Positions 1-64,000 of a stretch of DNA of 64,000 nucleotides are shown in pieces. The notes beneath the pieces are model-generated. The model was not told where the DNA came from and did not search any database. It saw nothing but the letters and a program-made list of their open reading frames with translations. The stretch comes from Burkholderiales bacterium (GTDB lineage: Bacteria > Pseudomonadota > Gammaproteobacteria > Burkholderiales > SG8-41), in contig JALHRQ010000007.1 in NCBI GenBank assembly GCA_022841375.1, forward strand, positions 62,001 through 126,000, given 5' to 3'. The translations under genes and the position numbers were made by a program. Every line of letters starts with the position of its first letter. Position 1 is the first letter of the stretch.

Positions 1-160
1 CAGTCTGATCGAACCCGATCCACACGGTGGAAGCCGCGGCACCCGTGATGACGCCGTTGCGTATAATCGCCCGCAGTGGCGTCACCGCCGACAGCACACG
101 GGTACGCTTCGCCCCGCAGCCCGCCCGACTCCACCACCGACCTCGATTTAAGGACAGATT
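1..160. other. Upstream region with no supported gene
   Basis: No reading frame here shows a recognisable protein. A TATAAT hexamer lies at 62-67, but there is no convincing -35 element 17 bases upstream, so it is only a weak promoter candidate for the downstream catabolic genes. A purine-rich aaggaca stretch just before position 161 can serve as the ribosome binding site of the first gene. Confidence 0.4.
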
Positions 161-1006
161 ATGAACAAAGCCACCGCCAGCGCACGGGTGCTGACCCAGC
201 GGGACGAATACGGCAACGTCACCGTCAGCCTTAACCGCCCGGATGTGCATAACGCCTTTGATCCTGAAATGGTCGCTGCGCTGACCGGGGTGCTGGAAGT
301 CATCGCCCGGGATGATTCGATTCGCGCCGTGGTTATTGCCGGCGAAGGCAAGAGCTTCTGCGCCGGTGCCGACATTGCGCACATGCGCAAAAGTGCCAAG
401 TTCACCAAGGCGCAGAACCATCGCAACGCCACCGAGTCGGCACGCATGTTCCATGCGTTGTATGCGCTGAACAAACCGACAGTCGCTGCGGTTCACGGCG
501 CCGTGCGCGGCGGCGGTTGCGGCATCATCGCCGCCTGCGACATCGCCATTGCCACGCGCACCGCCACCTTCAGACTGTCCGAAGTGAAAATCGGCATCAT
601 CCCGGCGATGATCAGTCCGTACATCATCGGCGCCATGGGCGAACGCCAGGCGCGGCGCTACATGCTGTCGGGTGAAGAATTCGATGCGGCGGAAGCCTGG
701 CGCATCGGCCTCGTCCACGACATCGTCGAAGAGGAAGAACTGGCGACCCGCGTCGGCGAAATGCTCGGTCAGCTGTATTCGAGCGGCCCGCGTGCCGTCC
801 ATGCCGTCAAACAGCTGATCCCTGACGGTGCGCACAGCCCGATCGGGCCCGATATTGTTGCGAGCACATCAAAAATCATCGCGGATCTGCGGGCAACGCC
901 CGAGGCGCAGGAAGGCCTGACGGCGTTCCTGGAGAAGCGCAAACCGTCGTGGACGGAAGCGCCCAAGGCCGGCAAAACCGCCGCCAAAAAAAGTAAAAAA
1001 CGCTGA
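161..1006 (+). CDS. Enoyl-CoA hydratase/isomerase family protein, probably methylglutaconyl-CoA hydratase
   Basis: A 281-residue crotonase-fold protein. The CoA/oxyanion-hole signatures GKSFCAGADI (about residues 63-72) and HGAVRGGGCGIIAACD (about 111-126) are both present. The following EVKIGIIPAMISPYI stretch resembles LiuC-type methylglutaconyl-CoA hydratases, which hydrate 3-methylglutaconyl-CoA to HMG-CoA in leucine and isovalerate breakdown. The next gene encodes HMG-CoA lyase, the following step, which supports this assignment over a general fatty-acid hydratase. The C-terminus ends in an unusual lysine/alanine-rich tail of about 15 residues. No biotin-dependent carboxylase of the pathway lies between the two genes, although that is common in relatives. 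Confidence 0.85.
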   Translation: MNKATASARVLTQRDEYGNVTVSLNRPDVHNAFDPEMVAALTGVLEVIARDDSIRAVVIAGEGKSFCAGADIAHMRKSAKFTKAQNHRNATESARMFHALYALNKPTVAAVHGAVRGGGCGIIAACDIAIATRTATFRLSEVKIGIIPAMISPYIIGAMGERQARRYMLSGEEFDAAEAWRIGLVHDIVEEEELATRVGEMLGQLYSSGPRAVHAVKQLIPDGAHSPIGPDIVASTSKIIADLRATPEAQEGLTAFLEKRKPSWTEAPKAGKTAAKKSKKR

Positions 1007-1044
1007 GTCAGGCGCTGCGCGCTCGACCGAACGGAGATCCCGCG

Positions 1045-1950
1045 ATGGCATTGCCGAGAACAGTACGCATCCTCGAAGTAGGGCCGCGCGACGGTCTGCA
1101 GAACGAGTCGGCCCCGGTTCCGGCCGCCGTAAAAATCGAATTGATTCACCGTCTGCAGGATGCCGGTATCACGATGATCGAAGCCACCGCATTCGTGTCG
1201 CCGAAGTGGGTGCCGCAGATGGCCGACAACGCTGAAGTCATGGCGGGCATCCGGTGCAAACCCGGGGTGAACTATCCGGTGCTGGTGCCCAACATGAAGG
1301 GTCTGGAGGCCGCCATTGCCGCCGGCGCGGAAGAAGTCGTGGTGTTCGGCGCAGCCAGCGAAAGTTTCTCGAAACGCAACACCAACTGCAGCATCGACGA
1401 GGGTCTCGCCCGCTTCGAAGCGGTCGCCAGGGCCGCCATCGCGCAGGGGCTGCGGGTGCGCGGCGACATTTCCGTTTGCCTGGGTTGTCCTTACGAAGGC
1501 GAAGTCGATCCCGCTGCGGTGGTCCATGTTGCCCAGGCGCTGGATGCGATGGGCTGCTACGAAATTACCATCTGCGACACCATCGGCACCGGCACCGCGG
1601 GTAAAACCCGCCGGGTCATTGAAGCGGTGGCTAGGCACATTCCGATCGAACGGATGGCCGGCCACTTTCATGACACCTACAGTCAGGCCCTGACCAACAT
1701 TTATGCAGCGCTGGAATGCGGCGTTGCGACTTTTGACAGTTCTGTGTCGGGACTGGGCGGATGCCCTTACGCGAAAGGCGCCACTGGCAATGTGGCGACT
1801 GAAGACGTGCTCTATCTGCTCGACGGGCTGGGCATCGCAACCGGCATCGACATGAACAAGCTGATCGCCGCCGGCGATTACATCTGCGATTTTCTGCAAC
1901 GTCCGACGTTATCGCGCGTCGCACGAGCGATCCGCGCCAAGGCTGCGTGA
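1045..1950 (+). CDS. mvaB: Hydroxymethylglutaryl-CoA lyase
   Basis: A 301-residue TIM-barrel enzyme of the HMGL/DRE-TIM family, full length. It cleaves HMG-CoA to acetyl-CoA and acetoacetate, ending leucine catabolism. The N-terminal EVGPRDGLQNE motif carries the catalytic arginine and metal-binding aspartate. HFHDTYSQA gives the metal-binding histidines, and GLGGCPYAKGATGN near residue 235 holds the active-site cysteine loop. It follows the hydratase gene by 38 bases with a ggag-type ribosome binding site. Its stop codon overlaps the ATG of the next gene, so the genes are probably co-transcribed. Confidence 0.93.
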   Translation: MALPRTVRILEVGPRDGLQNESAPVPAAVKIELIHRLQDAGITMIEATAFVSPKWVPQMADNAEVMAGIRCKPGVNYPVLVPNMKGLEAAIAAGAEEVVVFGAASESFSKRNTNCSIDEGLARFEAVARAAIAQGLRVRGDISVCLGCPYEGEVDPAAVVHVAQALDAMGCYEITICDTIGTGTAGKTRRVIEAVARHIPIERMAGHFHDTYSQALTNIYAALECGVATFDSSVSGLGGCPYAKGATGNVATEDVLYLLDGLGIATGIDMNKLIAAGDYICDFLQRPTLSRVARAIRAKAA

Positions 1951-2147
1951 TGGCGGAGCCGGTCGATCAGCAGGACGATTCGCCCTGCGTACATGTTTGC
2001 CTGATGGATTATGCGCAGGACCTGTGCGTCGGCTGTCATCGCACGCTCGACGAAATCACCTACTGGGCCACCTATCCCAGTGCCCGTAAAAAAGAAGTGC
2101 TTGCCGCCGTGGCGATACGCCGCAGCGCAGCCCAATCTACCCCCTGA
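1950..2147 (+). CDS. DUF1289 family small cysteine-rich protein
   Basis: A 65-residue protein with the DUF1289 pattern: SPCVHVCLMD near the N-terminus, then LCVGCHRTLDEI and W. The two cysteine pairs (CVHVC and CVGC) probably form a small metal site; the function of the family is not established. The ATG overlaps the stop codon of the HMG-CoA lyase gene (TGATG), which implies translational coupling. A GTG three bases upstream is an alternative start. Genes of this family often sit beside catabolic enzymes in proteobacteria, so the position says little about a specific role. Confidence 0.8.
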   Translation: MAEPVDQQDDSPCVHVCLMDYAQDLCVGCHRTLDEITYWATYPSARKKEVLAAVAIRRSAAQSTP

Positions 2148-2163
2148 AACCGGAGTCCGCGTC

Positions 2164-2718
2164 ATGCCGTTGCCCGCCCCCGCCCCCCGCACGCTGAAAC
2201 ACACCCGCGCCGTCGAATGCAAAGGGTATGAGCGCGAAGACGGCCTGTGGGACATCGAGGGCCACCTTGTCGACACCAAGACCTATGTGCACTCACGCCG
2301 CGACGGCGGCCGTGAGCGGCAGCCGGGCGACCCGGTACATAATATGTGGCTGCGCCTGACCATTGATCTGGACTTGAAGATTCATGACGTCGAAGCTTTT
2401 ACCGACAGCAGTCCTTATGAACACTGCAGCAACATCACTGTAAACTTCAAGAATTTGGTCGGGCTGAGCATCGGCCCCGGCTGGCGCAAGGCCATCAATG
2501 AGCGTGTCGGCGGGGTGCTTGGCTGCACACATTTGGTTGAACTGCTGGGCCCGTTGGGCACTACGGCCTTCCAGGCCACTGGTCGCGCTCGCGAGGCGCG
2601 AAATGCCGGCAAACCCGTCACCAAAAAACCTTACCAGATCAACTCCTGCCACATCTACAAGGACGACGCGCCGGCGGTGCTGGAACGCTGGCCGGATTTC
2701 TACACCGGACAGCGCTGA
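2164..2718 (+). CDS. DUF2889 domain protein
   Basis: A 184-residue protein recognised as DUF2889 by its opening arrangement (HTRAVECKGYEREDGLWD, then GHLVDTKTY) and the later CTHLVELLGPLGTTAFQA segment. It has no signal peptide or membrane segment. The function of the family is unknown to me. It starts 16 bases after the DUF1289 gene and is probably the last gene of the catabolic transcript. The next gene (ccmI) is convergent, 18 bases away. The frame is open further upstream, but the homologous region begins at the ATG chosen here. Confidence 0.8.
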   Translation: MPLPAPAPRTLKHTRAVECKGYEREDGLWDIEGHLVDTKTYVHSRRDGGRERQPGDPVHNMWLRLTIDLDLKIHDVEAFTDSSPYEHCSNITVNFKNLVGLSIGPGWRKAINERVGGVLGCTHLVELLGPLGTTAFQATGRAREARNAGKPVTKKPYQINSCHIYKDDAPAVLERWPDFYTGQR

Positions 2719-2736
2719 CGCCGGACGCGGCCCCGC

Positions 2737-3960
2737 TCAGGGCACGAGGGTATCGATCACAATCTCGATGCCTGTCGAACCGCCGACCTTGACCGGTTGG
2801 CGAATGCCTTCCAGGTCCCCGCTTTTCGATCCCGGACTACCCGATTTTGAAATCCGTGCACCGACTGTAACCTCGGTGTGCTGCGCCAGCGACATTTCAG
2901 GCGACATTGCCGCGGATTTATCGAGCACAAATGCAACCGGCAGCTGCGCCGCGCGAAACCGCCGTACTGCCAGCGGCGCACGCGGGCCATTGATCGCCCG
3001 CGCGAAAACAAACACCGTGTCATCCGGTGATACCTTCGCGGCCAGCTGCGGGCTTAAACGCACCGTACCGCGGATCACCGGCTCGACCACCGCCGGGGAC
3101 GACTGCGCTTTTGCGGCAGGTACTGCGCCACCAGCCAATTGCCGCGCCTGTGCGAGACTTCCACCAATGGATTGTGCGAACTCGCTGTCAGGGGGAATTT
3201 TCTGCGCCAGCCGCTCCCAGTGGCCGATCGCCGCGGCATAGTCAGCGATTTCGAACGCAGCGGTGCCGGCCAGCGCCAGCGACTTGAGGTGATCGGGATC
3301 AGCAGCCAGTGCGCGCGCGATGATGCGGCTGGGTTCTCCTTTCAGGCTGCGTCCCTGGGCCATGCCCAGTGCATCCGCGTAATCCGCCAGCAGTTGCGCC
3401 TCCGCGGGCATCAATTGGACTGCGCGACCGAACGCTTCGGCAGCTTCCTTGAAACGCCCCAGAGCGGAATACGACCGACCGAGCATGCTCCACCCTGCCG
3501 GATCGTCAGGTGAAGTTTCGAGCCGCTGCGCCAGTTTGGCGACCATCTGTTCGATCTGCTCTGCCGTGACTGAATGCGCGGCTGCATCAGGCGTTGTTTG
3601 AACCGGATCAAGCGCACGCGGGGAGCCGATGACCAGATAAAGCGCAACGGCCAGCAGCGGCAAGCCGGCAATTACGATTCCGGTGATGACTTTGCCATCG
3701 CCGGCCGCAGCAACAGGCGTCGAATCAGATTCCAGTTCTTCCGCGAGCCGGCGTTCAAGCTCCGTGCGCGCCTGCTCGTAGCGATCCGCTGCCAGCGCCC
3801 CAGACTGCAGGTCGCGCTCGAGGTCTGCCATCTGATCGCGATAAATCGCCAGATCGGGTCCGGCGTCACTGCGCCCGCTACGGCGACGCAACAGCGGCGG
3901 CACCACAAACAGCATGGCAACTGCGATCAACACTGCCGCTGCGATACTGAACGTAATCAT
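2737..3960 (-). CDS. ccmI: Cytochrome c maturation protein CcmI (TPR apocytochrome chaperone)
   Basis: A 407-residue inner-membrane protein. Two hydrophobic segments (about residues 3-22 and 92-112) flank a cytoplasmic charged loop, and a periplasmic TPR region follows (WSMLGRSYSALGRFKEAAEAF at about 155-175). The C-terminal domain of about 130 residues resembles the apocytochrome-binding part of the long CcmI/CycH form. It presents apocytochrome c to the CcmFH haem lyase. It overlaps ccmH by 4 bases and is the last gene of the ccm operon. Confidence 0.9.
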   Translation of the reverse strand: MITFSIAAAVLIAVAMLFVVPPLLRRRSGRSDAGPDLAIYRDQMADLERDLQSGALAADRYEQARTELERRLAEELESDSTPVAAAGDGKVITGIVIAGLPLLAVALYLVIGSPRALDPVQTTPDAAAHSVTAEQIEQMVAKLAQRLETSPDDPAGWSMLGRSYSALGRFKEAAEAFGRAVQLMPAEAQLLADYADALGMAQGRSLKGEPSRIIARALAADPDHLKSLALAGTAAFEIADYAAAIGHWERLAQKIPPDSEFAQSIGGSLAQARQLAGGAVPAAKAQSSPAVVEPVIRGTVRLSPQLAAKVSPDDTVFVFARAINGPRAPLAVRRFRAAQLPVAFVLDKSAAMSPEMSLAQHTEVTVGARISKSGSPGSKSGDLEGIRQPVKVGGSTGIEIVIDTLVP

Positions 3961-4430
3961 CGACCATCCTTTTTGCTGCGCAGAATCTGCGCAGCCTCAT
4001 CGAGGCGTTTCTGGGATACCGCATCGCTTTCGGGGAGCTGACGCCGGCGGCGCATAAAGCGCAGCAGCACAAACATGCCGCCGGCCAGCAGCAGGAACGG
4101 GCCAACCCACAGCACCAGCGTCTGCATTTTCACCGGGGGTCGATAGCGCACAAAATCGCCATACCGCTCGACCATATAAGCCAGTATTTCTTCTTCGGAT
4201 TTACCCTGCTTCAACTGCTCGCGGACCTGATTGCGCAAATCAACCGCCAGATCAGCCTGTGAGTCGGCAATGGTCTGGTTCTGGCATACCAGGCAGCGCA
4301 ACTCATTGGCAAGGTGCATCACCCGCTGCTCGAGAACGGGATCTTCACTGACCGGTTTGGCTTGCCCCCCCGCCACCGGACCCGCGCTCCAGCCGGCGAT
4401 GAGTACCAGCAACAAGATGATTTTATGCAT
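3957..4430 (-). CDS. ccmH: Cytochrome c maturation protein CcmH (CycL)
   Basis: A 157-residue protein with an N-terminal signal segment, the LRCLVCQNQ redox motif (about residues 45-53) of the short CcmH/CycL form, and a C-terminal membrane helix (about 105-125) followed by an arginine-rich tail. The CxxC pair reduces the apocytochrome haem-binding cysteines and works with CcmG and CcmF in the periplasm. It overlaps ccmG upstream by 8 bases and ccmI downstream by 4 bases, so translation is tightly coupled. Confidence 0.93.
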   Translation of the reverse strand: MHKIILLLVLIAGWSAGPVAGGQAKPVSEDPVLEQRVMHLANELRCLVCQNQTIADSQADLAVDLRNQVREQLKQGKSEEEILAYMVERYGDFVRYRPPVKMQTLVLWVGPFLLLAGGMFVLLRFMRRRRQLPESDAVSQKRLDEAAQILRSKKDGR

Positions 4431-4947
4431 TGAGTTTGCGCACCAGCGGCAGAATGGTATCGCGCAGAATTTCCGGCGTCAGCGGACCGATCTGCTTGTA
4501 GCGAATGATTCCCGCTTTGTCGATCACATAGGTCTCGGGCACGCCGTAAACCCCGTAATCAATACCGGTCGTGCCCTTGGGGTCCATGATCGACAGCTTG
4601 TAGGGGTCGCCCCACTGCTGCAGCCAGCGCAGCGCTTCGTCGCGCTGATCCTTGTAGTTCAAACCATAAATCGGCACCACGCCGGACTTGGCCAGATCCA
4701 CCAGCACCGGATGTTCCTGACGGCAGGAAACACACCACGATGCCCAGACATTAAGCATCCATACCTGGCCGCGCAACGATTCGGGACTGATGCGCTGGTC
4801 AGTGGCATGCAACTGCGGCAAATTGAAGGTCGGTGCCGGACGATCGATCAGCGGCGAAGGCACCTGGCGCGGATTGAGTCCGAGCCCGACACCCAGGAAA
4901 ACCACGATCACCAGAAAAATGCCCAGAGGAACCAGATAACGCGCCAC
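4423..4947 (-). CDS. ccmG: Thiol:disulfide interchange protein CcmG/DsbE
   Basis: A 174-residue membrane-anchored thioredoxin-fold protein. One N-terminal helix (about residues 5-24) is followed by a periplasmic domain with the active site WASWCVSCRQEHP (about 92-104) and a cis-proline region GVPETYVID typical of DsbE. It keeps apocytochrome cysteines or CcmH reduced during haem ligation. Electrons probably come from DsbD, whose gene is also in this window. It sits between ccmF (9 bases upstream) and ccmH (overlapping). Confidence 0.93.
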   Translation of the reverse strand: MARYLVPLGIFLVIVVFLGVGLGLNPRQVPSPLIDRPAPTFNLPQLHATDQRISPESLRGQVWMLNVWASWCVSCRQEHPVLVDLAKSGVVPIYGLNYKDQRDEALRWLQQWGDPYKLSIMDPKGTTGIDYGVYGVPETYVIDKAGIIRYKQIGPLTPEILRDTILPLVRKLNA

Positions 4948-4956
4948 TTTGTTCCT

Positions 4957-6930
4957 TTATACAGTGGCAGCGGCTGAAGCCGCTGCAGTCGCCGCCATGG
5001 CGCCGACCCGATAACGCCGGTCGATGACCGCCAAAAAGCCGCCAAGCGCCATCAACAGGCAACCGCCCCAGATCCAGTCCACAAAAGGTTTGAAATAAAC
5101 GCGTACGGTCCACGCGTTATCACCGACGGACTCGCCCAGCGCGACATACAGATCGCGCGTGAAGCCCGTATCAATCGCCGCCTCGGTCATCGGCATGCGC
5201 TGAGCAAGGTAAATCCGCTTCTCGGGATGCAGCGTGCGCACGGTTTTGCCATCGCGCAGTACCGTCAACGTTCCCCGTGCAGCGACATAATTCGGGCCCT
5301 GCACATCATTTACACCATCGAAGCGGATGTCGTAACCGGCAACGGCGACGCTGTCGCCGATAACCATTCGCACATCGAGTTCACTTTCATAACCCTTAAC
5401 CATGGTGACGCCGACGATGAACACGGCAACACCGCAATGCGCAAGCAGCATGCCGTAATAACTGGCGGGCAGCATACGTATCCGGGAAAACAGCGAACCG
5501 GCGGCGCCCGGCCGCAAGCGCTCGCGCAAATTGACTGCGGCGGTAGATACTATCCACAGCGCCATCAGCAGGCCGAAGGCCACCAGTGGCTGCCAAGTAC
5601 CCAGTGTCAACGGCAGCAGCAGTGCCGTCGCCAGACTGATGCCGAATGCCCAGCGTACGCGCTTGAGCAGTTCCGGTAACGCGGCCTGTTTCCAGCGCGC
5701 CAGCGGTGCAATGCCCATCAAAAACAGCGCCGGGGTCATCAGCGGCACAAAAACGGCCTCGAAATAAGGCGGCCCGACGGACAGTTTGCCCAGGCCCAAT
5801 GCGTCCAGAAACAACGGATACAGTGTGCCGAGCATGACCGCGCCGGCAGCGGCCATCAGCAGCACATTATTGGTCAGTAATAGCGATTCACGCGAAACGG
5901 TGTCGAAGCTGCCGCCGCCGCGTACGGTCTGTGCTCTCCATGCGAACAGCAGCAATGAGCCGCCAATCACCACCACCAGAAACGCCAGGATGAAAACGCC
6001 GCGCTTGGGATCGGTCGCGAAGGCGTGCACTGAAGTCAGTACGCCGGAACGAACCAGAAAAGTTCCGAGCAGAGACATTGAAAAAGCGCAGATTGCCAGC
6101 AGCACGGTCCAGATGCGGAAGCTGCCCCTCTTCTCGGTAACGATCAAGGAGTGCATCAGTGCAGTACCAACCAGCCAGGGCATGAAGGATGCGTTTTCTA
6201 CCGGATCCCAGAACCACCAGCCGCCCCAGCCCAGCTCGTAATAGGCCCACCAGCTGCCCAATGCAATGCCAATGGTCAGGAACACCCACGCCACGGTCGT
6301 CCACGGACGCGACCAGCGCGCCCATGAAGCATCCAGTCGGCCGCCGAGCAACGCAGCCATCGCAAATGCAAAAGCCACCGAAAATCCGACGTAGCCCATG
6401 TAAAGCATCGGGGGGTGCAGCACCATGCCCGGATCCTGCAACAAGGGGTTAAGATCTCGCCCTTCCGCCGGCCCCGGGAACAGCCGTTCAAACGGGTTGG
6501 AAGCAAACAGGGTGAAGGCCAGAAATCCCACACTGATCAATGACATCACGCCCAGCACACGGGCCGACATCTGCTCCGGTAAATGACCGCTGAACAAACT
6601 GACAGCCACCATCCACGACGACAACATCAGCAACCAGAGCAGCAGAGAGCCTTCGTGGCCACCCCACACTGCGGCCACCTGGTACTGCAGCGGCAATGCC
6701 GTATTGGAATGATTGGCGACATATGCAACCGAAAAGTCGTTACTGACAAAGGCATAGGTCAGCGCGGCAAAAGCTATGATCACAAACACACATTGACCCT
6801 GCGCAGCCGGTCGCGCAAAACCGATCCAGCTCTGCCTTCCTGTAGCGGCGCCGAACAACGCGAGCGGACCGCCGGCAAGGGCCAGGCAGAACGCAATGAT
6901 CAAGGCAAAATGGCCGAGTTCCGGAATCAT
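4957..6930 (-). CDS. ccmF: Haem lyase subunit CcmF
   Basis: A 657-residue polytopic membrane protein of usual length with around 15 hydrophobic segments. The tryptophan-rich haem-handling signature [19 protein letters not shown] lies near residues 235-253. The C-terminal periplasmic loop and final helix match the family. CcmF takes holo-CcmE haem and ligates it to apocytochrome c together with CcmH. Its start overlaps the ccmE stop by 4 bases. Confidence 0.95.
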
Positions 6931-7364
6931 TTTTTCTTGCCTCCATGGGCTTTTTCGAGCGCTTCGGCCGCCTCGGGCGGCATGTAGTTTTCATCGTGCT
7001 TGGCCAACACCTGCTCGGCACGGAAAATGCCGTCTGCCTCCAGCCGTCCCTGGGCAACCACACCCTTGCCTTCGCTGAACAGGTCCGGCAGGATGCCGCG
7101 GTAAACTACCGGGATCGTGTGTGCCGTATCAGTCACCGCAAATCGCACGGTTACACCGTCCTTGTCGCGGGCCACGCTGTCATTCTGCACCAGCCCGCCA
7201 ATACGGAAGCTGCGGCCGACCGGCGCCTCTTTGCTGGCGACCTGTGACGGGGTGAAAAAAAACACCAGATTGCTCTGAAAGGCGTTAAGCACCAACGCTA
7301 CGGCGCCGCCGAGAGCCAGCAAAGCCGCGGCGATCGCGATGAACCGTTTATGCCGTGGCTTCAC
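6927..7364 (-). CDS. ccmE: Haem chaperone CcmE
   Basis: A 145-residue membrane-anchored OB-fold protein. One N-terminal helix is followed by the periplasmic domain, including [11 protein letters not shown] and [17 protein letters not shown]. The haem-attachment histidine is in AKHDENYMP (about residues 124-132), the classical H-x-x-x-Y type. It binds haem covalently after CcmABCD loading and hands it to CcmF. It overlaps both ccmD and ccmF by 4 bases. Confidence 0.95.
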
Positions 7365-7519
7365 GCCTGTTCTCCATTGCGCGTCTGCGCCGCCCGCTCA
7401 TTCAGAACAAGGCTCGTCATTTCGCCGGCCATACACACCAGCGTCACCGCAAAGGAACCCCACACGTAAAGACCGTAACCACCCATCGCCCAGAACTCCG
7501 CCCAACTGCCCCATTGCAT
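7361..7519 (-). CDS. ccmD: Haem exporter accessory protein CcmD
   Basis: A 52-residue single-helix membrane protein. The start [16 protein letters not shown] is followed by a hydrophobic helix and a charged C-terminal tail, the usual CcmD layout. It stabilises the CcmABC complex and helps release holo-CcmE. The frame is open further upstream, but that part overlaps ccmC; the ATG used here lies 5 bases after the ccmC stop. Its stop overlaps the ccmE start. Confidence 0.9.
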
Positions 7520-7524
7520 GATGC

Positions 7525-8247
7525 TTAGTCCTCCGCTGCCGCGCGCGGTTCCCGCTCGCGAATAATAGACCTTACCCGAAGCATTGCTGCGGCGAGGCTG
7601 TACAACCAGAACGCCACTGCCAGCAACAACATGCCCAGCAGCATGGTGGTTGCCATCTTGGGCGCGCTTTTCAAACTGACCGATGCGCCCTGATGCAAGG
7701 TATTCCACCACACCACCGAAAAATAAATAATCGGGATATTGACCACACCAACCAGTGCCAGCACGGCACCCGCGCGATCGGCGCGACGGTCATCCTCGAT
7801 GGCGGCGGTCAATGACAGAAAACCGATATACAGAAACAACAGGATCAATTCCGACGTCAGGCGCGCATCCCACACCCACCACGTGCCCCAGGTCGGCTTG
7901 CCCCATAACGCACCTGTCCACAGCGCCAGAAATGTGAACATCGCACCCGTTGGCGCCAGCGCCCGGGCCATCATTCCCGACAGACGGGTGTTGAATACCA
8001 AACCCGCTCCGGCCCATCCCGCCATCACCAGATAAATGAACATCGACATCCAGGCCGCAGGCACATGAATGAAAATGATACGGTAGGACTCGCCCTGCTG
8101 GAAATCGGTCGGCGCAACAAAAAAAGCCACGTACAGCCCGGTGATCCCGAACAAAGCCGCTGCCCCCAGAAACCACGGCACCATGCGGCCGGCCAGCGGA
8201 TAAAAGCTGTGCGGAGAAGAATACTTGAACCAGTTGATTGCGGACAA
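7525..8247 (-). CDS. ccmC: Haem exporter subunit CcmC
   Basis: A 240-residue integral membrane protein with six predicted helices and the WWD-type haem-handling motif WGTWWVWDARLTSELILLF (about residues 117-135). CcmC binds haem on the periplasmic face and delivers it to CcmE. It is the first gene of the tightly packed ccmC-D-E-F-G-H-I run. The 169 bases upstream, between it and ccmB, hold a 22-bp tandem repeat, so this part may have its own promoter or have been disturbed by an insertion. Confidence 0.95.
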   Translation of the reverse strand: MSAINWFKYSSPHSFYPLAGRMVPWFLGAAALFGITGLYVAFFVAPTDFQQGESYRIIFIHVPAAWMSMFIYLVMAGWAGAGLVFNTRLSGMMARALAPTGAMFTFLALWTGALWGKPTWGTWWVWDARLTSELILLFLYIGFLSLTAAIEDDRRADRAGAVLALVGVVNIPIIYFSVVWWNTLHQGASVSLKSAPKMATTMLLGMLLLAVAFWLYSLAAAMLRVRSIIREREPRAAAED

Positions 8248-8331
8248 GACGGTTACCGAGTTTTTCCAAATAAGGGGGTGTCAAGACCAAAGTCGATACG
8301 CCCGGCATCATAAGGCAAAACAGGCCATGGT

Positions 8332-8375
8332 TTTAGATGTCGCAGGATAGTACTTTAGATGTCGCAGGATAGTAC
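8332..8375. repeat. Two perfect tandem copies of a 22-bp unit between ccmB and ccmC
   Basis: The unit begins tttagatgtc and ends atagtac, and occurs at 8332-8353 and 8354-8375 with no mismatch. It lies in a 169-base gap inside an otherwise tightly packed operon. Two abutting copies could be residues of a transposon terminus, a duplication, or a paired protein-binding site. Nothing in the sequence decides between these. Confidence 0.9.
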
Positions 8376-8416
8376 AAGAACGCTTCCTGTCTCCATGATT
8401 TAAATCAACAAACCGG

Positions 8417-9082
8417 TTATTCCATTGATATGCGTAGGGCCAATGCCGCGGTCCAGGGTGCCAGTGCGATGCTGGCCAGCAGCAAGGCGCCGAGAATTGA
8501 AAAATGCGGCGTTACCGCGAGTCCGGACGCATGGGCGCCGCTGGCGGCTGCGCCAAACACCAAAACCGGGATGTACAGCGGCAATACCAGCAACGCCAGT
8601 AACACACTGCCCGCGCGCAGTCCGACCGTCAGCGCAGCGCCAATCGCGCCAATCAGGCTGAGCACCGGTGTGCCCAGTAGCAATGCTCCGGTCAACACCG
8701 CAATTTCCTCGGCTTGAAGCCCAAATTGCAAGCCCATCAGTGGAGACAACAATACCAGCGGCAAACCGCTGGTCAGCCAATGCGCGCAAACCTTGGCAGC
8801 GACCACCAGCCATAACGGCTCTTCGGCCAGCAGCATCTGCTCCAGCGTTCCATCCAGATGATCAGCTGCAAACAGCCGCCCCAGCGACAACAGTGTCGCC
8901 AGCAATGCAGCCACCCATAAAACGCCGCTCGCCATCAGCCGCAGCGTTCCCGGTTCCGGGCCGACACCCAATGGAAAAAGACTGACGACGATAATGAAGA
9001 AAAAAAGCGATGACAAGGCGTCAGAACGCCGGCGCCAGGCAATGCGCAGATCCCGTTGAACGATGAGTGTCCAGAGCGACAT
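8417..9082 (-). CDS. ccmB: Haem exporter permease CcmB
   Basis: A 221-residue integral membrane protein with about six hydrophobic segments. The opening IVQRDLRIAWRRRSDALSSL and the following LFPLGVGPEP stretch are characteristic of CcmB. It is the permease partner of the ATPase CcmA, and the CcmAB complex drives release of haem-loaded CcmE. Its ATG is 5 bases after the ccmA stop. A 169-base gap after its own stop separates it from ccmC. Confidence 0.94.
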   Translation of the reverse strand: MSLWTLIVQRDLRIAWRRRSDALSSLFFFIIVVSLFPLGVGPEPGTLRLMASGVLWVAALLATLLSLGRLFAADHLDGTLEQMLLAEEPLWLVVAAKVCAHWLTSGLPLVLLSPLMGLQFGLQAEEIAVLTGALLLGTPVLSLIGAIGAALTVGLRAGSVLLALLVLPLYIPVLVFGAAASGAHASGLAVTPHFSILGALLLASIALAPWTAALALRISME

Positions 9083-9087
9083 GAAAT

Positions 9088-9708
9088 CTATACCGGTATG
9101 GTGATCGAACGCAGTTCGGCGGCAACCGTGAACGGTTGGTGGCTGGTCATCACCACTACGGCGCCTGCCGCCAGGCGCGCGTCAATCAGCGAAATAACAC
9201 AATCTGCCGCATCGTTATCCAGCGCTGCCAGCGGCTCGTCAAGCACCCACAGTGCAGCAGTCGTATCAGGCAACGCCAGACGGGCAAGCGCCACTCGACG
9301 GCGCTGCCCTTGAGACAGCATGCGCACCGGAATGTGGGCAAAGCGCGCCAACCCCAATTGCTCAAGTGCCGCGCGCGCAATGGACGCCGTAATGTTGACC
9401 CCGGACAATGCGGCAGCAAATATCAGATTTTCTGCAGCTGTGAACTCGTCCTTGATCCCGGCGAGATGACCGATGTAGCGCAATTCACGCCAGTAGGCCT
9501 CACGCTGCTGCCGGATCGGCACATCGCGCCACAGCACATCGCCGCCGCTGGGAAGCAGCAGCCCACAGAGCATGCGCAGCAGGCTGGTCTTGCCCGCGCC
9601 GTTGGCGCCGGATACCCGCAACAACGTGGCGGAAGGCACCGCGAATGAAAGATTCTCAAACAGACGGCGTCCGCCGCGCACGCAGTGCAGATTCTGCGCG
9701 GTTAACAT
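9088..9708 (-). CDS. ccmA: Haem exporter ATPase CcmA
   Basis: A 206-residue ABC ATPase. Walker A is GANGAGKTSL (about residues 34-43), the signature is LSQGQRRRVALARL, and Walker B is ALWVLDEPLAALD, followed by a switch histidine in MTSHQP. The short length and the position directly before ccmB identify CcmA rather than another exporter ATPase. It couples ATP hydrolysis to release of holo-CcmE. It begins 6 bases after the MFS gene and may share its transcript. Confidence 0.94.
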   Translation of the reverse strand: MLTAQNLHCVRGGRRLFENLSFAVPSATLLRVSGANGAGKTSLLRMLCGLLLPSGGDVLWRDVPIRQQREAYWRELRYIGHLAGIKDEFTAAENLIFAAALSGVNITASIARAALEQLGLARFAHIPVRMLSQGQRRRVALARLALPDTTAALWVLDEPLAALDNDAADCVISLIDARLAAGAVVVMTSHQPFTVAAELRSITIPV

Positions 9709-9714
9709 GTCACC

Positions 9715-10944
9715 TCACTCATGGTGGCGACCCCTGCCGGCGTACATCCATCGCGCCAGCGGCGATATAACGCCAAAAATGCCGATGCTGGCAAAAGCCA
9801 GCCCCCAGGCAGTGACGCTCTGGTTGCCGCCGGCAAGATCCAGTGTCATGCCGAACACCAGAGGCGCCAGAAATGCGGTGCTGAATCCCATGAAGGAATA
9901 CACCGCCATCATCGCCCCGCGCATCTCCGGCGGCGTACTGGCAACCGCACCCGAAGTCAATGCGGCTGAGTCGCCGAGCATCGCGCCGTAATGCACCATC
10001 ATCAGTAAAACGACCACGTACCAGGGCCAGGCTGCGGTATAGCCGATCAGACAGGCAATCAGTCCGGACAGCGTCATGAACAGGAAAATGATGCGCTGAC
10101 GGCCAAAGCGCAACGCCATCTCGTTGCCGGTAATGCTGAACACCGGCCCCAGCAGGTTGATCATCGCCGCCAGCGTCGCCGCGCTCAAGGCCATGGGCGC
10201 ATGCGCTGGCTGCAGCGCGGCGCAAAACACCAGGAAAGCCACCATCCATGATCGTTGTCCGAACAGTTCATAATTATGGACAGCGTAGCCGATCACATAC
10301 GGCAAAGTCTTGCGATTGCGCAAGACCGGGCGAAAATCCAGCAGTGCGGTTGTGTGATGTTCGCTGGACCGAACGCGCCCCATCGGCACCGCCAGCGTGA
10401 CCACCAACCCGGCCAGCACCGGGCCAATGGCACCGAACCAGAACGCCCATTGCCAGCCCAGTGTCGCACCCAGCTTGCCAGCCACCAGAATCGAAATCGT
10501 CGACCCCACGCCAAAGCTGGCGGTATAAAACGCTGTCGCCCGTGACTGCGCCGCACCTTCCAGATGATCGGTCAGCGCCTTGAGTCCCGGCATATAGGTG
10601 CCGCCGAGCGCGGCGCCGATCAGAAACTGGGCGAACGCCGCACTCCAGAAACCCTGGCCCATTGCGGCAAAAGTTGCGGCGCCGATGCTGCCGACGATAC
10701 AGGCCAGCAGATAAATGCGCCGCGAGTCCATGCGATCGGTAAGGCTGGTCAGCACCGGAACCGAAACCATGTAACCGGCAAACAGAAAACCGCTGATTGC
10801 GCCGGCCTCGGAATTGGACAGCCCCCACTCGCGCTGCAACTGCGGAAGCAGCGTCGTATACGCAGCAAAGCCGGTCATCGACAGCGCTTCTGCGGCGCAC
10901 ATCGTCAACGTAAGCCGCGCCGCCGAGAGTTTGCGGGTGCTCAT
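9715..10944 (-). CDS. MFS transporter
   Basis: A 409-residue transporter with about twelve hydrophobic segments. The motif-A-like loop after helix 2 is VLTSLTDRMDSRRIYL (about residues 59-74). The substrate cannot be read from the sequence; the protein resembles general sugar-phosphate or aromatic-acid type members. It lies between the GDSL esterase gene (3-base gap upstream) and ccmA (6-base gap downstream), all on the minus strand. A link to cytochrome maturation is not required by the sequence and may be only a shared transcript. Confidence 0.8.
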   Translation of the reverse strand: MSTRKLSAARLTLTMCAAEALSMTGFAAYTTLLPQLQREWGLSNSEAGAISGFLFAGYMVSVPVLTSLTDRMDSRRIYLLACIVGSIGAATFAAMGQGFWSAAFAQFLIGAALGGTYMPGLKALTDHLEGAAQSRATAFYTASFGVGSTISILVAGKLGATLGWQWAFWFGAIGPVLAGLVVTLAVPMGRVRSSEHHTTALLDFRPVLRNRKTLPYVIGYAVHNYELFGQRSWMVAFLVFCAALQPAHAPMALSAATLAAMINLLGPVFSITGNEMALRFGRQRIIFLFMTLSGLIACLIGYTAAWPWYVVVLLMMVHYGAMLGDSAALTSGAVASTPPEMRGAMMAVYSFMGFSTAFLAPLVFGMTLDLAGGNQSVTAWGLAFASIGIFGVISPLARWMYAGRGRHHE

Positions 10945-10947
10945 GCG

Positions 10948-11556
10948 TCAAACCGCCCCGGCATCGCGCAGCAGTTTGGCGATAGCCTCCGCCATCTGCC
11001 GGTAACCGTCTGCATTGGGATGGATGGGATCGGATTTCAACTCGGACTTGTAGAGCACTCTGGTGACAATCTTGCCTTCGTAGGGAATGCCGAACTCTTT
11101 AGCCAGCTTTTCATAAAACTCCGGTGCACTGGTAATAAGCCCCGGGGCGGGCACACCGACCAGCACCGCATCCAGGCCACGGCTGCGGATCTCTTTCAGC
11201 ATCGCCCGCAGATTGGCTTCGATATTCTGCGGCGCACCCTTGCGCAGCATGTCGTTGCCGCCCAGGCATACGATGACCAGGCGCGGCCGATGCTCATCAA
11301 GAACACCGGGGAGACGCAGCACCCCGCCGGCGGTTTGCTCTCCGGGAAGACCTGCGCGCACTACATTCCTGCCGACGAGCTGTGAAAGCACGGCGGGATA
11401 ACTCTCCTCCGGCTTCGCGCCTGTCCCATAGGTCAGGCTGTCACCGAAAGCCAGCACCACATCCGTGGCCGCCAGTTTCGCCACTTTCGGCGTGCCGCCG
11501 CCGCAGCCGGTCAGCAGCACAGCGATGGTTACAGCCGCAATCAACCAGCGTCTCAT
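10948..11556 (-). CDS. GDSL-type arylesterase/lysophospholipase, lipoprotein (TesA-like)
   Basis: A 202-residue SGNH hydrolase. The signal sequence ends in the lipobox LLTGC (about residues 15-19), predicting a lipoprotein. Block I FGDSLTYGTG holds the nucleophilic serine, CLGGNDMLR gives the oxyanion glycine and asparagine, and DPIHPNADGYRQMA near the C-terminus carries the catalytic Asp and His. The family hydrolyses esters or thioesters in the periplasm. The ATG overlaps the stop of the upstream FAD gene (ATGA), which is why this start was chosen over a longer open frame. Confidence 0.88.
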   Translation of the reverse strand: MRRWLIAAVTIAVLLTGCGGGTPKVAKLAATDVVLAFGDSLTYGTGAKPEESYPAVLSQLVGRNVVRAGLPGEQTAGGVLRLPGVLDEHRPRLVIVCLGGNDMLRKGAPQNIEANLRAMLKEIRSRGLDAVLVGVPAPGLITSAPEFYEKLAKEFGIPYEGKIVTRVLYKSELKSDPIHPNADGYRQMAEAIAKLLRDAGAV

Positions 11557-13175
11557 GCGCGTTTCTCCTTCATGCGACCACTTTTGAAATCGCGGATGAT
11601 TTCGCGCGCGGCGTTGCGTCCGGGCAAGCCGGTGACGCCGCCGCCCGGATGCGCACCGGCACCGCAAAGATACAAACGGTTTACCGGCGAACGGTAGTCG
11701 CCGTGGCCCAACACCGGCCGCGCAGTCCACAATTGATCGAGTGTGAGTGCCCCATGGAAAATGTCACCGCCGGTCAATCCGAACTCGCGCTCCAGATCCA
11801 GCGGTGACAATATTTTGCGCGCGATCACCGCATCCTTGAAATTTGGCGCATGTCGCGTCACGGTATCGATGATGTGATCGGCGGCTTCTTCGCGGATGTC
11901 GTCCCACGAAAGGTTGTTTGGAAGATCAGGGCTGAAATGCTGGCAGAACAGGCTCGCTACATGCTGCCCGGGCGGTGCCAGCGTATTGTCAACAGTCGAC
12001 GGAATCAGCAATTCCACCACCGGTGCGCGCGAACAGCCGTACGTGCGCGCATCAAAATAGGCCTGCTCCATATAAGCCAGCGACGGCGCAATGATAATGC
12101 CGGACTGGTGATGCTGGGCGGACTCAATACCCGGCAGGCATTTGAAGTCGGGCAGCTCACGCAAGGCGACGTTCATGCGGAACGTGGCGGAGCCGCATTT
12201 CCAGGCCTGCATGCGCCGCCGGAAATCAGACTCCAGCGCCGGGGCGTCGATGAGTTTGAGATATAACAGCTTCGGATTGACGTTCGCAGCCACGCACCGC
12301 GCTTCGATCACGCGTCCATCTTTCAGCTGCACGCCCTGGGCGCCGCGCGAATCAACGCAGACATTGACAACTTCGGCACCGGTGTCGATGTGCACGCCAC
12401 GGGCGCGCGCTTCCGCGGCCATGGCCTGGGTGATCGCCCCCATGCCGCCGATGGCATGACCCCAGATACCCCGCTTGCCGTTCACCTCGCCAAATACATG
12501 GTGCAGCAGAACATATCCGGTCCCCGGCGCATAAGGACTGGCAAAGTTGCCGACAATGGCATCAAAACCGAATGCCGCCTTGATCGGCGCCGACTCAAAC
12601 CAGAAATCCAGCAGATCGCCGGCACTTTTGGTGAACAGGTCCAGCACGTCACGTCGGGCAGACATGTCAAGCCGACGGAAACGCCGCGCTGTTTTAACCG
12701 CCGCCAGGAAGTCTCCCAGCCCGCCGCCGACGTTGGGCGGCGTCTCCAGGGCCAGTTCTCGCAACACTTCCGCCACCCGTTCCAGCATCACGTAGTACGC
12801 CGGTAACTGCGCGGCATCAGTCGTAGAAAAACGGGCGACCTCGGCCTGGGTCGCTGCCAGCGTACCACCGACCTTCAGGTATTCGGTATCCGACAGCGGC
12901 AGGAAATTGGAAATGGGCCGTTCGACAATGCGCAGGCCATGCTCGGCCAGGCGCAGATCGCGAATGACCTGTGGATTGAGCAGGCTGACGGTATAACTGG
13001 CGGTGGAATTGCGGAATCCGGGATGGAATTCCTCGGTGACTGCGGCGCCCCCCACCACCGATCGGCGTTCGATCACGCGAACCTTAAGGCCGGCAGCGGC
13101 AAGATAGCAGGCGCAGGTCAGGCCGTTGTGGCCGCCACCGACGATCAGTACATCGCAGGCTACGGGTGGGGGCAT
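11553..13175 (-). CDS. FAD-dependent phytoene desaturase-like oxidoreductase (PYROXD2-like)
   Basis: A 540-residue flavoprotein. The dinucleotide-binding motif is DVLIVGGGHNGLTCACYLA (about residues 7-25), with ERRSVVGGAAVTEE following. The C-terminal FAD contact segment LCGAGAHPGGGVTGLPGRNA is also typical of phytoene-dehydrogenase-related proteins. No carotenoid genes are nearby, so the substrate is unknown. The ATG at 13175 is preferred because the FAD motif follows directly; a longer open frame upstream lacks homology. The gene is the first of the minus-strand run leading into ccm, and upstream lies the accessory block. Confidence 0.8.
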   Translation of the reverse strand: MPPPVACDVLIVGGGHNGLTCACYLAAAGLKVRVIERRSVVGGAAVTEEFHPGFRNSTASYTVSLLNPQVIRDLRLAEHGLRIVERPISNFLPLSDTEYLKVGGTLAATQAEVARFSTTDAAQLPAYYVMLERVAEVLRELALETPPNVGGGLGDFLAAVKTARRFRRLDMSARRDVLDLFTKSAGDLLDFWFESAPIKAAFGFDAIVGNFASPYAPGTGYVLLHHVFGEVNGKRGIWGHAIGGMGAITQAMAAEARARGVHIDTGAEVVNVCVDSRGAQGVQLKDGRVIEARCVAANVNPKLLYLKLIDAPALESDFRRRMQAWKCGSATFRMNVALRELPDFKCLPGIESAQHHQSGIIIAPSLAYMEQAYFDARTYGCSRAPVVELLIPSTVDNTLAPPGQHVASLFCQHFSPDLPNNLSWDDIREEAADHIIDTVTRHAPNFKDAVIARKILSPLDLEREFGLTGGDIFHGALTLDQLWTARPVLGHGDYRSPVNRLYLCGAGAHPGGGVTGLPGRNAAREIIRDFKSGRMKEKRA

Positions 13176-13221
13176 GGGCTGGCGTGCGTAGAGGTGAGTT
13201 GGCGCGCAAAAGGGGATGAAG

Positions 13222-13345
13222 CTGGGCACTGGCGCGAGGTTGTTTCGATATTGTAACAAAGGGGGTTCGATCCTTTGTCAGATCTCCAATCAGGGCAAAA
13301 GCGGGCACTGGTGCGAGGCTATTTCTGTGCTCTGAACGGCAGGAA
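13222..13345. repeat. Dispersed repeat, copies A and B
   Basis: Copy A (13222-13255) carries gctgggcactggcgcgaggt. Copy B (13293-13345) carries gggcaaaagcgggcactg, then gtgcgaggct and ctgaacggca. Related copies occur at 16049-16105 and 25521-25580. The shared core is GGGCA-rich, followed about 25 bases later by a ctgaac-type block. The rest of this 389-base gap upstream of the sigma-factor gene holds no supported gene. The copies may be degenerate insertion-sequence termini. Confidence 0.6.
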
Positions 13346-13519
13346 TCGTCATATAGCGTGGACGGATAGGCTTTCGGAAAGCAGGCGCTCGACGTCCACA
13401 ACCACCGGCGCGCACCTCCTGAAGTGACAGGTGCGCACTGTTCACTCGCGCGCGAGCGTCAGCACGGCTGAGCACATCTGATGACCCAAAGCGAAGTAGT
13501 AAAGAAGTATGATGTCGAG

Positions 13520-13546
13520 GGAACTTATTCTGCCGCCATACGTTTA
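13520..13546 (+). promoter_or_regulatory. Candidate ECF sigma promoter (GGAAC-N16-CGTTTA) before the sigma gene
   Basis: GGAAC at 13520-13524 and CGTTTA at 13541-13546 are separated by 16 bases. The same two elements with identical spacing occur before the first DUF6448 gene at 15124-15150. GGAAC/CGTT is a typical -35/-10 pair for ECF sigma factors, so autoregulation by the adjacent sigma factor is likely. The start site would fall about 10-15 bases before the GTG start codon. Confidence 0.6.
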
Positions 13547-13564
13547 TAAGATGAGGTAATCGAT

Positions 13565-14119
13565 GTGCTGGCTTCCGATGGCCGTGACGAAGACTGGGTA
13601 AGGTGCGCGCAAGCGGGTGATCGAAAAGCCTTTTCCGAGCTGGTGCGGCGTCATCAGGATCACGTTTACCGCTATTTGCTGCGTATGCTCGGATCGCACG
13701 ACGACGCGCTGGAGTTGACGCAGGACGCTTTCGTCAAAGCTTGGCAGGCGCTGCCGCAATGGCAACCAGAGGCGCAGTTCCGCACCTGGTTGTTTCGGAT
13801 CGCCAATAATGCTGCGCTCGACGCTTTGCGGCGGCGCAAGCTGGTCGAATTCGTACCGTTGGAGGACTCGTTCGATGCGCCGAGTTCCGAGCCCGATCCG
13901 GAGCATCAGGCGCAGGCTACGCAGGAAGTGCGGCAACTGGAAGCGAGCCTGAAAAAGCTGAGGCCGGAGCACCGAGAAATATTGCTGTTGCGTGAGGTGG
14001 AAGAAATGTCTTACGAGGAGATCGGACGCGTGTTGTCGCTGAGCGAGGGGACGGTGAAGTCGCGGCTTGCGCGTGCGCGAGTCGCCCTGATCGAAATTCA
14101 CGCGAGGAGCGGGCCATGA
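13565..14119 (+). CDS. ECF-type RNA polymerase sigma factor (RpoE-like)
   Basis: A 184-residue sigma-70 group 4 protein. Region 2 (about residues 22-90) includes LVRRHQDHVYRYLLRML and DALELTQDAFVKAWQALP. Region 4 (about 125-180) contains LREVEEMSYEEIGRVLSLSE and the helix-turn-helix GTVKSRLARAR. The start is GTG with gagg nine bases upstream. Its stop overlaps the ATG of the anti-sigma gene by 4 bases. A candidate self-recognised promoter lies directly upstream. The downstream zinc-finger and periplasmic proteins suggest an envelope- or metal-stress circuit of the CnrHYX/RpoE-RseA style. Confidence 0.9.
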   Translation: MLASDGRDEDWVRCAQAGDRKAFSELVRRHQDHVYRYLLRMLGSHDDALELTQDAFVKAWQALPQWQPEAQFRTWLFRIANNAALDALRRRKLVEFVPLEDSFDAPSSEPDPEHQAQATQEVRQLEASLKKLRPEHREILLLREVEEMSYEEIGRVLSLSEGTVKSRLARARVALIEIHARSGP

Positions 14120-14583
14120 GCGATGCCGGAAAATGCCCAAAAACCGAGGCACTCTCGGCTTTGGTCGACGATGAGTTGGTTGGATCCGTTCGCCATGCGC
14201 TCGATGCGCATGTTGCGGGTTGCGCTATCTGCGCGTCGTTGCTGGCCGAGCTCAGGCAATTGCGGACCACTTTCACCGCACTGCCCGATGTTGCGCCCGG
14301 CGTCGACTTTGCGTCTCTGGTGGACCGGCGCATCGCTGCCGCCGCAGTCGTCCCGAAGACCGAGCCGAAGTTGCGGCCGCAGAGTTGGTACTGGTGGCCG
14401 GTCGCGCCGGCCGCGTTTGGTGGCGTGCTCTCACTTTCGGTCGGAGCCTATCTAGGAAGTGCGCTAATGCTTGGGACCCAAGTCGCGGAGCAACCTGCAG
14501 CGCTGCAGATGGCTGCATTCACTGCGATTCCTCCGGGCGCCCTGTGCCCGGGCCTGCAAGTCTGTAATGCGACGGGGCGCTGA
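14116..14583 (+). CDS. Zinc-finger anti-sigma factor, membrane protein
   Basis: A 155-residue protein. The cytoplasmic N-terminal part begins with KCPKTEALSALVDDEL and contains the ZAS-type motif HVAGCAICASLL (about residues 34-45; HxxxCxxC). A membrane helix lies near residues 92-117 (WYWWPVAPAAFGGVLSL onward), followed by a short periplasmic tail of about 35 residues. It overlaps the sigma gene by 4 bases, the normal arrangement for an anti-sigma factor. It probably sequesters the sigma factor at the membrane until a periplasmic signal, likely sensed with the next gene product, releases it. Confidence 0.85.
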   Translation: MSDAGKCPKTEALSALVDDELVGSVRHALDAHVAGCAICASLLAELRQLRTTFTALPDVAPGVDFASLVDRRIAAAAVVPKTEPKLRPQSWYWWPVAPAAFGGVLSLSVGAYLGSALMLGTQVAEQPAALQMAAFTAIPPGALCPGLQVCNATGR

Positions 14584-14584
14584 C

Positions 14585-15049
14585 ATGAAACGCTACTGGG
14601 TTCATTTGCTGCTCGTGCTATCGCTGCTCGTCAATGCGGGCGTACTCGCCGGCGCATGGTTTCAGGCTTGGCGCGCGGAAGGCGCGACCGAGCTTACATT
14701 TTTCGGCATGGGCCATGAACGCGTTCCGGACTATTTGAAGCTCGATCCCACGCAGCGCGAGCGCTGGCATGTAATGGAGCGGGATTTCGTCAAGACCTTG
14801 AATGACGCCGGACGCGACATCCAGACCCACCGCGAGCGCTTGGTGCGCGAGATTTTTTCGACGCAGCCCGATGCAGATCTCATCGAGCGCGAGCGCGCTT
14901 CGATTTTCGCGCTGCAGGCGGCACAGCAGCGCAATGTCATCGCGCAATTGCTGAAGGAGCGAGAAATGCTGAGTCCGGAGCAGCGAACTGCCCTTGCGGA
15001 CCTTCTGCTCAAGCAAGCTAGCGGTGCGCAGCAACTGCACGTACGCTGA
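14585..15049 (+). CDS. Periplasmic LTxxQ/heavy-metal-sensor-like protein (CpxP/CnrX-type)
   Basis: A 154-residue protein anchored by an N-terminal hydrophobic segment (about residues 5-26). It has a helical periplasmic domain with LKLDPTQRERW (about 48-58) and LSPEQRTALADLLLK near the C-terminus, the two LTxxQ-like motifs of the CpxP/ZraP/CnrX fold. The ATG lies one base after the anti-sigma stop. A longer open frame exists upstream but only overlaps the anti-sigma gene. It probably senses periplasmic metal or misfolding and modulates the anti-sigma factor; the ligand is not visible from sequence. Confidence 0.8.
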   Translation: MKRYWVHLLLVLSLLVNAGVLAGAWFQAWRAEGATELTFFGMGHERVPDYLKLDPTQRERWHVMERDFVKTLNDAGRDIQTHRERLVREIFSTQPDADLIERERASIFALQAAQQRNVIAQLLKEREMLSPEQRTALADLLLKQASGAQQLHVR

Positions 15050-15123
15050 TCTACACCAAGGTCGATTAATCGCGCACAAGCGTGCCCGATCGGGCGCGCG
15101 CGGTGAGGTTTAAGAAAAATCCT

Positions 15124-15150
15124 GGAACAAATCCCTCACGACTTCGTTTA
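15124..15150 (+). promoter_or_regulatory. Candidate ECF sigma promoter (GGAAC-N16-CGTTTA) before DUF6448 gene 1
   Basis: GGAAC at 15124-15128 and CGTTTA at 15145-15150 repeat the elements found before the sigma gene, with exactly the same 16-base spacer but unrelated spacer sequence. Shared ends with different filling argue for a functional motif rather than duplication. The DUF6448 start codon lies about 107 bases downstream. Confidence 0.6.
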
Positions 15151-15256
15151 ATGACTAGGACCCGGTCGAATCGGGACCGGGCCGAGATACTCCGCCCATC
15201 GCGGTGCATCCCGGATGAGAACGAAGTCCGTAACTAACACTGGAGAATTAATTATC

Positions 15257-15883
15257 ATGAAATATTATCAAATCACTGCTAAAGCTGCGGCCTTAGCGAC
15301 TGTCTCGTTGGCCCTGCTGTTCGCGGCGGGTCCTGCATCGGCGCATTGCGACGGCGAAGACGGGCCCGTGATCAAATCAGCACAACAAGCGCTCGACAGC
15401 GGGAACTTGAATCGCGTGCTAATCTGGGTGCGGCACACTGACGAAGCGCAGATCAAGGACGCATTTCGCAAGGCGCTCGAAGTCAGGCAGTTGAACTCAT
15501 CGGCCAAGGAACTGGCTGACCGCTACTTCTTCGAGACCCTAGTGCGAGTGCATCGCGCCGGAGAAGGTGCGCCTTACACCGGGATAAAACCCGCGGGCCG
15601 CGACCTTGGGCCGGCGGTGGTGGCCGGCGACAAGGCGCTGGAAACGGGATCGGTCGAGCCTTTGGCGGAATTGCTTACACACGCGGTGCACAAAAGTGTG
15701 GGGGGGCAATTCAAAGACGTAATCGCGAAGCAGAACTTCAAGGCTGACGACGTTGCGGCCGGACAAGATTACGTGAATGCGTATGTCAAGTACATCCATA
15801 CTGTCGAGCGCATCTACGAAGCGGCCGCGAAGCCGGCTCATGGCCAAGTCCCGGAAACCGCGGCAACCGTTCATCAGCATTGA
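15257..15883 (+). CDS. DUF6448 family secreted protein 1
   Basis: A 208-residue exported protein. A signal peptide of about 28 residues ends ASA and is followed by HCDGEDGPV, so the mature protein would begin His-Cys-Asp. The conserved core ELADRYFFETLVRVHRAGEG and APYTGIKP lies at about residues 92-120. A histidine-rich end (VHQH) closes the protein. A second paralog with the same core follows at 16413. The function of the family is unknown; an N-terminal His with nearby Cys and Asp suggests metal binding, which is inference. The start has a tggaga ribosome binding site. The promoter motif suggests it belongs to the regulon of the upstream ECF sigma factor. Confidence 0.82.
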   Translation: MKYYQITAKAAALATVSLALLFAAGPASAHCDGEDGPVIKSAQQALDSGNLNRVLIWVRHTDEAQIKDAFRKALEVRQLNSSAKELADRYFFETLVRVHRAGEGAPYTGIKPAGRDLGPAVVAGDKALETGSVEPLAELLTHAVHKSVGGQFKDVIAKQNFKADDVAAGQDYVNAYVKYIHTVERIYEAAAKPAHGQVPETAATVHQH

Positions 15884-16412
15884 GGGCCTGCTACAGCGCA
15901 AGGGGAAATATCCCCTTGTGCTCCCCCTCGCCAGGGAACACAGGGGCCGACGTATACATTACCCGGGAATAATACGCCGCTAAGCCAATAATCGGGGGAA
16001 ATTGCGCTAAATCAGTGCTCGAATCTGTACCGGATTGGCTCCCCGACCTGGGCAAAAATGGACACTGGAAGCAAGTAATTTCTACACCCTGAACGCCGGC
16101 TTCCGACACCAGGCGATTAGTCGGCCCTCTCCTAAGTAGTCGTTCTGCGTCTGCTGTTAGCAAGCATTTTGCGGCCGAGACCGGATATGCCTCTAAGTGT
16201 ATGAGATCTTGTGGATTTTGATCGAATTCCCGCCGTCAATAAACTCGCGTTCAAACTGGTTGTATACGTGTTGCGCTCTTGCGAGGATCGTCACAACAAG
16301 TACTTCATTGCCGGTGTGTACGGTAACGAACAGATTACTGTGCTGTGCAGCGCGATTATCGTTCCTGTATTACCCGTATGTTTCACTTCGCATATTTATA
16401 CGGAGAACGATC
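15884..16412. other. Gap between the DUF6448 paralogs
   Basis: This 529-base stretch holds no supported gene. It contains copy C of the dispersed repeat (16049-16105). The GGAAC-N16-CGTTTA motif seen before the first paralog is not present here, so the second paralog may be controlled differently. The 200 bases before the second gene are relatively AT-rich, but no clear promoter was identified. Confidence 0.6.
16049..16105. repeat. Dispersed repeat, copy C
   Basis: This copy reads tgggcaaaaatggacactgg at its left end and continues into ctgaacgccggcttcc. It aligns with copies B and D through the gggcaaa and cactgg blocks and the downstream ctgaa block, with scattered mismatches. Its left flank (ccccgacc) also matches the left flank of copy D (ccccgagc). 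Confidence 0.55.
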
Positions 16413-17012
16413 ATGACAAATTTGAACAGCAAATGCGCAAGATACTTTGCCGTATCGATAATTGCGGTGGTGGTAACGGGGTGGAGCGCGGTAGCGAGCG
16501 CGCACTGCGATACTCTCGATGGCCCAGTGGTGGGAACGGCGAGAATGGCCTTGGAAAAGCGTGATGTAACGCCGGTGCTCAAGTGGGTGCGTCCCAAGGA
16601 GGAAGCGGAGATCAAGGCAGCGTTTCAGAGAACTCTGGCGGTTCGAGTCAAGGGGCCTGCGGAGAAGGAACTCGCCGACCTGTACTTTTTCGAAACACTG
16701 GTCCGCATTCATCGTGCCGGAGAAGGAGCGCCATACACTGGTCTGAAGCCAGGGGTAGCAATCGACCCGGCTGTCGCGTTGGCGGACAAGGCCCTGGAAA
16801 GCGGCTCAGTCAACAAGCTGGCCGACGTGCTGAGCAACGCCATGACCAAGGGAATCCAGGAACGGTTTGCTGACACCCTGAAGAAGCAGAAGCGTGCAGA
16901 CAGCAGCGTGGCCGCGGGACGTGAGTTCGTTGCGTCCTACGTGATATTCACCCACTACGTGGAGAAACTTCACGCACTGATCAAGTCTGGTGCAGCCCAC
17001 GACAGCCATTGA
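16413..17012 (+). CDS. DUF6448 family secreted protein 2
   Basis: A 199-residue exported paralog of the protein at 15257. Its signal peptide of about 31 residues ends VASA and the mature form again begins HCD followed by TLDGPVV. The core KELADLYFFETLVRIHRAGE and GAPYTGLKPG is conserved, and the C-terminus ends HDSH. Retention of the putative His-Cys-Asp N-terminus in both copies, despite divergence elsewhere, suggests it matters. The ATG has cggaga upstream. An open frame further upstream has no similarity and was not used. Confidence 0.8.
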   Translation: MTNLNSKCARYFAVSIIAVVVTGWSAVASAHCDTLDGPVVGTARMALEKRDVTPVLKWVRPKEEAEIKAAFQRTLAVRVKGPAEKELADLYFFETLVRIHRAGEGAPYTGLKPGVAIDPAVALADKALESGSVNKLADVLSNAMTKGIQERFADTLKKQKRADSSVAAGREFVASYVIFTHYVEKLHALIKSGAAHDSH

Positions 17013-17237
17013 GCCAAGCGCATGGTGGGTTCGGAGTTACCTCGTTTTTGTGGATGATCTCTGGCTTAGGTCACAAGCGGTGATCCACAGGAAGTACAGA
17101 GCCTCTTCTCTCGCAACCGAGCGCATGTATCCTTGGGCCGCGTGCTCGTTTTGCATTGCACGGCGATGCACGAACGAGATGGGCGAGATCCGGCGCGAGT
17201 CCCTCGTGCCGCCAACTACCAAGATGGGAAATGCGCA

Positions 17238-18344
17238 ATGAGCATCGACTACCAGTCCCGCTGGAAACGCACGGTTGCTCTGATGGAGCAGGAGGGCGTG
17301 GATGCGCTGTTCCTGATGAAGCCGGCCAACCTCGCCTATTTTACGGGCGACGGGCGGCCTTGTGCCCTGGCGCTATTTACCCGCAAGATGGAGTGCATCG
17401 TCGCAGTGCCTGAGTGCGATCTGGCAAGCGTTCGCAGATCCTCCGTTGCCACCGAAATTCGGGCCTTTCGCAGTGAAGAGGAGCTTTTCCATGGCTTTCG
17501 CGATGTACTGCACACATTGAACCTGATGCAATCAACCATCGCGCTCGAGAAGAACTTCTTCGACGCGGCACTCCACGAGGTCTTCACGTCGCATATTCTG
17601 CCTCAAGCCAGAATCGTCTCTGCGAGTCCGATCACATCGCAGCTACGAATGTTCAAGGATCTCTCCGAGATTGAGTGCCTGAAGGTTGCTGGTCACGTTG
17701 CCGACGAGGGGATGGCTGCTGCAGCGCGCGCGTTGCGGCCCGGCGTGCGCGAATGTGATATTGCCGGCGAAGCCGAATTCGCGATGCGTAGAGCTGGTGC
17801 CGAGGGCTGGTCGTCGGCGACCTATGTTGCGTCGGGGTGGCGTTCGGCGATGGCGCACGGTCCAGCTTCGCCGAAGATTATAGAAGCCGGCGAAGTCGTC
17901 CAGGTGCATCTCGCACCGATTGCGCTTGGCTATACGGTGGATCTGTGTAGAACCTTTCTCATCGAGCCCGTGGCGGTGGAAACTGCGAACGCATTGCGGG
18001 CCTACCTCGAAGCGCAGGAGCGCGGTATTGCAGCGGCGGTGCCGGGTGCTGCGCTGATGGGCATAGATGAGGCAATGGCTGCCTCGTTGGAGCAGGCTGG
18101 ATTCGGTGACGGATTCCTGCGGCCTGTGTTTCACGGTGTCGGCATCGAGCACGAGGAAGCGCCAATTCCCGGAGGCCATGCCGTGATCCACGGTGAACAG
18201 AAGGTCGAGAAGGTCGCTGCCGGCATGGTGCTTGCTATCGGAAACTGCGGCATCTATCGCGAGCACTTCGGCGTGCGCGCGGAGGATACTGTTTGGGTAA
18301 CCGAGCAGGGGCCGGTCGCTTTTACGCGCCATCCAAAAACGTAA
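17238..18344 (+). CDS. M24 (Xaa-Pro peptidase/creatinase-like) family protein
   Basis: A 368-residue two-domain protein. The N-terminal creatinase-like domain (about residues 1-125) includes LMKPANLAYFTGDGRP. The C-terminal pita-bread fold contains GYTVDLCRTF and FHGVGIEHEEAPI. Of the five usual metal ligands, the first Asp appears to be His (EVVQVHLAP), and the Glu of the usual EPG segment appears to be Gly/Asn (LAIGNCGIY). The protein may therefore be a non-metal hydrolase like creatinase rather than an aminopeptidase. The start with MSIDYQSRW is preferred over a longer frame. Its link to the neighbouring sigma system is unknown. Confidence 0.75.
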   Translation: MSIDYQSRWKRTVALMEQEGVDALFLMKPANLAYFTGDGRPCALALFTRKMECIVAVPECDLASVRRSSVATEIRAFRSEEELFHGFRDVLHTLNLMQSTIALEKNFFDAALHEVFTSHILPQARIVSASPITSQLRMFKDLSEIECLKVAGHVADEGMAAAARALRPGVRECDIAGEAEFAMRRAGAEGWSSATYVASGWRSAMAHGPASPKIIEAGEVVQVHLAPIALGYTVDLCRTFLIEPVAVETANALRAYLEAQERGIAAAVPGAALMGIDEAMAASLEQAGFGDGFLRPVFHGVGIEHEEAPIPGGHAVIHGEQKVEKVAAGMVLAIGNCGIYREHFGVRAEDTVWVTEQGPVAFTRHPKT

Positions 18345-18440
18345 ATGTGCGATCCACGATCAGCAAACGTTTAGAAGAAGGAGCTGCCCCACCGTACAGC
18401 GATTATGGTGCGATATTTGACACCCATTTAGTGTATAGCC

Positions 18441-19928
18441 TTAACTGACACCACCTCCCAGGGCCTGATACAAAGCAACGCTATCGACCAGGCGTTGTGC
18501 CTGGGCCGCAACCATACTGATCCGGATTTGCTGTGCCTGTTGCTGCGCGATGAGCAGTTGCAGGTAGCTGGCTGCACCCAGCCGGTATTGCCGCTCGACC
18601 GACTGCAAGGATGCCTGTACAGCCGTATCAGCGGCAGCGAGGGCAGTCAAGGTCTGTGCATCGTTTTCCACCGCGCGCAGGGTGTCGGCGACGTTTCGCA
18701 AAGACTCCAATACGACGCTCTGGTAATTGGCTGCTGCAGCATCAAAAGCAGCGAGCGCTGCCCTTTTTTCTGCGGGTAGCCCTGCATTAAAAAGAGGCTG
18801 GATGAGCTGCGCAACCAGGCCCCACACCGCCGAGCCACCACCGAACAGGGCACCGGTGGTCAACGCTTGAGAGCCAAGGTTGGCGCTCAGGTTGATCTGT
18901 GGGTAAAGCTTGGCGACCGCCACGCCATAGTCTGCATTGGCAGCATGCAACAACGCCTCGGCCGCCTGGATATCCGGTCGGCGGCGCACTAGTTCCGAGG
19001 GCACGACGAGCGGCAGCTCGACGGGCAGAGTGAAATCTGCCAGAGTGAAGGCCGGGACGCCACCCGTGCCCGGGGCACGACCGGCAAGCACCGCCAGTAG
19101 ATGTTCGGTTTGTTGCAGTTGCTTGCGCAGCGCCGGCAGTTCAGCCCGCGTTTGCTCCGCCTGAGCTTGCAGGCTCAACGCTTCATCAGGTGAGGCCTGA
19201 CCGATACGCACACGTTCATGGGCTAGACGCAGTTGCTCATCCTGCATGCCCAAGATGGCAGTAGTGCCTTCCAATTGCGCGGCGAGGCGTGCTCGAGCGA
19301 TGGCAGCGGTTGCCATGTTTCCGGCAAGCGTCAGGCGCGCAGCATTCAGTTCGAAGCGACGGTAGTCGGCGCGAGCAGCCAAGGCTTCGAGTGCCCGCCG
19401 GTTGCCGCCAGCCAGATCGAGGTTGTAATGCACGCCAACGCTGGCGTTGTACAGGCTGAATTGACGCGCATCTCCGCTCAATCCTTGGCTGCTAGGACTC
19501 ATTTGCTGGCGCTGAGATCCCAGTGCGACATCTACCTGTGGATATTGCGTCGAGCCCGCCTGTGCGGCAAGAAGCTCCTGCGCTTGTCGCAAATTGGCGC
19601 TGATGTTCGCCAGCGTCGGGCTGACATGGAAAGCTTCGTCGATCAACCCGTCGAGTGCGGATGAACCCAAGCTTTGCCACCATTGCGTTTCGATCGGAAG
19701 CCCTTCGACTAGACGTTGTGCTTCGCCAAACTGCGTGGGTGCGGACGCGGTTCTGTCAGCCACCAATGTTGCAGTGTAGCGAGCCACATCAGGTGCGGTG
19801 GGACGCTGAAAATCAGGACCGACGGCACAGCCGGCCAGACCAGCGGCGACCAGACCAGCTACCAGGCAAGTTACCGCAAGCCGCCTTTCGGGGCTGATGG
19901 GGCTCTGGCATGTTTTAGCGTGCTCCAT
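18441..19928 (-). CDS. Outer-membrane efflux lipoprotein (NodT/OprM type)
   Basis: A 495-residue TolC-like channel subunit. The signal sequence has a lipobox (GLAGC, about residues 31-35) and the mature start is AVGPDFQRPTAP, typical of the NodT family. Two repeated outer-membrane-factor domains follow, with VPSELVRRRPDIQAAEALLH near residue 315-335. It is the last gene of the operon tetR-hlyD-permease-ATPase-cytochrome-like ORF-OMF and supplies the outer-membrane duct. Its ATG overlaps the end of the small CxxCH ORF by 14 bases, suggesting translational coupling. Confidence 0.9.
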   Translation of the reverse strand: MEHAKTCQSPISPERRLAVTCLVAGLVAAGLAGCAVGPDFQRPTAPDVARYTATLVADRTASAPTQFGEAQRLVEGLPIETQWWQSLGSSALDGLIDEAFHVSPTLANISANLRQAQELLAAQAGSTQYPQVDVALGSQRQQMSPSSQGLSGDARQFSLYNASVGVHYNLDLAGGNRRALEALAARADYRRFELNAARLTLAGNMATAAIARARLAAQLEGTTAILGMQDEQLRLAHERVRIGQASPDEALSLQAQAEQTRAELPALRKQLQQTEHLLAVLAGRAPGTGGVPAFTLADFTLPVELPLVVPSELVRRRPDIQAAEALLHAANADYGVAVAKLYPQINLSANLGSQALTTGALFGGGSAVWGLVAQLIQPLFNAGLPAEKRAALAAFDAAAANYQSVVLESLRNVADTLRAVENDAQTLTALAAADTAVQASLQSVERQYRLGAASYLQLLIAQQQAQQIRISMVAAQAQRLVDSVALYQALGGGVS

Positions 19929-20082
19929 AAAAATGCTCCACGAAAGGTTTACGGAAAGCTTGGTGGCAGCCCAAGCAGCTTTCCTGCACACGGGCGAATG
20001 ATTGGATCACCGTCTTGCCGTCGCTGCTCGCAGCAGCCAGGGTGATAGTTTCAGATGCTTGGCTGTGTTTGCGGTTGGTCAT
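19915..20082 (-). CDS. 55-residue cytochrome c'-like CxxCH mini-protein
   Basis: A short frame with a good aggaga ribosome binding site five to six bases before its ATG. An in-frame stop lies six codons further upstream, so it cannot extend. The end ESCLGCHQAFRKPF (about residues 34-47) matches the C-terminal haem-binding helix of cytochrome c'. The preceding part has the alternating residues of that last helix pair. There is no signal peptide, so haem attachment by the periplasmic Ccm system is not expected. It is either a decayed cytochrome c' gene or a small coupling ORF. It starts 28 bases after the ATPase gene and overlaps the OMF start. Confidence 0.55.
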   Translation of the reverse strand: MTNRKHSQASETITLAAASSDGKTVIQSFARVQESCLGCHQAFRKPFVEHFYGAR

Positions 20083-20110
20083 GAAGTTCTCCTGTAATCA
20101 AATCGTTCTC

Positions 20111-20821
20111 TCATTCGAATTCCCGCCCTTCGCCAGCTTCTTCATGGGTCACGCCGTCGCGGATGTGGTAGATGCGCTTAAAAGTGGGGATGATTTTTTC
20201 GTCATGGGTGACGACGATGATGGCGGTCTCGAATTTCCGGGCCATGTCATTGAGGATGCGGATCACAGCCATGGCGCGCTCGCTGTCGAGGGGGGCAGTG
20301 GGCTCATCGGCCAGGATCACCGGTGGACGATTCACCAGTCCGCGCGCGATCGCAACCCGTTGCTGCTCACCGCCGGAGAGTTGCGATGGCATGGCGCGCG
20401 CTCGGTGTTGCACATCCAGGGCCGTAAGCAGTTCCAGTGCCTTCACGCGCGATTCCCCATTCGGGATACCTGCGAGCATCGGCAATAGCGCCACGTTGTC
20501 GGTGACATCGAGAAACGGGATCAAATACGGCGCCTGGAATACGAAACCGATCTTGTCGCGCCGCAAGGCACGCAGGTCACGGACTTTCCAGCCATCGTCG
20601 TAGATCACTTCATTGCCCAGCGTCATGCGACCAGCGGTCGGATCAATTACCGCGCCCAGGCATTTGAGCAGGGTGCTCTTGCCCGAGCCGGAAGGGCCGA
20701 CCAAGCCGACGACCTCGCCAGGCGCCACCTGCATGTCCACGCCCTTCAGAGCATCGACAGCAGTTTCGCCTTCGCCATAACGTTTTTTCAAACCTTCGAT
20801 GCGAATGCCTTTGCCACTCAT
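20111..20821 (-). CDS. ABC transporter ATP-binding protein (LolD/MacB-like exporter type)
   Basis: A 236-residue ATPase. Walker A is GPSGSGKSTLL (about residues 41-51), the Q-loop is FVFQAPYLIPF, the signature is LSGGEQQRVAIARGLV, Walker B is PVILADEPTAPLD, and the H-loop is VVTHDEKI. It pairs with the FtsX-fold permease encoded just upstream and the membrane-fusion protein, so it energises an exporter rather than an importer. The chosen ATG (MSGKGIRIEGLKKRY) lies one base after the permease stop. Confidence 0.92.
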   Translation of the reverse strand: MSGKGIRIEGLKKRYGEGETAVDALKGVDMQVAPGEVVGLVGPSGSGKSTLLKCLGAVIDPTAGRMTLGNEVIYDDGWKVRDLRALRRDKIGFVFQAPYLIPFLDVTDNVALLPMLAGIPNGESRVKALELLTALDVQHRARAMPSQLSGGEQQRVAIARGLVNRPPVILADEPTAPLDSERAMAVIRILNDMARKFETAIIVVTHDEKIIPTFKRIYHIRDGVTHEEAGEGREFE

Positions 20822-20822
20822 T

Positions 20823-22028
20823 TCAACCTCCAATGGCTTCTGCCGGATCGACCTTGAGTGCCATGCGAATGGCGACAATGCTGGCCAGTACGCAGATCAC
20901 GAGCACGGCGAAAAAGCCGGCGATGGAGTCGAATGGCATCAGCAGCACATACTTGGGAAACAGGGGCGCGGCGAAGGTGGCGGTGATCTTGCCGACCACG
21001 AAGCCGATCACGCCCAAGGCGAGTGCCTGCTGCATGATCATCGCAACGATGGTTCGGTTGCGCGTGCCGATGAGCTTCAATACTGCGATCTCTCGGATCT
21101 TGTCCATCGTCAGCGAATAGATGATGAAGGCAACGATGGCTGCGCTGACGATGGCCAGAATCACCAGGAACATGCCGATTTGCTTGGCCGATGTGGCGAT
21201 CAGCTTGCCGACGAGGATGTCTTCCATCTGCGCCCGGGTGTAGACCGTCAAACGCTTCCAGCGCCGGATGGATTCGGCCACCTCGTCCGGTGCATGATCA
21301 GGCTTCAGTGTGACCAGTACTGCATTTACGAACGCGTTGGTGCTCTGCGAGGCAATAACGGCATCCAGCAAGCCTGGAACACCGGGTCGATTGAAGGCTG
21401 GGTTGGCTTCGGTGCGACGCCGGCTTTGCCAAATGGCGTCGTTGTCCTTGAGGAACTGAGCCTCCTGGGCATCCTTGAGCGGAATGAATACCATCGGGTC
21501 GCCGCTGGACGACACCATGCGCCGGGTCAGCCCCACGACTGTGTAGCGGTTACGGCGGATTTTCAGCACGTCGCCACGCCTGAAGCCGGTGGCGATGTCG
21601 GCCACCGCTTCGTAGTGACCTCGCGTGATCTGACGTCCAGCGACGAGATAAGGAGGCCATCCGGGGGTAGCCCCCAATGCGCCGGGCGCGATGCCGACCA
21701 CCATGGTGCGGACATCACTCTCGCCCTTGCGTACCTGCATGGTCAGGTAGGTCACGTTCGCTGCTTGGGCGACTCCTGGCATGGCGAGGATGGTGCGATA
21801 CACGTCATCGTTGAGGCTGGACGACTCCGCATAGGGACCCAGCGTGTCCTTTTGCACCACCCAAAGGTCGGCACCACTGTTGTCGAGTAGCGCCTTGCCG
21901 TCGTCCACCATCCCCCGGTACACCCCTGCCATAACCAAGGTGACGCCGATCAGCAAGCCCAGACCGATGCCGGTGAATACGAACTTTCCCCAGCCATGGA
22001 TAATGTCGCGGCCGGCCAGGCTGATCAT
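20823..22028 (-). CDS. ABC transporter permease, FtsX/MacB fold (DevC-like)
   Basis: A 401-residue membrane protein. An N-terminal helix (about residues 13-35) is followed by a large periplasmic domain and three C-terminal helices (about 280-400), with IREIAVLKLIGTRNRTI between the first two. The end VDPAEAIGG is typical of FtsX-like permeases. Together with the ATPase and HlyD-type partner it forms a mechanotransmission-type exporter, as in MacAB-TolC or DevBCA. The substrate is unknown. The start overlaps the end of the hlyD-type gene by 4 bases. Confidence 0.9.
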   Translation of the reverse strand: MISLAGRDIIHGWGKFVFTGIGLGLLIGVTLVMAGVYRGMVDDGKALLDNSGADLWVVQKDTLGPYAESSSLNDDVYRTILAMPGVAQAANVTYLTMQVRKGESDVRTMVVGIAPGALGATPGWPPYLVAGRQITRGHYEAVADIATGFRRGDVLKIRRNRYTVVGLTRRMVSSSGDPMVFIPLKDAQEAQFLKDNDAIWQSRRRTEANPAFNRPGVPGLLDAVIASQSTNAFVNAVLVTLKPDHAPDEVAESIRRWKRLTVYTRAQMEDILVGKLIATSAKQIGMFLVILAIVSAAIVAFIIYSLTMDKIREIAVLKLIGTRNRTIVAMIMQQALALGVIGFVVGKITATFAAPLFPKYVLLMPFDSIAGFFAVLVICVLASIVAIRMALKVDPAEAIGG

Positions 22029-23176
22029 TCTGAGACTCCCGGAATGCGGTCGACCACTTGGATGCGGCTTTTCACCGTGACTGTCTTTTCGCTATACGCC
22101 ACAACTTGATCCCCATTTTTGAGCCCTTCGCGCACCTGCACGTAACCATCGAGGTCAGAAGCACCGAGCTTGACCGAGGTGATACGCAAATCGCCCTCAA
22201 CGATTTGCCAGACCACAACTTTGTCACCGTCGCGCCGGACAGCAGTGTTGGGGATCAATGGAGCGGCCGGGAGCGTCGGCAAGTCAACCGTGACTTCGGC
22301 CAATTCCCCCACCGGGGGCAGCGGCTGCGGGATGGCATTGAAGACCACTTTGGCCAACGTTTCCTCGGTCACCGCGTCGGCCATGGGTTCCACCCGCAGC
22401 ACATGGCCTTCCAATATCTGGCCGCCACGCGAACGCAGGACGATACGTGCCGACAGTCCTCCCGAGAGCCCCCATGCGCTGATCTGGTCAAAACGCACGT
22501 TGATCCACAGGCTCTTGGGGTCGATGATCTCCACCACGGCTTGGCCTGCGACGATGGTCGTGCCGGGATCGGCATCGCGCACGGCGACTACACCGTCGAC
22601 CGGCGCGATCAGGCTCAGATTGCTCCTCTGCGCGACGAGTCCTTCGCGGTCGGAGCGTGCCCGGGCAATGTCTTCCTGAGCGGCGGATAGGGCAGCATCG
22701 GCGATCTGCAGTTCCTGCCGCTTCGTTGTGACGATTTCCTCGCTGGTCGAACGTACCGCAAACAATTGCTCATAGCGGCGCGCTTGGGTTTGCGCGTAGG
22801 TTTGCCGGGCCTCCGCCTCGCGCAGAACCGCTTCCGCACGCTTGAATGCCGATCCCTGTGAGCGGACTCGATCATCGAGATCGACCGGATCCATTTCACC
22901 GAGCACCTGTCCGGCCTTGACTTGATCTCCCACATGCACATCCAGACGCTTGACGCGCCCTGCAAACGTGGGCCCGATTTTGTAGGTGTAGCGGGCCTCC
23001 ACCGTGCCAATCCCGAAGAGCGCCGGCGTGACTGCCCTAGACTCCACGGTTGCAACAGTTACCGCGACCGGAGCGAGCGGGCCTGATTGCAGGCCGACAT
23101 AGATGAAGAGCGCCAGCAATGGAATGATGACGGCAAGCAGCGCCAGGGTGCGGCCTTGCAAGGGTAATTTATTCAT
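22025..23176 (-). CDS. Membrane-fusion (HlyD/MacA-type) periplasmic adaptor
   Basis: A 383-residue adaptor protein with an N-terminal membrane helix (about residues 11-29). The lipoyl half-motifs are VKRLDVHVGDQVKAGQVLGE (about 74-93) and LIAPVDGVVAVRDADPG (about 190-206), with a coiled-coil hairpin between them. The C-terminal beta-barrel region ends KNGDQVVAYSEKTVTVKSRI. It bridges the permease and the outer-membrane channel. It starts on the last base of the tetR stop, so the operon is tightly coupled to its regulator. Confidence 0.9.
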   Translation of the reverse strand: MNKLPLQGRTLALLAVIIPLLALFIYVGLQSGPLAPVAVTVATVESRAVTPALFGIGTVEARYTYKIGPTFAGRVKRLDVHVGDQVKAGQVLGEMDPVDLDDRVRSQGSAFKRAEAVLREAEARQTYAQTQARRYEQLFAVRSTSEEIVTTKRQELQIADAALSAAQEDIARARSDREGLVAQRSNLSLIAPVDGVVAVRDADPGTTIVAGQAVVEIIDPKSLWINVRFDQISAWGLSGGLSARIVLRSRGGQILEGHVLRVEPMADAVTEETLAKVVFNAIPQPLPPVGELAEVTVDLPTLPAAPLIPNTAVRRDGDKVVVWQIVEGDLRITSVKLGASDLDGYVQVREGLKNGDQVVAYSEKTVTVKSRIQVVDRIPGVSE

Positions 23177-23781
23177 TATGTATTCCTTATGCCGCGTCGA
23201 TAAATCGCAAAGACGCGCGGCGCATCACGGTGCATACGCCCCACATCACCTGCCAGCAGCGATTGCATGACCAAGCCCTGGACCGTGCCAATGAACAGCG
23301 TTGTCGCCGCCTCGTTGTCAAGTGAAGGCGGCAACTCGCCGCTGGCCTTGCCTTTGTCGATGAGACGATGCAAGCGTTCGCCATAGCGCTGAATCAAGGT
23401 CTGAACCATGCGCTTGGCCGGTGTCGCTTCAGCACGCTGAAGCTCGCCAAACATCATCCTAGGCACGCCGGGGTGATCGACCACGAATTCGATATGACTC
23501 ATGAACATCGCCTCCATGGCTGCCAAGGGCGACTCGATTCCTTGTGCGGATCGATCGATTCTGGCTAATAGGCGCTCTGCTACCCACTCCATGACCGCGT
23601 GCCAAATGGCTTCCTTGTTCGGAAAGTGCCGAAACAGAGCACCCTGGGTCAAGTTCATGTGTTTAGCGATAGCCGCAGTCGTTATCTCGTTTGGGTTTTG
23701 TGAACCAGCAAGCGCCACGACGGACTCGACAGTCACGGCACGACGTTCACTGGCCGGCAGATGCTTTGGATTGGTATTCAC
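23176..23781 (-). CDS. TetR family transcriptional regulator
   Basis: A 201-residue regulator. The N-terminal helix-turn-helix region (about residues 30-60) contains ITTAAIAKHMNLTQGALFRH and FPNKEAIWHAVM. The C-terminal ligand domain has no close match that would name a ligand. The start is GTG. It is the first gene of the exporter operon, and a perfect 26-bp palindrome lies 13 bases upstream of its start codon. It therefore most likely represses its own operon until an exporter substrate binds. Confidence 0.9.
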   Translation of the reverse strand: MNTNPKHLPASERRAVTVESVVALAGSQNPNEITTAAIAKHMNLTQGALFRHFPNKEAIWHAVMEWVAERLLARIDRSAQGIESPLAAMEAMFMSHIEFVVDHPGVPRMMFGELQRAEATPAKRMVQTLIQRYGERLHRLIDKGKASGELPPSLDNEAATTLFIGTVQGLVMQSLLAGDVGRMHRDAPRVFAIYRRGIRNT

Positions 23782-23793
23782 GAGAGGCCCCCG

Positions 23794-23819
23794 TAAGATA
23801 GTAATTGATTACTATCTTA
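23794..23819. promoter_or_regulatory. TetR operator, perfect 12-2-12 palindrome
   Basis: The arms TAAGATAGTAAT and ATTACTATCTTA are exact inverted copies separated by two bases. The element sits 13 bases before the tetR GTG start, where a repressor would block transcription. Size and symmetry fit TetR-family operators. No competing divergent gene uses it: the opposite side is the decayed integrase fragment. Confidence 0.85.
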
Positions 23820-23833
23820 TCACAAAAGGCGAC

Positions 23834-24180
23834 TCAAACAAGAAATAGGTCAAAATCCGAAACGCTCCCCAATATTTGGCGTCTGCATTGGGATTCCTGC
23901 AGTGCCTTGGCGCTCAAATGAGCATACCGCTGAGTCACTTTGGCGTCGCTATGACCCGAGATACTCTGGACCTCATACAGTGTCCTCGCGCTATTGACCA
24001 AGAACGAAGCTTATTGATGCCGGAGGCCGTGAATTCGCAGATGCGGCAATCCTGCCTTCTTCCGCGGCCGCGTCCAAATCCTCATGATCGTCGTATAGGG
24101 CTTTCCCGTTTCAGTGTTGATAAGCAGGTGATCAAGCGTGCCCTCGGTATCTAACTGCAAAATAACCTCAAGGGCATGCT
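23834..24180 (-). pseudogene. Tyrosine recombinase (phage-type integrase) C-terminal remnant
   Basis: The translated frame shows LLINTETGKPYTTIMRIW, then GLPHLRIHGLRHQ, an in-frame TAA, then ASFLVNSARTLYEVQSISGH and SDAKVTQRYAHLSAKALQE. These are the catalytic C-terminal motifs of a tyrosine recombinase: HGLRH (HxxR), GHS and the nucleophile tyrosine in TQRYAHL. The TAA replaces a residue that is normally aromatic. The N-terminal half and first catalytic arginine are missing, and the 5' end is joined to a RadC fragment. It is clearly inactive. Confidence 0.8.
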
Positions 24181-24360
24181 CCCGGCAGTGCAGGAGCAGC
24201 CGCAGGTAATCGCAGCGGTAGGGGAGTTCAAAGCGTCGCCGTGTTTGATGCGTGTGGCCAGGATTTCCTTGGCTGCGGCCACGATACTGTCGGCCTCGCC
24301 GGACTGCGCAAGGCGTAATGCTTTGGTTACTCGGCGATAGGCTCGCCTGTGTTCTGACAT
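24172..24360 (-). pseudogene. RadC family (JAB domain) N-terminal fragment
   Basis: The frame beginning MSEHRRAYRRVTKALRLAQS, then KEILATRIKHGDALNSPTA, matches the first part of RadC-type proteins found in mobile elements. A shift of frame then gives DYLRLLLHCREHA, the next RadC segment, before similarity switches to the integrase. The gene is therefore both frameshifted and fused. A coding role is unlikely. Confidence 0.65.
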
Positions 24361-24644
24361 AGGGAATCTCCAAATTAAAAGCCCCTGCAAGCAATGCCTG
24401 CAAGGGCGTAAAGAGTCTTACTGCTGTGTGTTAGTTAAAGGAAGTGATGCTGGTGATTACAGTAATCTTGAAAAGATTGCTCTAGAAATTGGGAGCGGTG
24501 ATATCTATCTCATTTTAATAAAAGATACTCAAAAATCCTCATCGTCGAAAATGAGGGAAAGGATTATCATGCAGTGAGAGGGATTATCGCGCGCCTGCAA
24601 TGTTTACGCGAACGCTGGAGTTATACGCATCAGGAGATTTACGC

Positions 24645-24977
24645 ATGTTATTTCGCATCGCCTTGTACTGGTTGGCCGCGCTGCTCATTAGCATGCATTT
24701 CCTGCGCGCAGGCAATATGATTTTTGCGTCAATTTGCGTCGCCATGCCTTTTATCTTCCTCTGCCGCCGCTGGTACAGCTTGGTGCTGTTGCAAGTCCTC
24801 GCCTATGGCGCCGCTGCCACTTGGCTGTTCACGGCTTGGCACTTGATCGAGAAACGCCAGGCCCTCGGGCAGAACTGGGCGCTTGCTGCGACGATACTCG
24901 GTGTGGTGGCGGTATTGAGCTTGCTGGCGGGTCTGCTGCTCAACTCGCGCGTGATGCGTGAGCGGTATATCAAATAA
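24645..24977 (+). CDS. Small membrane protein of unknown function
   Basis: A 110-residue protein with four hydrophobic segments (about residues 3-20, 23-40, 45-65 and 73-95 of this start), ending in a basic tail RVMRERYIK. The ATG at 24645 is chosen because aggag lies eight bases upstream; an in-frame ATG at 24600 would add 15 polar residues and has no such site. I do not recognise a family. The 240 bases before it are AT-rich and without a gene. Confidence 0.6.
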   Translation: MLFRIALYWLAALLISMHFLRAGNMIFASICVAMPFIFLCRRWYSLVLLQVLAYGAAATWLFTAWHLIEKRQALGQNWALAATILGVVAVLSLLAGLLLNSRVMRERYIK

Positions 24978-25041
24978 TCCGCACAAAGCATTACAGTCTT
25001 GCGCACCCGCGCGCAGCCTTGAACCTTACCTGGTCTTAGCG

Positions 25042-25416
25042 CTACTTCGGTTTTTCCGGCAGGCGTGGTGAAGGACGCCGACCATCGATGATATGCAGGA
25101 TGCCCAGTATGGGGTGGCGACTCAACATGCGCGGTCCCGTCCAGCGCATAACGATCCGTACCTGCTCGCGCTTGTCCGCGCTGTAACAGTGAACCAGGCA
25201 ATTAGTGCAGGTTGGCTTGGCATCACCAAAGACGCAACGCTCCAGCCTGCGACCCGCATACTCCAGCAGTTCGTTGCAACTTGCACACAGTAGCGCTCGC
25301 GGCTGGTGTCCGTGGGCGCGGCAATACATGCGCAACATGGCACCTATGGTTTTTAACTCGCGCGCACGACGTACGAAGCGTTTGTCAGTGACGAATGGGA
25401 TTGTCTGGTTGGGCAT
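25042..25416 (-). CDS. ygbA: YgbA family protein (nitrous-oxide-stimulated promoter family)
   Basis: A 124-residue cytoplasmic protein matching the YgbA_NO family. It has ELKTIGAMLRMYCRAHG, LCASCNELLEYAGRRLERC, PTCTNCLVHCY and VMRWTGPRMLSRHP. The cysteine pairs (CASC, CTNC, HCY) may bind a metal or cluster. The family is NsrR-regulated in enterobacteria and tied to the nitric-oxide response, which fits norR, norA, norB and nnrS nearby. A start ten codons earlier is possible. No certain NO-responsive operator was found upstream. Confidence 0.8.
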   Translation of the reverse strand: MPNQTIPFVTDKRFVRRARELKTIGAMLRMYCRAHGHQPRALLCASCNELLEYAGRRLERCVFGDAKPTCTNCLVHCYSADKREQVRIVMRWTGPRMLSRHPILGILHIIDGRRPSPRLPEKPK

Positions 25417-25520
25417 TGATGCGTCCGATTCTCCGGGCGAAACCAAAAAACTTTATTGCTCCAATCCTGCGCGCTCTAACATGCCTGCCATTGATTCCAC
25501 AGTTTGACCGCAGCCCCGAG

Positions 25521-25580
25521 CTGGGCAAAGCTGGGCACTGGCGCGAAGTCAATTACTTGGTCTGAATGTCCGCTTTCGAC
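25521..25580. repeat. Dispersed repeat, copy D
   Basis: This copy contains ctgggcaaagctgggcactg, then gcgcgaagtc and ctgaatgtccgctttcgac. It aligns with copies A, B and C. It lies 65 bases from the OrfA relic, the only place where the repeat is next to recognisable transposase coding, so it could be the end of that element or of another insertion. Confidence 0.6.
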
Positions 25581-25644
25581 TGCGGATTCAACCGGTCAGC
25601 GCAACATTCTATGCTCCAACGGGCGAGAGAGGATGCTGCAAATG

Positions 25645-25784
25645 AAGCTGAGACCCGCTTGCGCCAAGTGTAAATCGTCTGCTAGCTGACTTTGTGCTTC
25701 CTGGCCATTTCGGGAACCGGCATCTTGTCCGCCTCCCGTAGGATCTTGACCATTTTGCTCTTCGGTGAATCTGCTCGTCTTCAT
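25645..25784 (-). pseudogene. IS3-family transposase OrfA remnant
   Basis: The frame opens MKTSRFTEEQ, the classical start of IS3-group OrfA. It then continues one base out of frame as MVKILREADKMPVPEMARKH, KVS, a TAG stop, QTIYTWRKRVSA. Those segments are the normal OrfA helix-turn-helix. A one-base insertion and a nonsense codon therefore inactivate it, and OrfB is absent. Confidence 0.8.
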
Positions 25785-25909
25785 GGGCTCCACGCTAGCG
25801 GGCGAGAGCCATTCTATCAAGTTACGGTTGACCCTGAAAACTGGGGCAAGTCACCAGGTCGCTTCAATGGCAGAGAATCCCCGGTAATCGCGGGTGATCA
25901 AAAGGCCCT

Positions 25910-26062
25910 ATGCAAGCAATCGCAGAACAGATTTACTCGATTTTTGATCAATTGGGCTACTTCGCGATCTTCTTTGGCGTCATGCTTGATAACGCAGGAT
26001 TTCCGGTTCGGGGGGAACTGGTATTGCTGATAACAGGCAGTCAGGTTGCGAAGCAGGAGTTA
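25910..26062 (+). pseudogene. Truncated DedA family N-terminus
   Basis: The first 51 residues (MQAIAEQIYSIFDQLGYFAI, then FFGVMLDNAGFPVRGELVLL) match the start of DedA membrane proteins, whose usual length is about 200 residues. The reading frame then runs without a stop into an unrelated downstream coding sequence. In the usual DedA motif a proline stands where this sequence has FPVRGE. The remainder of the DedA domain is missing, so this is a stub created by deletion or insertion. Confidence 0.7.
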
Positions 26063-26101
26063 CTGATGATACCCGTGCACTTTGAAAAAGGACCAAACGC
26101 G

Positions 26102-26404
26102 ATGACCGAGCGCATCACAGCATGGCAGTGCATCGGCTGCGGGCGGATCGAGGGCGCGCAGCCTTGTGTCGGGATTTGCGAGGACCGCAAGACGGATTTC
26201 GTGTACGCCTCCGACCACGACGAGGTGATCGCGCAGTTGACGTTCGCGCGCCGGCGGACGGAAGTTCTTGCTGCATTGGTAAGCCAGCTTGCGCACACGA
26301 CGCCGCGCGAGGGCGAGTGGGAACGCACTTACCGCGCACTGCAGGCGCGCGCGCGTCGGACTCTGGCGGCGCTTGCCGGCGATGAACAATCCAGGCCAAC
26401 GTAA
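26102..26404 (+). CDS. Small cysteine-motif protein of unknown function
   Basis: A 100-residue protein. Near its N-terminus it has WQCIGCGRIEGAQPCVGICE, holding four cysteines arranged CxxC-x8-CxxxC that could bind iron or zinc. The rest is helical and basic with no membrane segment. The ATG at 26102 starts the recognisable domain; an ATG at 26066 and an in-frame fusion with the DedA stub are alternatives. I do not recognise a named family. It lies between NO-related genes, so a role in nitrosative stress is possible but only by position. Confidence 0.55.
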   Translation: MTERITAWQCIGCGRIEGAQPCVGICEDRKTDFVYASDHDEVIAQLTFARRRTEVLAALVSQLAHTTPREGEWERTYRALQARARRTLAALAGDEQSRPT

Positions 26405-26681
26405 CTGTTTTCATGTATCGCGGTCATCGCCAGCGCCGATTCGAATGGCCTTATCGTGCACGCGAAAGGGATTGATTTTGGCCACGACAAGAAGATCAAT
26501 GAAATGGCATGGCGTGGCGTGTCGTGTTCATCGCACAAACGCGCGCGGGAGCAGATCGGCTGGTGGCCAGACTGAAGTTCTTCGTGATGCGGGTGCCGGC
26601 AAACGCTCGCACCCGGCGCGGACGAACGCAGCCAAATCGGATTCGTCGGTTCGCCGGCATACTTCCTATTAAGTTGCAGGA

Positions 26682-27443
26682 ATGATGCGCAACGATCAAG
26701 CGGGTTCAGACCGGCCAGACGTGCATGGCCGCAAAGTAAAACCGCGCCGATTCGTCGCGGGCAGTACGGTTTTCTTCCCGGCAGCGACGCTCTACGCGAT
26801 TTTCGTTCTGCCCGCGTCCGTGTTCTCAATGCTCGGGTTCACGGGCGCATTGCCGGCGCTGGCGTCTACGACTGGACATACGCACGAGATGCTGTTCGGC
26901 TTCGCGCTGGCCGTGGTCGCCGGCAACCAGCTGGGCCCCATGCCTCTGCTGCGCCTCGCCCTGCTGGCCGGGCTGTGGGTGATCGCACGGGCAGCGTTTC
27001 TCTTTGCCCCGCAAAGCCTGACGGCGGCCGTGGCCAATATCGTGTTCGCTGCGCTGCTTGCCGCGCATCTTGCGCCGCGGCTGCTCGGGGCCGCAAAAAA
27101 GCTGCGCAACCAGGCGTTGCCGTTGGTGCTGATGGCTATTTGCGTCAGCGGCATCGCATTTCATCTCGCACCTCACGCCGGCTTTACCGCCGCTGGCCAC
27201 ACTATACTCACCGTTGCGGTCCTGCTTTTCGCCCTGCTGATGATTTTCATGGGTGGACGGCTCATCGCGCCAACGGTCGCCGGCCAGTTCTACCGGCAAG
27301 GCGGCAAGCTCGACGCCCGTGTGCAGCCGCGCATCGAAGGCGGGCTGCTCGCCGCCATGGCAGTTGCCGCCGCGGCGTCGATGTTCGCCGGCGAGCCGCT
27401 GTTCTTCATGCTGGCGGCCGTTGGCGGGATTGGCGATGTTTGA
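26682..27443 (+). CDS. nnrS: NnrS family haem/copper membrane protein, interrupted
   Basis: A 253-residue polytopic membrane protein with NnrS features: FFPAATLYAIFVLPASV, then GHTHEMLFGFALAVVAGNQL (about residues 67-86), and later IFMGGRLIAPTVAG. NnrS proteins are usually about 390 residues and help cells withstand NO. Here a TGA stops the frame. The same frame continues for 31 codons as another hydrophobic segment (SSLLLVIASAAWSSAFALLL) before a TAA at 27537. The protein is therefore truncated, and probably a pseudogene or a shortened form. A gcagga site precedes the ATG. Confidence 0.7.
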   Translation: MMRNDQAGSDRPDVHGRKVKPRRFVAGSTVFFPAATLYAIFVLPASVFSMLGFTGALPALASTTGHTHEMLFGFALAVVAGNQLGPMPLLRLALLAGLWVIARAAFLFAPQSLTAAVANIVFAALLAAHLAPRLLGAAKKLRNQALPLVLMAICVSGIAFHLAPHAGFTAAGHTILTVAVLLFALLMIFMGGRLIAPTVAGQFYRQGGKLDARVQPRIEGGLLAAMAVAAAASMFAGEPLFFMLAAVGGIGDV

Positions 27444-27728
27444 TCCTCACTGTTGCTCGTGATTGCATCGGCAGCCTGGAGCAGTGCGTTTGCCTTGCTG
27501 CTTGTGTTACTTGTTCGTTTTCGAACCATCAAGGTTTAATGCGCATTATGGATGCGGCACTCGCTCGGTAGCAGCCGTTGGATTTGGGATGCAGGAATTG
27601 AGCTCACGTCCGCAAGCACGTCACAATCAGGAGAGCGCATGTGCGAATCGGAGCTGATTCCAAGCAATGGATAGCGCCCGGATTCAGAGTTGATTCAGTG
27701 GACGCGGGCGCCAGGCCGCAGTGCGCAG

Positions 27729-29267
27729 TTACGACTTGATTCCCAGTCGTCGCGCCAGCTTGTGCAGATTGCTTGGATCCACTTGCAGTTGTCGGGCAGC
27801 CCGGGCCCAGTGGCCATTGTGTGCCGCGAGGGCCGAGCGGATCGCTTGACGCTGGCAAACATCGACTGCGTGACGCAGTGTGTTGCCGTCGTGCGCTGTG
27901 GTGACCGCCGCAGTTGTGTCGACCGTCGCTGCCGGGGGTGGAAATTCCAATCCGTCGAGGTCCATCAGGTTGGCTTGCAGGGTGATGATGTCGTTTCGAT
28001 TCACGCCTCGGCTGACCGCTTTGAGCGCGGCCCGGCTGATCACGTGTTCGAGCTCGCGCACATTGCCGGGCCAGTGATAACGGCACAACGCTTCTTCGGT
28101 TTCGACGGACAGGCGCAGGCTGCGCAACCCCAGGCGCGCTCGATTCAGTTCGAGGAAGTGACCGGCCAGCATCAGCACGTCATTGCCGCGTTCGCGCAGT
28201 GGTGGAATCGGGATGGGATAGACCGACAGCCGGTGATAGAGATCGGCACGGAACGAGCCATCGCGCACATGATCGCGCAGACTGCGATTGGTGGCGGCAA
28301 TTATCCTCACGTTCACATGCAGGGGCTGATCGGCACCCAGGCGCTGGATTTCCCCGTTCTGCAGCGTGCGCAGCAATTTGGCCTGCACAGCGAGGGGCAG
28401 CTCGCCGACCTCGTCTAGTAGCAGCGTGCCGCCTTCGGCGGCCTCGAAGCGACCTGGTCGATCGCTCACTGCACCGGAGAACGCGCCTTTGACATGGCCG
28501 AACAACTCGCTCTCGGCCAGCGATTCCGGCAGTGCCGCGCAGTTGACATGGATCAGCGGGTGATCGTGCCGCCGTGACAGCCGGTGCAGCCGGTGGGCAA
28601 AGAGCTCCTTGCCAACCCCGGTTTCACCGAGCAGCAGCACGGGCAATTCCGAGTCGGCCACGACTTCCAGTTCGTGCAGGAGGCGTCCGATGGCTTCGCT
28701 ATGACCGATGATTTTGCTGTCCTCGAACAGCGGCCCGGTGAGGACTGACGGCGCGCTGCGCGCGAGACGCAGCGCGCGAGTCTCGGTTTCCAGCCGCGTG
28801 ATGCGGATGGCGGCTTCGATCAGCATGGTGAACCGCTGCAGGTCAGCCTGGGTGTCCGCGTTGAAGGTGGTTGCCTGCAGTGCATCCAGTGTGATGGCAC
28901 CCCAAAGCATCCCCTCGATGTACAGGCTTGCGCCCATGCAGTCATGCACAGGCAGCGGTTCGCCGGGGTGCGCATCAATCAGGCCGTCATAAGGATCGGG
29001 CAGGCCGCTGTCATGATCGAAGTAGGTCACGCCGCGACGGGCAAGTATGGCGGCCAGCCGGGGATGCTGACCCATTGCGAAACGGCGGCCCAGTACGTCC
29101 TGGACCAAACCGTCGACCGCAATGGGGCGCAGGTGCTCACTGTCCAGCTGTAGCAGCACCACGGCGTCGCAGCCAAAGTGTGTGCGCAGGGTACCGACCA
29201 GTCGTTGCAACCGGACTGCTGACGGCAACTCGGCGATCAGATCGGCCAGTAGTAAATGATCAATCAT
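27729..29267 (-). CDS. norR: NorR, nitric-oxide-sensing sigma54 activator
   Basis: A 512-residue regulator with three domains. The N-terminal GAF domain (about residues 20-165) binds the NO-sensing mononuclear iron in the family. The central AAA+ domain (about 190-420) has Walker A GETGVGKE, Walker B GGTLLLDEVGELPL, and the sigma54-contact loop GAFSGA, where most members have GAFTGA. The C-terminal Fis-type helix-turn-helix (about 470-510) ends NLHKLARRLGIKS. It is divergent from norA-norB, and its start codon directly abuts the first of three NorR sites, so it probably represses or modulates itself. Confidence 0.92.
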   Translation of the reverse strand: MIDHLLLADLIAELPSAVRLQRLVGTLRTHFGCDAVVLLQLDSEHLRPIAVDGLVQDVLGRRFAMGQHPRLAAILARRGVTYFDHDSGLPDPYDGLIDAHPGEPLPVHDCMGASLYIEGMLWGAITLDALQATTFNADTQADLQRFTMLIEAAIRITRLETETRALRLARSAPSVLTGPLFEDSKIIGHSEAIGRLLHELEVVADSELPVLLLGETGVGKELFAHRLHRLSRRHDHPLIHVNCAALPESLAESELFGHVKGAFSGAVSDRPGRFEAAEGGTLLLDEVGELPLAVQAKLLRTLQNGEIQRLGADQPLHVNVRIIAATNRSLRDHVRDGSFRADLYHRLSVYPIPIPPLRERGNDVLMLAGHFLELNRARLGLRSLRLSVETEEALCRYHWPGNVRELEHVISRAALKAVSRGVNRNDIITLQANLMDLDGLEFPPPAATVDTTAAVTTAHDGNTLRHAVDVCQRQAIRSALAAHNGHWARAARQLQVDPSNLHKLARRLGIKS

Positions 29268-29325
29268 GGTAAATACGACCCTTCTAGGGTTTTATATACC
29301 CTAATAGATTGCGGTTAATATTACC
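29268..29325. promoter_or_regulatory. Three NorR enhancer sites, GGT-N7-ACC
   Basis: Exact GGT-N7-ACC elements occur at 29268-29280, 29288-29300 and 29313-29325. This is the core sequence established for NorR binding upstream of norAB in Ralstonia. Their starts are 20 and 25 bases apart, and all lie upstream of the sigma54 promoter for norA. The first begins at the base next to the norR initiation codon. Confidence 0.88.
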
Positions 29326-29365
29326 ATCATAATTATAATACATTGATTTAATGAATTAATTTTCT

Positions 29366-29379
29366 GGTACGGAATTCGC
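29366..29379 (+). promoter_or_regulatory. Sigma54 (-24/-12) promoter of norA-norB
   Basis: The sequence ctGGtacggaattcGCat has the invariant GG and GC dinucleotides separated by exactly ten bases, at 29366-29367 and 29378-29379. It lies downstream of the three NorR sites and about 40 bases before the norA start codon, so transcription would begin near 29391. Confidence 0.82.
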
Positions 29380-29419
29380 ATATAGACCATCAGTCGTATT
29401 TCATTCATGGAGATTTGAT

Positions 29420-30100
29420 ATGAACCTGATTGACCAACCCATAGGCCAACTGGCGCGCCGTATTGCTGGGGCCACCCGCGTGTTCCACGAACATCAGCTC
29501 GACTTCTGCTGCGGCGGTAAACACAGCCTGCGCGAGGCGGCCGAAGCCCGCGGCCTGGATGCGGCGACAATTGCCGAGCGGCTGGCGCAGTTACAGACTT
29601 CCGGGCTGCCCGGTGAACGCGACTGGAATGCGGTACCGCCGACCGAGCTGATCGACCACATTCTCGAGCGCTTTCACGAGCGTCATCGCGAGCAGTTGCT
29701 CGAGCTTATCCGGCTCGCACGCCGGGTTGAACAGGTGCACGGTGAACGCGCGGACTGTCCCGCCGGTCTTGCAGATCATCTGTCGGCAATGCACCAGGAA
29801 CTGGAAAGCCACATGCAGAAGGAAGAACAGGTGCTGTTTCCGATGCTCCGTAGCGGCTACGGTGCCGCGGCCTCGGGTCCGGTTGCGGTGATGCGCATGG
29901 AACACGATCAGCATGGCGTAGCACTTCAGCGTCTTGCCGAACTGACTCGCGATTTCACATTGCCACGTGATGCCTGTAACACTTGGCGAGCGCTGAATCT
30001 CGGGCTGCGCACCTTCCGCGACGACCTGATGCAGCATATCCACCTGGAAAACAACATCTTGTTCGAGGGCGCTCCGGACATCCGGATGGCGCAGGTCTGA
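29420..30100 (+). CDS. norA: Iron-sulfur cluster repair di-iron protein (NorA/YtfE/RIC family)
   Basis: A 226-residue protein. The N-terminal ScdA-type domain contains DFCCGGKHSLREAA (about residues 27-40). The C-terminal hemerythrin-like domain carries the metal-binding histidines in LIDHILERFHERH, HQELESHMQKEEQVLFPML, MEHDQHG and HIHLENNILFE. The family repairs NO-damaged clusters or buffers NO. It is the first gene after the NorR-controlled sigma54 promoter, matching the norA-norB arrangement of Ralstonia. A ggag site is placed correctly before the ATG. Confidence 0.93.
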   Translation: MNLIDQPIGQLARRIAGATRVFHEHQLDFCCGGKHSLREAAEARGLDAATIAERLAQLQTSGLPGERDWNAVPPTELIDHILERFHERHREQLLELIRLARRVEQVHGERADCPAGLADHLSAMHQELESHMQKEEQVLFPMLRSGYGAAASGPVAVMRMEHDQHGVALQRLAELTRDFTLPRDACNTWRALNLGLRTFRDDLMQHIHLENNILFEGAPDIRMAQV

Positions 30101-30166
30101 TCGAGTGTCGTCCGCTGGCGCAGCCACTGACAACATTCATCGATAGAAGAAAGCGAGATTTACACC

Positions 30167-32461
30167 GTGGGTCCTTATCGCAAACTGTGGTTCCTGCTGA
30201 TCGCCGTGCTGGCGGTTACCTTTTCCCTGCTCGGCTATTACGGTAGCGAGGTCTATCGTCATGCACCGCCGATCCCGGCTCAGGTTACTGTCGCCGAGGG
30301 CAGGGTGTTGTTCTCGAAGGACGACATCCTGGATGGGCAGACAGCCTGGCAGTCCGTCGGTGGCATGCAGCTTGGCTCGATCTGGGGGCACGGAGCCTAT
30401 CAGGCGCCGGACTGGACGGCGGACTGGTTGCATCGTGAACTAACGGCCTGGCTGGATTTGGCGGCCCAGGAGGCACACGGCCAGCCGTTTGCCTCGCTGG
30501 ATGCTGCGCGCCAGTCAGTGCTGCGCGAGCAGCTCAAGACGGAATACCGTTCCAACAGGGTTGACCCGCAGACCGACGTGCTCAAGGTGTCGGTGCGGCG
30601 TGCCAAGGCAATCGCCGTGACGGCTACCTATTACGATCAACTGTTCTCCGATGCCGTTGCGCTGCGCAAAAGCCGCGAGAGCTTCGCAATGAAGGAAAAT
30701 ACGCTGCCCGATGCTCAACGGCGCCTACAGCTCACAAGATTCTTTTTCTGGACCGCCTGGGCTGCGGCTACTGAGCGGCCCGACGCGAAAGTGACTTATA
30801 CCAACAACTGGCCGCATGAACCGCTGATCGACAACCGGCCGAGCACCGAGAACATCCTATGGTCGATCGCCAGTATCGTAGTGCTACTGGCCGGTGTTGG
30901 TTTTTTGATATGGGCATGGGCATTCCTGCGCCGGCACGACGAGCCGCTGCCTGCGGCCGCAGCCAGTGATCCGTTGACTGCCTTCACCCTGACACCGTCG
31001 CAGAGGGCATTGGGCAAGTACCTGTTCCTTGTCGTCGCGCTGTTCGTGTTTCAGGTATTCGTAGGCGGTTTCACCGCGCACTACACTGTCGAGGGGCAGC
31101 AGTTCTACGGCATCGACGTCTCGCAGTGGTTTCCATACACGCTGATGCGTACCTGGCATATCCAGAGCGCGCTGTTCTGGATCGCCACCGGATTCCTCGC
31201 CGCGGGGCTTTTCCTCGCACCGCTGATCCACGGAGGCAAGGATCCGAAATACCAGAAGCTGGGCGTGGACATCCTGTTCTGGGCGCTGGTCGCGGTGGTC
31301 GTGGGGTCGTTCATCGGCAACTACCTGGCGATTGCGCAGATCATGCCGAAGGAATGGAATTTTTGGCTAGGCCACCAGGGCTACGAATACGTCGATCTCG
31401 GCCGTCTATGGCAGATCGGCAAGTTCGCCGGCATTGTGCTGTGGCTGGGCTTGATGCTGCGCGGCATTGTGCCGGCACTGCGCCAGCCGGGTGGCGACAA
31501 GAATCTGCTCGCTTTGCTGACCGCCTCGGTGGGAGCGATCGGGCTGTTCTACGGCGCCGGCTTTTTCTACGGCGAGCGCACCCACCTTTCGGTAATGGAA
31601 TACTGGCGCTGGTGGGTGGTGCACTTGTGGGTGGAGGGCTTCTTCGAAGTCTTCGCGACCACCGCGCTCGCGTTTGTTTTCTCGACGCTCGGCCTGGTGT
31701 CGCGGCGGATGGCGACGACTGCCAGTCTGGCCTCGGCCTCTCTGTTCATGCTTGGCGGCATTCCCGGCACATTCCATCATCTGTACTTCGCCGGCACAAC
31801 TACGCCGGTGATGGCGGTGGGTGCGAGTTTCAGCGCGCTGGAAGTTGTGCCGTTGATCGTGCTGGGCCTTGAAGCCTGGGAGAACTGGCGATTGAAGGCG
31901 CGCGCGCCGTGGATGGAGAGCTTGCGCTGGCCGTTAATGTGCTTCGTCGCCGTGGCCTTCTGGAATATGTTGGGTGCTGGCGTATTCGGTTTCATGATCA
32001 ATCCGCCGATTTCGCTGTACTACGTGCAAGGGCTGAACACCACGCCTGTGCATGCGCATGCCGCGCTGTTCGGGGTCTATGGTTTCCTGGCACTGGGTTT
32101 CACGCTGATGGTGCTGCGGTACATCCGGCCCGGATATGCGTTGAGCGACGGGCTGATGAAAACCGCATTTTGGGGACTGAACGCCGGGCTGGTCTTGATG
32201 ATCTTCACCAGTTTGCTGCCAATCGGGTTTATACAATTCCACGCCAGCGTCAGCGAGGGCCTGTGGTATGCCCGTAGCGAGGCCTTCATGCAGCAGCCGC
32301 TTCTGCAGACACTACGCTGGGTGCGCACGATCGGCGACTTGGTCTTTATCGTTGGCGCATTGGCGATGGCACTGGGGGTGGTTCGCGGATTGTCAGGGCG
32401 CCGAGATTCGCAGCCAGCCGTGACGGCAGGCGGGGTTGCGCTGGATACGCGCGCGCGATAA
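30167..32461 (+). CDS. norB: Quinol-dependent nitric oxide reductase NorB (qNOR)
   Basis: A 764-residue single-subunit NO reductase. The N-terminal helix and periplasmic domain of about 220 residues, including GQTAWQSVGGMQLGSIWGHG, correspond to the NorC-like extension of qNOR. The haem-copper-oxidase core of about twelve helices follows, with the first haem ligand in TWHIQSALFW. Further family histidines appear in WVVHLWVEGFFEVFATTALA and FHHLYFAGTTTPVMA. It reduces NO to nitrous oxide with quinol electrons at the inner membrane. The start is GTG, 66 bases after norA, in the same transcript. Confidence 0.95.
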   Translation: MGPYRKLWFLLIAVLAVTFSLLGYYGSEVYRHAPPIPAQVTVAEGRVLFSKDDILDGQTAWQSVGGMQLGSIWGHGAYQAPDWTADWLHRELTAWLDLAAQEAHGQPFASLDAARQSVLREQLKTEYRSNRVDPQTDVLKVSVRRAKAIAVTATYYDQLFSDAVALRKSRESFAMKENTLPDAQRRLQLTRFFFWTAWAAATERPDAKVTYTNNWPHEPLIDNRPSTENILWSIASIVVLLAGVGFLIWAWAFLRRHDEPLPAAAASDPLTAFTLTPSQRALGKYLFLVVALFVFQVFVGGFTAHYTVEGQQFYGIDVSQWFPYTLMRTWHIQSALFWIATGFLAAGLFLAPLIHGGKDPKYQKLGVDILFWALVAVVVGSFIGNYLAIAQIMPKEWNFWLGHQGYEYVDLGRLWQIGKFAGIVLWLGLMLRGIVPALRQPGGDKNLLALLTASVGAIGLFYGAGFFYGERTHLSVMEYWRWWVVHLWVEGFFEVFATTALAFVFSTLGLVSRRMATTASLASASLFMLGGIPGTFHHLYFAGTTTPVMAVGASFSALEVVPLIVLGLEAWENWRLKARAPWMESLRWPLMCFVAVAFWNMLGAGVFGFMINPPISLYYVQGLNTTPVHAHAALFGVYGFLALGFTLMVLRYIRPGYALSDGLMKTAFWGLNAGLVLMIFTSLLPIGFIQFHASVSEGLWYARSEAFMQQPLLQTLRWVRTIGDLVFIVGALAMALGVVRGLSGRRDSQPAVTAGGVALDTRAR

Positions 32462-32537
32462 GCGGGGCGGTAACGCATGGCCATGGTAAATAACAAAGGC
32501 CAAGAGGAATACTAAGGCTGCTGACAAGTCCAGGGTC

Positions 32538-33728
32538 ATGGAAAACTGGAGCGAGATAAAGGCATGGCGCAAAGGGCAGCGCGGGGAGTTGATCGCCGCG
32601 AGGGTTGCTGTTGCGCCGGCCCAACGCAAGACCTGGGGCGAACGGATCACGACGTTGCTGGAAACGGGTTTCGCGGTGCCATCCGGCGCGGTCGTTGGTT
32701 TCTGCTGGCCGTACAAGGGTGAGTTTGATGCGAGGTTTGTCGTTCGACATTGGTGCCAGCAGGGACTGACAGCCGCATTGCCGGAGGTGGTCGAGAAGGC
32801 CCATCCGCTCCAGTTCCGCAAATGGTGGCCGAGCGCGCCGATGAGGCCTGGCGTGTATGACATTCCGGTTCCCGATGGCACGGAGGTGCTGCTACCCGAT
32901 GTGATGGTGGTGCCGATGAACGGTTTCGACGAGCAGGGCTACCGCCTGGGCTACGGTGGCGGCTATTTCGACCGCACACTGGCCGCCCTGCAGGGGCGCG
33001 TGCTCACGATTGGAGTCAGCTTCGAGGTGTTGCGTTTGCCCACGATCCATCCGCAATGGCACGACATCCCGATGGATTTTGTCGTGTCCGAAGCAGGCAT
33101 TTACCGCGCGGGAGGCAGAAAACTGGTGCCGCTCGATGCGGAGGCGTGCGCGGACAATGCCGGGGATTTGCTGCAAAGCCGCGGCTTGCCGCGCCAGCGC
33201 CGATCGTCATCGATGGCCGTAGGGATGACGCAGGGGGCGAGTGGCTACAGTTCGCCGGCCTGTTATGCGCACGAGATCGCGCCGGACTACTTTGGGGAGT
33301 CGCAGGTAATGCCAGCGGAAGAACTGGTCGGATTGCTCAATGAGTTGCTGGAAGCGGAGCGAGCCGGTGCGAAGGTGCTTTCGGCATTCCTGAACGATTA
33401 CGAGCGGGATACGCTGACGTGGAAACGGCTGGCCGCCGTGCAGCGGGACGAGGCGAAGAACTGCGTGGTGCTGATGGACTTGATCCGCGGTGTGAATAGC
33501 ACGCCGAGCGCAGCGACCGGAGATTTTCTGGGTAAGGCGCTGGCGGTGGAGGGCAAAGTGGCTCGGCTGCAATTCCTTAACCGCGGACAGCAATGGGTGG
33601 CACGCAGGATCGGCGAAGCGCTGCCACGCCTGGAGCAAGACTTCGTGCGCGGCGCACTTTTCGTCATGCACGAGTCTCTTCTGCTCAATATCGAAGCGTG
33701 TGATGCGCTGGTGGAATTGGAAACCTGA
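32538..33728 (+). CDS. 5-formyltetrahydrofolate cyclo-ligase fused to a DUF6306-like domain
   Basis: A 396-residue two-part protein. Residues 1-200 are a 5-formyl-THF cyclo-ligase-like domain with GFCWPYKGEFD, VPMNGFDEQGYRLGYGGGYF and DRTLAAL. Residues about 230-396 form a helical domain resembling DUF6306, beginning SPACYAHEIAPDYFGES, then LLNELLEAERAGAKVLSAFL, with ferritin-like acidic and helical spacing. The domains are joined by a polar linker with no internal stop, although ATGs inside could start the second part alone. It lies 76 bases after norB. A role in NO stress is suggested only by position. Confidence 0.75.
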   Translation: MENWSEIKAWRKGQRGELIAARVAVAPAQRKTWGERITTLLETGFAVPSGAVVGFCWPYKGEFDARFVVRHWCQQGLTAALPEVVEKAHPLQFRKWWPSAPMRPGVYDIPVPDGTEVLLPDVMVVPMNGFDEQGYRLGYGGGYFDRTLAALQGRVLTIGVSFEVLRLPTIHPQWHDIPMDFVVSEAGIYRAGGRKLVPLDAEACADNAGDLLQSRGLPRQRRSSSMAVGMTQGASGYSSPACYAHEIAPDYFGESQVMPAEELVGLLNELLEAERAGAKVLSAFLNDYERDTLTWKRLAAVQRDEAKNCVVLMDLIRGVNSTPSAATGDFLGKALAVEGKVARLQFLNRGQQWVARRIGEALPRLEQDFVRGALFVMHESLLLNIEACDALVELET

Positions 33729-33739
33729 TAGTAGTGATC

Positions 33740-33886
33740 ATGAGAACAGCCAACAGGTATAAAGTCGCAGCCTTTGTCTTGCTTTCAGCGTTGGCTGCGG
33801 CGGTATCCGCCGACGACAGGACGAAGCGGTCTCTCATCAATGGCAGCTACCGGCAGATCTGCTTCCGGGAATTAGCCACGAGTTGA
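33740..33886 (+). CDS. Short secreted peptide or truncated exported protein
   Basis: A 48-codon frame starting MRTANRYKVAAFVLLSALAA. It has a clear signal-peptide pattern with likely cleavage after VSA, followed by only about 24 mature residues containing one cysteine. No strong ribosome binding site precedes it. It may be the beginning of an exported protein cut off by later rearrangement. The next 200 bases hold no supported gene. Confidence 0.3.
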   Translation: MRTANRYKVAAFVLLSALAAAVSADDRTKRSLINGSYRQICFRELATS

Positions 33887-34089
33887 GGCAAAGAATGGGG
33901 CGGATCGCCAAAGGCGGCGCGCAGGCGAGCGTCGTTGACGGGGCGTGACTGGCGGTTGCCCAGCTATTGGTCGGGGCAAAGCACACGTCGCCCCGCGGCT
34001 TGCAGGTCACTGGTGACAACTATTACTGTCAGCACTGCTGACGGTTTCAATTCCAGATCTTTCCCATCAACCGGCGCCAGCAGCGGCTA

Positions 34090-34467
34090 TTACGCCAATT
34101 CGAGCCGATCGTTCTGCGAGAACGGATCGATGTTGATCCGGAGCGAATGAATGGTCGTCGTCGGTACCTTGCGACGATCGACATTCTTCAGCCGCACGAA
34201 ACCAATGGCTACAAGCTTGCCCAGGGTGCGTGTAAGGTTAGGTTGTGCGCGGCCCGTCAACTCCGCGAGCTCGGCAATTGACTGCGGTTTTTTATCCCGA
34301 ATAATGGCCAGGAGCTCACGGTTCTGAGGTGTCAGCAACCGTAACAGCGCCTCGACAGAGTCGACTGTCGTGCCCCCGGCGTCCTTCGGTGCCAACCTCT
34401 CCCCACGTGCAACAGCCTTCATTTCCTCACGCAGGGACGCATGGCCTTGAATCTTGATATGTTTCAT
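34090..34467 (-). CDS. Helix-turn-helix antitoxin of a TumE/DUF6516 module (TumA-like)
   Basis: A 125-residue DNA-binding protein. The MarR/winged-helix-like segment SIAELAELTGRAQPNLTRTL (about residues 63-82) is followed by GFVRLKNVDRRKVPTT. The N-terminal half is short and charged. This kind of regulator is the usual partner of DUF6516/TumE toxins. It overlaps the toxin gene upstream by 4 bases and is the second gene of the pair. It probably neutralises the toxin and represses the operon. Confidence 0.75.
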   Translation of the reverse strand: MKHIKIQGHASLREEMKAVARGERLAPKDAGGTTVDSVEALLRLLTPQNRELLAIIRDKKPQSIAELAELTGRAQPNLTRTLGKLVAIGFVRLKNVDRRKVPTTTIHSLRINIDPFSQNDRLELA

Positions 34468-34871
34468 GGGCGATCTCCTTCCGTTACTTCAACGATCTCG
34501 AACGGGATGCCGTGCTCGGTGAGCACGCGTTCGACCTCGTAGAAAAAATCAATAATCAATGTTTCAGCGTCCTTAAACGCATATGGACGGCCCTCGTCTG
34601 TTTCCGTTCGATGCCAGTGATCCATCGCTTTAGGACGCTTCTTGAACCGCGCCCCCTTGGCCGGAACACTGTGTGCATTGTCAAAACCGATCAGCCGCCG
34701 GTTGTCTGGACCATGCAAGGTAAACGAGTAGTCCAGTCCATGCGGTTTTCCATCGTTCGCTACTACTTTCGTGATCTCAAACTTCAGCCAATAACCGCCA
34801 GCGTAACGGTGCACATGCCCGTTGAAACCCAGCAAGAATTCAAGCGTATGTGCGCCGCTCTTTTTTGGCAT
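34464..34871 (-). CDS. TumE/DUF6516 family toxin
   Basis: A 135-residue protein resembling the DUF6516 (TumE) toxin family: GGYWLKFEITKV, LDYSFTLHGPDNRRLIGFDN, then DHWHRTETDEGRPYAFKDAE and LIIDFFYEVERVL. The mode of action of the family is not known to me. The toxin precedes the antitoxin, less common than the reverse. An 8-bp palindrome TCACGTGA at 34886-34893 upstream may be an operator. The pair lies near the recombinase and probably stabilises this mobile block. Confidence 0.7.
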   Translation of the reverse strand: MPKKSGAHTLEFLLGFNGHVHRYAGGYWLKFEITKVVANDGKPHGLDYSFTLHGPDNRRLIGFDNAHSVPAKGARFKKRPKAMDHWHRTETDEGRPYAFKDAETLIIDFFYEVERVLTEHGIPFEIVEVTEGDRP

Positions 34872-34953
34872 CTATTACCATATCCTCACGTGATAAGTAT
34901 AAAAGCGATGAAAACGTGGAGTCAAGACCCCTGTGAGGCCGTCATGCGCCCGC

Positions 34954-35354
34954 TTACCGCTGTCCTGGTGCCTGCAGTGTTACCGCCGGTAACACCCGGA
35001 GCGGATGGGGGATCTGGTACGGCAGGTCGATCGATAGTCGGGAACCATGCAGCCAGCGCTCCGGCCAGAACGCCGGCTGCGCCAGTCTTCCCTGCATTTC
35101 TGCGACAACGGCCTGCGCCAACGCGCATCGTCACTGCACAGCGCGAGCTGGTAGTGACGATGCGCGTAACCCCATGACAGCGTTGGGTTCTGGCGCAGTT
35201 TTTCCAAGTGACGGAGCGCCATGAACTCAGTGACGGACCTGCTGGCGCATCCGATATCCGATATCCGGCACCTGGCGCAATCGCCCGCCAAACGTTCGGT
35301 CTCCGGGGACAGTCGGGCAGACCAGGATGCTGCCAAGGTTGGGTGCCACAACAT
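34954..35354 (-). pseudogene. Frameshifted gene of unknown family
   Basis: The frame contains SVTEFMALRHLEKLRQNPTL and SWGYAHRHYQLALCSDD, then loses sense. A second frame continues with LAQAVVAEMQGRLAQPAFW, PERWLHGSRLSIDLPYQ and a stop at 34954-34956. Both parts have strong protein-like composition, and the shift is a two-base change at one point (near GATGCGCGTTGG). I do not recognise the family. Its position in the mobile block suggests a plasmid- or ICE-borne gene. Confidence 0.45.
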
Positions 35355-35780
35355 TGGATGACTGTCTCATCGAAAAGATTCCCCGTTGCAGCGAGTACAC
35401 GCGCTACACCGACTGCACACCAGCTGCAATCGGACTGCAGAACGACTGCATATTCTGAATTCAGTCGATCAGGAACGACCGTCAAGACGCTTGGCGTTGG
35501 TCCGTGGCGCAGAGGTTTTGCAAAAAATATTGACGACTGGCAATCTGGCGATTTTAAACAGTAAATTGCCGGCAAGCGTCGAGCGTCGCTATAAATTGGG
35601 CCGGCCGTTGGGAACTCGCAGCACTGCTGCCCGGTCGAATTACGGACCGCGCGTCAATGGTTATTCCAGCGGCATCCGATAAGGGTTGGTGAACCACAAT
35701 AGACGCCGCGCGGAACAGAATTTGAATAGGTTTTACGCTGGCTGTGTCAGCCCGGTTGATGCCCGTTACGCATCGCCTTT

Positions 35781-35845
35781 CGCTCGCAAGAGCGCCGAAA
35801 CCGGTCAGATCTCCTGAGAACCGGCAAGTCGCAAGACTTGGAGAT
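35781..35845 (+). other. Two GCAA-tetraloop hairpins, one with an outer stem
   Basis: The first hairpin, at 35781-35794, has stem CGCTC/GAGCG and loop GCAA. The second, at 35825-35840, has stem CAAGTC/GACTTG and loop GCAA. The segments ATCTC (35809-35813) and GAGAT (35841-35845) can close an outer stem around the second hairpin. GNRA loops on both stems in the same strand suggest RNA folding on the plus strand. Confidence 0.5.
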
Positions 35846-36049
35846 ACGCGTCATCCCCTGCAGTCAGCATAACGACCGCACCGTCTGAGACTGCCGTTCC
35901 CCAAACGGCACCGTTCGTAACACTTGCATCGCACCGCTGCGGTTTGTCAGCCCATGGTTGGCAGGCGGCCGCACCCGCTGCGCAAGAGTCGTTTGCCTTG
36001 ACCGTCCCATGCGTCCTGCATGCGCCGGTCCCTCAGGTTCTCCTCTCAC

Positions 36050-36065
36050 GACCCCTTGCGGGGTC
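36050..36065. other. Tetraloop hairpin GACCCC-TTGC-GGGGTC
   Basis: A perfect six-base-pair stem with a four-base loop. On the minus strand the loop reads GCAA, a GNRA tetraloop. No T-run follows on either strand within a terminator-like distance on the plus side, so a simple rho-independent terminator is unlikely. It belongs to the same hairpin-rich stretch as the two GCAA hairpins upstream. Confidence 0.5.
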
Positions 36066-36525
36066 ATTCCTCTGTTACCGCGCGTGGTGCAATGCCGCGC
36101 GCCGGGTGATCCCCGTTAACGGATCAGTGTACGCGTCATTGCGACGCCCCCCTTCGGTCTTGGGTGAATGACCTTCGGTGCAACCCGCGCTCCGCGCGGC
36201 ATCGACATCGACGCCAAACCAAAGCGCTGTGCAGCGCCGGCGAGTAACAAAACCCCTGCACAAAACGGGAGCGGTGTCTCTCGTGCCCCTTGTGATGTCC
36301 GACATGCATGACGCATGCGGGCTGGGCAGAAACACTAACCAGACGGAACCGACACCAACGTAGCACGCAGCACTGCAACAACACGAAACAGATGGATGCA
36401 ATACAGGTAACCATGAAACGACAGGGGCGTTTTCCACGGGGGCGGGCGTGCGGCGCATCACTCGCACGCAAGCGCACGCCGCGGTGGGAAACGCCAAGGC
36501 AGAACGGCTGCAGGAATGGTGAGGA

Positions 36526-36765
36526 TTGGAACATGAATACGCAATGGTTGATGCCATGCTGACCAGGGAGATGATTCTGCCGCTGGTCAACGCACGGCTT
36601 AACCGCGTGCTGCTGATCGCGCAGGCCGCACTCCCGGAACACCAGTTCGAGGCGTTTCGCCGGCTCATTCTGGACGAATTCGGCAGAGCCGGGCTCATCA
36701 GGGATCTGGACACGATCGCTGATGCGTCCCGGCCGGAACGGCACGGTACGGGCAGGACCACTTGA
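36526..36765 (+). CDS. Small protein upstream of the recombinase
   Basis: A 79-residue frame with a helical core: REMILPLVNARLNRVLLIAQ, then HQFEAFRRLILDEFGRAGLI. Start choice is uncertain: TTG at 36526, ATG at 36544 and ATG at 36556 are all in frame. A separate 9-codon frame starting at 36533 after a gagga site ends across the last of these, which could couple translation. Small genes of this kind often precede large serine recombinases on mobile elements; the function is unknown. Confidence 0.5.
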   Translation: MEHEYAMVDAMLTREMILPLVNARLNRVLLIAQAALPEHQFEAFRRLILDEFGRAGLIRDLDTIADASRPERHGTGRTT

Positions 36766-36789
36766 GCAAAGAAGGGAGGTGTAGCATGA

Positions 36790-36939
36790 TTGCAAGCACA
36801 GAACCCTGAAGTCTCGATCGAGTTCAGTCCGGACATCTCGCAGGACGCCGTGTCGTGCGAGGAACTCGATCTCATTCAAGCGCATTTCGCGGGCCTCCTT
36901 CGCCAGTTGCTGATCGAGGCCGACTCAAGCCAGAACTGA
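36790..36939 (+). CDS. Small acidic protein upstream of the recombinase, TTG start
   Basis: A 49-residue frame that must start at TTG because a TGA directly precedes it. The strong gggagg site at 36774-36779 is well placed for this start. The sequence includes VSIEFSPDISQDAVSCEELD, then LIQAHFAGLLRQLLIEADSS. It is acidic and helical at the C-terminus. Its stop is 11 bases before the recombinase ATG. I recognise no family. Confidence 0.5.
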   Translation: MQAQNPEVSIEFSPDISQDAVSCEELDLIQAHFAGLLRQLLIEADSSQN

Positions 36940-36950
36940 GGAGCCAGGCT

Positions 36951-38597
36951 ATGGATGTGGTGATCTACGCCCGTGTGTCCACGGGCAAGCAGGTGGAGAA
37001 CGATCTCTCCATTCCCGATCAACTGCGCCAGTTGCGTGAGTGGACCAAGGCGCAAGGCCATTGCCTGGTCTCGGAATACGTCGAGGCAGGGGCGACGGCC
37101 ACCGATGACCGCCGCCCGGTGTTCCAGCAGATGATCGGGGATGCGGGTTTGTCACCGCCGCCGTTCGAAGCCATCATCGTCCATAGCCTCTCCCGGTTCT
37201 TTCGCGATGCCCTCGAATTCGGGCTCTACGAGAGAAAGCTTAAAAAGGCCGGCGTGAAGGTCATTTCGATCACGCAGCAAACGGGCGACGACCCGTCCGG
37301 CGAGATGGCTCGCAAGCTCTTCAGCCTCTTTGACGAATACCAGAGCAAGGAGAACGCCAAGCACACCCTGCGTGCGATGAAGGAGAACGCGCGGCAGGGC
37401 TACTGGAACGGTTCGCGCGCGCCGTTCGGTTACCGCGTGGTCGATGTGGGGGTTGCCGGTTCGCGGGGTCGGCAAAAGCGCCGGCTCGAAGTGGACCCGG
37501 TGGCTGCCGAGACGGTACGCAAGATCTTTGACCTGTATCTGCAAGGGCATCACGGTCGCAGGATGGGCATGAAAAACCTAGCGGCCTACCTGAACGACCA
37601 CGGTATGACCCTGCGCGGCAAACCCTGGCGCATGCAGAAAGTGCATGATGTGCTCTCGGACCGGGTCTACATGGGCGAGTTCTACTTCAACCGCCACGAC
37701 TGTCGCACGGCCAGGATCAAGCCGCTCGCCGAGTGGATCAAGGTGGACGTGCCTGCGATCGTTGACGAAAAGACCTTCGACCGCGTTGCGGCGCGCCGAC
37801 ACGCCCAGCACCCCAGCAGAATACCGGGGCAACAGTTGGCGTCCCCGGCCATTCTCATCGGGTTGATGAAATGCGGGCACTGTGGCGCCAGCATGACGCA
37901 GGCGACGGGCAAGAGCGGGCGCTATCGCTACTACAAATGCACCACCCGAATGGGTATCGGCGTGCACCGCTGCACTGCCCGCAACCTCGCCCGCGAATCG
38001 ACGGAGCAGATTGTTCTTGCCACCCTTGCCGACAAGGTGTTTACGCCCAGTCGGGTGGAGATCATGTTCCGGGAATTAAGAAAGCGTCAGCGCGCCACAC
38101 GCAGTGCGGAGGATGCCCGGTTCCAGCAATTGACGCGGGAATTGAAGGAAATCGACGCCGGCATTGCGCGCCTGTATGAAGCGGTCGAAAAAGGGCTGCT
38201 GCCGCTGGACACAAGGCTCCAGGAGCGCTCGCAGAAGCTCCAGGCACGCCGACAGGACGTGGTGGTCGCCAGCGCCGCACTGCGCGATTCATGGGATGTC
38301 CCGCTGAACAGGCTCACGCCGGCCCATGTCCAGAAATTCACACGAGCGCTGAGGACCCGGTTGCTCGATACCACCTCGGGGTTCGGCAAGGCCTATCTGA
38401 ACCTGCTGGTGGAAGAGATCCGGCTCAAGGGTGACGAGTTGCACATCCGGGGCAGCTATCGTGCCTTGGCGCGTGCCGTCACGTTATCAAAAGAGGCGAA
38501 GCTGGGGGAGGTGCCCAGCTTCGTACCAGATTGGCGCGCCCGAGACGATTCGAACGTCCGACCCCTGCCTTCGGAGGGCAGTACTCTATCCAGCTGA
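36951..38597 (+). CDS. Large serine recombinase (site-specific integrase)
   Basis: A 548-residue recombinase. The resolvase domain (about residues 1-150) opens [18 protein letters not shown] with the catalytic serine. The recombinase domain covers about 160-280. A zinc ribbon with MKCGHCGAS and [14 protein letters not shown] lies at about 305-345, and a coiled-coil region follows at about 380-450. A gaggag site precedes the ATG. The last residues (about [18 protein letters not shown]) are encoded by the antisense strand of tRNA-Arg, which provides the stop codon. It probably integrates an element at that tRNA. Confidence 0.9.
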
Positions 38598-38608
38598 GCT
38601 ACGGGCGC
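38532..38608 (-). tRNA. tRNA-Arg (anticodon CCG)
   Basis: The minus strand begins GCGCCCGTAGCTCAGCTGGA and folds as a complete cloverleaf. The acceptor stem is GCGCCCG/CGGGCGC, the anticodon stem CTGCC/GGCAG encloses the loop CTCCGAA with anticodon CCG, and the T-arm contains GTTCGAATC. A CCA end is encoded at 38532-38534. Length is 77 bases. The 3' part overlaps the serine recombinase gene in antisense, and this is a likely chromosomal attachment site. Confidence 0.95.
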
Positions 38609-38648
38609 GTTGCGGGCAGGATTCTACCACGCCGCCCGGGAGGGGCGT

Positions 38649-38677
38649 TTTACCGGCCATGGCAATGCCGATATAAT
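38649..38677 (+). promoter_or_regulatory. Sigma70-type promoter of the diheme cytochrome gene
   Basis: TTTACC at 38649-38654 and TATAAT at 38672-38677 are separated by 17 bases, a near-consensus housekeeping promoter. The cytochrome start codon is 33 bases further on. Confidence 0.65.
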
Positions 38678-38709
38678 TCGCGCTTTCCAAGAAGCACCGG
38701 GACATCGCA

Positions 38710-39525
38710 ATGAGCGAACATCACCAGACGGAACACTCCTCGCCAATCAAAACACCTAAACAGCTGGCTATCGTTGTCGTGCTGGCATTTGTGGTGCCCG
38801 TCGTGGTCATCATTTTGCTGGCCCAGATGGCTGCCGGCACCAAAAAATCCACCGCTTCGCCCGCCGCACAGGAAGAAGCCATCGCCAAACGCCTGAAACC
38901 GGCCGGTGAAGTGATCATCGCTGCGGCCAGCGGTGCGCAGCAAATGCGCGACGGAAAAACGGTCGTGGAAACCGCCTGTGCTGCATGCCATGCCACTGGC
39001 GCGATGAATGCGCCGAAAATTGGCGATAAAGCCGCTTGGGGCAAGCTGACGGGGCGCAGCCTCGAAGCACTGACCGCGAGCGCCATCAAAGGCGTGCGCC
39101 AGATGCCCGCCCGCGGCGGCAATCCGGACATCCCGGATGTTGAAATTGCTCGCGCCATCGTCTACATGGCCAATCAGAGCGGCTCCAATTGGAAAGAACC
39201 TTCTGCGCCGGCTGTTGCTGCACCAGTTGCAGTTGCTGCCGCACCTGCGCCAGTCGCCGCCGCGCCCGCGACTGGCGGCGATGCAGCCAAAGGCAAAAGC
39301 GTTTATGAATCAAGTTGTGCCGCCTGCCACCTTGCCGGGGTTGCCGGCGCACCCAAGACCGGAGACAAGGCGGCCTGGGCGCCGCGCCTGAAAAACGGCC
39401 AAGAAGCCCTCTACGCTGCCGTGATCAAGGGTAAAGGCGCGATGCCGCCAAAAGGCGGCAACGCCAGCCTGACTGATGCGGACATCAAAGCCGCCGTTGA
39501 TTACCTCACGGGTTTGGCCAAATAA
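38710..39525 (+). CDS. Membrane-anchored diheme c-type cytochrome (c5-like)
   Basis: A 271-residue protein. One N-terminal helix (about residues 17-42) acts as an uncleaved anchor. Two class I cytochrome domains contain CAACHATG (about 93-100) and CAACHLAG (about 205-212), with distal methionines in VRQMPARGG and GAMPPKGG. An alanine/proline-rich linker joins them. It probably carries electrons between membrane complexes and a terminal oxidase. A sigma70-type promoter precedes it and a terminator follows. Confidence 0.9.
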
Positions 39526-39557
39526 TCCGGCCGAGCGACTTCATCATTCAAAACGCA

Positions 39558-39584
39558 AAGGTGCAGCACTGCTGCGCCTTTTTT
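39558..39584 (+). terminator. Rho-independent terminator after the diheme cytochrome gene
   Basis: An inverted repeat aaggtgcagca/tgctgcgcctt is followed by a run of six T. It lies about 35 bases after the cytochrome stop codon and just before apaH. Confidence 0.75.
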
Positions 39585-39605
39585 GTTTGACCCGGCAAAC
39601 AGGCC

Positions 39606-40427
39606 ATGGCCACTTACGCGATCGGCGATATTCAGGGCTGTTATGACGAACTTAGGCGACTGCTGGACATCGTCGCCTTCGACCCGTCGCGAGACCGGTT
39701 ATGGATCGCCGGCGATATCGCCAACCGCGGCCCGCAGACTCTTCAGGTGCTGCGTTTTATCCGCAGCCTCGGCGATGGCGCCATTGTCACGCTCGGCAAT
39801 CATGACCTGCACCTGCTGGTGGTGGCCGCAGGCGTGCGCAAACCGCACCGTGGCGACACCCTGGACGAACTGCTGTCAGCACCGGACTGCGACGAACTGC
39901 TCGACTGGTTGCGCCGCCGGAAACTGATGCATGCCGGTAGCGGCTATGCCATGGTTCATGCAGGGCTGCTGCCGCAATGGACGATTGCCAAAGCCATGGC
40001 GCTGGCGGCCGAAGTTGAAGCGATATTGCAGGGCCAGGACTACGGCGATTTCATCCAGCACATGTACGGCAACGAACCGCTGCGATGGCACGACGGTCTT
40101 GCGGGTTACGACCGGCTGCGTATCGTGGTCAACGCGATGACCCGGCTGCGCCTGTGCAAACCTGACGGCGCCATGGAGTTTTCGCACAAAACGGGGCTCA
40201 CTGACATACCGCCGGGCTTTATCCCCTGGTTTGACGTGCCTGATCGGGCCAGTGCAGACACGCCGCTGATTTTTGGCCACTGGGCCGCACTGGGGTTGTT
40301 GCTGCGCCCTAACCTGTTCGGTATCGACTCGGGATGTGTGTGGGGACGGCTGCTCACCGCCGTGCGTCTGGAAGATCGAAAGGTTTTTCAGTGCGATTGC
40401 GCTGGCGTCAACGGATCAGGCGACTAG
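39606..40427 (+). CDS. apaH: Symmetrical bis(5'-nucleosyl)-tetraphosphatase ApaH
   Basis: A 273-residue metallophosphatase of usual length. It has the motifs AIGDIQGCYDEL (about residues 5-16), AGDIANRGP (about 35-43) and LGNHDLHLL (about 62-70), and later FGHWAALG. It hydrolyses diadenosine tetraphosphate to two ADP. The gene begins 25 bases after the preceding terminator. Its 3' end overlaps the convergent acyltransferase gene by 20 bases. Confidence 0.95.
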   Translation: MATYAIGDIQGCYDELRRLLDIVAFDPSRDRLWIAGDIANRGPQTLQVLRFIRSLGDGAIVTLGNHDLHLLVVAAGVRKPHRGDTLDELLSAPDCDELLDWLRRRKLMHAGSGYAMVHAGLLPQWTIAKAMALAAEVEAILQGQDYGDFIQHMYGNEPLRWHDGLAGYDRLRIVVNAMTRLRLCKPDGAMEFSHKTGLTDIPPGFIPWFDVPDRASADTPLIFGHWAALGLLLRPNLFGIDSGCVWGRLLTAVRLEDRKVFQCDCAGVNGSGD

Positions 40428-41160
40428 CGATCGACGTGTGCGCGGCGTCAGCCAGCGCACGGCGATGTGGAACATCCATCGCCAGCAGCGGCAGAAAATA
40501 CAGATGCACATCGATTTCCTGCAACGCGATGATCTGCAGCAATGATTGCCCGAACGATTTGTCGCCGTCGAACGCCGCTTCAACACATAGTGAACCGTCT
40601 TTATGCACAAAGCGCAGCGCCACCGGCTGCACTGCCGCATCAGCGATCAGTGCGGGCTGCAGCAGCGAACTGTGAAAGCGCAACACCTGCGCGCCGTCCG
40701 TTGTGGTGCCCTCGGGAAAAACCGCAACCACTTCATCCTCAAGCATCGCTTCAGCAATCAAACCATTGACACGGGCGGTGTCGCTGCGTCGCCCTCGCTC
40801 AATGAAAAGAGTACCGGTTCTGGCGCTCAGCCAGCCAATGGCCGGCCAGCTGCGAATTTCGGATTTCGCGACAAAACGCACCGGATTTACAGAATTCAAG
40901 GCAAAAATGTCCAACCAGGAAACATGGTTGGCCACCAGCATCAGCGGACGAACCCGCGCGGGCGCACCGTGCACATGCACCTGAATGTTAAGTATGCGCA
41001 GCAGCACGGCCGACCACGTTCCAATCTCCTGCCGGCATCGCGCGCTGGAAAAGAACGGGAAAAACAGCGTCGCGGTCAACAAACCGTGCAGCAGATGCAA
41101 AACAATTCGCGCCAGCCGCAGCCCGCGCATTGCCAGCGATGATGTTTCACGGCCGCTCAT
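40408..41160 (-). CDS. 1-acyl-glycerol-3-phosphate acyltransferase family (OlsA/PlsC-like)
   Basis: A 250-residue acyltransferase. Motif I is NHVSWLDIFA (about residues 78-87, HxxxxD type with LDIFA), and FPEGTTTDGAQVLRF (about 148-162) is motif III. One hydrophobic segment lies near the N-terminus. The upstream gene encodes an OlsB-like N-acyltransferase, so this may be OlsA, which completes ornithine lipid by O-acylation; ordinary PlsC activity is the alternative. Start codons at 41160, 41169 and 41196 are all possible. Confidence 0.8.
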   Translation of the reverse strand: MSGRETSSLAMRGLRLARIVLHLLHGLLTATLFFPFFSSARCRQEIGTWSAVLLRILNIQVHVHGAPARVRPLMLVANHVSWLDIFALNSVNPVRFVAKSEIRSWPAIGWLSARTGTLFIERGRRSDTARVNGLIAEAMLEDEVVAVFPEGTTTDGAQVLRFHSSLLQPALIADAAVQPVALRFVHKDGSLCVEAAFDGDKSFGQSLLQIIALQEIDVHLYFLPLLAMDVPHRRALADAAHTSIASRLIR

Positions 41161-41255
41161 GGCGGCCATTATAGGGGTGCGCAGCGCGCCGGCCATCAGG
41201 CATGCCGGAAGTGCCGGGCGTAACGCGCGCTCATGCGGGAAAGCGGCAGCAGCAT

Positions 41256-41897
41256 TCACAGGTCTGCCGTGTTGAAATCGGGATCCCAGGCCGGCGCCCC
41301 GCAGATGTAAGCGCCGACACGGAGGTAACCCTTGATCAGCGCCGGCGGCTGCGCATCGACATCGCGATCCAGTGCGGCAATCGGCAATTCGCAGTGCGGA
41401 AACACGCGATACTCCACCGGCGAAAGATGGGTGCGGACAAGCCGGCGGTAAATGCTTGCCGCGGCACAACCACCATCGGCCATGTTTAATGAAGCGCAGC
41501 CGATCAAATAACGATAGTCCTGGAGCGCTGCAAACGCGACCAGTGCCGACCACAGCATGGCGATGGTGCTGCCGGTACGATATTCGGGGTGCACGCAGGA
41601 GCGGCCGATTTCTACCGTGGCATCACGCAAATGCTGGATTCGGGTCAGATCAAATTCGCTGTCTGCATAGAAACTTCCAATCTCGAGCGCCTTCGGGCCC
41701 GGCAACAGCCGGTAGGCGCCGACCACTTCGCCGCTGCCGGTATCCCGTACCAGCAAATGCTCGCAATGGGCGTCATACAAATCACAGTCAATGCCCCGTT
41801 CTGCACCGGGCACGCGCGCGCCCATTCCCTCGGCAAACACCCGGTCACGCAGCCTTTGGGCTTCGAGCACCTCACCGGGACTACGGGCGAACGACAC
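41256..41897 (-). CDS. OlsB-like GNAT acyltransferase (L-ornithine N-acyltransferase type)
   Basis: A 213-residue protein. It opens LEAQRLRDRVFAEGMGARVP and contains DAHCEHLLVRD, VGAYRLLPGPKALEIGSFY, EIGRSCVHPEYRTG and GCASLNMADG, typical of the OlsB/hemolysin-like GNAT family. OlsB makes lyso-ornithine lipid from acyl-ACP. The start is GTG; no ATG lies upstream before an in-frame stop, and the protein is slightly short for the family. It is 95 bases upstream of the acyltransferase gene, giving an olsB-olsA-like order. Confidence 0.8.
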   Translation of the reverse strand: MSFARSPGEVLEAQRLRDRVFAEGMGARVPGAERGIDCDLYDAHCEHLLVRDTGSGEVVGAYRLLPGPKALEIGSFYADSEFDLTRIQHLRDATVEIGRSCVHPEYRTGSTIAMLWSALVAFAALQDYRYLIGCASLNMADGGCAAASIYRRLVRTHLSPVEYRVFPHCELPIAALDRDVDAQPPALIKGYLRVGAYICGAPAWDPDFNTADL

Positions 41898-42075
41898 CGC
41901 CAGTGCTGTGCCATTGCCTGCACGCGCTTCTGCAACTTAAAGGGTTTGGTCCAGCATTGGGCCTGTCTCAGTCGTTGTTTGACGAAGACGAGGCTAAGGC
42001 CGAACAATGACAACGCCGTGAAGAACCGGTTAAAAATCAGTGACAGTGAAATCGGCGCCGGCTTCCAGCGGCGCG

Positions 42076-42531
42076 TCAGTGCGTGACGCGGGAAGTGCGT
42101 CCGTCTGAAAGTATGCGCACACGTTCGCCGGCCTTGAAGGTCTCATCTGCTTCCTGAACAATGGCCACCAGCGCGCCATTGTCGAGTTTGACGGTGACCT
42201 CGACGCCGGTTCGACGCGTCGTGCCCTGCTCGATCGCCTGACCGGCAACGCCGCCGGCCACCGCGCCCAGCACGGCGGCAATATCCGAACCGCGACCGCC
42301 GCCGACCGAACTGCCGGCAATGCCGCCAACCACCGCGCCGGCGGCCGGGCCGACGATGGTGCGGGTACCTTCAATCTGCACCTGGCGCACGCTTTCGACC
42401 ATACCCATCCGCACATTCTGTTCGCGGCGCGCCTCGTCACGGGTATAGGAACCGCCGCCAAGTCCTTCGGCACACCCGGCGAGCATTGCCGCTGCCAGTA
42501 TTGCTGCCGCAATCTGCATCCGTTTGTCCAT
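42076..42531 (-). CDS. Glycine-zipper 2TM-domain lipoprotein (SlyB-like)
   Basis: A 151-residue lipoprotein. A signal sequence with lipobox MLAGC (about residues 16-20) precedes a glycine-zipper region of about 45 residues (GPAAGAVVGGIAGSSVGGG and AAVLGAVAGGVAGQA). A C-terminal part ends GERVRILSDGRTSRVTH. Such proteins sit in the outer membrane and support envelope integrity. It follows the PfkB kinase gene by 14 bases on the same strand. Confidence 0.85.
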   Translation of the reverse strand: MDKRMQIAAAILAAAMLAGCAEGLGGGSYTRDEARREQNVRMGMVESVRQVQIEGTRTIVGPAAGAVVGGIAGSSVGGGRGSDIAAVLGAVAGGVAGQAIEQGTTRRTGVEVTVKLDNGALVAIVQEADETFKAGERVRILSDGRTSRVTH

Positions 42532-42545
42532 ATTTGATTCTCCAG

Positions 42546-43481
42546 TCACCACAAGTTCATGCCAAAAGCCTGCTGGAACCGATCCGCCGCCTCTGCGCGG
42601 TCAAACCGGTGATTCTGCCCGCCCCGGCGGGCAATCTTCAGCGACCCCATCAACGATGCCAGCCGCCCGGTCAATTCCCAGTCGGCGCCTGCAGCCAAGC
42701 CATAGAGCAGACCCGCGCGGAATGCATCCCCGCATCCGGTCGGATCAAGCACCGCCTCCGGTTTAACGCTGGGAATCTCGATCTGTTTACCGCCGGCGTG
42801 CACAACCGCGCCCTTCGCACCCAATGTGACAACAACGGCCTTGACGAGTTTCGCCAGTTCGTCGAGTTTTTTGCCGGTGCGATCCTGCAACATTTGCGCT
42901 TCGTAGTCATTCACCGTGACATAGTCGGCAAGCCGCACGAATTCTTCCAGTTCCGGCCCGCCGAACATCGGCAGTCCCTGTCCCGGATCAAAAATGAACG
43001 GAATGCCAGCCTCGTGAAATTCACGCGCATGCTGGATCATGCCGTCACGCCCGTCGGGCGCGACAATCCCCAGCTTGGTGCCCTTGGCATCGGCCACATG
43101 GTTGTCATGGGCGAAATTCATCGCACCCGGATGGAACGCCGTGATCTGGTTATCGTCGAGATCGGTGGTGATGAAAGCCTGTGCGGTGAAAGTGCCCGGA
43201 ACCAGCCGGATGTAATCCTGCACGAGACCCTGGCGCTGGAGCCGCTCGTCGTACGGCGCGAAATCATCGCCCACGGTGGCCATGATGCGCGCCTCCCCGC
43301 CGAGCATCTGCAGGGTATAGGCGATGTTGCCGGCACAGCCGCCGAATTCGCGCCGCATATCAGGCACCAGAAAAGCCACATTCAGAATGTGCAGCTGGTC
43401 GGGCAGGATGTGGTTTTTGAACTGGTCACGAAACACCATGATGGTGTCGTAGGCCATCGAACCGCAAATCAGGGTGGACAT
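42546..43481 (-). CDS. PfkB family carbohydrate/nucleoside kinase (adenosine-kinase-like)
   Basis: A 311-residue ribokinase-fold enzyme. The N-terminal GSMAYDTIM and GGCAGNIAYTLQMLGG (about residues 47-62) are PfkB signature 1. DPTGCGDAFRAGLLYGL (about 252-268) is signature 2 with the catalytic Asp. The closest type is the adenosine-kinase-like group common in betaproteobacteria; the substrate cannot be fixed from sequence. It is divergent from mscL, 158 bases away. Confidence 0.88.
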   Translation of the reverse strand: MSTLICGSMAYDTIMVFRDQFKNHILPDQLHILNVAFLVPDMRREFGGCAGNIAYTLQMLGGEARIMATVGDDFAPYDERLQRQGLVQDYIRLVPGTFTAQAFITTDLDDNQITAFHPGAMNFAHDNHVADAKGTKLGIVAPDGRDGMIQHAREFHEAGIPFIFDPGQGLPMFGGPELEEFVRLADYVTVNDYEAQMLQDRTGKKLDELAKLVKAVVVTLGAKGAVVHAGGKQIEIPSVKPEAVLDPTGCGDAFRAGLLYGLAAGADWELTGRLASLMGSLKIARRGGQNHRFDRAEAADRFQQAFGMNLW

Positions 43482-43639
43482 CAGCGAATGCCTAGAAGAG
43501 TTGGAGTGTGGATTATAACAACGCGGCCCTCACCATCCGGCGACGCGTTGGAATTCAATCCCTTCCTGCTGCATAATCCGCTGACCGGCGGCTGCCTGCC
43601 GGCACCGACAACCCAAAAAATCAACCAGGGAAATCCATC

Positions 43640-44065
43640 ATGCTCAAGGAATTCAAGGAGTTTGCAATGCGCGGAAATGTCGTCGACATGGCAGTCGGCA
43701 TCATCATCGGCGCCGCCTTCGGCAAAATCGTCGAGTCGCTGGTCAAAGACATGATCATGCCGCCGATCGGGATGCTGCTCGGCAAAGTCGACTTTGCCAA
43801 TCTGTTTTTGGTCATGCGCGAAGGCGCGACAGCCGGTCCGTACCTCAGCGTGGATGCGGCGCAAAAAGCCGGCGCGGTCACCTTCAATTACGGCATGTTC
43901 ATCAACACCTGCATCAGTTTCGTAATCGTGGCCTTTGCGGTGTTCCTGCTGATCCGCACCATCAATCGCATGAAAAAGAAAGAGGCGGAAGCGCCCGCCG
44001 CCCCCGCGGCGACTCCGGAAGACGTGTTGCTGCTGCGTGAAATACGCGATGCGCTGAAAAAGTAA
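43640..44065 (+). CDS. mscL: Large-conductance mechanosensitive channel MscL
   Basis: A 141-residue protein of usual length. It begins [20 protein letters not shown] (about residues 4-23), the amphipathic N-terminus and first helix. A second helix with [18 protein letters not shown] lies near 93-110, and a charged C-terminal bundle ends [11 protein letters not shown]-like. It relieves osmotic downshock by opening at high membrane tension. A hairpin at 44075-44103 follows. Confidence 0.95.
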
Positions 44066-44074
44066 GCGCCATGC

Positions 44075-44103
44075 AAAGTCCGGCCCTGCGGGGCCGCAAC
44101 TTT
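44075..44103. terminator. Imperfect hairpin between mscL and dgkA
   Basis: The segment aaagtccggccc-tgc-ggggccgcaacttt forms an imperfect stem with AAAGT/ACTTT ends. It lies 10 bases after mscL. The plus-strand T-run is short, so termination is likely but not certain. It could serve the convergent genes on both sides. Confidence 0.45.
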
Positions 44104-44173
44104 GAAAAGAAACATAAATACTTGTTTATATTGATATATTTATAGTGGCGGCACTTTACACTCTGCCGCCGGT

Positions 44174-44572
44174 TCAGCCGAACAGCACCAGTCCCCACAC
44201 CACCGGCACATTGATCAGCGCCAGCAGCACCGCGGCGCTGGCGATGTCCTTGGCTCGCTTCGCCAGCACATGGTTTTCCAGCGAGATGCGATCAACAACA
44301 GCTTCAACCGCCGAGTTCAGCAACTCCACAATCAGCACCAGCAACACCGACGCGATCAACAGCGCCTTGCCGGTGCCGGTCGTGGGGGCAAAAAATGCTG
44401 CAGGTATCAATATCGCGACCAGAAAAACTTCCTGGCGAAAAGCATCCTCATGCCTGAATGCTGCGCGCAATCCATCCATTGAATAAAAAAACGCGTTGCA
44501 GATGCGCTGGAGTCCGGTCCTGCCTTTATGCGGACTTTCCGCCGGGCGTGCTGAATCCGTTTGTTCGTCCAT
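44174..44572 (-). CDS. dgkA: Diacylglycerol kinase DgkA
   Basis: A 132-residue membrane protein. It contains GLQRICNAFFYSMDGLRAAF, EDAFRQEVFL and VELLNSAVEAVVDRIS (about residues 83-98), the conserved E-LLN-A-E catalytic signature, and three helices. It phosphorylates diacylglycerol to phosphatidate at the inner membrane. An earlier in-frame ATG at 44611 would add 13 residues without support. It is convergent with mscL. Confidence 0.92.
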   Translation of the reverse strand: MDEQTDSARPAESPHKGRTGLQRICNAFFYSMDGLRAAFRHEDAFRQEVFLVAILIPAAFFAPTTGTGKALLIASVLLVLIVELLNSAVEAVVDRISLENHVLAKRAKDIASAAVLLALINVPVVWGLVLFG

Positions 44573-44686
44573 GGTCAGCGCGGGCAATCTGACGGCGTTG
44601 TTCGCGCCCATGCCTCACCTGACCCTGATGGAATGCAATCCGGTGTGTTGCATCGCCTGCGGATGTTGCGCTGGTTCACGACGGAG

Positions 44687-45073
44687 TCAGGCCTCGGCGT
44701 CGGCAATTTTCTGATATGCCGCAGCATCCAGAAGTTTTTCCATTTCTGCCGCGTTGTCCGGCTTGAGGCGGAACATCCATGCCGAGTAGGGTGACTCATT
44801 GACCTGCTCGGGCGCATCGGACAGTGTCTCGTTGACGGCAACCACCTCGCCGGAAATCGGAGAATAAATATCAGAGGCCGCCTTCACCGACTCCACCACA
44901 CCGCACGCTTCGCCTTGCTGCACTTTTCGCCCGGGCAAGGGATGCCCCACAAAAACCACATCGCCGAGCTGTTGCTGCGCATGATGCGTGATGCCGACGG
45001 AAATCAGACCGTCATTTTCACGATGCGCCCACTGGTGCGTGGCGCTGTATTTCAGATGCTCCGGTGTGCTCAT
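44687..45073 (-). CDS. gcvH: Glycine cleavage system H protein
   Basis: A 128-residue lipoyl carrier. It contains HQWAHRENDGLISVGITHHA, QQQLGDVVFVGHPLPG and VVESVKAASDIYSPISG (about residues 59-75), where the lysine receives the lipoyl group. No gcvT or gcvP lies nearby, so the H protein is encoded apart from its partners here. It begins 37 bases after the DUF3426 gene. No glycine riboswitch can fit in that gap. Confidence 0.93.
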   Translation of the reverse strand: MSTPEHLKYSATHQWAHRENDGLISVGITHHAQQQLGDVVFVGHPLPGRKVQQGEACGVVESVKAASDIYSPISGEVVAVNETLSDAPEQVNESPYSAWMFRLKPDNAAEMEKLLDAAAYQKIADAEA

Positions 45074-45110
45074 TGCGTCTCCGTCTGTATCAAATCCATG
45101 CCTATCGGGG

Positions 45111-46055
45111 CTAACGAAGCGGCGACGCCAGCACTGCCAGGCGAAAACCCGCGGCACCCAGATTGCCGGTGTCGAGCGCAAGCCGCACCGTCATTTCCGC
45201 ATTGGCCGCAATTCCGGCGGCGGCGTCACGTCCGGCACCGAGATAATCTGCGGGCAGGAAAATCCGTCGCGCCAGTGTATGGTCGTTGACGTTGGTCAGC
45301 ACCAGATCCAACGCCGGGTAAGCCACATCGTACCCGGCATGGTTGCGCAACGTCGCCGTCAGCTGGATGCGGTTTGGATTCGCAGGATCAATCACCTGCA
45401 AATCCGAAGCTTCAATCAGAATCGACTGCGGGCGCTGCGGCAACGTCACCACACAACCGGCTTGTGCGCACAACCAGCCCAGCCCCTGTTTGGCGATGGG
45501 AAACCGTGCCGCAACTTCACTACGGTAGAAAAACACCGCCTGCGCAGCCAGCACAACGGCCAACATGCCACCAGCAATAAACAAACGGCGGCGCGGCGGC
45601 GCAGGCCGCGATTCGGCTTGCGAACCGGCAAACGGATTGTCCGCGTCGATGGCATTCACCGGCGGTATCGGCGCCGGACCGGCCTCCATTGAAGGCAGTT
45701 CTTCTGCTTCTGTAATAGCAGGTTCGGCAGCCACGGGTGCGTTGATGCCGGATTGATGCTCAGGCAAAAGCTCTTGTTCTTGAAGCGGTGCGGATGCCGT
45801 GTCGGTGGGCGCGGCAGATACCGGCGGTTCAAACGGTTCAGGCGCCGCCGCAGCAACCACCGCAATGGGCTCGCTGACCGGCTCTTGCACCGCCTCAACC
45901 GGCGCAGTTTCCGGGGCCAACCCGGATAGCGCGTTGAAGACCTGCATGCAGCGGCCGCAACGCACCTGACCGGCGTGCACCTGCAACTGTGCCGTTGTCA
46001 CACGAAACACGGTATGGCAATGCGCGCAGCGCGTGGTCAGGGAGGGGGAAGCCAT
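45111..46055 (-). CDS. DUF3426/zinc-ribbon membrane protein
   Basis: A 314-residue protein. The N-terminal zinc ribbon has CAHCHTVFRV and VRCGRCMQVFNAL (about residues 10-43; CxxC pairs). A long proline/alanine-rich linker is followed by one helix (about 158-178) and a C-terminal DUF3426 domain. Such proteins lie next to prmA in many betaproteobacteria, as here. Their role is unknown. A longer open frame upstream overlaps prmA and is not used. Confidence 0.85.
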   Translation of the reverse strand: MASPSLTTRCAHCHTVFRVTTAQLQVHAGQVRCGRCMQVFNALSGLAPETAPVEAVQEPVSEPIAVVAAAAPEPFEPPVSAAPTDTASAPLQEQELLPEHQSGINAPVAAEPAITEAEELPSMEAGPAPIPPVNAIDADNPFAGSQAESRPAPPRRRLFIAGGMLAVVLAAQAVFFYRSEVAARFPIAKQGLGWLCAQAGCVVTLPQRPQSILIEASDLQVIDPANPNRIQLTATLRNHAGYDVAYPALDLVLTNVNDHTLARRIFLPADYLGAGRDAAAGIAANAEMTVRLALDTGNLGAAGFRLAVLASPLR

Positions 46056-46147
46056 CAAATAGTTGAAAATTGAGTCGGTATGACTTGCATCTGCCCAATG
46101 ATACCGAACGCAGCGCCCTGTAGCCGCAGTCCCGGTAAAAGTCGCGG

Positions 46148-47038
46148 CTAACGGCGGCGTCCGGTCAGCAGCACCCACCCCTCGTCCGTTGCAGCACGCG
46201 TCATCGTGAACTGCGGCGCGTAAGCCTCCAGCACGGCATCGGCCTGTTCGACAAGGATGCCCGAGAGGGCAATTTGGCCGCCGGATCGGGTCAATCGCGC
46301 CAGCAACGGTGCGAGCACGGTCAGCGGATTGGCCAGAATATTGGCCACGACAATCTGCGCCGGTCCGGCCACATCCTGCTCCGCGGTAGCCCACGTGATT
46401 TCAACGCCGTTCTGTTGCGCGTTATGTTGCGCCGCCTGCACCGCCTGGGGATCGATATCGATGCCACAAGCGCGCGCTGCGCCCAGTTTCATCGCGGCAA
46501 TGGCCAGAATGCCGGAACCGCAACCGTAGTCCAACACATCGGCATCCGCAGTGACGGTTTCGTGCAGCCAGCGCAGACACAAACGAGTGGTTGGATGAGC
46601 GCCGGTACCGAAAGCCACGCCCGGATCGAGCGCGATATTGATCGCCGCAGGGTCGGGCGGGGTATGCCAACTCGGCACAACCCACAGCTGCGGCGTGATC
46701 TGGATGGGATGGAACTGGCTTTGCGTCAGCCGCACCCAGTCGGCGTCTTCAACGCGTTCGATCCTGAACGCCGCGGTCGCGGCCAGGCCGGCCGCAGCCA
46801 GCGCCTCCGGCACCAGAACATAAAGATCGGCATTCGCCGCAAACAGCGCACCGACGCGATTGGTGCGCCACCCCGTGGCCGGCGCCTCACCGGGTTCGGC
46901 GAATATGGGCCGCTCGTCCGCGGTGCCCGCGGCAGCATCCTGTACGTCGACCGCCAGCGCGCCGACTTCAAGCAGCGCGTCGCTGAGAGTTTCGACCGAC
47001 TCTTCCGCGGTTTCGATGATTACACTTAGCCAGGGCAT
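46148..47038 (-). CDS. prmA: Ribosomal protein L11 methyltransferase PrmA
   Basis: A 296-residue SAM-dependent methyltransferase of usual length. It contains DPGVAFGTGAHPTTRLCLRW (about residues 141-160), VLDYGCGSGILAIAAMKLGA (about 171-190) and VANILANPL, the PrmA set including the N-I-L motif. It trimethylates L11. It follows accC by 24 bases on the minus strand. Confidence 0.95.
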   Translation of the reverse strand: MPWLSVIIETAEESVETLSDALLEVGALAVDVQDAAAGTADERPIFAEPGEAPATGWRTNRVGALFAANADLYVLVPEALAAAGLAATAAFRIERVEDADWVRLTQSQFHPIQITPQLWVVPSWHTPPDPAAINIALDPGVAFGTGAHPTTRLCLRWLHETVTADADVLDYGCGSGILAIAAMKLGAARACGIDIDPQAVQAAQHNAQQNGVEITWATAEQDVAGPAQIVVANILANPLTVLAPLLARLTRSGGQIALSGILVEQADAVLEAYAPQFTMTRAATDEGWVLLTGRRR

Positions 47039-47062
47039 TGCTGACTCCGGACAGACCCGGCG

Positions 47063-48418
47063 CTATTCCGCGCGGGTCAACTTGGCGAGGCGTTCTTCGA
47101 GGTAATGGATGCTGGTGCCGCCGCGCCGGAATGCGGTGTCGCTCATGAGTTCCTGGTGCAGCGGCAGATTGGTCTTGATGCCCTCGATGACGGTTTCCGA
47201 GAGGGCGATATGCATCTTCGCAATCGCCTGTTCACGGGTATCGCCGTAGGTAATGATCTTGCCGAGCAGAGAATCGTAGTTCGGCGGCACGAAATAACCG
47301 CTGTAAGCATGCGAATCGACACGCACCCCGGGCCCGCCGGGCATGTGCAGCGAGGTGATGCGTCCGGGAGACGGCGTGAATTTGTGCGGGTCCTCGGCAT
47401 TGATCCGGCACTCGATCGAATGCCCCTTGATGACCACGTCCTTCTGCCGCAGCAGCAATTTTTCGCCCGCGGCGATGCGGATCTGCCATTGCACGAGGTC
47501 GAGCCCGGTAACGCACTCGGTGACCGGATGTTCCACCTGCAGACGGGTGTTCATTTCGATGAAATAAAACTCACCGCCCTCGTACAGAAACTCGAAAGTA
47601 CCGGCGCCCTGGTAACCGATTTTCCGGCAGGCTTCGGCACAGCGCTCACCGACTTTGGCCCGAGCCCGTGCATCCAGCAGCGGCGCCGGGGCTTCTTCGA
47701 TGATTTTCTGGTGCCGCCGCTGCATCGAGCAGTCGCGGTCTCCCAGATAAAGTGCATTTTTATGTTTGTCCGCCAGCACCTGGATTTCAATATGCCGCGG
47801 CTTCTCCAGATATTTTTCCATGTACAGCGACGGATTGCCGAAGGCCGCCTGCGCTTCGGAGCGCGTGGTGTTGACCGCATGATTCAGCGCCGCCTCGGTA
47901 TGCACTACCCGCATGCCGCGGCCGCCGCCACCACCCGCCGCCTTGATGATCACCGGATACCGGATCTGCCGCGCGATCTTGACGATTTCCTTGGGGTCCT
48001 CCGGCAATGCGCCATCCATGCCCGGCACTACCGGTACACCGGCTTTTTTCATGGCGTTCTTCGCGCTGACCTTGTCGCCCATCAGGCGGATGGTCTCGGC
48101 TTTGGGTCCGATGAAGGTGAACCCGCTTTGCTCGACACGTTCGGCAAAGTCGGCGTTTTCGGACAGAAACCCGTAACCGGGATGAATGGCCTGGGCATCG
48201 GTGACTTCTGCGGCGCTGATGATCGCCGGGACATTGAGGTAACTGCCGCTGGACTGCGCTGGCCCGATGCACACCGACTCGTCGGCCAGACGCACGTATT
48301 TGGCTTCGGCATCAGCTTCGGAATGCACGACCACGGTCTTGATGCCCATTTCGCGGCACGCGCGCTGGATACGCAGTGCAATTTCGCCGCGATTGGCTAT
48401 GAGAATTTTTTCGAACAT
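47063..48418 (-). CDS. accC: Acetyl-CoA carboxylase biotin carboxylase subunit AccC
   Basis: A 451-residue ATP-grasp enzyme. The start is [17 protein letters not shown]. Key motifs are [14 protein letters not shown], the glycine-rich loop [15 protein letters not shown] (about residues 159-173), [19 protein letters not shown] and [14 protein letters not shown] (about 288-301). It carboxylates biotin on AccB in the first step of fatty-acid synthesis. A 27-base upstream extension is open but unsupported. It is the second carboxylase gene after accB, 88 bases apart. Confidence 0.96.
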
Positions 48419-48506
48419 GGATTCAGGGGTTCCCCGGCGCCGCAATCATCCGGAAGTCCGCCGCTGGCGAGCCGTTCCGCACGATCTGAGACAGGTGATA
48501 AAAAGC

Positions 48507-48965
48507 TCAGCCGATAATGAACAGTGGCTGACCATACTCGACCGGCTGGCCGTTCTCGACCAGGATGGCCTTGATCACGCCATCCGCGTCGGCTTCGATT
48601 TCATTGAGCAGTTTCATCGCCTCGATGATGCACACGGTCTCGCCGGTCTTGATCGGCGAGCCGACTTCCACAAACGCCTTTGATCCTGGTGCCGCCGAGC
48701 GGTAAAACGTGCCGACCATGGGCGACTTCACCGTATGACCTTCGGGCTCTGCGGGCGCGGCTTCCGCGACGGGCGGCGCCGTTTCCCCGGTATCAACCAT
48801 GGGCATCTGCATCATCGGCTGCGGCGCATGCACCATCATCGCCGGAGCGGCGCCGCCACCGAAGCGGCTGATGCGCACCTTTTCCTCGCCTTCGGTGATT
48901 TCGAGTTCGGCGATGTCGGACTGCTGCACCAGGTCGATCAATGTTTTCAGTTTTCTCAAATCCAT
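48507..48965 (-). CDS. accB: Biotin carboxyl carrier protein AccB
   Basis: A 152-residue carrier. The N-terminal region [20 protein letters not shown] is followed by a proline/alanine-rich linker. The biotinyl domain has the acceptor lysine in [18 protein letters not shown] (about residues 115-132). It works with AccC and the carboxyltransferase. It follows aroQ by 2 bases, the common aroQ-accB-accC arrangement. Confidence 0.96.
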
Positions 48966-48967
48966 GA

Positions 48968-49423
48968 CTAACCCTTCTTTTTCGTGTGACTCAGGGCGTA
49001 ATCAAACGCCAGTTCATAACCGGCGGGGCCTAGACCGCTGATCACGCCGACCGCAATATCCGAGAAATAGGATTCGCGGCGGAACGACTCCCGCGCAAAC
49101 ACATTGGACAAATGAATCTCGACAAACGGAATGGCCACCGCCGCCAGCGCATCACGCAGGGCGACGCTGGTGTGGGTGAAAGCCGCAGGATTGATCAGGA
49201 TGAAATCGGTGCCATCCCGACCGGCCTGCTGCACACGTTCGACCAGATCCGCTTCGGAATTGCTTTGAAAAGCCGACAGTGCAATTCCGGCAATCCGCGC
49301 CCGCTCCTGCAGACGGCTTTCGATTTCTGCCAGAGTGGTCGCCCCATAAATGCCGGGTTCGCGCGTGCCCAGCAGATTCAGATTGGGGCCGTTAAGCAAC
49401 AACAATTGTTTGGGATAACTCAT
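48968..49423 (-). CDS. aroQ: Type II 3-dehydroquinate dehydratase
   Basis: A 151-residue enzyme of usual length. It contains [20 protein letters not shown] (about residues 8-27), the lid loop with the catalytic Arg and Tyr, [19 protein letters not shown] (about 79-97) and [20 protein letters not shown]. It converts 3-dehydroquinate to 3-dehydroshikimate. The chosen ATG gives the standard N-terminus; an 11-residue upstream extension is unlikely. It is the first gene of the aroQ-accB-accC operon. Confidence 0.94.
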
Positions 49424-49809
49424 GACTTCCCGCTTAAGCTTATATTTGTTTGACATTTCGCGGAGAGGCGCTTCGCCAACATCGCCGTCCGGGCTGCAAA
49501 TCTAGTTCGCTGATTTTGCCTGAAATTAACTAATTTTGTCTATTAAAGCCCGCGGGATAAACGGACTTAGGGGTTCTTCCAGTCCTGCCATAGCGTTGAG
49601 GCCGGGGTTCACGTCAATCTACCGCCGGGATTGCTTCCATTGATTTTTTAAAGCGCCGCCATGAATGGGGGCAAAACATCTGTCTTTGCAAATAAGCTGG
49701 TAATTAAGTACAAATGATCGATTTTATAGGGTCTTTTTAAGATGAACAGCGCATTTAAAGTCTTCCAACGTTGCCGTATTGCCCCAAAAACCAGGGTTTT
49801 GCACCCCGC
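49424..49809. other. Gene-free region upstream of aroQ
   Basis: No coding sequence was recognised in 386 bases between aroQ and the TlpA-like gene. It is distinctly AT-richer than its surroundings (for example around 49640-49745) and probably contains the promoter of the aroQ-accB-accC operon. No single -35/-10 pair stands out. Confidence 0.5.
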
Positions 49810-50346
49810 TTACAGCATGGGCTGTAGCGCACTGCGCATCCGCGCTTCGGAAATCCCGCCCACCAGCTTGGCGGCAATCTGTCCGGCCGGATTGATGATC
49901 AGGGTGTAGGGCAAGACCCCGGCCTGGTTACCCGCCTCACGCGACAGTTCCATGCTGTCCATCGCCCCGATAAAGAACGGATAGTTAACCTGAAACTCCA
50001 TGGCGAATTCACGCACTTTATCGACCTGATCGATGGCAATCCCTACAAATTGAACGTTTTTAGCTGCAAATTCCTGCTGAATCCGTACAAACATCGGGAT
50101 CTCCTCCCTGCACGGCGCACACCAGGTTGCCCAATAATTCACCACTAGAATGCGGCCGCGGAATGCCGTGAGGTTTTGGGAGACGCCGTCAAGACCAACC
50201 AGCCGGCTGCCCAGAATTTTTTCACCGAGGCCGGACGATTTGATACCACCCAAGCCGCCGATCCGGGCGAGATTCGCCATATATCCTGCCGCCGCAGCCA
50301 GTCCGCCGACGCCGGCCAGCAACAAGGTCCGTCGAAGCGGGGTCAC
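49810..50346 (-). CDS. TlpA family membrane-anchored thioredoxin-like protein
   Basis: A 178-residue protein. An N-terminal signal or anchor segment (about residues 5-25) is followed by a periplasmic thioredoxin fold with VVNYWATWCAPCREEIPMF (about 69-87) and the cis-proline segment GVLPYTLIINPAG. It is probably reduced by the adjacent DsbD, and may serve cytochrome or oxidase assembly. Its start overlaps the dsbD stop by 4 bases. Confidence 0.88.
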   Translation of the reverse strand: MTPLRRTLLLAGVGGLAAAAGYMANLARIGGLGGIKSSGLGEKILGSRLVGLDGVSQNLTAFRGRILVVNYWATWCAPCREEIPMFVRIQQEFAAKNVQFVGIAIDQVDKVREFAMEFQVNYPFFIGAMDSMELSREAGNQAGVLPYTLIINPAGQIAAKLVGGISEARMRSALQPML

Positions 50347-52106
50347 CGAACGCCCAGCGCCTGGTCCAGTACCGTTACAAATTTGTCTGCTGCCTGGAAG
50401 CCGATCACCCGCAAACCCTGAATTTCACGTCCGGCCGGGTCAAAAAAGACAATGCCGGGGGGGCCGAACAGGCGGAATCGCTTGAGCAGCGCCTGATGAT
50501 CTGCACTGCCGGCGGTCACGTCCGCCTGCAGCTTGATCATGCGGGCCAGCCGCGCCTGTACGGCCGGATCAGTAAAAGTGTAGCGCTCCATTTCCTTGCA
50601 GCTGACGCACCAGTCCGCATAAAAATCGAGCATCACCGTTTTGCCTGCGGCGGCGGCAACCGCGGCATCAAGCTCCGCAATGCTGCCGACGCGCTGAAAT
50701 GCCACGGCCGGGCCTGCGGACGGAGCGCCAGCCGCAGCGCCGCGCAATCCGGACAGCGGCTGTAGCACATCACGGCTGCCGGACAAGGCGCCGATGACAT
50801 AGGCGATCCCTGCCACCAGTGCAATGATGCCTACCCCCTTGCCGATCCGCGCAAAACCGCGGGCACCCTGCGGCAGGGGATCGATGGCACGGAGATACAC
50901 CCCGCTCAGTACCAATAGCGCTGCCCAGGCCAGCATCTGCAAGGCTATCGGGATCACCGGGGACACCAGATAAATCGCGACCGCCAGCAACAACACGCCG
51001 AAAAACCGTTTGACGCCTTCCATCCACGGCCCGGCCTTGGGCACCAGCGCGCCGGCTGAAGCGCCAACAGCCAGCAGCGGTACACCCATGCCCAGTGCCA
51101 TCGCGAACAGCGCGATGCCGCCGAGGACGGCATCACCGCTTTGCGAAATGTACAGCAGCGCGCCGGCCAACGGCGCTGCCACGCACGGGCCGACAATCAG
51201 CGCCGACAGCATGCCCATCGCAAACACGCCGAAAAAATGTCCGCCATGCAACTGTCCGCTGGCGCCGGCCAGTTTGGACTGCAACGCGCTGGGTAACTGC
51301 AGTTCGTAAAACCCGAACATCGACAGTGCCAATACGACAAAAACCAGCGCAAATCCACCCAATACCCAGGGATTCTGCAACGCCGCAGACAGCAGCGCTC
51401 CGGACAGCCCTGCGGCAACCCCGGCCAGTGCGTAGGTAATCGCCATGCCCAGCACATAAGCTGCTGACAGCATCAAAGCATGCATGCGCGTCAGATGATG
51501 GCCGCGGCCGACAATGATCCCGGACAGAATGGGCACCATGGGCAGCACACAGGGTGTAAACGACAGCAGCAAACCGAAACCGAAAAAACTCGCGATCAAC
51601 AGCCACGTTTCACCGCGGAACAGTTCAGCAATCAAAGCATCCTCGCCCAGCACGCTCGCCGCTCCCGCGGGCGCGCTGCCAGCCGCTGCCAGCCGCAACT
51701 CCGCTTTCTGCTCGACCGGAACATAACAAACCCCGACGTCGGCGCAACCCTGCGATACCGCAGTCAGTACCACCCGTGAGTCCGCGCCGCCCGGCACAAC
51801 CGGCAGCGCAATGCGCACTTCATTGCGAAACACCGCCACTTCACCGAAAAACTCGTCCTTCTGGATGATGCCCGGCGGCAGACGCGGTTCGCCCCCCGCC
51901 ACGGTGGAAGGCTCCAGCGTGAAACGGAACTTGTCGCGATACAGGTAATACCCCTTGGCGATTACGTAGCGGACTTCAATCGCATCGGGCGCAATCACGC
52001 GGGCACTGAAGGCGAACGCTTTCTCCGGCTCCAGAAGCTCGGGTTGGGCAGCCTGCGCCAAACCGCTGCAAACCAGTAGCGCAAGTAACAACCAGCGAAA
52101 AATCAT
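50343..52106 (-). CDS. dsbD: Thiol:disulfide interchange protein DsbD
   Basis: A 587-residue protein of family length. A signal peptide and N-terminal immunoglobulin-like domain (about residues 20-135, with CADVGVCYVP) are followed by eight helices with FTPCVLPMVPILSG and GPCVAAPLAGALLY. The C-terminal thioredoxin domain has YADWCVSCKEMERYTF (about 492-507). It transfers electrons from cytoplasmic thioredoxin to periplasmic reductants such as CcmG and the TlpA-like neighbour. Confidence 0.95.
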   Translation of the reverse strand: MIFRWLLLALLVCSGLAQAAQPELLEPEKAFAFSARVIAPDAIEVRYVIAKGYYLYRDKFRFTLEPSTVAGGEPRLPPGIIQKDEFFGEVAVFRNEVRIALPVVPGGADSRVVLTAVSQGCADVGVCYVPVEQKAELRLAAAGSAPAGAASVLGEDALIAELFRGETWLLIASFFGFGLLLSFTPCVLPMVPILSGIIVGRGHHLTRMHALMLSAAYVLGMAITYALAGVAAGLSGALLSAALQNPWVLGGFALVFVVLALSMFGFYELQLPSALQSKLAGASGQLHGGHFFGVFAMGMLSALIVGPCVAAPLAGALLYISQSGDAVLGGIALFAMALGMGVPLLAVGASAGALVPKAGPWMEGVKRFFGVLLLAVAIYLVSPVIPIALQMLAWAALLVLSGVYLRAIDPLPQGARGFARIGKGVGIIALVAGIAYVIGALSGSRDVLQPLSGLRGAAAGAPSAGPAVAFQRVGSIAELDAAVAAAAGKTVMLDFYADWCVSCKEMERYTFTDPAVQARLARMIKLQADVTAGSADHQALLKRFRLFGPPGIVFFDPAGREIQGLRVIGFQAADKFVTVLDQALGVR

Positions 52107-52145
52107 GTCTGCATCCGCATCAAAGTGGCAGGAAAACGAATTGAA

Positions 52146-52481
52146 TTAAGCGGCAGTCGTCTCGACGGCTACCCAGTCGAGGTACGCCGGCAGACCGCGC
52201 GCCAGTGGGACCGCCACAATCTCCGGGAGTTCATACGGGTGGCGGGCCCGGATGACTGATTCCAGTTCAGCATATCGTTGCGCGGTGGTATTGATCAGCA
52301 CCGGCACCTCGGTAGTCTCTTCAACCGCCCCGCGCCAGTGATAGGTCGAGGCGCATGGTGCCAGTACTTTGACACAGGCTGCGAGCCCCGATTCAACCAG
52401 GTGTCGCGCCAGTTTTTTTGCCGATGCCTCGTCCGGAAGACTGGAAATCACCAGTAATACGTCGGTTGTCTCAGCGGACAT
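52146..52481 (-). CDS. cutA: Divalent cation tolerance protein CutA
   Basis: A 111-residue trimeric ferredoxin-like protein. It contains AARHLVESGLAACVKV-type sequence (SGLAACVKVLAPCASTYHW), then EETTEVPVLINTTAQRY and RARHPYELPEIVAVPL, the full CutA pattern. The function in bacteria is linked to copper tolerance in older work but is not certain. Its start overlaps the end of the upstream epimerase-like gene by 11 bases. It is 39 bases upstream of dsbD. Confidence 0.93.
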   Translation of the reverse strand: MSAETTDVLLVISSLPDEASAKKLARHLVESGLAACVKVLAPCASTYHWRGAVEETTEVPVLINTTAQRYAELESVIRARHPYELPEIVAVPLARGLPAYLDWVAVETTAA

Positions 52482-53364
52482 GACGCTGCTCCGTAATCGC
52501 GACCGCAGCGGCAATGCCGTCACGCACCGTCGGGTAACGAAGCCGGACCCGCAATTCCTGTTTGACGCGATCGTTGCTCAGTCGGCGCGATTCGCTCATG
52601 AACGAATATAGCAGCTCCGGCAGCACGGCGCGGGCCTCCGCGCGGGCAACACGAGGAGGACGCGGAAGACTGAACCGATCGGCGACCAGATCAAAATAAT
52701 CGCCCATCTTTTGCGGGGCATCATCGCTGGCGTTGTAGCTGCGGTTCGCCTGCCCTCGATGCAAGGCGGCAACCACCATGCACGCCAGGTCGTCCGCGTG
52801 CACATGATTTACGTAGGAATCATCCTGCGGCAGCAGCGCCGGCGTGCCGCGCTCAATGCGTGCAACCGGCAACCGGTCCGCAGCATAAATGCCCGGCACG
52901 CGCAGAATACTCACGCACACTCCTGTGCGTGCGCCCCACTCGCGCAAGCGCTGTTCAGCATCGGCACGGCGGCGCGCACGGTCAGTACGCGGACGCAACG
53001 GCCGGGTCTCGTTGGTCAGGTCGCCACTGCAGTCTCCGTAGACGCCGCTGGTACTAATGTAAACAAAGTGCTGTGGTAGACTGCGCCCCCGTCCGAGCGC
53101 TGCAATCAGGTGTGCGGTACGGGTGTCGGTAGTGCCGACGGCCGGCGGCGGCGCGAGATGAATCACGTCATGCGCGAGTCCCGCCAGTCCCGCCAGCGTT
53201 GCCGGCCGGTCCAGATTCCCGGTCAATGGCGTCAGACCGTGATCGCGCAACGCGGCGCAGCGCTCCGCATCGCGGGTCAACGCATAAATGCGATGACGCG
53301 AACGCAGCAGCATCGCGACGCGCAGTCCGACGTCGCCGCAACCAATGATCAGCAGGCGTTTCAT
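52471..53364 (-). CDS. NAD-dependent epimerase/dehydratase family protein (YeeZ-like)
   Basis: A 297-residue extended-SDR-like protein. The N-terminal LLIIGCGDVGLRVAMLL (about residues 4-20) is a dinucleotide-binding motif, and YISTSGVYGDCSGDLTNETR (about 117-136) is the SDR region. The substrate is unknown. An upstream open extension of 18 residues has no support. It is divergent from the ferredoxin-reductase gene, 53 bases away. Confidence 0.8.
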   Translation of the reverse strand: MKRLLIIGCGDVGLRVAMLLRSRHRIYALTRDAERCAALRDHGLTPLTGNLDRPATLAGLAGLAHDVIHLAPPPAVGTTDTRTAHLIAALGRGRSLPQHFVYISTSGVYGDCSGDLTNETRPLRPRTDRARRRADAEQRLREWGARTGVCVSILRVPGIYAADRLPVARIERGTPALLPQDDSYVNHVHADDLACMVVAALHRGQANRSYNASDDAPQKMGDYFDLVADRFSLPRPPRVARAEARAVLPELLYSFMSESRRLSNDRVKQELRVRLRYPTVRDGIAAAVAITEQRHVR

Positions 53365-53417
53365 ATAGTGTCTTATTCTAGCGCAGTCACCCCGCACTGA
53401 ACCCCGGAAATCCCGCA

Positions 53418-54437
53418 ATGTCCCGGCAGATCACCATCCGTCCCAGCGGCCATGTATTCCAGGCACAGGCAGGCGAAACCGTACTCGAAGCGGCGCTGCG
53501 CGAAGGTTACATGCTGCCGTATGGCTGTCGCAACGGCGCCTGCGGTTCATGCAAGGGCAAGATCATCGAAGGCGCAGTCGATCATGGTAATTCCCAAGAC
53601 AGCGTGCTGCCCGCAGCGGAACGTCAGCGCGGCGGCGCCCTGTTCTGCCAGGCGCGCCCGGAATCGGATCTGTTGATCGAATGCCGTGAAATCGGCGCGG
53701 TCAAAGACATCATGGTCAAGACGTTGCCCTGCCGGGTGCAGATGCTCGAGCGGGTCGCGCCCGACGTGATGCGCATCCGCCTCAAGCTGCCCGCGGCCGA
53801 GCGTTTGCAATTCCTCGCCGGACAGTATATCGACATCCTGCTCAAGAACGGCACCCGGCGCAGCCTGTCGCTGGCCAATCCGCCGCATGATGACGGCATG
53901 CTTGAACTGCATCTGCGCAATTACGGTGGCCCGTTCAGCACCCACGTGTTTACGCAGATGAAGGAAAAGGACATCCTGCGCTTCGAAGGCCCGCTGGGCA
54001 GCTTCTACCTGCGTGAGGACAGCAACAAGCCTGTGGTGCTGGTCGCAGGGGGCACCGGTTTCGCGCCGATCAAGGCCATTATCGAGCATGCCATTCACCA
54101 CAAGCTCCAACGACCCATCATGCTTTATCGTGGTGCGCGCCGGCCGGCCGATCTTTACCTGAACGAGCTCCCGGAACAATGGCAACGCGAGCATGGCGTC
54201 ACTTACGTGCCGGTATTGTCCGACGTTACAACTGAAGACAACTGGAACGGCCGGCGCGGTCTGGTGCATCGGGCGGTGATCGAAGACCTGCCCGATCTCT
54301 CCATGCATGAGGTTTATGCCTGCGGCGCACCGGCGATGATCGAAGCGGCACGCCGTGATTTCAGCGCGCGCTGCGGCTTGCCCGAAGCTGCTTTTTACGC
54401 CGACGCATTCACGCCGGCGGCATCGCCCGAAAACTGA
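53418..54437 (+). CDS. 2Fe-2S ferredoxin/FAD/NAD reductase (CDP-6-deoxy-glucoseen reductase-like)
   Basis: A 339-residue flavo-iron-sulfur protein. The plant-type ferredoxin domain (about residues 1-90) has cysteines in YGCRNGACGSCKG and ALFCQA. The FNR-type FAD domain (RRSLSLANPP) spans about 100-195. The NAD domain carries VLVAGGTGFAPIKAII (about 211-226) and ends with VYACGAPAMI. It transfers electrons from NAD(P)H to an unidentified partner. The AscD-like name comes from sequence habit; no deoxysugar genes are near. Confidence 0.85.
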   Translation: MSRQITIRPSGHVFQAQAGETVLEAALREGYMLPYGCRNGACGSCKGKIIEGAVDHGNSQDSVLPAAERQRGGALFCQARPESDLLIECREIGAVKDIMVKTLPCRVQMLERVAPDVMRIRLKLPAAERLQFLAGQYIDILLKNGTRRSLSLANPPHDDGMLELHLRNYGGPFSTHVFTQMKEKDILRFEGPLGSFYLREDSNKPVVLVAGGTGFAPIKAIIEHAIHHKLQRPIMLYRGARRPADLYLNELPEQWQREHGVTYVPVLSDVTTEDNWNGRRGLVHRAVIEDLPDLSMHEVYACGAPAMIEAARRDFSARCGLPEAAFYADAFTPAASPEN

Positions 54438-54440
54438 GGC

Positions 54441-55649
54441 TCAGACCAGCAGACGCCGACGCCCGCCGCCGGCACGCTTGAGCTGAGTCACCGCGAGTAC
54501 GAGGCTGGCGCGATAGTGTTTGCGTGCGTCATCGACACGTTCCAGCCGGTCATGCAGTTGCGCCAATTCAAGATGAGCCGAATAACTCGGCTCCACCGCA
54601 ACGCTTGCCTCGAAATAACTCTGCGCCTTTCCCCATAGTTGCTGCTGTGCGCACAAACGGCCCAGCGTCAGCAGCAGCGCGTTATCCTTGCGGTGGTCAC
54701 GCAGCCAGCGTTCAGCGCGTTCAATCTGCCGCAAAACATTGGCAGAACTGCACTCGCCGTAAAGGACCACCAGCCCGCTGTCCCAATCGCCGTCCAGGCT
54801 GCTTTCAATGATTGTGATGGCCTCGTCGCAGAGTCCCATGGCATGAAATGCCGCCGCCGCGGCGGCGGCTATCGACGTCTCGCGGCGATAACGTTCGGGC
54901 AGCCGTTTCCAGAGTTCTTTCAACCCGGCGGCGTCACCGGACCGGCGTTCAAGCAATTGACGCCATGCATGGCGGCGCTCGGCATCAGCCTGTTCAGCAC
55001 TGAATACGCCTCGCTTTTCGAGTTGATCGATCAGCGCCGGCGCCATTTCCCATTGTCCGATGCGCTGGCGTGCTCGCAGTTCGAGGCGCAGCGCGGCGGT
55101 ATGTTTGACCGGCAGCAAGGCCAGCGCTGCCAGCGCCTCTTCCGGTCGCCGGTCGTCGAGCAGCATCTGCGCTTTGCTGACGGCAGTCATGGCATCGGGC
55201 TTGACCGGATCAGCCGGCATTTTCTGCAGATAACCGTCGCGCCGTTCCTGTGCGCGAAGTCCATGCGCGGCCTGCGCAGCCACCACGCCGCCGATGTCCC
55301 CGGGTCCACCCAGTTCGACCGCACGCACCGCCGTTTTTTCGGCGCGCGCATAACGTCCGGAAAAAAAATCGCGCAATGCTTCAATCATCGTGTGATATGC
55401 CGCTTCGCGGCGACGGGTCGCCCTGAATCGGGCCACCCGCGATGGCAATGCCACCGCGGTAATCAGCAGACGCAACAGCAAATACCCGCCCACAAACCCG
55501 GCTACGATCAGCACGATTGCGAAATTCAGGGAAAGCTCGATGCGCTGGCCCGGAAGGGCGATCAGCACATACCCCGAATTGAGATCGGCGAGCAGCGTCA
55601 GGCCTGTCGCCAGCGCCCCCAGCCCGAGTATCCAGATCAGCCAGCGCAT
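54441..55649 (-). CDS. hemY: HemY, haem-biosynthesis-associated TPR membrane protein
   Basis: A 402-residue inner-membrane protein. Two N-terminal helices (about residues 3-20 and 40-65) are followed by the HemY_N region ALRDFFSGRYARAEKTA (about 92-108) and TPR repeats to the C-terminus. It lies at the end of the hemC-hemD-hemX-hemY cluster, 7 bases after hemX. Despite its name it is not protoporphyrinogen oxidase; its role is still uncertain. Confidence 0.9.
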   Translation of the reverse strand: MRWLIWILGLGALATGLTLLADLNSGYVLIALPGQRIELSLNFAIVLIVAGFVGGYLLLRLLITAVALPSRVARFRATRRREAAYHTMIEALRDFFSGRYARAEKTAVRAVELGGPGDIGGVVAAQAAHGLRAQERRDGYLQKMPADPVKPDAMTAVSKAQMLLDDRRPEEALAALALLPVKHTAALRLELRARQRIGQWEMAPALIDQLEKRGVFSAEQADAERRHAWRQLLERRSGDAAGLKELWKRLPERYRRETSIAAAAAAAFHAMGLCDEAITIIESSLDGDWDSGLVVLYGECSSANVLRQIERAERWLRDHRKDNALLLTLGRLCAQQQLWGKAQSYFEASVAVEPSYSAHLELAQLHDRLERVDDARKHYRASLVLAVTQLKRAGGGRRRLLV

Positions 55650-55656
55650 CGTCCGC

Positions 55657-56736
55657 TCAGTTCGACGGCTTGGCGCGCGGCAAACGCAGCTTGCGCAGCG
55701 CTTCCAGCGTTTCCGCGAGATCGGGTATGTCGACCTGCACCTGCGCCGCCTGCAGTTTGCGCAAGGTGCCGGTCATCGCCGTCACCGCCGGGTCGGTTTT
55801 TTCGAAATGCTGCTCCAATGCGCCGAGCGCAGCGCGCAGATCGACCTGATAACTCTTGGTATCGCGTGACAGCATGGCCACCCGGGCGCCGACCAGTCGA
55901 AGCTTGAGATTTTCGCGCACGAAAAAAGCCTGATCCGGCGCGAGCAGTGCGGCATCCTGAACACCCGTGCGCTGTATACGCACCAGTTGCCGCAGCTCCT
56001 GCCACATTTCACCCAGAACGCGCTCCCACGCCGGTGCATCGGCGGCCGACGTCATTGCCGCAGCCTTGTCGGGTTTTGCGCGCGCATCCATCGCCAGCGG
56101 CAGTCGATCAACGGCTGCGATCACATCATCCAGTCGCGCACTCGAGCCATAAATATCGACCAGCGGCAATCCCTTGAGCTTTTCAATGTCGCGGGCCAGC
56201 GCGCGGCGTAACGCCGCGTAACGCGGCTGGTTCATGCGCTGCAGACGGGCTTCCGCATTCTCCAGCCCGATAAGCGCGGCACGCACGTTTGCCGCAATCT
56301 GCAGCTGCTGGCTGGCCAGCAATACCGATTGTTCAATTTCGGCAAACGCCCCCTCATCACGATTGCGCGACAACTCCTGATACAGCGTCTCCAACGCTAC
56401 CTGCTGACTTTGCGACTCGGCGAGCTTGGCTTCCAGCACACCAAGCTTGACCTCTGACTCGCGCAATGCCGTCGCGGCCTGGGCAGCGCGCGCAGTAGCT
56501 TCCTTGTTCTGGGTTTCCATTTCAGCCAGCCGGCGCGCGAGATCGCGACGCAGCGTGTCATCTGCGTCACGATTTTGGAACCACTGATAGCCCGAGAACA
56601 ACGCTACCGCCAGCGCGACAGCCAAAGCCAGCATCGCCAGACTACTGCCGCCTGCACGCAATGCCGGCGCCGGATCTGCAGCTCCGGCACCGCCCGTTGC
56701 GGGACCGGAAACCGGCCGGATTTCACTGTCATTCAT
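55657..56736 (-). CDS. hemX: HemX-family membrane coiled-coil protein
   Basis: A 359-residue protein. A proline/alanine-rich N-terminus is followed by one membrane helix (about residues 33-52), a coiled-coil of about 80 residues (RLAEMETQNKEATARAAQAA region) and a helical domain with ALIGLENAEARLQRMNQPRY. HemX is often labelled uroporphyrinogen-III methyltransferase, but no methyltransferase motifs are present. It lies between hemD and hemY. Confidence 0.88.
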   Translation of the reverse strand: MNDSEIRPVSGPATGGAGAADPAPALRAGGSSLAMLALAVALAVALFSGYQWFQNRDADDTLRRDLARRLAEMETQNKEATARAAQAATALRESEVKLGVLEAKLAESQSQQVALETLYQELSRNRDEGAFAEIEQSVLLASQQLQIAANVRAALIGLENAEARLQRMNQPRYAALRRALARDIEKLKGLPLVDIYGSSARLDDVIAAVDRLPLAMDARAKPDKAAAMTSAADAPAWERVLGEMWQELRQLVRIQRTGVQDAALLAPDQAFFVRENLKLRLVGARVAMLSRDTKSYQVDLRAALGALEQHFEKTDPAVTAMTGTLRKLQAAQVQVDIPDLAETLEALRKLRLPRAKPSN

Positions 56737-56766
56737 GATTTGGAGGATAGCATGTGCACCGAGACG

Positions 56767-57540
56767 CTAAGGCTGTGCAAAGTGCCTGATTAACGCATCC
56801 ATCAGCCCGTCGTCGCCGGGAGCGGTATCGATAACATGCTTGCAGCCCAGTTCGCGGGCCACGGCGACAATACGCGGATGCGGCGCAAACACCGGCGTCT
56901 GCTGCAGCCGCAACTGTCCGGACCGGCCAATCATGTCAAACAGATTGCGCATGCCTTCGCTGCTGGTGATGGTAACGGCATGCAATGCATCACCGGCCCA
57001 TGCCTGCAGCAATGACGCTGAATCGGCATCCGGGCGGAGCCGGCGATAACATTCGACAGCGTCCACCCGTGCACCCCGCGCCGCCAGCGTGTCAGCCAGC
57101 AATTCGCGGCCGCCGTCACCGCGAAAAATGACCACACGCTGGCCCGCCACATTTTGCAGTTCGGGCAATTCCAGTAAATGCTCACTGTCAAAATAACGCG
57201 TTGGTGCAATCACGCCGGTGATACCGAAGCGCTCCAGTTCCCGGACGCTGCCTTTGCCGATGGCGGCGACGCGCAACTGCGCGGGCCAGCTGCGACGGGG
57301 CAGGACCTGATTCATCGTCCGCACCACGGCATTGGGACTGATAAAAACCGCCAGCTGATAATCCTCCAGCCGGGCGATGACATTGATCAGCGGCTGAAGA
57401 TCGGGGGTGTCGATGATTTCCAATACCGGAAACAGGATGGGATGCCCGCCGACCGCGAGGATGCGTTCGGCAAGCGGCCCCGACTGCTGCGCCGGTCGGG
57501 TCACGACGATGCCGCGACCCGCCAGCGGCAGCGCCGTCAT
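56767..57540 (-). CDS. hemD: Uroporphyrinogen-III synthase
   Basis: A 257-residue two-lobed enzyme. It contains [18 protein letters not shown] (about residues 10-27), [15 protein letters not shown] and [17 protein letters not shown] (about 185-201), the usual weak HemD pattern. It closes and inverts the tetrapyrrole ring. The start overlaps the hemC stop by 4 bases, consistent with an operon. Confidence 0.92.
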
Positions 57541-58490
57541 GATTGTTGCGCGAGGGCCGCGAGGATGTCGGCAGCGCCCCGGCTCTTGAGTTCGTCAGCC
57601 AGCGCCAGACCGATGGTCTCCGCGGTGGCAGGCATCCCGCAAACTTCACCGCGGATGACCTGTGAACCGTCGGGCGCGCCGACCAGGCCGCGCAGGCGCA
57701 ATTGCCCGCCGGCGATTTCGGCAAATCCGGCCAAGGGAACATTGCAACTGCCGGCCAGCGCGCGCGAAAACGCGCGTTCCGCCAGCACGCATTGCCGCGT
57801 CGGCGGGTGCACCAGAGGCGCCAGCAGTTCGAACACATCACTGCGGTCCTCGCGGCATTCAATGCCGAGGGCCCCCTGGCCCACCGCGGGCAGACTTTCT
57901 TCAGGCGTCAGCAATGCGGCGATACGCTCCGCCAGGCCCAGTCGCTTCAAGCCGGCGGCAGCAAGAATGATCGCGCCGTATTGGCCTTCATCCAGTTTGC
58001 GCAAGCGCGTCTGCACGTTGCCGCGCAACGGTTCAATGACGAGCTGAGGAAAATTCGCGCGCAACTGGCATTCGCGACGCAGACTGGAGGTGCCGACACG
58101 GCTGCCTGCCGGCAATTCCGCCAGCCCGCGAAACTGATTCGAAACAAAAGCATCACGCGGATCGGCGCGCTCCAGCGTGGCTGCCAATACAAATCCCGGC
58201 GGCAGATGCATCGGTACATCCTTCATCGAGTGCACCGCGAGATCCGCCCGGCCGTCGGCAAGCGCGTCTTCCAATTCCTTGACGAACAATCCCTTGCCGC
58301 CAATTTTGGCGAGCGACGTGCCGAGATTGCGATCGCCCTCGGTGGTCATGCCGAGTATCGAGACCGGTCGCCCCGGATATAATCGCTGCAGTTCGGCCTG
58401 CACATGCCGCGCCTGCCACAGCGCCAACGCAGATTCCCGCGTAGCGATCACGATCGAACCGGCTGCACACCGGGGATTACTCTGTATCAT
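57537..58490 (-). CDS. hemC: Hydroxymethylbilane synthase (porphobilinogen deaminase)
   Basis: A 317-residue enzyme. It contains [17 protein letters not shown] (about residues 15-31), [15 protein letters not shown] (about 80-94), [12 protein letters not shown] and the dipyrromethane-cofactor cysteine in [13 protein letters not shown] (about 246-258). It polymerises porphobilinogen. It begins the minus-strand hem cluster; its promoter must lie within the start of the divergent thioredoxin-fold gene. Confidence 0.95.
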
Positions 58491-58500
58491 ATTGATTAAA

Positions 58501-58977
58501 TTGAATATTTTTAAAGCTTACGGTGTCTGGATTGTAACATGCGTGCTGCTGGCCGCTGCACCGGCCACAGCGCAGTTGCGGACCGCGGACGATCTGGCGC
58601 AGGTCGCAGCCGAAGCACGCGCCAAACGTATACCGGTGCTGATCGCCTTCATGCAGCAATCCTGCCCCTATTGCGCAGTCGCCCGCCGCGATCATCTGCT
58701 GCCGCTGCAATCCGATCCGCAATGGCGCAACCGCGTGCTGATCCGCGAAGTTGATGTAGACCGTAATACACCGCTGCGGGATTTTTCCGGCGCTTCCACG
58801 ACGCACCGCGCCTTCGCGCGCCTGCATGAAGTGCAGAAAGTACCAACGCTGATCGTTTTTGATGCCGACGGCAAATCCGTCGGTTCGCCGCTGGTCGGCC
58901 TGCTCACCCAGGATTTCTATCAGCTCTATATCGAGCAGGCGATCGAAGGCGGCCTGAACAAATTGCGCAGCCGCTGA
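58501..58977 (+). CDS. Secreted thioredoxin-fold protein (SoxW/DUF255-like), TTG start
   Basis: A 158-residue exported protein. A signal peptide of about 24 residues ends ATA before [10 protein letters not shown]. The active site is [15 protein letters not shown] (about residues 45-59; CPYC), and the cis-proline segment is [13 protein letters not shown]. No ATG is available before the signal peptide; TTG at 58501 (or 58492) fits best. It probably acts as a periplasmic reductant. It is divergent from hemC with only 10 bases between the start codons. Confidence 0.78.
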
Positions 58978-58983
58978 ACACGC

Positions 58984-59739
58984 TCAGCGCGCCAGTTCGC
59001 GCACGATGTGCTGCTGGCGACGGCTCACCGGGATGCGTTCCTCAAGCCCGGCGAGCAGTACCTGCCACGGTCCCTCGCCCGATTCCCCACCGAGGCGTTC
59101 GAAGCCGCGGATCGCCGCACGCGCGACCAGGCAGTTGCGATGCACGCGGACAAAACGCTCCGCGAACTCCTGTTCAAGATGAGTCAGCGATTCCTCGATC
59201 AGGTGCTCGCGTGCCGCGGTGCGCACCGTCACATACTTCAGTTCGGCGCGCAGAAAGAGGATGTCGCCGACCGGGATCAGGTGCACCTTGCCGCGCTCCG
59301 AGGCACTGAGAAAGACCCGCGGCGAGCGTTGCAGTACGCGCAACGTTTCCGCCTTTGGCACAACACCACGTGCACGGGCCAGCGCCTCCTGCAACCGTGC
59401 GGCACGGATCGGCTTCAGCAGATAATCCACCGCATGCAATTCGAAAGCGCGAATTGCATAGGCATCGTAGGCCGTGGTGAATATCACCGCGGGTGGCGAC
59501 TGAAGTTGTTGCAGATGCAGTGCCAGCTCGACGCCATCCATGCCGGGCATGCGCACATCGAGTAACGCCACATCAATGCCGCCCGCAGCGGCGATTTCCA
59601 GTGCTTCGCGGCCATTCTCCGCCTCCGCTGCTACTGTCACCGGCAGCGCGCCATCAATGTCCACAAGCAGGTCGCGCATACGGCTGCGCGCCGGCGCCTC
59701 ATCGTCGACAATCAGCACCCGCAGCGGCGCGGCGCTCAC
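58984..59739 (-). CDS. LytTR-type response regulator (AlgR-like)
   Basis: A 251-residue regulator. The receiver domain (about residues 1-125) has VLIVDDEAPAR and the phospho-acceptor aspartate in VALLDVRMPGMDGVEL (about 57-72). The LytTR DNA-binding domain (about 145-245) contains VGDILFLRAELKYVTVRT and FVRVHRNCLVARAAI. It overlaps the upstream sensor gene by 4 bases, forming an AlgZ/AlgR-like pair. Targets are unknown here; in pseudomonads AlgR controls alginate and twitching genes. Confidence 0.88.
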   Translation of the reverse strand: MSAAPLRVLIVDDEAPARSRMRDLLVDIDGALPVTVAAEAENGREALEIAAAGGIDVALLDVRMPGMDGVELALHLQQLQSPPAVIFTTAYDAYAIRAFELHAVDYLLKPIRAARLQEALARARGVVPKAETLRVLQRSPRVFLSASERGKVHLIPVGDILFLRAELKYVTVRTAAREHLIEESLTHLEQEFAERFVRVHRNCLVARAAIRGFERLGGESGEGPWQVLLAGLEERIPVSRRQQHIVRELAR

Positions 59740-60755
59740 GACCCCTCCGCCCTGACGTATGGCATCGCGATGCGCACCTCATAAAAATTGTCGCCCACCC
59801 GCGTTGTCAGTTCTGCGGCTACGTCAAAATGCAGCTGCAGCCGCTCGCGGATGTTGCCCACCGCCATCTTGTTGCCGCCATGATGTATGCCAGTGGCGCA
59901 ATAGGGATTGCGCAATACGACATGCAAGCGGTCACGCACCGCATAAATGTTGATGCTGAGCACACCCGGGGTCTCGCTCGGCTCGATGCCGTGATAAACG
60001 GCGTTCTCCAGCAGCGGCTGCAATGCCAGCGGCGGCACCAGCGCGTCGCGCGGCATCTTGTCAATATGCCATTCGATCTGCAGGCGGTCGCTGAGCCGCA
60101 GCTGTTCCAGGTCCAGGTATTGCCGGCACAGTTCGATTTCGTCGGAGAGCGGCGCCAGCTCACGATTGTCGGCCATCAGCGCGCGAAAGAGACCGGCCAT
60201 GTCCTCCAGCGCCGCTTCGGCGCGGCGCGGCTGCTGGCGCACCAGCGACAGGACGGCAGTGATGCTGTTGAACAGAAAATGCGGCCGGATGCGCGCTTGC
60301 AGCGCCTGCAAACGGGCCTCCGCCAGTGCCGGCGACAGCGCGCGTCCACGCAGGTCGAAATACGCCAGCAGCATCGCGGTGACCAGCACCACCACCGCCA
60401 GCCAGCGTGTCAGAGAAGCCGGATCGACGATCAGCAACCAGTGGCTGGCGTAATGCAGCGCCGCCGTCAGCGCAGCTTCAATGCCAACCACCGCAGCGGC
60501 ACCCGCAGCATAAGGCAGCCGCCGAATCACGCGACCCAGCGCCGCCAACACCAGCAGGCTGAGTATCAACAACGGTTCAACCAGGGCTGCATTACCGGTG
60601 ATCTGGCGCGGCCAGTCGCGCAACTGCTGTACCTGCAGCAGCGCTGTCAGCAGAACCACGCCGTTGACGATCAGCAATATGCGCAGCAGGATCCCCAAGT
60701 TGCGGAAGTCCGGGAGAGCACCGGTGTGGGCGTTATGATTTATACTCAGCGCCAT
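59736..60755 (-). CDS. LytS/AlgZ-type sensor histidine kinase
   Basis: A 339-residue membrane sensor with four N-terminal helices (about residues 20-150). The His_kinase domain has the phospho-acceptor in [15 protein letters not shown] (about 177-191) and the ATP-binding region [16 protein letters not shown]. It pairs with the LytTR regulator downstream, overlapping by 4 bases. The signal is unknown. It is divergent from argH. Confidence 0.87.
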
Positions 60756-60802
60756 GGCAGTTTCATTCTAGCAGGCCCCACGCACAGGCAGTTCGCAACA
60801 CC

Positions 60803-62221
60803 ATGTCCGCAAAAGAAAAATCTCCGAGCAGCAGCGCCAAAACCGGTACCACCAAACCATGGTCCGGCCGTTTCAGCGAACCCGTCGACGATCTGGTCAA
60901 ACGTTTCACCGCATCCGTCGGCTTCGACCAGCGTCTCGCCGAGTTCGATATCCAGGGTTCGATCGCCCATGCGCGCATGTTGCACGCCGTCGGCATCCTC
61001 ACCGCCGCTGATCTCGAAGCCATCGAAAAAGGGCTGGCGAGCATCGGCACTGAAATCCGCAACGGCACTTTTCCCTGGTCGATGGATCTGGAAGACGTGC
61101 ACCTGAACATTGAGCGCCGCCTCACCGACATGGTCGGCGACGCCGGTAAACGGCTGCACACCGGACGTTCGCGCAACGATCAGGTCGCCACCGACGTGCG
61201 TCTGTATCTGCGCGCCGCCATTGATCATGTGCTGACGCTGATCAAGGGGCTGCAGCGCGCGTTGCTGGATCTGGCCGAGCACCACACTGAAACCGTGATG
61301 CCGGGCTTCACTCACCTGCAAGTGGCGCAGCCGGTGTCGTTTGCACATCACCTGATGGCCTATTTCGAAATGCTGTCGCGCGACGCGCAGCGTTTCGCCG
61401 ACTGCCGCAAACGCGTCAACCGCCTGCCGCTGGGCGCTGCCGCGCTCGCCGGCACCTCGTTCCCGATCGACCGTCAGATGGTGGCCAAGGAGCTCGGTTT
61501 CGACGGCGTCTGCGAGAACTCGCTGGATGCCGTGTCCGATCGCGACTTCGCCATCGAATTCGTCTCAGCCGGCGCGCTGACGATGACCCACCTGTCGCGT
61601 TTCAGCGAAGAACTGATCCTGTGGATGAGTCCGCGTTTCGGCTTCATCGATATCGCCGACCGCTACTGCACCGGTTCATCGATCATGCCGCAGAAAAAAA
61701 ATCCCGATGTCGCCGAGCTGGTGCGCGGCAAGACCGGTCGCGTCAACGGCCACCTGGTAGCGTTGCTGACCCTGATGAAAGGCCAGCCGCTGGCTTACAA
61801 CAAGGATAATCAGGAAGACAAGGAACCGCTGCTTGACACCGTCGACACGCTGACGATGAGCCTCGCGGTGTTCGCCGGCATGGTTGGCGGCATCACGGTC
61901 AACGCCGAGCGCATGCGCGCCGCGGCCCGCGAAGGTTATGCCACGGCGACCGATCTCGCCGACTATCTGGTGAAAAAAGGCCTGCCGTTCCGCGAGGCCC
62001 ATGAAGTCGTCGCGCTCACCGTGCGCCAGGCAGAAACCCGCAACTGCGACCTTCCTGACATGTCGCTGGAAGACCTGCGCCAGTTTTCGCCGCTGATCGG
62101 CCCCGATGTGTTCGAGGCGCTGACGCTGGAAGGTTCGATGAAAAGCCGCAGCCACATCGGTGGCACGGCCCCGGCCCGGGTCAAAGCGGCCATTGCCAAG
62201 GCGCGCAAAGCGCTGGCCTGA
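60803..62221 (+). CDS. argH: Argininosuccinate lyase
   Basis: A 472-residue fumarase/aspartase-superfamily enzyme. It contains [31 protein letters not shown] (about residues 120-136) and the signature [20 protein letters not shown] (about 290-309), with the catalytic serine. It cleaves argininosuccinate to arginine and fumarate in the cytoplasm. A polar serine-rich N-terminal tail of about 20 residues precedes the domain. A terminator follows at 62255. Confidence 0.96.
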
Positions 62222-62254
62222 GTTCGCGCAAAGGCAGCACGACCCCTCTGTAGC

Positions 62255-62281
62255 CCCCTCGCGGCCTGCGTGGGGTTTCTT
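62255..62281 (+). terminator. Rho-independent terminator after argH
   Basis: An inverted repeat cccctcgc/gcgtgggg with loop ggcct is followed by tttctt. It lies 34 bases after the argH stop and separates argH from the cytochrome operon. Confidence 0.7.
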
Positions 62282-62353
62282 CAGGCAATGCTTAATGTTG
62301 CCTTAATTCCGGACCTGCACACTGCAACCGTCTAAACAACGGAGCAGACCATC

Positions 62354-62776
62354 ATGCATATCCGGATTCATTCCCGCCTCGCAGTTCTTGCGGCGGCCTG
62401 CGCGTTCGCCGGCGCCAACGCATTTGCCGCAACTCCCGCCGAGATGCGCAAGGATTTTGAAGCCGCCGCCAAAACCGCAATGCCCGGTTTCAGCGGCCTG
62501 TCGGCTGCGCGCGGCGAACAGTTTTTCAAAACCACCCACGGCAAGGACTGGAGCTGCGCGACATGCCACGGCGTGCGCCCCGTCACTGATGGCAAACATA
62601 CCGTCACCGGCAAGCTCATTACGCCGCTGGCGCCGGTCGCCAACGCCAGCCGCACCGATCTGGCCAAAACCGAGAAGTGGTTCAAGCGCAACTGCAGCGA
62701 CGTCCTCGGCCGTGAATGCACCGCTGCAGAAAAAGGCGATGTCCTGGAATACCTGCTTACCTTGAACAAGGGCTGA
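62354..62776 (+). CDS. DUF1924 family periplasmic monohaem cytochrome
   Basis: A 140-residue exported protein. A signal peptide of about 25 residues ends AFA, then AATPAEMRKDFEAAAKTA. The haem motif is WSCATCHGVRPVTDGKHTVTG-like, with CATCH at about residues 69-73, and a second cysteine pair lies in RNCSDVLGRECTAAEKGD. It matches DUF1924 (SHP-like) proteins. It begins the operon with a diheme cytochrome and a b-type cytochrome and probably receives electrons from them. Confidence 0.88.
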   Translation: MHIRIHSRLAVLAAACAFAGANAFAATPAEMRKDFEAAAKTAMPGFSGLSAARGEQFFKTTHGKDWSCATCHGVRPVTDGKHTVTGKLITPLAPVANASRTDLAKTEKWFKRNCSDVLGRECTAAEKGDVLEYLLTLNKG

Positions 62777-62780
62777 TGCC

Positions 62781-63260
62781 ATGAAAACCAAATGGTCAAA
62801 AACGTTGTCTCTCGCATTGATTTGCAGTCTGTCGGTTCCAGTCGCTGCTATTGCCGACAACCTATTTGCCGGCACCAATGCCAAATGGAAAGCCGAATGC
62901 GGCTCCTGTCATGTCGCCTATCCCGCACAACTGCTGCCCACGAGCTCTTGGCAGCGCATGATGAAAGGTCTCGACAAGCATTTCGGCACTGATGCTTCGG
63001 TCGATACTTCCACCGCGGCGGAGATCGGCGCCTTCCTCGAAAAACATGCCGGCAGCAAACGTGGCATTGCCGGGGAGACCACGATGCGCGTCAGCGAAAC
63101 CGCCTGGTTCGAGCGCGAGCACCGCAAAGTCGATGCCGCGACCTGGAAAAACATCAAGGTCAAAAGCGCCGCGAACTGCGCCGCCTGCCACACCGCAGCC
63201 GAGGCCGGTGATTACCGTGAACGCGGCATCCGCATTCCGCAACAGGAGATTACGCGATGA
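62781..63260 (+). CDS. Diheme cytochrome c (DHC-type)
   Basis: A 159-residue exported protein. A signal peptide of about 25 residues is followed by the haem motif CGSCHVAYPAQLLP (about residues 40-53) and a second motif CAACHTAAEAGDYRERGIRI (about 132-151). This is the two-haem arrangement of DHC proteins found with SHP and a cytochrome b. Its stop overlaps the start of the cytochrome b gene by 4 bases. It probably carries electrons between them. Confidence 0.9.
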   Translation: MKTKWSKTLSLALICSLSVPVAAIADNLFAGTNAKWKAECGSCHVAYPAQLLPTSSWQRMMKGLDKHFGTDASVDTSTAAEIGAFLEKHAGSKRGIAGETTMRVSETAWFEREHRKVDAATWKNIKVKSAANCAACHTAAEAGDYRERGIRIPQQEITR

Positions 63261-63949
63261 CCCAACAATCAATCCTGGTGTGGGATCTGCCCACGCGCGT
63301 ATTTCACTGGCTGCTGGCCGCTTGTTTCGTCGGGGCGTTTGCAACCGGCGACTCTGAACGCTGGCGCGACATCCACATCATGCTCGGCTACACGATGCTG
63401 ATTCTGATCGCGTTCCGGGTGATTTGGGGGGTCATTGGTTCACGTTACGCAAGGTTTGCCTCCTTCGCTTTCGGCCCCGGCCGGGTAGCGGCCTATCTGG
63501 GTTCGCTGCTCAGCACAAAGCCGGAGCATCATGTCGGCCACAATCCCGCAGGCAGCTGGGCGATCTATCTGCTGCTGGGCCTGGCGCTGACCGCAGGCAT
63601 CACCGGTTATGCCGTGCAAAACGAACTCGGCGGCGAATGGCTGGAGGGATTCCATGAAGGCGCCGCCAACGCCATGCTTGCAGTAGTGCTGGCGCACATC
63701 GCCGGCGTCATCGTCAGCAGTTTGCGCCACAGCGAGAACCTGGTCGCCGGCATGATCACCGGCCGCAAAATCGGCGATATCGCCGCAGGGATCCGCAAAC
63801 CGCACCGCATCGTTGCCGTCGTGCTAATGGCCGTCGTCTCCGGATTCTGGGCCTTCGGCAAGCCTTACGTAATGCCGACCGATGCAGCGGTGGCCGCTGT
63901 GTCCAGCCCGGCTGATGCAGATCATGAAAACGATCGCCCGAGCCGTTAA
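63257..63949 (+). CDS. Cytochrome b561-type membrane protein
   Basis: A 230-residue di-haem cytochrome b. It starts LVWDLPTRVFHWLLAACFVG (about residues 6-25), with further histidines in IHIMLGYTMLILIAFRVIWG and FHEGAANAMLAVVLAHIAGV (about 134-153). Four helices form the core, and a hydrophobic segment and acidic tail close it. It probably moves electrons from the quinol pool to the two upstream periplasmic cytochromes. The ATG overlaps the diheme gene. Confidence 0.9.
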   Translation: MTQQSILVWDLPTRVFHWLLAACFVGAFATGDSERWRDIHIMLGYTMLILIAFRVIWGVIGSRYARFASFAFGPGRVAAYLGSLLSTKPEHHVGHNPAGSWAIYLLLGLALTAGITGYAVQNELGGEWLEGFHEGAANAMLAVVLAHIAGVIVSSLRHSENLVAGMITGRKIGDIAAGIRKPHRIVAVVLMAVVSGFWAFGKPYVMPTDAAVAAVSSPADADHENDRPSR

Positions 63950-63958
63950 ACTGGCTTC

Positions 63959-64000
63959 ATGCGCATATTGCTGGTCGAAGATGATGCATTGCTCGGCGAC
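63959..64000 (+). CDS. Response regulator, N-terminal 14 codons only
   Basis: The window ends after MRILLVEDDALLGD, the classical opening of an OmpR-type receiver domain with the paired acidic residues. It starts 9 bases after the cytochrome b stop and probably belongs to the same transcript, so a two-component system may control the cytochrome operon. Confidence 0.75.
   Translation, partial: MRILLVEDDALLGD

Follow-up and report, generated by a model that had tools for sequence, protein, structure and literature searches.

A predicted NorR-controlled nitric oxide detoxification module with a folate cyclo-ligase–DUF6306 fusion in a Burkholderiales bacterium

Introduction

Why should a folate enzyme stand at the end of a set of nitric oxide (NO) defence genes? 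NO targets iron, haem and thiols; NorB turns it into N2O with quinol electrons, and YtfE/NorA deals with damaged iron centres. In the stretch of Burkholderiales DNA analysed here (64 000 nucleotides, referred to as the window), norR, norA and norB are accompanied by a gene for a 5-formyltetrahydrofolate (5-formyl-THF) cyclo-ligase fused to a domain of family DUF6306. An earlier description made without database searches (the sequence-only reading) had placed these genes, together with ygbA and nnrS, in one NO-defence cluster with insertions.

Materials and methods

For the comparison of gene neighbourhoods, 17 plasmid regions with a cyclo-ligase and eight with DUF6306 were chosen by hand, with a view to diversity, from record lists with 139 (30 shown), 25, 60 and 22 entries. 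Around the 17 cyclo-ligases the stretch examined was 8 kb on each side for three regions and 5 kb for the others, one region being clipped by the start of its record.

Results and discussion

The norR, norA and norB genes and their predicted promoter

The norR gene (27729–29267, reverse strand) encodes a sigma-54 activator with an equivalog match to NF003451 (713.9 bits, cut-off 476). Its GAF (PF01590) and sigma-54 AAA (PF00158) domains scored above their cut-offs and its Fis-type helix–turn–helix (PF02954) slightly below (21.5 against 22 bits). On the forward strand, norA/ytfE (29420–30100; NF008221, 342.3 bits, cut-off 254) encodes a di-iron protein with ScdA_N and haemerythrin domains, and norB (30167–32461) encodes a quinol-type NO reductase of 764 residues in which a NorC-like N-terminal domain (PF22085, 237.4 bits) and the haem-copper core (PF00115, 207.6 bits) form one chain. 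The N-terminal domain contains no cysteine, i.e. no haem c motif. The sequence-only reading had recognised these three genes and ygbA and had called the norA–norB part intact; the family searches found all four to be intact.

Three NorR-type boxes (GT-N7-AC, consensus from PMC1274295) lie in tandem on the forward strand at 29269, 29289 and 29314 (spanning 29269–29324), followed by a sigma-54-like promoter, TGGTACGGAATTCGCA, at 29365–29380 (forward strand). The sigma-54 pattern had been loosened to admit this site and gave no second match in the window. Tandem boxes upstream of a sigma-54 promoter are the arrangement described for NorR targets in PMC1274295. In 5000 dinucleotide shuffles the 152 bp norR–norA intergenic region never gave three boxes within 60 bp; such triplets occur in two further places in the window, where single boxes are at chance level (156 against 161.8 expected). 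The surroundings of ygbA, of a four-cysteine gene and of nnrS contain single boxes without a tandem set. All three boxes and the sigma-54-like site, the latter identical, are retained before norA in a further copy of these genes on contig C32 (L005). The earlier proposal that NorR controls the genes is thereby supported for norA, norB and the fusion, as far as promoter sequence can indicate.

In Ralstonia eutropha (PMC1274295) norR likewise occurs with a norA–norB target, whose sigma-54 promoter is preceded by three GT-N7-AC boxes in tandem. The locus described here differs in having norB followed by the cyclo-ligase/DUF6306 fusion; the main text on R. eutropha never mentions 'folate'.

The sequence-only reading had noted that no nitrite reductase is nearby. 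In the whole genome there was no match to NirS (PF02239), and NirK (TIGR02376) matched with only 51.7 bits, the cut-off being 296.3. Contig C3 carries genes that resemble nitrate reductase (judged by eye from the translations), followed by an nnrS gene that is intact by family. The lack of a NirS match and of a NirK match above the cut-off, together with the nitrate-reductase-like genes, suggests that NO is a by-product for removal and not a step of full denitrification. The gene content thus supports detoxification, as had been favoured from the start.

The adjoining ygbA–nnrS segment

Beside these genes lies a decaying NO-related segment. The ygbA gene (25042–25446, reverse strand) belongs to family PF11756 (132.8 bits, cut-off 25) and is also recognised by NCBIfam. 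An IS3-like transposase relic between ygbA and nnrS, noticed earlier, was found at 25657–25823 by DNA identity to Burkholderiales plasmid sequences; identity was 72–78% in the best ten of 46 plasmid records, two of these ten being annotated as IS3 transposase (about 73%). Two other elements reported from the same interval fared less well: no Pfam match supports the DedA stub, and the 'repeat' amounts to short imperfect repeats of 14–30 nt. The nnrS gene (26682–27443, forward strand) had been described as interrupted. It is indeed incomplete, covering model positions 9–229 of 371 and so falling short of the full-length membrane protein encoded by its intact paralogue on C3, but it is a truncated relic: seven full-length NnrS queries found no C-terminal remainder in the window. 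A weak match on the opposite strand (36639–36869, residues 171–246, E = 0.011) was considered as the missing piece and taken as chance.

The CxxC protein of the sequence-only reading proved to be real and conserved. Its homologous part begins at an internal ATG (26102–26404, forward strand), and seven aligned sequences share four invariant cysteines (C10-x2-C13-x8-C22-x3-C26). None of the seven members reached a Pfam cut-off (best E = 0.0068), comparison with solved structures gave nothing convincing (best E = 0.055), and searches of plasmids and of viral contigs gave no match and no relative, respectively. Counting its own genome, the gene was found in eight of 200 genomes of the order, and a profile found it in three of 369 genomes of the class. 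NnrS is present in all eight of these genomes against 103 of the 200 overall (chance 0.004, kinship uncorrected). DUF6306 occurs in six of the 200 genomes; the four-cysteine gene is present in three of these six, two of them from a single genus (chance 0.0008). In one genome (L060) the gene lies four bases past the norB stop codon, and it adjoins a cyclo-ligase in both L063 and L065, which are different species of genus g10. We put this family, absent from Pfam, forward as a candidate for an NO-related role.

A second occurrence of the module

The 6.1 kb from 27672 to 33743 (norR, norA, norB and the fusion) occur twice in the assembly. By DNA comparison, contig C32 (11.4 kb) of the same assembly matches them as a single block of 93.7% identity that starts 57 bp beyond the norR stop codon and ends 15 bp beyond the fusion, and the flanks of the two copies differ on both sides. 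The sequence-only reading was largely right, but its single cluster is better described as two units, this recurring module and the decayed segment with single boxes only.

On C32 a 3' fragment of tRNA-Pro(GGG) precedes the block by about 50 bp. C13 carries the complete tRNA, and other 3' pieces of it lie on C18 and C21, a pattern that would fit an integrated island. The tRNA-Pro tail is absent from the window at up to three mismatches, the one partial match there lying inside a tRNA-Arg. The qNOR domain was not found in the four other genomes of the same genus or family (among 200 searched), which suggests that the module was gained.

The block on C32 could instead come from a related strain or an assembly contaminant and not be a second copy within one cell. 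C32 is only 11.4 kb long, contamination of the assembly is given as 2.14%, and a related strain could also give 93.7% identity. Such an origin would have to accommodate flanks unlike those of the window copy on either side and a tRNA-Pro fragment that, with the sequence preceding it, matches other contigs of the same assembly. We regard it as a possibility of some weight, though a doubtful one, and continue with the reading that 27672–33743 is a transferable NO-detoxification module, which we think probable as part of the overall explanation given below, its mobility being presumed.

Between the two copies, silent and non-silent codon changes number 65 and 10 in norB, 67 and 21 in norR, 22 and 16 in norA, and 57 and 43 in the fusion, which changes faster than norB.

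Several other genes were observed near the two copies. Just downstream of the module in the window (34090–34871) are a TumE-like toxin gene and an adjoining gene for a MarR/HVO_A0114-type regulator, likely a toxin–antitoxin pair. A few kilobases downstream, the frame of a large serine recombinase (36855–38608) ends within a tRNA-Arg(CCG), as is typical of integrated elements. Downstream of the copy on C32 (L005, 6718–10669) are a KaiC-like ATPase and a PAS/Crp-type regulator.

The cyclo-ligase–DUF6306 fusion

The cyclo-ligase fusion noted earlier (32538–33728, forward strand) was confirmed by TIGR02727 (123.8 bits) and PF19825 (100.8 bits). The model predicted for it has a mean pLDDT of 87.5. 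Its first part is assigned to the 5-formyl-THF cyclo-ligases by the TIGR02727 score and by the MTHFS fold of the model, and the motif residues G138, G140, D145 and R146 are kept in 20 of 20 aligned sequences. DUF6306 is modelled as a ferritin-like four-helix bundle (fold comparison by VIA-align), an assignment that belongs to the predicted structure. Compared with bacterioferritin and Dps-like bundles (PDB entries 8w1d, 9qq5 and 1bcf), DUF6306 seems to keep part of the di-iron ligands, namely E274, E305 and mostly H381, by residue offset and not by superposed coordinates; C309 is also conserved. The fused domain probably contributes a metal or redox site, or else a surface for assembly. Compared with 5-formyl-THF cyclo-ligase itself (MTHFS; PDB entries 2jcb, 3hy6 and 1sou), the fusion has an extra S-P-x-C-x-x-H-E peptide and the ferritin-like domain, and it sits in an NO module.

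Among 15 DUF6306 sequences H381 is missing from the window copy alone. Together with the codon changes, which are faster than in norB, this suggests that the fusion may be decaying.

The shared peptide

The linker between the two domains contains the peptide S-P-A-C-Y-A-H-E (33252–33275, forward strand). Within the genome its DNA pattern matched only the two fusions (two matches), and the control gave none. Elsewhere the peptide, as S-P-x-C-x-x-H-E, stands near the N-terminus of alphaproteobacterial cyclo-ligases and at the C-terminus of some others, and in L088 it precedes a DUF6306 domain with no upstream cyclo-ligase; a variant, S-P-V-C-x-x-D-E, lies between nitronate monooxygenase and DUF6306. 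A plasmid search with the peptide gave 25 records, 24 of them annotated (23 cyclo-ligases and one B3/4-domain protein). A search with the consensus, which overlaps this list, gave 60 records, 26 of them with a named feature (24 cyclo-ligases, one DUF6306 and one hypothetical protein). That a movable peptide is common to both families supports a functional tie between cyclo-ligase and DUF6306, on the evidence of their sequences.

A DNA pattern for S-P-[AP]-C-x-x-H-E proved too loose over 399 genomes of the order: 114 of them matched and many control columns were nonzero. Ten of these matches, picked by eye, comprised two cyclo-ligases with a C-terminal peptide, two small frames of 61 and 128 codons in similar surroundings, one frame of 24 codons and five that looked unrelated. 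The peptide thus also occurs in small frames of two other genomes and is not strictly confined to the two families. L142, L143 and L146 contain small open frames whose peptide, similar to S-S-P-P-C-Y-x-H-E, resembles the cyclo-ligase tag.

In the literature searched, which covered few subscription papers, neither DUF6306 nor the letters of the peptide were mentioned, and no paper was found, in part judging by titles, that links this cyclo-ligase to NO gene sets.

Gene neighbourhoods of related cyclo-ligases

Globin, NnrS, Hmp or nitronate monooxygenase was found near a related cyclo-ligase in ten of the 17 hand-picked plasmid regions; an Rrf2 regulator and a globin were each present in eight. 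In the other seven regions none of the four was found, one of these having Rrf2 and a CMD gene. The peptide was seen or listed in the 15 regions other than those of Roseovarius and Croceibacterium. As a small control, 100 kb taken from two of those plasmid records hold 82 features, and none of these is one of the four. The fullest alphaproteobacterial sets run Rrf2, group III truncated haemoglobin, haemerythrin, (CMD, DUF488, nitronate monooxygenase), cyclo-ligase, NnrS, and partial versions also occur. In the Rhodobacterales plasmid sets of Defluviimonas (L102) and Paracoccus zhejiangensis (L162) the cyclo-ligase directly precedes NnrS and follows nitronate monooxygenase or a haemerythrin-domain gene. 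These sets have Rrf2 and haemoglobin where the module has NorR and NorB, and no annotated DUF6306 fusion.

In species genomes an nnrS match lay near three of 11 cyclo-ligase loci (L045, L046 and L047, the last also with truncated-haemoglobin, CMD and Rrf2 matches), and the query proteins found nothing NO-specific at the other eight. The closest fusions, L037 and L038, showed no NO gene with these queries, bar DUF488-like and Crp/Fnr-like matches in L038; nor did the four stand-alone homologues of the same genus (L068, L069, L089 and L090) or the adjacent cyclo-ligase/DUF6306 pairs (L066 and L086). The open frame behind the L039 fusion resembles nitronate monooxygenase by eye. Of the 37 genomes with a match, 35 had a single listed cyclo-ligase of this kind, so that the type can be the housekeeping enzyme. 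A 6S RNA was considered beside the cyclo-ligases of C15, L068 and L069; no 6S match was obtained.

The survey points both ways, for a non-random association in ten hand-picked regions and against it in seven and at the closest fusions; on balance the association of the folate enzyme with NO genes seems not to be random. It bears directly on the possibility that the locus is an ordinary norR–norA–norB operon with the fusion as a chance passenger that has no role in NO defence. That L037 and L038 adjoin unrelated genes and that the fusion changes fast between the two copies would fit a passenger. Its presence inside both copies of the module would not, nor would the related cyclo-ligases beside NO genes in Alphaproteobacteria and beside the four-cysteine gene in the two g10 species, and we consider a passenger unlikely. 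The folate-enzyme fusion of the sequence-only reading stands, but 'added' undersells a gene that is shared by both copies and has relatives among NO genes elsewhere. The NO-defence set may well include this unusual folate enzyme, with which the module ends.

Proposed function

The explanation that we favour overall, and hold to be probable, is a NorR-driven, transferable NO-detoxification module in which the cyclo-ligase protects the folate pool. NorR would sense NO and, through the three upstream boxes, drive the sigma-54 promoter of norA, norB and the fusion, which would be transcribed as an NO-induced operon. NorB would turn NO into N2O using quinol electrons, and YtfE/NorA would handle damaged iron centres. 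The cyclo-ligase would use ATP to bring 5-formyl-THF back into the pool of active one-carbon folates and would thereby compensate for the block or damage that NO causes in folate metabolism; the ferritin-like domain would probably offer the metal or redox site or assembly surface. In Staphylococcus xylosus folD, folB, folK and folP are up under reactive nitrogen species, as reported in PMC4266091, which is compatible with a folate role under NO and is not proof of it.

The cyclo-ligase-like protein may act on another substrate, such as tetrahydrofolate that is N5-nitrosated or damaged in some other way; the chemistry would then come from the ferritin-like domain. NO genes recur as neighbours of the protein's relatives, and DUF6306 is also found at the C-terminal end of an annotated nitronate monooxygenase encoded beside hmpA, Rrf2 and nnrS. 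Since the cyclo-ligase fold and the glycine-rich motif look normal, we consider such a substrate quite improbable and retain 5-formyl-THF in the favoured scheme.

More tentatively, cyclo-ligases tagged with the peptide, some of them carrying a fused ferritin-like domain, might form an unreported arm of the bacterial nitrosative-stress response. They would preserve or repair tetrahydrofolate in the presence of NO, and NorR-type and Rrf2-type sets would have recruited them separately. If a folate enzyme recurs among NO genes that answer to two unrelated types of regulator, one-carbon metabolism would stand out as a specifically protected target. DUF6306 gains a likely fold, from the predicted model, and a genomic context.

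Two further gene families were seen repeatedly near cyclo-ligases: genes for HPP-family membrane proteins (L103, L105, L107, L110 and L164) and DUF488-family genes (L038 by a tblastn match; L102, L103, L106, L109 and L164 by annotation).
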